Made by a program: the position numbers and the translations under genes. DNA of 11,091 bases, from contig VBLM01000549.1 of assembly GCA_005879095.1 (NCBI GenBank), positions 1 to 11,091 on the forward strand, in the 5' to 3' direction. The stretch is from Deltaproteobacteria bacterium (GTDB taxonomy: Bacteria; Myxococcota; Myxococcia; Myxococcales; 40CM-4-68-19). The notes beneath the pieces are model-generated. The model was not told where the DNA came from. It made no database searches and worked only from the letters and a program-made list of their open reading frames with translations. Below are positions 1 to 11,091 of the stretch, piece by piece (within the stretch, counting starts at the first letter, position 1; each line of letters begins with the position of its first letter).

Positions 1-314
1 AAGGCGATGGGTGGGATCGGACGCAAGAGCTGGATCAGCGGATTGAATACTGCGTATACTTTTTCTCTGGCACCCATCCACAGGCCGAGCGGAAGCGCGA
101 GCACGGTGCCGATGATGAAACCGGTGACGACGCGCAGCAAGGTCGCGGCGGCGTCGGAGGGCAGCTCGCCGGAGGTGAGGTACTCGATCCATTTGGAAGC
201 CACCTGCGTGGGCGGCGGGAGGATGGCGGGACTGACGTGCGCGAGGCGGACGACCGCTTCCCAGATGACGAGGACCAGGGCCGGGACCGCGATCGATCGC
301 GCGAGCCGGTTCAT
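1..314 (-). CDS. ABC transporter permease, SsuC/TauC type (partial, N-terminal ~104 residues)
   Basis: Inner-membrane permease of a nitrate/sulfonate/taurine-type ABC importer; the C-terminal part lies beyond the left edge. Translating the minus strand from the ATG at 314 gives MNRLARSIAVPALVLVIWEA, a first membrane segment. Next comes the family-typical LPPPTQV stretch (about residues 32-38), a second hydrophobic segment (VVTGFIIGTVLALPLGLWMG) and the characteristic LLRPIPPIA at the truncation point, which in full-length members leads into the EAA coupling loop. Its ATG overlaps the TGA of the binding-protein gene (ATGA on the minus strand), so it is probably translationally coupled as the second gene of that operon. 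An ATPase gene would be expected further left. The substrate is unknown; sulfonate, taurine, pyrimidine precursors and aromatic compounds are all used by this family. Confidence 0.9.
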   Translation of the reverse strand, partial: MNRLARSIAVPALVLVIWEAVVRLAHVSPAILPPPTQVASKWIEYLTSGELPSDAAATLLRVVTGFIIGTVLALPLGLWMGAREKVYAVFNPLIQLLRPIPPIA

Positions 315-1258
315 TTGACTCCGAGCGCTTTTTTCGCCTCGGCGAGCAGGTCGAGCTTGACGAAGTCCTTCGCCGCGGGCGCTTTCGGGAATTTGCCGAC
401 GCCGTACTTCACCATCAGATCGGCGGTCGTCTGCACATGCTGCTGGGTGATGTCGTAGGTGAAGGCGGCGTTCCCCAGCGCATCCTTGTACTCCTCGCTG
501 CTGAGGGCGCCCTTGAACATCTGCTCGCGGACGTATTTCTCGGCGCTGTCGGGGTGGTCGATGAATTCCCTGGTGGCGTCGACGAAGCACTCCATCGTCC
601 GCAGCGCGACGTCGTGGTTGGCGTGGAGCTTCTCGGTCATGACCAGGGCGCGGACCGGCTCGCCCATCGGCGTGTCGTACGGTTTGACCAGCTCGACGCC
701 GTACCCCTGGCGGATGGCCTGTGACGACTGCGGTTCGCTCTGGCTGATGGCGTCGAGCTGGCTTTGCTGGAGGGCTCCGTTGAGGTCCGCGTATTGCAGG
801 AAAACAACTTGTATGTCCTTTGCAGACAAGCCATGCTTGTCGAGCTCGGCGTAGAGAAGGAGCTCCTGCGCGCCGCCACGCGCGGTGCCGACTTTGCGGC
901 CTTTCAGGTCCTCGACTTTGCTCACGCCCGCGCCTTTCCTGGCGACGATGCGGGCGCCGCCCTTTGCGAAGCCGGCGACGACGAAGACCGGAGCGCCGGC
1001 GGCGCGGCCGGCGATGGCGGCGTCGAGGGCGCTGGCGGCCAGATCGATCTCGCCGGCGAGGATGCCGGGGACGATGTCGAGGCCTTTGGCGAACATGCGC
1101 TCCTCGAGGCGGATGCCGTGTTTGGGGCAGACGTCCTTCATGTGGGAGACGGCGCCGTAGTGGGCGAATTTGAGGTTGCCGAGGCGGACGGTGTCTTCGG
1201 CGCGGGACGCGAATGACAGGAAGAGGAGCAGGAGGGTGACGCGCATTTGCGACGGCAT
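311..1258 (-). CDS. ABC transporter substrate-binding protein, NMT1/SsuA/TauA-like
   Basis: A 315-residue periplasmic binding protein for the adjacent SsuC-type permease. From the ATG at 1258 the N-terminus is MPSQMRVTLLLLFLSFASRA followed by EDTVRLGNLKF, a short Sec signal peptide with probable cleavage after SRA. The ATG at 1246 (MRVTLLLL) is an equally good start; neither has a clear Shine-Dalgarno sequence. Family-typical elements are the GLDIVPGILAGEIDLAASAL region (the usual 'G..D...AL..G.iDi' core), a GAPVFVVAGFAKGG strand, the VEDLKGRKVGTARGGAQE hinge, and DLNGALQQSQLDAI. Together these define the two-lobed NMT1/THI5-like fold. The frame stays open upstream to 1672 but that extension runs through low-complexity repeats and is not coding-like. 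The gene overlaps the downstream permease by 4 nt. The ligand cannot be deduced. Confidence 0.9.
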   Translation of the reverse strand: MPSQMRVTLLLLFLSFASRAEDTVRLGNLKFAHYGAVSHMKDVCPKHGIRLEERMFAKGLDIVPGILAGEIDLAASALDAAIAGRAAGAPVFVVAGFAKGGARIVARKGAGVSKVEDLKGRKVGTARGGAQELLLYAELDKHGLSAKDIQVVFLQYADLNGALQQSQLDAISQSEPQSSQAIRQGYGVELVKPYDTPMGEPVRALVMTEKLHANHDVALRTMECFVDATREFIDHPDSAEKYVREQMFKGALSSEEYKDALGNAAFTYDITQQHVQTTADLMVKYGVGKFPKAPAAKDFVKLDLLAEAKKALGVK

Positions 1259-1300
1259 ATGATCGCGCGAGCGCGCGCGCAAGGGCGGCGAGATGGAGAT

Positions 1301-1348
1301 CGTTTTCCTTTTCCTTTTCCTTTTCGTTTTCCTTCTCTTTTTCGCTCT
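1301..1348 (+). repeat. Pyrimidine-rich hexamer array (left flank of element 1)
   Basis: Eight consecutive 6-nt units can be read: cgtttt, cctttt, cctttt, cctttt, cgtttt, ccttct, cttttt, cgctct. The strand is almost pure pyrimidine. It mirrors the purine-rich hexamer array after the four-helix-bundle gene, so the two form an imperfect inverted pair around that gene. It lies 43 nt upstream of the start of the leftward binding-protein gene, in the divergent intergenic region where promoters would be expected. The preceding stretch, 1259-1300, is alternating GC-rich with no clear site. Confidence 0.75.
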
Positions 1349-1381
1349 TAAAACCGGAAAAGGAAAACGAAAAGGAAAAGG
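1313..1381. repeat. 20-bp perfect polypyrimidine/polypurine inverted repeat
   Basis: Bases 1313-1332 are the exact reverse complement of 1362-1381 (20 of 20), with a 29-nt spacer. The left arm is pyrimidine apart from one g, the right arm purine apart from one c. The spacer contains ctcttaaaaccgg. Such an arrangement could extrude as a cruciform or adopt a triplex-type structure. It could also be what remains of two array ends brought together by deletion, since the right arm resembles part of the 1885-1980 array in direct orientation. Confidence 0.8.
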
Positions 1382-1394
1382 AGCAGCCTCGCGC

Positions 1395-1460
1395 CAGCCC
1401 TTCGGGCTGTCACTGCGGCTGCAAGGAAAAAGAGCGTAGCTCGCTGCGCTCGCGCTTTTT
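1395..1460. repeat. Two short hairpins between the left array and the small gene
   Basis: Bases 1395-1409 form cagccc-ttc-gggctg, a 6-bp stem with a 3-nt loop. Bases 1427-1460 form a longer stem: aaaaagagcg at 1427-1436 pairs with cgcgcttttt at 1451-1460 with one mismatch, around a GC-rich loop. The second could act as a terminator in either direction, because its arm ends in five A/T bases on each side, but no gene ends here. They more likely belong to the palindrome-rich left part of element 1. Confidence 0.6.
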
Positions 1461-1480
1461 GGGATGGGCCGTCGTCGTTG

Positions 1481-1538
1481 TTCGCCGTCGTTTGGCCTCC
1501 CGCCTTCGGCGTTTGTGAGGAGGCCAAACGATGGCGAA
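1481..1538 (+). promoter_or_regulatory. Hairpin sequestering the Shine-Dalgarno and start codon of the four-helix-bundle gene
   Basis: Bases 1481-1500 pair with 1519-1538 at 19 of 20 positions (a perfect 12-bp core, cgtttggcctcc with ggaggccaaacg). The 18-nt middle contains a further small stem, cgcc-ttc-ggcg, at 1501-1511. The right arm contains most of the Shine-Dalgarno aggagg (1518-1523), the 7-nt spacer and the ATG at 1531. In RNA the ribosome-binding site would therefore be closed, a typical arrangement for translational control or for limiting read-through expression from outside promoters. Regulation is inferred; the pairing is seen directly. Confidence 0.65.
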
Positions 1539-1884
1539 CAAGACGACTCTGTATCCACCGCTGCCGCACGAACATCTTCTGGCGTACCAGGTCGCTTGCG
1601 ACCTGCTGGTTGCGATCGTCGAGGCGAACATTCGCATTGCCGATCTCCGGGATCAGGCCCTGCGCGCGGCAAGAAGCGCGTGTCTCAACATCGCCGAAGC
1701 CAATGGGCGCGTTTCTCCGGCGGATCGCAAACGGGTGTTTGCGATCGCGCGGGGTGAAGCAAGCGAGGCGGCTGCGGCGGTGCACGTCGCATTTCTCAGC
1801 CGGGCGTGCGCGAAGGAGCATGTGGATCGGGCGCGGAGCCTCGGCGCACGAGCGGTCGCGTTGCTGTCCGGACTCGTCCGCTAA
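1531..1884 (+). CDS. Four-helix bundle protein (S23 / 23S rRNA intervening-sequence family), copy 1
   Basis: A 117-residue, helix-rich, cytosolic small protein. The start is fixed by the strong Shine-Dalgarno aggagg at 1518-1523, seven bases before the ATG. The core motif LRDQALRAARSACLNIAEA (about residues 39-57) matches the family signature 'RRAA.SI..NIAEG', and the following GRVSPADRKRVFAIARGEAS matches the 'GR.s..D..rF..iA.GS..E' helix. Members occur as ORFs in intervening sequences of 23S rRNA and as free-standing genes. The fold resembles Avd, the accessory protein of diversity-generating retroelements, and is thought to bind nucleic acid; the cellular role is not established. It is 67% identical (50/75 core residues, hand count) to the second copy at 6731-7087. 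It sits between palindromes and a hexamer array rather than in an operon. Confidence 0.88.
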   Translation: MANKTTLYPPLPHEHLLAYQVACDLLVAIVEANIRIADLRDQALRAARSACLNIAEANGRVSPADRKRVFAIARGEASEAAAAVHVAFLSRACAKEHVDRARSLGARAVALLSGLVR

Positions 1885-1980
1885 GCCGAACGGGACGGAG
1901 AACGAAAAGGAAAACGAGAACGAAAAGGGGAACGGGAACGTGAACGAGCCCCCGAAACCGAGCACGAGCACGAGCACGTC
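1885..1980 (+). repeat. Purine-rich hexamer array directly after the stop codon (right flank of element 1)
   Basis: Sixteen 6-nt units begin at the base after the TAA: gccgaa, cgggac, ggagaa, cgaaaa, ggaaaa, cgagaa, cgaaaa, ggggaa, cgggaa, cgtgaa, cgagcc, cccgaa, accgag, cacgag, cacgag, cacgtc. Most fit the pattern c-n-n-g-a-a/g. The array is in register with the upstream reading frame (two codons per unit). It is the purine-rich counterpart of the array at 1301-1348. It lies 55 nt before the chosen start of the downstream binding-protein gene, so it forms most of that operon's upstream region. No convincing sigma-70 promoter was found in 1981-2034. Confidence 0.8.
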
Positions 1981-2034
1981 AGTTGGTCGCCCCGGGACTT
2001 GAAGAATTGCACGAAAAGTCGTTGTGTACGCGGC

Positions 2035-3324
2035 ATGCGCAATTCCAGAACGGCCCTTTTCCTCTGCGTGGTCCTCGCGGCTGCGTGCAAGAAGCAAACG
2101 GCGTCACAGGAGCAGCCGAGCGGAGGCACTGCGCCGGCCGGGCAGACGGTGGCGGCGCCGGGCGCGGACACGATTCGCGTCGGCGCGACGTTGCCGCTGA
2201 CCGGCGCCGAGGCGCGGACCGGCGGCTTCTACAAGGAAGGCTACGAACTCGCGTTCGAAGAGGCGACGAAGAACGGCGGTGTCGACGTCGGCGGCAAGAA
2301 GATGGCGGTGCAGCTCACGCTGCTCGACGACACCAGCACCCAGGCCACCGCGGCGAGCCTCGCCGATCGCCTGATCAACAGCGACAAGGTGAACTTCCTG
2401 CTCGGCACCTACGCCACCAACCTGGTCGAAGCGCAGAGCGTGGTCGCCGAGCAGAACCAGATTCCCTACGTCAACGGCGGCGGCGCCGCGACCGCGATCT
2501 ACAAACGCGGGTACAAGTGGGTCTTCGGCCTCCTCGCGCCGGTCGAGCTGCTCGCCGAATCGATCATGAAGTGGATCGACACGCAGCAAAAGGCGGGCAA
2601 ATTACCCAAGCCTGCCACCATCGCGCTGCTCTGGGAAAATACTTCGCACGGCAAGGATTTTCGCAAAGGCGTTACCGAATTCGCTGACAAGAGCAAGAAT
2701 TACAAAGTCACCGTCGACGAGTCCTTCGAGCTCAACGGCAAGGACTTCAGCGCGCTGCTCGGCAAGGTGAAAGCGGCCAACACCGACCTGTTCCTCGCCG
2801 ATGCGCACCTGCCCGACTACATCACCATGCAGCGGCAGTACGTCACCGCCGGCATGTGCCACAAGATCCAGAGCTACGGCGCGCGGGGCAGCGAAAAGCA
2901 GGCGGCGGAATCGCTGACGCCGAAGAACGTGCAGTACATCCTCAGCGCGGTGTGGTGGAGCAACCAGCTCTCCTCCAAGAGCCCCGAAGCCAAGCGCTTC
3001 GTCGATCTCTTCAAGGCGAAGTACGGCGGCCGCGCGCCGGAGTGGTACCAGGCGCTCGGCTACGAGACGGTGCGGGCGCTCTTCGCCGCCATCACCCAGG
3101 CGGGCTCGCTCGATCGCGATGCCGTGCGCCAGAAGCTGGCAGCGCTGAAGATTCCCTCGCTGCTGCCGGGCGGCGAGCTGACCTTCCCGGCCGAGTTCGG
3201 ACAGCAGTCGCACGCGCCGTTCGTGGTGCAGCAGAACCTGCCGGACGGGACTTCGCCCATCGTCGCGCCGCCCGATGCCGCCACCGGCACCGGCATCGCA
3301 CCGAATCCGGGCTGCGCGAAGTAA
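2035..3324 (+). CDS. livK: Branched-chain amino acid-type (HAAT) ABC transporter substrate-binding lipoprotein
   Basis: A 429-residue periplasmic binding protein (Peripla_BP_6 / LivK class), first gene of a complete HAAT importer. From the ATG at 2035 the N-terminus is MRNSRTALFLCVVLAAAC, a lipoprotein signal with LAAAC and the putative lipidated Cys18 (a relaxed lipobox, with Ala rather than Leu at -3), followed by a Ser/Gly/Ala/Pro linker. The mature domain begins IRVGATLPLTGAEARTG, the typical first strand and ligand loop. It continues with FYKEGYELAFEEA and LLDDTSTQATAASLADRLI, then the GTYATNLVEAQSVVAEQNQIPYVN region, and later WYQALGYETVRALFAAI. An in-frame TTG at 1999 would add 12 residues before the signal peptide and is less plausible. 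Neither start has a clear ribosome-binding site. The substrate may be any small amphipathic amino or organic acid; leucine specificity is not implied by the name. Confidence 0.92.
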   Translation: MRNSRTALFLCVVLAAACKKQTASQEQPSGGTAPAGQTVAAPGADTIRVGATLPLTGAEARTGGFYKEGYELAFEEATKNGGVDVGGKKMAVQLTLLDDTSTQATAASLADRLINSDKVNFLLGTYATNLVEAQSVVAEQNQIPYVNGGGAATAIYKRGYKWVFGLLAPVELLAESIMKWIDTQQKAGKLPKPATIALLWENTSHGKDFRKGVTEFADKSKNYKVTVDESFELNGKDFSALLGKVKAANTDLFLADAHLPDYITMQRQYVTAGMCHKIQSYGARGSEKQAAESLTPKNVQYILSAVWWSNQLSSKSPEAKRFVDLFKAKYGGRAPEWYQALGYETVRALFAAITQAGSLDRDAVRQKLAALKIPSLLPGGELTFPAEFGQQSHAPFVVQQNLPDGTSPIVAPPDAATGTGIAPNPGCAK

Positions 3325-4200
3325 GTGGATCGGTTCGCCGAGCTGGTGATCGCCTCGGTGCTGCTGGCCGGGCTGTACGCGACCATGGCGTACGGCCTCG
3401 GTCTGATCTACGGCGTGCTGCGCATCGTCAACCTGAACCACGGCGGAATGATCATGGCCGGCGCGTATGCCGGCTGGTACCTGCACAGCGAATACGGGAT
3501 CGATCCCTATCTCTCGCTCCTGCCGGTGGCCGCAGTTTCGTTCCTGCTCGGAATCGCGATGTACCGCGGGCTGGTTCATCGCCTCCCGCGCGGCGCAGCC
3601 GGCGGCGTGCAGTCGCTGCTGCTGCTCTTCGGCGTCTGGCTGGTGATGCGCAACGTCGCGTACCTGCTCTTCACCGGAAACGACCAGACGCTGCGCACCT
3701 CGTACTCGACGCGCGCCGCGGTGCTGGCGGGCGCGCTGGTCTCGGTGAATCGCGTCGCGGTCTTCGCCGTCGCCTTGGCGACATTGATTATACTACATAT
3801 ACTTCTGACCAGAACATATCTCGGCAAAGCCATCCGTGCGGTCGCGCAGAACCCGGACAGCTGCACGCTGGTGGGCATCCGCGTCGAGCGAATCTACGCG
3901 CTGACGTTCGGCCTCGGCACGGCGCTGGCGGCCATCGCCGGTTTGCTCGGCGCGACACTGTTTCCCTTCAACCCGAGCTTCGGAGCGGGCGAGCTGCTCA
4001 AGTCCTTCGTGGTCGTGGTGCTCGGCGGCCTCGGCAGCGTGGCGGGCACCGCGATCGCCGCGTTGATCCTCGCCGCCGTCGAAGTCTTCGCCATTCTCTT
4101 CATTCCCGCCTATCTGACCGCCGCGGTCGGATTCGTGCTGCTGGTGCTGGTGCTGGTGCTGCGTCCCGGCGGTCTCTTCGGCCAGCGCGTGCTGGGATGA
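3325..4200 (+). CDS. livH: Branched-chain amino acid-type ABC transporter permease LivH
   Basis: A 291-residue polytopic inner-membrane permease. The GTG start at 3325 follows the TAA of the binding-protein gene with no gap and has no evident Shine-Dalgarno, so translation is probably coupled. Diagnostic segments are LIYGVLRIVNLNHGGMIMAG (residues 28-47, the LivH 'N..HG.....GAY' motif), the cytoplasmic coupling loop TYLGKAIRAVAQN (164-176) continuing to LVGI, and the 'VVVLGGLGSVAGT..AA' helix near residue 235. It ends in a long Leu/Val stretch and PGGLFGQRVLG, as usual for the family. Its stop overlaps the start of livM (ATGA). Codons 153-164 are strikingly AT-rich and rare for this genome (att, ata, cta, ata, ctt, aga), just before the coupling loop. 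The reading frame is intact. Confidence 0.95.
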   Translation: MDRFAELVIASVLLAGLYATMAYGLGLIYGVLRIVNLNHGGMIMAGAYAGWYLHSEYGIDPYLSLLPVAAVSFLLGIAMYRGLVHRLPRGAAGGVQSLLLLFGVWLVMRNVAYLLFTGNDQTLRTSYSTRAAVLAGALVSVNRVAVFAVALATLIILHILLTRTYLGKAIRAVAQNPDSCTLVGIRVERIYALTFGLGTALAAIAGLLGATLFPFNPSFGAGELLKSFVVVVLGGLGSVAGTAIAALILAAVEVFAILFIPAYLTAAVGFVLLVLVLVLRPGGLFGQRVLG

Positions 4201-5171
4201 AATTGCCGCTGCCGCCGTGGGTCCGGCCGCGGGCGCTGATCGCGCTGCTCGCCACCTGCGCCGCGCTCGCCCTCGGCCCGCTGCTGCACAGCGACGTCTA
4301 CATCCACAACCTCTTGACGCTCACCTTCATCGGGATTGCCGCCGCGCTGGCGTGGAACTGGCTGGGCGGCTACCTCGGGCAGGTGAGCTTCGGCCACGCC
4401 GCGATGTTCGGGCTGGGCGGTTTCGTCGCCGCCAAGGCCGAGATCTCGATGGGGATGCCGATGGTCTTCGCCTGGTGCTTCGGCGGCGTGATCGCGGGGC
4501 TCTACGCGCTGGTCTGGGGACATCCGACGCTGCGCCTGCGCGGACCCTATTTCTCCATCGCCACCATCGGCGTCGGCGAAGCCACGCGGCTCGTCGGAAC
4601 CTACTGGGACTGGCTGACCGGTGGCTCGTCCGGGACCTCGCTGCCGATGCATCCCAACCTCAAGTTCACCCTGTACTGGTACGCGCTTGCCCTCGCCGCC
4701 GTCGCGATGGCGGCCTCGTACGCGCTGCGCCGCTCGTCGCTGGGCCTCGCGCTGCTGGCGATCAAGAGCGACGTCGATGCCGCCAGCGACGTCGGCGTCT
4801 CCAGCACGCGGCTTCAAGATTTGGTGCTCTTCCTCTCCGGCGCGATGATCGGCGTCTGCGGCGCGTCGTACGGATCGTACTTCAGCTACATCGAGCCGGG
4901 CGACATGTTCGGCTTCGATCGATCGATCTCCTGGGTGCTGATGGGCGTGATCGGCGGCATCGGCACCATCGCGGGGCCGGCGCTCGGCGCGATCATCTTC
5001 GTGCTGCTGCGGCAGTACCTGATCGCGTCGTATCCGCAGCTCTATCTCGGCCTGTACGGAATCCTGCTGGTGCTGGTGATCCTCTTCGAACCGCTCGGGC
5101 TCACGGGGCTTTCGCTGCGCGTGTTGCGGCGCGCGCGGCCCGATCTGATCGTCTCCGGGAGCGAAACGTGA
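4197..5171 (+). CDS. livM: Branched-chain amino acid-type ABC transporter permease LivM
   Basis: The second permease subunit, 324 residues, forming the membrane channel with LivH. The ATG at 4197 overlaps the livH stop by 4 nt. After a basic N-terminus and a first membrane helix it carries the LivM signature WNWLGGYLGQVSFGHAAMFG (residues 52-71), then LRLRGPYFSIATIGVGEATR, which is the family 'LRG.YFAI.TL...E' motif. A coupling-loop segment LLAIKSDVDAASDVGV follows, then SWVLMGVIGGIGTIAGPALG and a hydrophobic C-terminus ending LFEPLGLTGL, typical for the family. The length is ordinary. The stop overlaps livG by 4 nt. Ligand preference lies with the binding protein and cannot be read here. Confidence 0.95.
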   Translation: MKLPLPPWVRPRALIALLATCAALALGPLLHSDVYIHNLLTLTFIGIAAALAWNWLGGYLGQVSFGHAAMFGLGGFVAAKAEISMGMPMVFAWCFGGVIAGLYALVWGHPTLRLRGPYFSIATIGVGEATRLVGTYWDWLTGGSSGTSLPMHPNLKFTLYWYALALAAVAMAASYALRRSSLGLALLAIKSDVDAASDVGVSSTRLQDLVLFLSGAMIGVCGASYGSYFSYIEPGDMFGFDRSISWVLMGVIGGIGTIAGPALGAIIFVLLRQYLIASYPQLYLGLYGILLVLVILFEPLGLTGLSLRVLRRARPDLIVSGSET

Positions 5172-5896
5172 GCGCCGTCCTGCGCGCCGATGGGTTGTCG
5201 AAGCGCTTCGGCGGACTGAAGGCCGTCGACAACGTCTCGCTGACGCTCGACGAGGGCCGCATCCTCGGGTTGATCGGGCCGAACGGCGCCGGCAAGAGCA
5301 CCTGCTTTTCGATGCTGGCGGGATCGACCTCGCCGACGGCGGGCCGCGTCTTCCTCGGCGATCGCGAGATCACCGGGCTGCCGGCATTCCGCGCCGCGCG
5401 CGGCGGCGTGGTGCGCACGCACCAGATCGTGCGGCCGTTTGCAAATTTGACGATTTTCGAAAATGCGGTGGTCGCGGCGGTGCAGTGCTCGGGGCTCGAT
5501 CATGCCGGGGCGCGCGCGCTGGCGCGGGAGACGCTCGAGTTCGCCGGGCTGGCGGCGCGGCGCAACGAATATCCGGCCGGTCTCACGCTGGCCGGCCGCA
5601 AGCGGCTGGAGATGGCGCGTGCGCTCGCCTGCGCCCCGAAAGTGCTGTTGCTCGACGAGGTGATCGCCGGCGTCAATCCCGCCGAGGCGCAGGAGATGGT
5701 GACGCTGATCCTGCGCATCCGCGACGAGCGCAAGGTCTCGATCATCATGACCGAGCACGTGATGGCGGCGGTGATGCGTCTCTGCGAGCGGGTCGTGGTG
5801 CTCGACGCGGGCAAGCTGATCGCGGCGGGAGAGCCGAAGGAGATCGTGCAGAACCCGGAGGTGATCGCGGCGTACCTGGGGAAGAAGCATGCTTGA
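5168..5896 (+). CDS. livG: Branched-chain amino acid-type ABC transporter ATP-binding protein LivG
   Basis: A 242-residue cytoplasmic ATPase powering the LivHM channel. The GTG start at 5168 is preceded by gggag (5157-5161) at 6-nt spacing and overlaps the livM stop. It has Walker A GPNGAGKST (37-45), a Q-loop THQ (Gln86), Walker B VLLLDE with Glu164, the LivG-type insert AGVNPAE, and H-loop MTEH (His197). The ABC signature is altered: LTLAGRKRLEMARAL (139-153) stands where LSGGQ or LSYGQ is usual. A diverged signature in one partner is known among LivG proteins, and the canonical signature is retained in the LivF partner. It starts directly at the domain and is slightly shorter than many LivG proteins (about 255). 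It overlaps livF by 8 nt. Confidence 0.94.
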   Translation: MSAVLRADGLSKRFGGLKAVDNVSLTLDEGRILGLIGPNGAGKSTCFSMLAGSTSPTAGRVFLGDREITGLPAFRAARGGVVRTHQIVRPFANLTIFENAVVAAVQCSGLDHAGARALARETLEFAGLAARRNEYPAGLTLAGRKRLEMARALACAPKVLLLDEVIAGVNPAEAQEMVTLILRIRDERKVSIIMTEHVMAAVMRLCERVVVLDAGKLIAAGEPKEIVQNPEVIAAYLGKKHA

Positions 5897-6593
5897 GGTG
5901 CGCGCCATCGACGCCGCGTACGGCGACGTGCAGGTGCTCGCCGGGCTCTCGCTCGAGGTGCGGGAGAAGGAGATCGTCACGCTGCTCGGTTCGAACGGCG
6001 CGGGAAAGACGACGACGCTCCGCTGCGTCACCGGGCTTCTCGCGCCGCGCAAGGGCGAGGTCCTGTTCCGCGGACAGCCGTTATCGAAAGTTGCGGCGAG
6101 CGATCGGGCCGGACTTGGAATCGCGCTGGTGCCGGAGGCGCGCGAGTTGTGGCCGCAGCTCACCGTGCGCGAGAACCTCGAGTTGGGAGCGTACGACAAG
6201 CGGGCGCGGGGGCGGGCGGCGCAAAACCTGGACCGCGTGCAGGTGATGTTTCCGCGCCTGCTCGAGCGGCGGTCGCAGGTGGCGGGCAGCCTTTCGGGCG
6301 GCGAGCAGCAGATGTGCGCGATCGGGCGCGCGCTGATGTCCGAGCCGTCGCTGCTCTTGCTCGACGAGCCGTCCTTGGGGCTCGCGCCGATCGTGGTCGA
6401 GCAGATGTTCGAAGCCATCCGGGCGCTGCACGCTTCGGGGATGACGATCCTCCTGGTCGAGCAGAACCTCGCGGCTGCGCTCGAGATCGCGACGCGAGGG
6501 TACGTGATCGAGACGGGGCAGGTGAAGCTGAGCGGGACGGCTGCGGAATTGCGGTCCGATCCGAAGATCCGGGCAGCCTACCTTGGACTGTAG
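5889..6593 (+). CDS. livF: Branched-chain amino acid-type ABC transporter ATP-binding protein LivF
   Basis: The second ATPase subunit, 234 residues, pairing with LivG; last gene of the importer operon. The ATG at 5889 has ggggaag (5878-5884) just upstream. Motifs: Walker A GSNGAGKTT (34-42), LVPEARELWPQLTVRENL (the LivF 'VPE.R..F..LTV.ENL' segment), an intact signature LSGGEQ (135-140), and Walker B LLLLDEP (155-161) followed by SLGLAP. The switch is LLVEQN with Gln193, the usual LivF replacement of the H-loop histidine. Signature and switch residues are thus complementary to LivG, consistent with an asymmetric heterodimer. The stop at 6591-6593 lies 23 bp before the inverted repeat of element 2, so the element abuts the operon end. 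Confidence 0.95.
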   Translation: MLEVRAIDAAYGDVQVLAGLSLEVREKEIVTLLGSNGAGKTTTLRCVTGLLAPRKGEVLFRGQPLSKVAASDRAGLGIALVPEARELWPQLTVRENLELGAYDKRARGRAAQNLDRVQVMFPRLLERRSQVAGSLSGGEQQMCAIGRALMSEPSLLLLDEPSLGLAPIVVEQMFEAIRALHASGMTILLVEQNLAAALEIATRGYVIETGQVKLSGTAAELRSDPKIRAAYLGL

Positions 6594-6607
6594 CGTTTCG
6601 AGACGCT
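6592..6607 (+). terminator. Weak hairpin at the end of the importer operon
   Basis: agcgtttcgagacgct folds into a stem of agcgt/acgct extended by a T-G wobble and one further pair around a very tight loop, and it starts on the livF stop codon. No T run follows (the next bases are ctctctgtagcg), so it is at best a weak terminator or a processing barrier. The adjacent inverted repeat of element 2 could serve the same purpose more effectively. Confidence 0.3.
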
Positions 6608-6616
6608 CTCTGTAGC

Positions 6617-6667
6617 GTTCTAGGCACCCAGTTCTAGTTCTAGTTCTTGTTCTTGTTTGTGCTCTTG
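6617..6667 (+). repeat. Left terminal inverted repeat of element 2, with hexamer array
   Basis: It matches the reverse complement of 7138-7188 at 45 of 51 positions; the first 13 bases are perfect. From 6631 it is built of 6-nt units, gttcta, gttcta, gttctt, gttctt, gtttgt, gctctt, which continue in degenerate form beyond the repeat to about 6696. The remaining stretch to the gene (6697-6730) shows only a weak aggg (6717-6720) as a possible ribosome-binding site. Confidence 0.85.
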
Positions 6668-6730
6668 CGGGTGTTCGCGTTCTTGCGTCGGTTCTGGGAT
6701 TGGCATGTCGCGTGCTAGGGACAGCGCCGC

Positions 6731-7087
6731 ATGAGCGATTGGAACACGATGCCGTACGAGAACCTCTTCGCCTATCAAGTGGCGAAAGAGCTCCTCGTCG
6801 TCGTAAGCGAAGCAAAGATCGCCGACCCGCGCTTGAGGGATCAGGCGCTGCGAGCGGCGAAGAGCGTTTGCCTGAACATCGCCGAAGCCACCGGTCGGCA
6901 GACGCCTGCGGATCAAAAGCGCGTTTACGCAATTGCGCGCGGCGAGTTATCGGAAGCGGTCGCTGCCATGGAAATCGCGTCAGTTGTCGGTGATTGCTCT
7001 CTTGAGGCTGCAGCCACGGCGCACGCTGCGGGACTGAAGCTCCACGCTCTGCTGTGCGGCCTATTGCGCCGCCAAACACCGGACTAG
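6731..7087 (+). CDS. Four-helix bundle protein (S23 / 23S rRNA intervening-sequence family), copy 2
   Basis: A 118-residue homologue of the protein at 1531-1884. The core reads LRDQALRAAKSVCLNIAEA (about residues 35-53) followed by TGRQTPADQKRVYAIARGE, again the family signature. Of 75 aligned core residues 50 are identical; the N-termini and the last helix have diverged. The ATG at 6731 has only a weak aggg ten bases upstream; Met7 (6749) is an alternative start. Unlike copy 1, no hairpin over the start was seen. It is the only gene inside a 572-bp unit with terminal inverted repeats and is not part of either flanking operon. It may bind structured RNA or DNA, by analogy with the Avd fold; no function can be assigned. 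Confidence 0.88.
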   Translation: MSDWNTMPYENLFAYQVAKELLVVVSEAKIADPRLRDQALRAAKSVCLNIAEATGRQTPADQKRVYAIARGELSEAVAAMEIASVVGDCSLEAAATAHAAGLKLHALLCGLLRRQTPD

Positions 7088-7177
7088 AACTCGAGCTCGA
7101 ACACGAGCTCGAACTAGAACACGAGTTCGAACTAGAACACGAGCTCAAACGAGAACAAGAACCAGAACCAGAACCGG
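7088..7177 (+). repeat. Purine-rich hexamer array directly after the stop codon (element 2)
   Basis: Fifteen units follow the TAG without a gap: aactcg, agctcg, aacacg, agctcg, aactag, aacacg, agttcg, aactag, aacacg, agctca, aacgag, aacaag, aaccag, aaccag, aaccgg. The array is in register with the upstream reading frame. Its distal half forms the inner part of the right terminal inverted repeat, so the hexamer array and the terminus are one structure. Confidence 0.85.
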
Positions 7178-7188
7178 GTGCCTAGAAC
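7138..7188 (-). repeat. Right terminal inverted repeat of element 2
   Basis: Reverse complement of 6617-6667 with 45 of 51 matches. The six differences fall mainly at the variable last base of each hexamer, so the arrays look as if they drift at that position while the termini stay conserved. The end gggtgcctagaac is exact. Confidence 0.85.
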
Positions 7189-7192
7189 ACGG

Positions 7193-7231
7193 AGAAGGGG
7201 CCGGCCGACGTGATCCGGGCGGGCCCTTTCT
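7193..7231 (-). terminator. Probable terminator of the porin operon
   Basis: agaaggggcc at 7193-7202 can pair with gggccctttct at 7221-7231 through about ten base pairs with one mismatch or bulge. Read on the minus strand this gives an aaaggg...cccctt stem just after the porin stop codon at 7240-7242, followed by ttctccgtgttct, which is only moderately T-rich. It lies between the porin operon and element 2. Confidence 0.45.
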
Positions 7232-7239
7232 CTCCGCCG

Positions 7240-8601
7240 TCAAAAAACGTAGTTCCAGTGCACCAGCAGCGACTTGAACGTCGGCTGCGACAGCGACAGA
7301 AGCGCGCTCAACGGACGCCGCGGTCCTCCCGCGACCGCCGGATCGAGCGGGAGCGGCGTGTACGCCGCGTTGCCGGCGGCGATCGCCTGCGGGCCGTACG
7401 CCGAGGTTCCGTGGTTGACCTGCACCTCGATGTTCAGGTGGTTCAGGTTCTTGTTGAAGAAGAAGTTCAACCCCGCCTTGAAGTTGCGGCTGTCCGCGCT
7501 GTGCGTCGTGCCGAGCGTACCCGGCTTGCCGACGCAGGTGGCGATCTGGGCCGCGCTCAACGCCAGGGGGTTGCAATCGGCCCCGATGAAGAGGTCATAG
7601 GCGAGATACGGGGCGATCGCCCCGTATCGGTACCCGGCGGCTGCGGAGAAACCGTAGCCGGTGTTGCCCGAGCCGGCGCCGTTGTTGTTCAGGTAGCCCG
7701 TCACCTCGGCGACCAGCTCGGCGGCTTCCGTCATCGGCAGGTTGAGGTAGAGGCTGGTGTCGAAGACACCCACGTCGGTGAGGCTGCCGAAGGCGTTCTT
7801 GATCGCCAGCGACTGGTAGTTGCCGGCGACACCGAGGGCGAGGATGGGGTCCTTTGCCCACTTGTAGGCGCCGTACAGGTAACCGCCTTCGTCGGCGCCG
7901 ATGATGCTGAAGTTCAAGAAGCCGCGGAACATCGGATTGCGCTTCGGCGTCACGCAGCTGCCCGGCGTCGCGGGCGCGCAGTTGGTGGCCGCCGCGGTAT
8001 TGGTGTTGGCGGGAGCGCCGCCGAGCGTCGCGGCGGCCGGCGTGTACCCCTCGTAGACGCCGCCGCGCCAGCCGATCTTCTTGTTCCTCCACCAGCCGCG
8101 CAGCTGTATTCCGGTGTCGCGGTTGGCGGGAAGGGCCGAGCCGGGGAAGCGGTACGCGTCGCTCTGCCCGTCCGCGGTGATGTAGTTGGTCGTGCTCTCG
8201 AGCGCCTGGTGCGAGATCGGGGTGAGCAGCAGGCCGGCTTCGATGAGGACCACCGTACCGCCGGTGAGCCCGACGGGCGCCCAGGCGACCCACGCGTCCT
8301 GAATGATCGCGCGCGAGGTGAAGTTGCCGTACCTGCCGAAGTTCGGGTTGTCGATCTGTATCAGGTATTGGAAGTTCGGCCCCAGGTCGCCGTTGACCAG
8401 TAGCCGGGTGCGGCGGACCGCAATCTCGTAGGCGGCGCTGGTGCCGTCGGGCGAACCAGCCTCGGTGGTGAGGAATTGCGGCTGGAGCTGGAGCTGGATG
8501 TTGAGCGTCGCCCCCTCGATCGGGATCGGGACCTTGGTTGCAAACGACGCGGCGGGCGTGAGAACGAGGGCAAAGGCAATGGCCCGGCAGGTAGCCTTCA
8601 T
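7240..8601 (-). CDS. Outer-membrane porin, OprO/OprP-like, copy A
   Basis: A 453-residue beta-barrel protein. It has a Sec signal peptide, MKATCRAIAFALVLTPAASFA, followed by TKVPIPIEGATLN. The region RRTRLLVNGDLGPNFQYLIQ (63-82), with RAIIQDAWVAWAP and LLLTPISHQALESTTNYI downstream, resembles the phosphate-selective porin O/P family. It ends LLVHWNYVF, with alternating aromatic residues and a C-terminal Phe typical of the BAM assembly signal. Many short amphipathic strands alternate with Gly/Asn/Ala-rich loops; Cys208/Cys216 and Cys343/Cys356 could form loop disulfides. The start is supported by agggggt, which overlaps the stop codon of the upstream porin gene only 10 nt away, implying coupled translation. 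It aligns without gaps to the neighbouring porin (337 of 453 identical, hand count). The permeant is unknown; phosphate selectivity should not be assumed. Confidence 0.85.
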   Translation of the reverse strand: MKATCRAIAFALVLTPAASFATKVPIPIEGATLNIQLQLQPQFLTTEAGSPDGTSAAYEIAVRRTRLLVNGDLGPNFQYLIQIDNPNFGRYGNFTSRAIIQDAWVAWAPVGLTGGTVVLIEAGLLLTPISHQALESTTNYITADGQSDAYRFPGSALPANRDTGIQLRGWWRNKKIGWRGGVYEGYTPAAATLGGAPANTNTAAATNCAPATPGSCVTPKRNPMFRGFLNFSIIGADEGGYLYGAYKWAKDPILALGVAGNYQSLAIKNAFGSLTDVGVFDTSLYLNLPMTEAAELVAEVTGYLNNNGAGSGNTGYGFSAAAGYRYGAIAPYLAYDLFIGADCNPLALSAAQIATCVGKPGTLGTTHSADSRNFKAGLNFFFNKNLNHLNIEVQVNHGTSAYGPQAIAAGNAAYTPLPLDPAVAGGPRRPLSALLSLSQPTFKSLLVHWNYVF

Positions 8602-8611
8602 TGCGGACCCC

Positions 8612-9973
8612 CTAGAACAAGAAGTTCCAGTGCACGAGCAGCGACTTGAACACCGGCTGCGCCAGCGACGAGAGCGACGCGATCGTCCGCCGCGGTCCGC
8701 CCGCGACTGCCGGATCGATCGAGAGCGGCGCGTACGCCGCGTTGCCGTTGTTGATCGACTGCGGCCCGTAACCCGAGGTGCCGTGGTTGGTCTGGAACTC
8801 CACGTTCAGGTGCTTCAGGTTCTTGTTGAAGAAGAAGTTCAAGCCCGCCTTGAAGTTGCGGCTGTCCGCGCTGTGGTTGGTGCCGAGGGTCCCGGCCTTG
8901 CCCACGCAGGTGGTGAACTGCGCCGCCGTCAGCTGGGCGGCGTCGCAATCGCTCGAGGTGAAGTAGTCGAACGCGACGTACGGTGCGATCGAGCCGAACC
9001 GGTACCCAAGGTTCCCGGAGAGCCCGAGCCCGGTATTGCCCGAGCCTTTGCCGTTCCCGTTGCCATACGCCGTGACCTCGGCCACCAACTCGGCCGCCTC
9101 GGTCATCGGCAGGTTCAGATAGACGTCGCCGGATATGACCCTGACGTCGGTGAGGCTGCCGAACGCGTTCTTGATCGCGAGCGACTGGTAGTTGACGGCT
9201 CCGCCGACACTCAGGATCGGGTCCTTGCCCCACTTGTACGCGCCGTACAGCCATCCGCCTTCCTCGCTGCCGATGATGTCGAGGTTCACGAAGCCGCTCA
9301 ACATCGGGTACCGCTTGGGCGTCACGCAGCTTCCGGGGGTGGCCGGGGTGCAGTTGGCGGCCGCTGCCGTGTTGGTGTTGGCCGGAGCGCCGCCCAGCGT
9401 GGCCGCCGCCGGCGTGTAACCCTCGTACACGCCGCCGCGGAAGCCGATCTTCTTGTTCAGCAGCCAGCCGCGGATCTGCACGCCCGTGTCGCGGAAGGCG
9501 GGGAAGGCGTTGCCGGGGAAGCGGAACGCGTCCGCCTGCACGTCGGCGGTGACGAAGTTGGTGGTGCTTTCCAGGAGGTGGTGCGAGAACGGGACCAGCA
9601 GGATGCCGGCGTCGATGTAGATCACCGTGGGGCCGGTGATCCCGGTGGGCGCCCAGCCGACCCACGCGTCCTGGATGATCGCGCGGCCGGTGAAGTTGCC
9701 CCACTTGCCGAAGTTGGCGTTATCGACCTGGATCAGATAGCTGAAGTTCGGGCCCAGATCGCCGTTCACGAGCAGGCGGGTGCGGCGCACGTAGACGTCG
9801 TAGCTGGCACCGGTCCCGTCAGGCGTACCCGCCTGGTTGATCAGGAACTGCGGCTGGATCTGGAAGCTGACGTTGAGCGTCGCTCCCTCGATGGGAATGG
9901 GGACCTTGGTTGCAAACGACGCGGCGGGTGCGAGAACGAGGGCAAGAGCGAGGGCCCTGCGGGTAGCCTTCAT
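8612..9973 (-). CDS. Outer-membrane porin, OprO/OprP-like, copy B
   Basis: Paralogue of the downstream porin with exactly the same length, 453 residues. The start at 9973 is fixed by ggagga (9979-9984 on the minus strand) with 5-nt spacing; the in-frame ATG at 9979 overlaps that site and is unlikely. The signal peptide is MKATRRALALALVLAPAASFA, then the same TKVPIPIEGATLN. It shares RRTRLLVNGDLGPNFSYLIQ, GGVYEGYTPAAATLGGAPAN, NYQSLAIKNAFGSLTDV and YLNLPMTEAAELVAEVT, and the C-terminus VHWNFLF. Cysteines are at the same positions (208, 216, 343, 356). Differences cluster in presumed loops and alternate strand residues, as expected for a duplicated barrel adapting its pore. It is the first porin gene after the 144-bp gap from the dehydrogenase gene and may have its own promoter there. 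Confidence 0.85.
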   Translation of the reverse strand: MKATRRALALALVLAPAASFATKVPIPIEGATLNVSFQIQPQFLINQAGTPDGTGASYDVYVRRTRLLVNGDLGPNFSYLIQVDNANFGKWGNFTGRAIIQDAWVGWAPTGITGPTVIYIDAGILLVPFSHHLLESTTNFVTADVQADAFRFPGNAFPAFRDTGVQIRGWLLNKKIGFRGGVYEGYTPAAATLGGAPANTNTAAAANCTPATPGSCVTPKRYPMLSGFVNLDIIGSEEGGWLYGAYKWGKDPILSVGGAVNYQSLAIKNAFGSLTDVRVISGDVYLNLPMTEAAELVAEVTAYGNGNGKGSGNTGLGLSGNLGYRFGSIAPYVAFDYFTSSDCDAAQLTAAQFTTCVGKAGTLGTNHSADSRNFKAGLNFFFNKNLKHLNVEFQTNHGTSGYGPQSINNGNAAYAPLSIDPAVAGGPRRTIASLSSLAQPVFKSLLVHWNFLF

Positions 9974-10117
9974 CGGCATCCTCCATGAAATCGTTGCGGG
10001 TACGGGCGGCAGCAGTTTGTCAAACCGGGGGCGCTGCAAACGCGAGTTACTCTACAGATCGCAAATTGAATTGCAACAGTCGACAACGTTTCAAAATGGT
10101 GATCATTACGCAACAGG
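9974..10117 (-). promoter_or_regulatory. Intergenic region upstream of the porins with possible promoter
   Basis: This 144-bp gap has an AT-richer part (about 10046-10110), unlike its surroundings. On the minus strand TTGCAA (10071-10076) and TAGAGT (10049-10054) are separated by 16 nt, a mediocre sigma-70-like pair. Two symmetric sites could be operators: gtttg-t-caaac (10015-10025, perfect 5-bp arms) and the near-palindrome gcaaattgaattgc (10061-10074). The first lies downstream of the possible -10 element, where a repressor could act. No clear terminator for the dehydrogenase gene was found, so read-through is possible. Confidence 0.35.
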
Positions 10118-10885
10118 TCATTGCATGTGCCAGCCGTGGCTGACGATCAGCGACTGGCCGGTCAGCGCGTTCGAGGGAAACGCGGCGAAGAAGAGCGCGA
10201 GCTCTGCGACGTCGTTCAAGGTGGTGAACTCGCCGTCGACCGTGTTTTTCAACATCACGCTCTTGATCACTTCCTGTTCGGTAATACCAAGATCGCGCGC
10301 TTGCTCGGGGATTTGCTTTTCCACCAGAGGCGTCCGTACGAATCCGGGACAGATCACGTTGGCGCGCACGCCGTGCGCCGCGCCCTCTTTTGCCACCAGC
10401 TTGGCGAGCCCGATCAGTCCGTGCTTGGCGGTGACGTACGGCGCCTTGAGCGGCGACGCTTCCTTGGAATGCACCGACCCCATGTAGATGATGCTGCCGC
10501 CGCGGCCCTGGGCGTACATCCGCCGCAGGCAGGCCCGGGTGGTGAGGAACGCGCCATCGAGGTGGATGGCGAGCATCCGCTTCCAGTCGGAGAACGCGAG
10601 ATCGACCAGCGGCGAGATGATCTGCACACCCGCGTTCGAGACCAGCACGTCGACGCCGGAGAATCTTTCGACGACCCGGGCGATGCCCTCGTCGACCTGC
10701 TTCTCGTCGGTGACGTCCATCGGCACGCCCAGCGCATTCGGACCCAGGGATGCGGCCGCTTCGGCGGCGCCTCTGATGTCGGCGATGGCGACGCGCGCGC
10801 CCTCGGAGAGGAACTTCTCGGCGATGGCCCGGCCCAGCCCGCTCGCCGCGCCGGTGACGATGGCGACTTTTCCGGTCAACTTCAT
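10118..10885 (-). CDS. bdhA: D-3-hydroxybutyrate dehydrogenase (SDR family)
   Basis: A 255-residue cytoplasmic NAD-dependent short-chain dehydrogenase that would interconvert 3-hydroxybutyrate and acetoacetate (EC 1.1.1.30), a step in polyhydroxybutyrate and ketone-body use. Motifs: TGAASGLG (11-18) binds the cofactor, Asp36 ends the second strand and favours NAD, NAG at 84-86, Ser137, and Tyr150-x3-Lys154. The stretches [47 protein letters not shown] and the C-terminus [15 protein letters not shown] are specific to hydroxybutyrate dehydrogenases rather than SDRs in general. At the usual tetrad-Asn position the motif is AIHLDGAF (His108). The ATG at 10885 has aagagg five bases upstream and overlaps the stop of the upstream permease gene (ATGA), so the two are co-translated. 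An upstream in-frame extension lies inside that permease gene and is not real. Confidence 0.92.
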
Positions 10886-11091
10886 AGAGGCCTCTTCAAG
10901 AGCCGCGACAGCTCGCCGAACATCCCGCGGCGGAAGGCGATCACGCAGACGACGAAGATGGCGCCCTCGGTCGCCGTCACGCACGAGCCGAGCTGCGCCA
11001 GATAATTCTCCAGGGCGGTCATGAACACCGCGCCCGCGATCGGTCCGAAGACGGTGCCCATGCCGCCGATCAGCGTCATGAGAATGACTTC
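10882..11091 (-). CDS. livM: LivM-type ABC transporter permease, C-terminal 69 residues (partial)
   Basis: The C-terminus of a second branched-chain-amino-acid-type permease running in from the right edge. The visible residues begin [20 protein letters not shown], the conserved LivM helix containing 'GG.GT..GP..GA', and end in a hydrophobic helix ([19 protein letters not shown]) and a short basic tail. It differs clearly from the LivM at 4197-5171, so it belongs to a separate importer and is not a recent duplicate. Its TGA overlaps the dehydrogenase start, placing both genes in one operon. Confidence 0.88.

Follow-up and report, generated by a model that had tools for sequence, protein, structure and literature searches.

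What kind of unit carries the S23 gene

A small S23-family gene, enclosed by inverted repeats and lying between two protein genes, raises the question of what kind of genetic unit carries it and what part the S23 protein plays in that unit. According to the available text of PMC4990558, S23 (PF05635) proteins have no known function, and whether intervening sequences (IVSs) were ever mobile has been an open question since the 1990s, with hypotheses cited there. The locus was analysed within a window of 11,091 nucleotides (the whole stretch of DNA presented), in which the following features surround the gene.

5889-6593, + strand: gene taken to be livF (flank by open-frame position)
6617-7188, no strand: S23 unit, 572 bp, between livF and the porin-like gene
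6617-6667, + strand: left arm, 13-bp terminus followed by GTTCTN hexamers
6617-6629, + strand: terminus GTTCTAGGCACCC, 12 exact sites in the MAG
6731-7087, + strand: S23 (PF05635) four-helix-bundle gene, 118 amino acids (55.1 bits, E 1e-14)
7079-7174, no strand: further hexamer array 3' of the S23 gene (family D1), copies 12-18 bp apart
7138-7188, - strand: right arm, 45/51 complementary to the left arm
7176-7188, - strand: terminus, exact reverse complement of GTTCTAGGCACCC
7240-8601, - strand: gene taken to be porin-like (flank by open-frame position)

The initial annotation had described a unit bounded by GTTCTAGGCACCC with terminal inverted repeats, built from hexamer arrays, lacking a transposase and holding one small S23-family gene, and the observation was borne out. 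The two 51-nt arms are complementary at 45 of 51 positions (88%) and end in exactly inverted 13-bp sequences, and hexamer arrays occupy both arms as well as the tract at 7079-7174. The only gene found inside matches Pfam PF05635 (23S_rRNA_IVP) above its cut-off of 33.8 bits, and no transposase was seen in the 572 bp, where longer frames overlap on the other strand. The arms reached a score of 72, compared with 0 of 600 random positions in sampled genus genomes scoring 40 or above, and the 13-mer occurs at 12 exact sites in the 3.78-Mb, 62%-complete MAG (G000) versus none for its reversed control, so the arms are not due to chance. The unit sits between two protein-coding frames, which we take to be livF and a porin gene following the first reading of the sequence, and not inside an rRNA gene; 23 bases separate it from the stop codon of the upstream neighbour, and 51 bases from that of the convergent one. 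No Rfam family matched the window at the gathering score, and the unit, folded as RNA, has a predicted z of -8. Because the terminus GTTCTAGG contains CTAG, a frame running into it from either direction can meet a TAG stop, and several open frames end at the CTAG of unit termini.

The product of 6731-7087 was modelled by AlphaFold2 as all helical (mean pLDDT 95.2), and a PDB profile search with it returned 2gsc (E 3e-14), 2rld weakly (E 0.008) and no others. It has a pI of 6.1, and is thus not basic, and it has no close paralogue among the S23 genes found. At its start site, the predicted fold pairs two of three start-codon bases and 8 of 11 bases of the ribosome-binding region. A Xanthomonas S23 structure is described in the available text of PMC4990558 as a homopentamer of four-helix bundles.

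Seven dispersed units with common ends

The 12 terminus sites in the MAG resolve into seven units, namely the window unit and six gene-less hairpins of 116, 128, 129, 130, 130 and 132 bp, two of which are altered at one terminus. Within this dispersed seven-unit family with common ends, only the 572-bp unit carries a gene. The terminus, for which a search of the host genome and its relatives had been proposed, is therefore not single copy in its host, nor is the sequence fixed in relatives, its exact form having no site in any of six congeners (G001-G006) and one site each in three of 53 further relatives. Neither ground for refutation named in the initial annotation was thus found to hold. 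The earlier view of compact inverted-repeat S23 units as an under-described element type agrees with this, the window unit being one of several in its genome; no description of free-standing, multi-copy S23 units with gene-less derivatives was found in the literature searched, a body of text whose coverage lies outside preprints and most subscription papers. As in MITEs, six gene-less units of 116-132 bp have common terminal inverted repeats, but no transposase-bearing element with the same ends was found among the seven units of this 62%-complete MAG.

As measured from mechanical open frames rather than annotated genes, a frame ends 3-9 bases from the unit in five of the seven cases (L002, L004, L006, L008 and L009), with stops on both sides at 3-4 bases in L004, L008 and L009, while the nearest frame of L001 is 82 bases away. 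Four gene-less units are predicted to form RNA hairpins with z of -12 to -15. No constant target-site duplication was seen by eye in the unit flanks, the relatives being too diverged. Reading the arrays as coding sequence was rejected, since by eye the frames hit stops in gene-less units. One gene-less unit (L001:1485-1630) lies, by eye, inside a GC-rich palindrome, GCGCCTGCCGGCGCC / GCGCCGGCAGGCGC, after a terminator-like hairpin.

One free base in six

Most columns were invariant when the 14 arms were aligned; three or four letters were found at columns 14, 21, 27, 33 and 39, A or T at column 45, and T or G at column 50, five after 45. Leaving out column 16, where three rows have an insertion, the variable columns from 14 to 45 follow one another at intervals of six; the exceptions are column 17, also with four letters, and columns 5, 7, 18, 29, 34 and 47, which differ in one or two rows. 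The free base of the hexamer takes three or four letters, T being the commonest in most columns. Mismatches in paired arms tend to recur every six bases (permutation P < 1/5000 over seven hairpins): five of the six in the window unit fall in a single hexamer phase, and phase strength is 0.83-1.00 in five hairpins, the period being absent from L001 and L002 (0.33 and 0.13, respectively). Outside the GTTCTAGG family the period is weak (P 0.09 over eight hairpins).

Copying of arms from their own partner was rejected, own-arm divergence being 0.136 versus 0.125 between units. Selected mismatch at the free bases was likewise rejected for columns 14-39, where own arms match in 12 of 35 cases versus 12.5 expected; at columns 45 and 50 they match in 2 of 14 versus 6.6 expected (P 0.02; P 0.07 for all seven columns), which is only suggestive of such selection. 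The sixth-base pattern could reflect either selection on five of six bases or alteration of the sixth at copying, and a protein requiring five of six bases would yield it.

The same sites in congeners

Flank searches were made for the window site and for five of the six gene-less sites (L006 was left out), and the junctions were then read. No relative aligned on both sides of the L004 site. Junctions without a unit were present at the L009 and L008 sites in G003, at the L002 site in G005, and at the L001 site in G003, G004, G005 and G006; the L002 site in G003 has about 100 extra bases with other repeats. G002, the congener with the highest identities in the flank searches, holds other hexamer palindromes at the three junctions where both its flanks aligned (L001, L002 and L008), and these differ among themselves, whereas the G000 units have one common terminus. 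The G002 palindromes fit hot spots or in-place rewriting as well as they fit insertion.

Comparison of livF-porin junctions for empty sites, which the initial annotation had put forward, gave a divided result. In G003 the window unit is absent and the junction holds 67 extra bases with other repeats, but G002 keeps a broken S23 unit beside the same porin. That unit lies 3' of the same tandem porins; its other neighbour differs, livF being on another contig. Its S23 gene has an in-frame stop and is truncated; of the genus loci compared it is the nearest to the window S23 (79.7 bits, with 54.5 for the next) and probably its orthologue. The arms of the unit differ in sequence from those of the window unit and still pair. 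Other G002 copies were sought with a single exact pattern of this unit's terminus, which was found in G002 at the unit's own two ends only and at 0-3 sites in other genomes, like the control. Because a probably orthologous S23 unit is kept there, the window site is probably old and not a fresh insertion; it probably predates the G000/G002 split, the arms having changed since. Gene-less copies have been found only in the genome with an intact S23 (six in G000, none found in G002), an association that in one genome pair is suggestive only.

Distribution of S23 genes

S23 matches number 9, 16, 13, 3, 0, 0 and 0 in the seven congeners G000-G006, respectively, and S23 is present in 31 of 145 genomes of the order (E <= 1e-5). 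A tree of 40 S23 proteins, from which L052, L053 and L055 were left out, contained single-genome clades (5 in G001, 4 in Labilithrix and 3 in MAG-89), and the nine proteins of G000 were scattered in it and did not form one burst (6 changes; 19 of 500 shuffles as low). Mean dN/dS was 0.10, 0.20 and 0.07 in three clades, the window's own clade not among them; S23 genes of these sister clades are kept by purifying selection. One weak S23 hit was obtained in plasmids and none in phages.

Flanking inverted repeats with a score of at least 35 were found at 15 of 27 scored genus S23 loci (30 loci given, of which two had no ORF found and one a short flank). An arm often matched arms at other loci no less well than its own partner (L013 scored 72 with its own and up to 98 with another), which is expected in a family and is no proof of a unit. 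A wider test, into which 61 of 80 loci were entered and one dropped for a short flank (those omitted were mostly cut-off loci, and loci of MAGs equal to G001-G003 are included), gave such repeats at 24 of 60 S23 loci from named genomes versus 1 of 600 random positions, with 36 of the 60 below 35. Short-period arrays were found at 21 of 41 S23 loci (out of 80, most G001 copies being left out) versus 5 of 300 random positions, the random positions of both flank tests coming from sampled genus stretches whose composition was not matched to other phyla. The inverted repeats around S23 are for the most part arrays of 6-8-nt units and occur also in Deinococcota, Bacteroidota and Patescibacteria; the period in Myxococcota is mostly 6, that in Meiothermus and Calidithermus 7, and that in Chitinophagaceae and Patescibacteria 7 or 8.

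Per 100 kb, inverted repeats number 6.1 in G000, 9.9 in G002, 5.0 in G001, 4.6 in G003, 1.6 in G005 and 0.3 in G004, in non-random stretches taken from the contigs of earlier match lists (a few chosen by contig number, some S23-bearing; G006 unsampled). This plain count separated the genomes, whereas a strict lag-6 test of the inverted-repeat places gave 0-2 per genome and did not.

Some further arrangements were observed. Adjacent S23 pairs on opposite strands with small gaps occur at G033:C1 (four places) and G049:C5, C6 and C12, with further opposite-strand pairs at G043:C12 and C74, G028:C145 and G001:C74 (L205:9613-10276); they seem to be palindromes that include the gene itself, the sequence having been read for G001:C74 only. 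At L056, L058 and L021, the S23 frame does not end before the 3' array, so that the protein has a repeat tail, for example HELDIGHEKEH. A second short-palindrome family, of the CACCGCGGAGGCGCGGAG / CACCACGGAGGCACGGAG type, occurs in G000, G002 and G003 at the places listed below; none was seen among the 14 of 19 G001 places shown, nor among the 6 (G005) and 1 (G004) places in the sampled stretches.

G000: L139:9620-9702, L148:9317-9408, L142:5735-5819, L150:5054-5147
G002: L162:2687-2789
G003: L213:8556-8697

A second S23 unit and conserved hairpins

The window holds a second S23 unit about 4.7 kb from the first, which did not figure in the initial annotation's finding and whose arrays differ from those of the 572-bp unit.

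1303-1945 (about), no strand: second S23 unit, AAGGAA/TTCCTT-type hexamer arrays on both sides, outer ends by eye
1383-1422, + strand: conserved hairpin motif GCAG.C.CGCGCC-stem-TGTCACT..CTGC, found beside S23 genes
1480-1539, + strand: hairpin around the start site of the second S23 gene (L014), taking in its ATG and ribosome-binding region
1531-1884, + strand: second S23 gene, 117 amino acids (PF05635, 52.2 bits)

Its arms, at about 1303-1335 and 1893-1926, have a score of 41. The hairpin motif (CGCGCC-stem-TGTCACT-CTGC) is carried by many S23 units of the genus, with 6, 13, 4 and 3 matches in the S23-bearing genomes and 0, 0 and 0 in those without S23; a control motif matched once (in G003), and some matches in G003 and G000 lie at places without an S23 match. 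In the motif stems 99.5% of cells are paired, compared with 28-49% in slid versions. Covariation amounted to 30 double-change cells versus 9.5 in shuffles, in a set of 19 rows that includes both ends of some units and in which five of six outer pairs never vary; further pair types showed no excess (7 versus 7.0). The start-site hairpin of the second gene has a predicted energy of -55.2 kcal/mol with all three ATG bases paired, and a fold pairing the whole start codon and at least 7 of 11 ribosome-binding-region bases is predicted for 18 of the 28 genus S23 genes, the gene at 6731-7087 being weaker in this respect; both results are without shuffle control. A start-site hairpin may keep S23 expression low in many S23 units. 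An Rfam search of five loci at a relaxed threshold gave two chance-level mir-1910 hits only.

Relation to known elements

The nearest known kind is the S23-bearing IVS of 23S rRNA. As far as the available text of PMC4990558 describes it, the Coxiella burnetii 23S rRNA IVS has 28-bp terminal inverted repeats forming a stem, GACAGAT heptamers before the ORF, and an S23 ORF whose protein is reported as probably not made, and authors cited there had proposed that IVSs were mobile. By that description, the two kinds share terminal inverted repeats that form a long stem, an S23 ORF in the loop, a sporadic distribution, and short tandem repeats on the 5' side, which are heptamers in Coxiella and hexamers in the window unit. 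Unlike an IVS, the window unit has a place between protein genes and gene-less relatives with the same ends in its genome, and unlike what is described for Coxiella, sister S23 clades here are under clear purifying selection.

RU-1, RU-2 and RU-3, described in the available text of PMC2759123 as small mobile intergenic repeats (MITEs) of enterobacteria, are likewise intergenic units of 100-170 bp with several copies per genome. The present family differs from them, as there described, in that its gene-bearing relative encodes S23 and not a known transposase, and in its period-6 arms, where each hexamer has one free base.

REP palindromes with their REP-associated Y1 transposases are likewise intergenic, and here too one genome holds both palindromes and a relative with a gene. 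The units differ from them in length and in having S23 as their gene; Y1 genes of G000 lie elsewhere, the one examined having other repeats, and the GTAG/CGTC tag given in the available text of PMC3733652 is not at the termini of the window-unit family. The REP analogy drawn in the initial annotation holds for architecture, in that 12 inverted-repeat pairs spaced 150-800 bp apart in non-random stretches enclose S23 or an S23 relic in seven cases, Y1 in two and neither in three; no Y1 gene with the same palindromes was found in the seven units or at the one G000 Y1 match examined. By the same analogy, the S23 protein may bind the folded unit ends.

How the units may have spread

Somewhat better than an even chance is given to the reading that the units are free-standing relatives of 23S rRNA IVSs, that is, MITE-like hairpins acted on by their own S23 protein. 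A unit strand would fold into a long hairpin, which an S23 multimer (a pentamer in the solved homologue) would bind or protect; this action would be needed for copying of the unit to new places, mostly just behind stop codons, and in trans it would also serve gene-less units with the same arms. Host enzymes, or else a Y1 transposase encoded in the same genome, would carry out the cutting and joining, with no part for reverse transcription. The mobility itself is inferred from sequence. The reading draws on the dispersed seven-unit family, on arm pairing that mostly involves five of every six bases, on S23 bursts in some genomes, on purifying selection on sister-clade S23 and on the inverted 6-8-nt arrays around S23 in several phyla, and it is favoured by junctions without the unit and by S23 counts of 0 to 16 within one genus. 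Weighing against it are the 36 of 60 S23 loci below score 35, the nine G000 S23 genes that are not one burst, a window S23 that is not basic, and Y1 counts that split the genus in the same way as S23.

This last point favours an unlikely but live alternative with Y1 transposases as the moving enzyme, in which REP-type Y1 transposases act in trans on the hairpin units and S23 is a passenger or hairpin regulator, unneeded for movement. Y1 transposases recognise hairpins, and Y1_Tnp matches number 13, 13, 21 and 20 in the S23-bearing G000, G001, G002 and G003 versus 1, 4 and 3 in G004, G005 and G006, which lack S23, a perfect split whose chance is 1/35 with relatedness not corrected. However, the Y1 gene at G000:C163, the only one of 13 G000 matches looked at, is flanked by other repeats, GGGGACACCC, no Y1 gene lies in any of the seven units with GTTCTAGGCACCC ends, and S23 recurring between inverted arrays across phyla, under purifying selection, is left unexplained. 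Y1 genes framed by their own inverted repeats were seen at L149:6595-7384 (G000:C163) and L161:13654-14198 (G002:C146).

Stop-codon spacing, at 3-9 bases in five of seven units, fits the reading of MITE-like hairpins served by S23 and also fits a distinctly improbable one, in which long-standing hairpins, passed on vertically, serve the host at the 3' ends of genes (in end protection, in termination or as a boundary), their arrays rewritten in place and S23 a domesticated binding protein. Such a role would agree with other hexamer palindromes at all three resolved G002 sites, with the probably orthologous G002 unit beside the same porin and with arms nearly invariant in five of six bases across seven units, but it is at odds with congener junctions without any unit, with 0 to 16 S23 copies in one genus and single-genome clades, with one terminus throughout the G000 units where the G002 palindromes are mutually different, and with the lack of arm-to-arm copying within units (own 0.136, other 0.125).

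Very improbable, and for this genus largely refuted unless a reverse transcriptase lies outside PF00078, is an RNA-borne element. Its folded transcript would be excised as an IVS is, then copied into DNA again by a reverse transcriptase, S23 taking the role of Avd in diversity-generating retroelements. S23 and Avd share a fold and the RNA hairpins have z of -12 to -15 (four gene-less units) and -8 (window unit), but the only two PF00078 hits across seven genomes are in G003 and G006, the PDB profile search returned 2gsc and 2rld only, and the reverse-transcriptase route was rejected on finding no PF00078 match in the three S23-rich congeners G000, G001 and G002 (62, 97 and 96% complete, with 9, 16 and 13 S23 matches, respectively), a retro route being unlikely.

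The reading of the units as IVS relatives acted on by S23 has a wider form, advanced tentatively and with a probability well short of even: S23 would be the dedicated mobility factor of a class of transposase-less hairpin elements in many phyla, its multimer reading a duplex with a free or flipped base at every sixth position, and the 23S rRNA IVSs would be members that landed in rRNA genes.

Implications

S23 genes here occur in multiple copies under selection, inverted short-repeat arrays often enclose them, and gene-less units sharing the same ends go with one of them. The question of S23 function can thus be put to experiment, with a protein of 118 aa and a substrate of 128 bp. That one base in six is left free within the paired arms of this family offers a precise and verifiable clue to the way in which the hairpin is recognised. 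Taken together, the findings suggest that S23 genes, best known from rRNA insertions, belong to a small kind of spreading genetic element.
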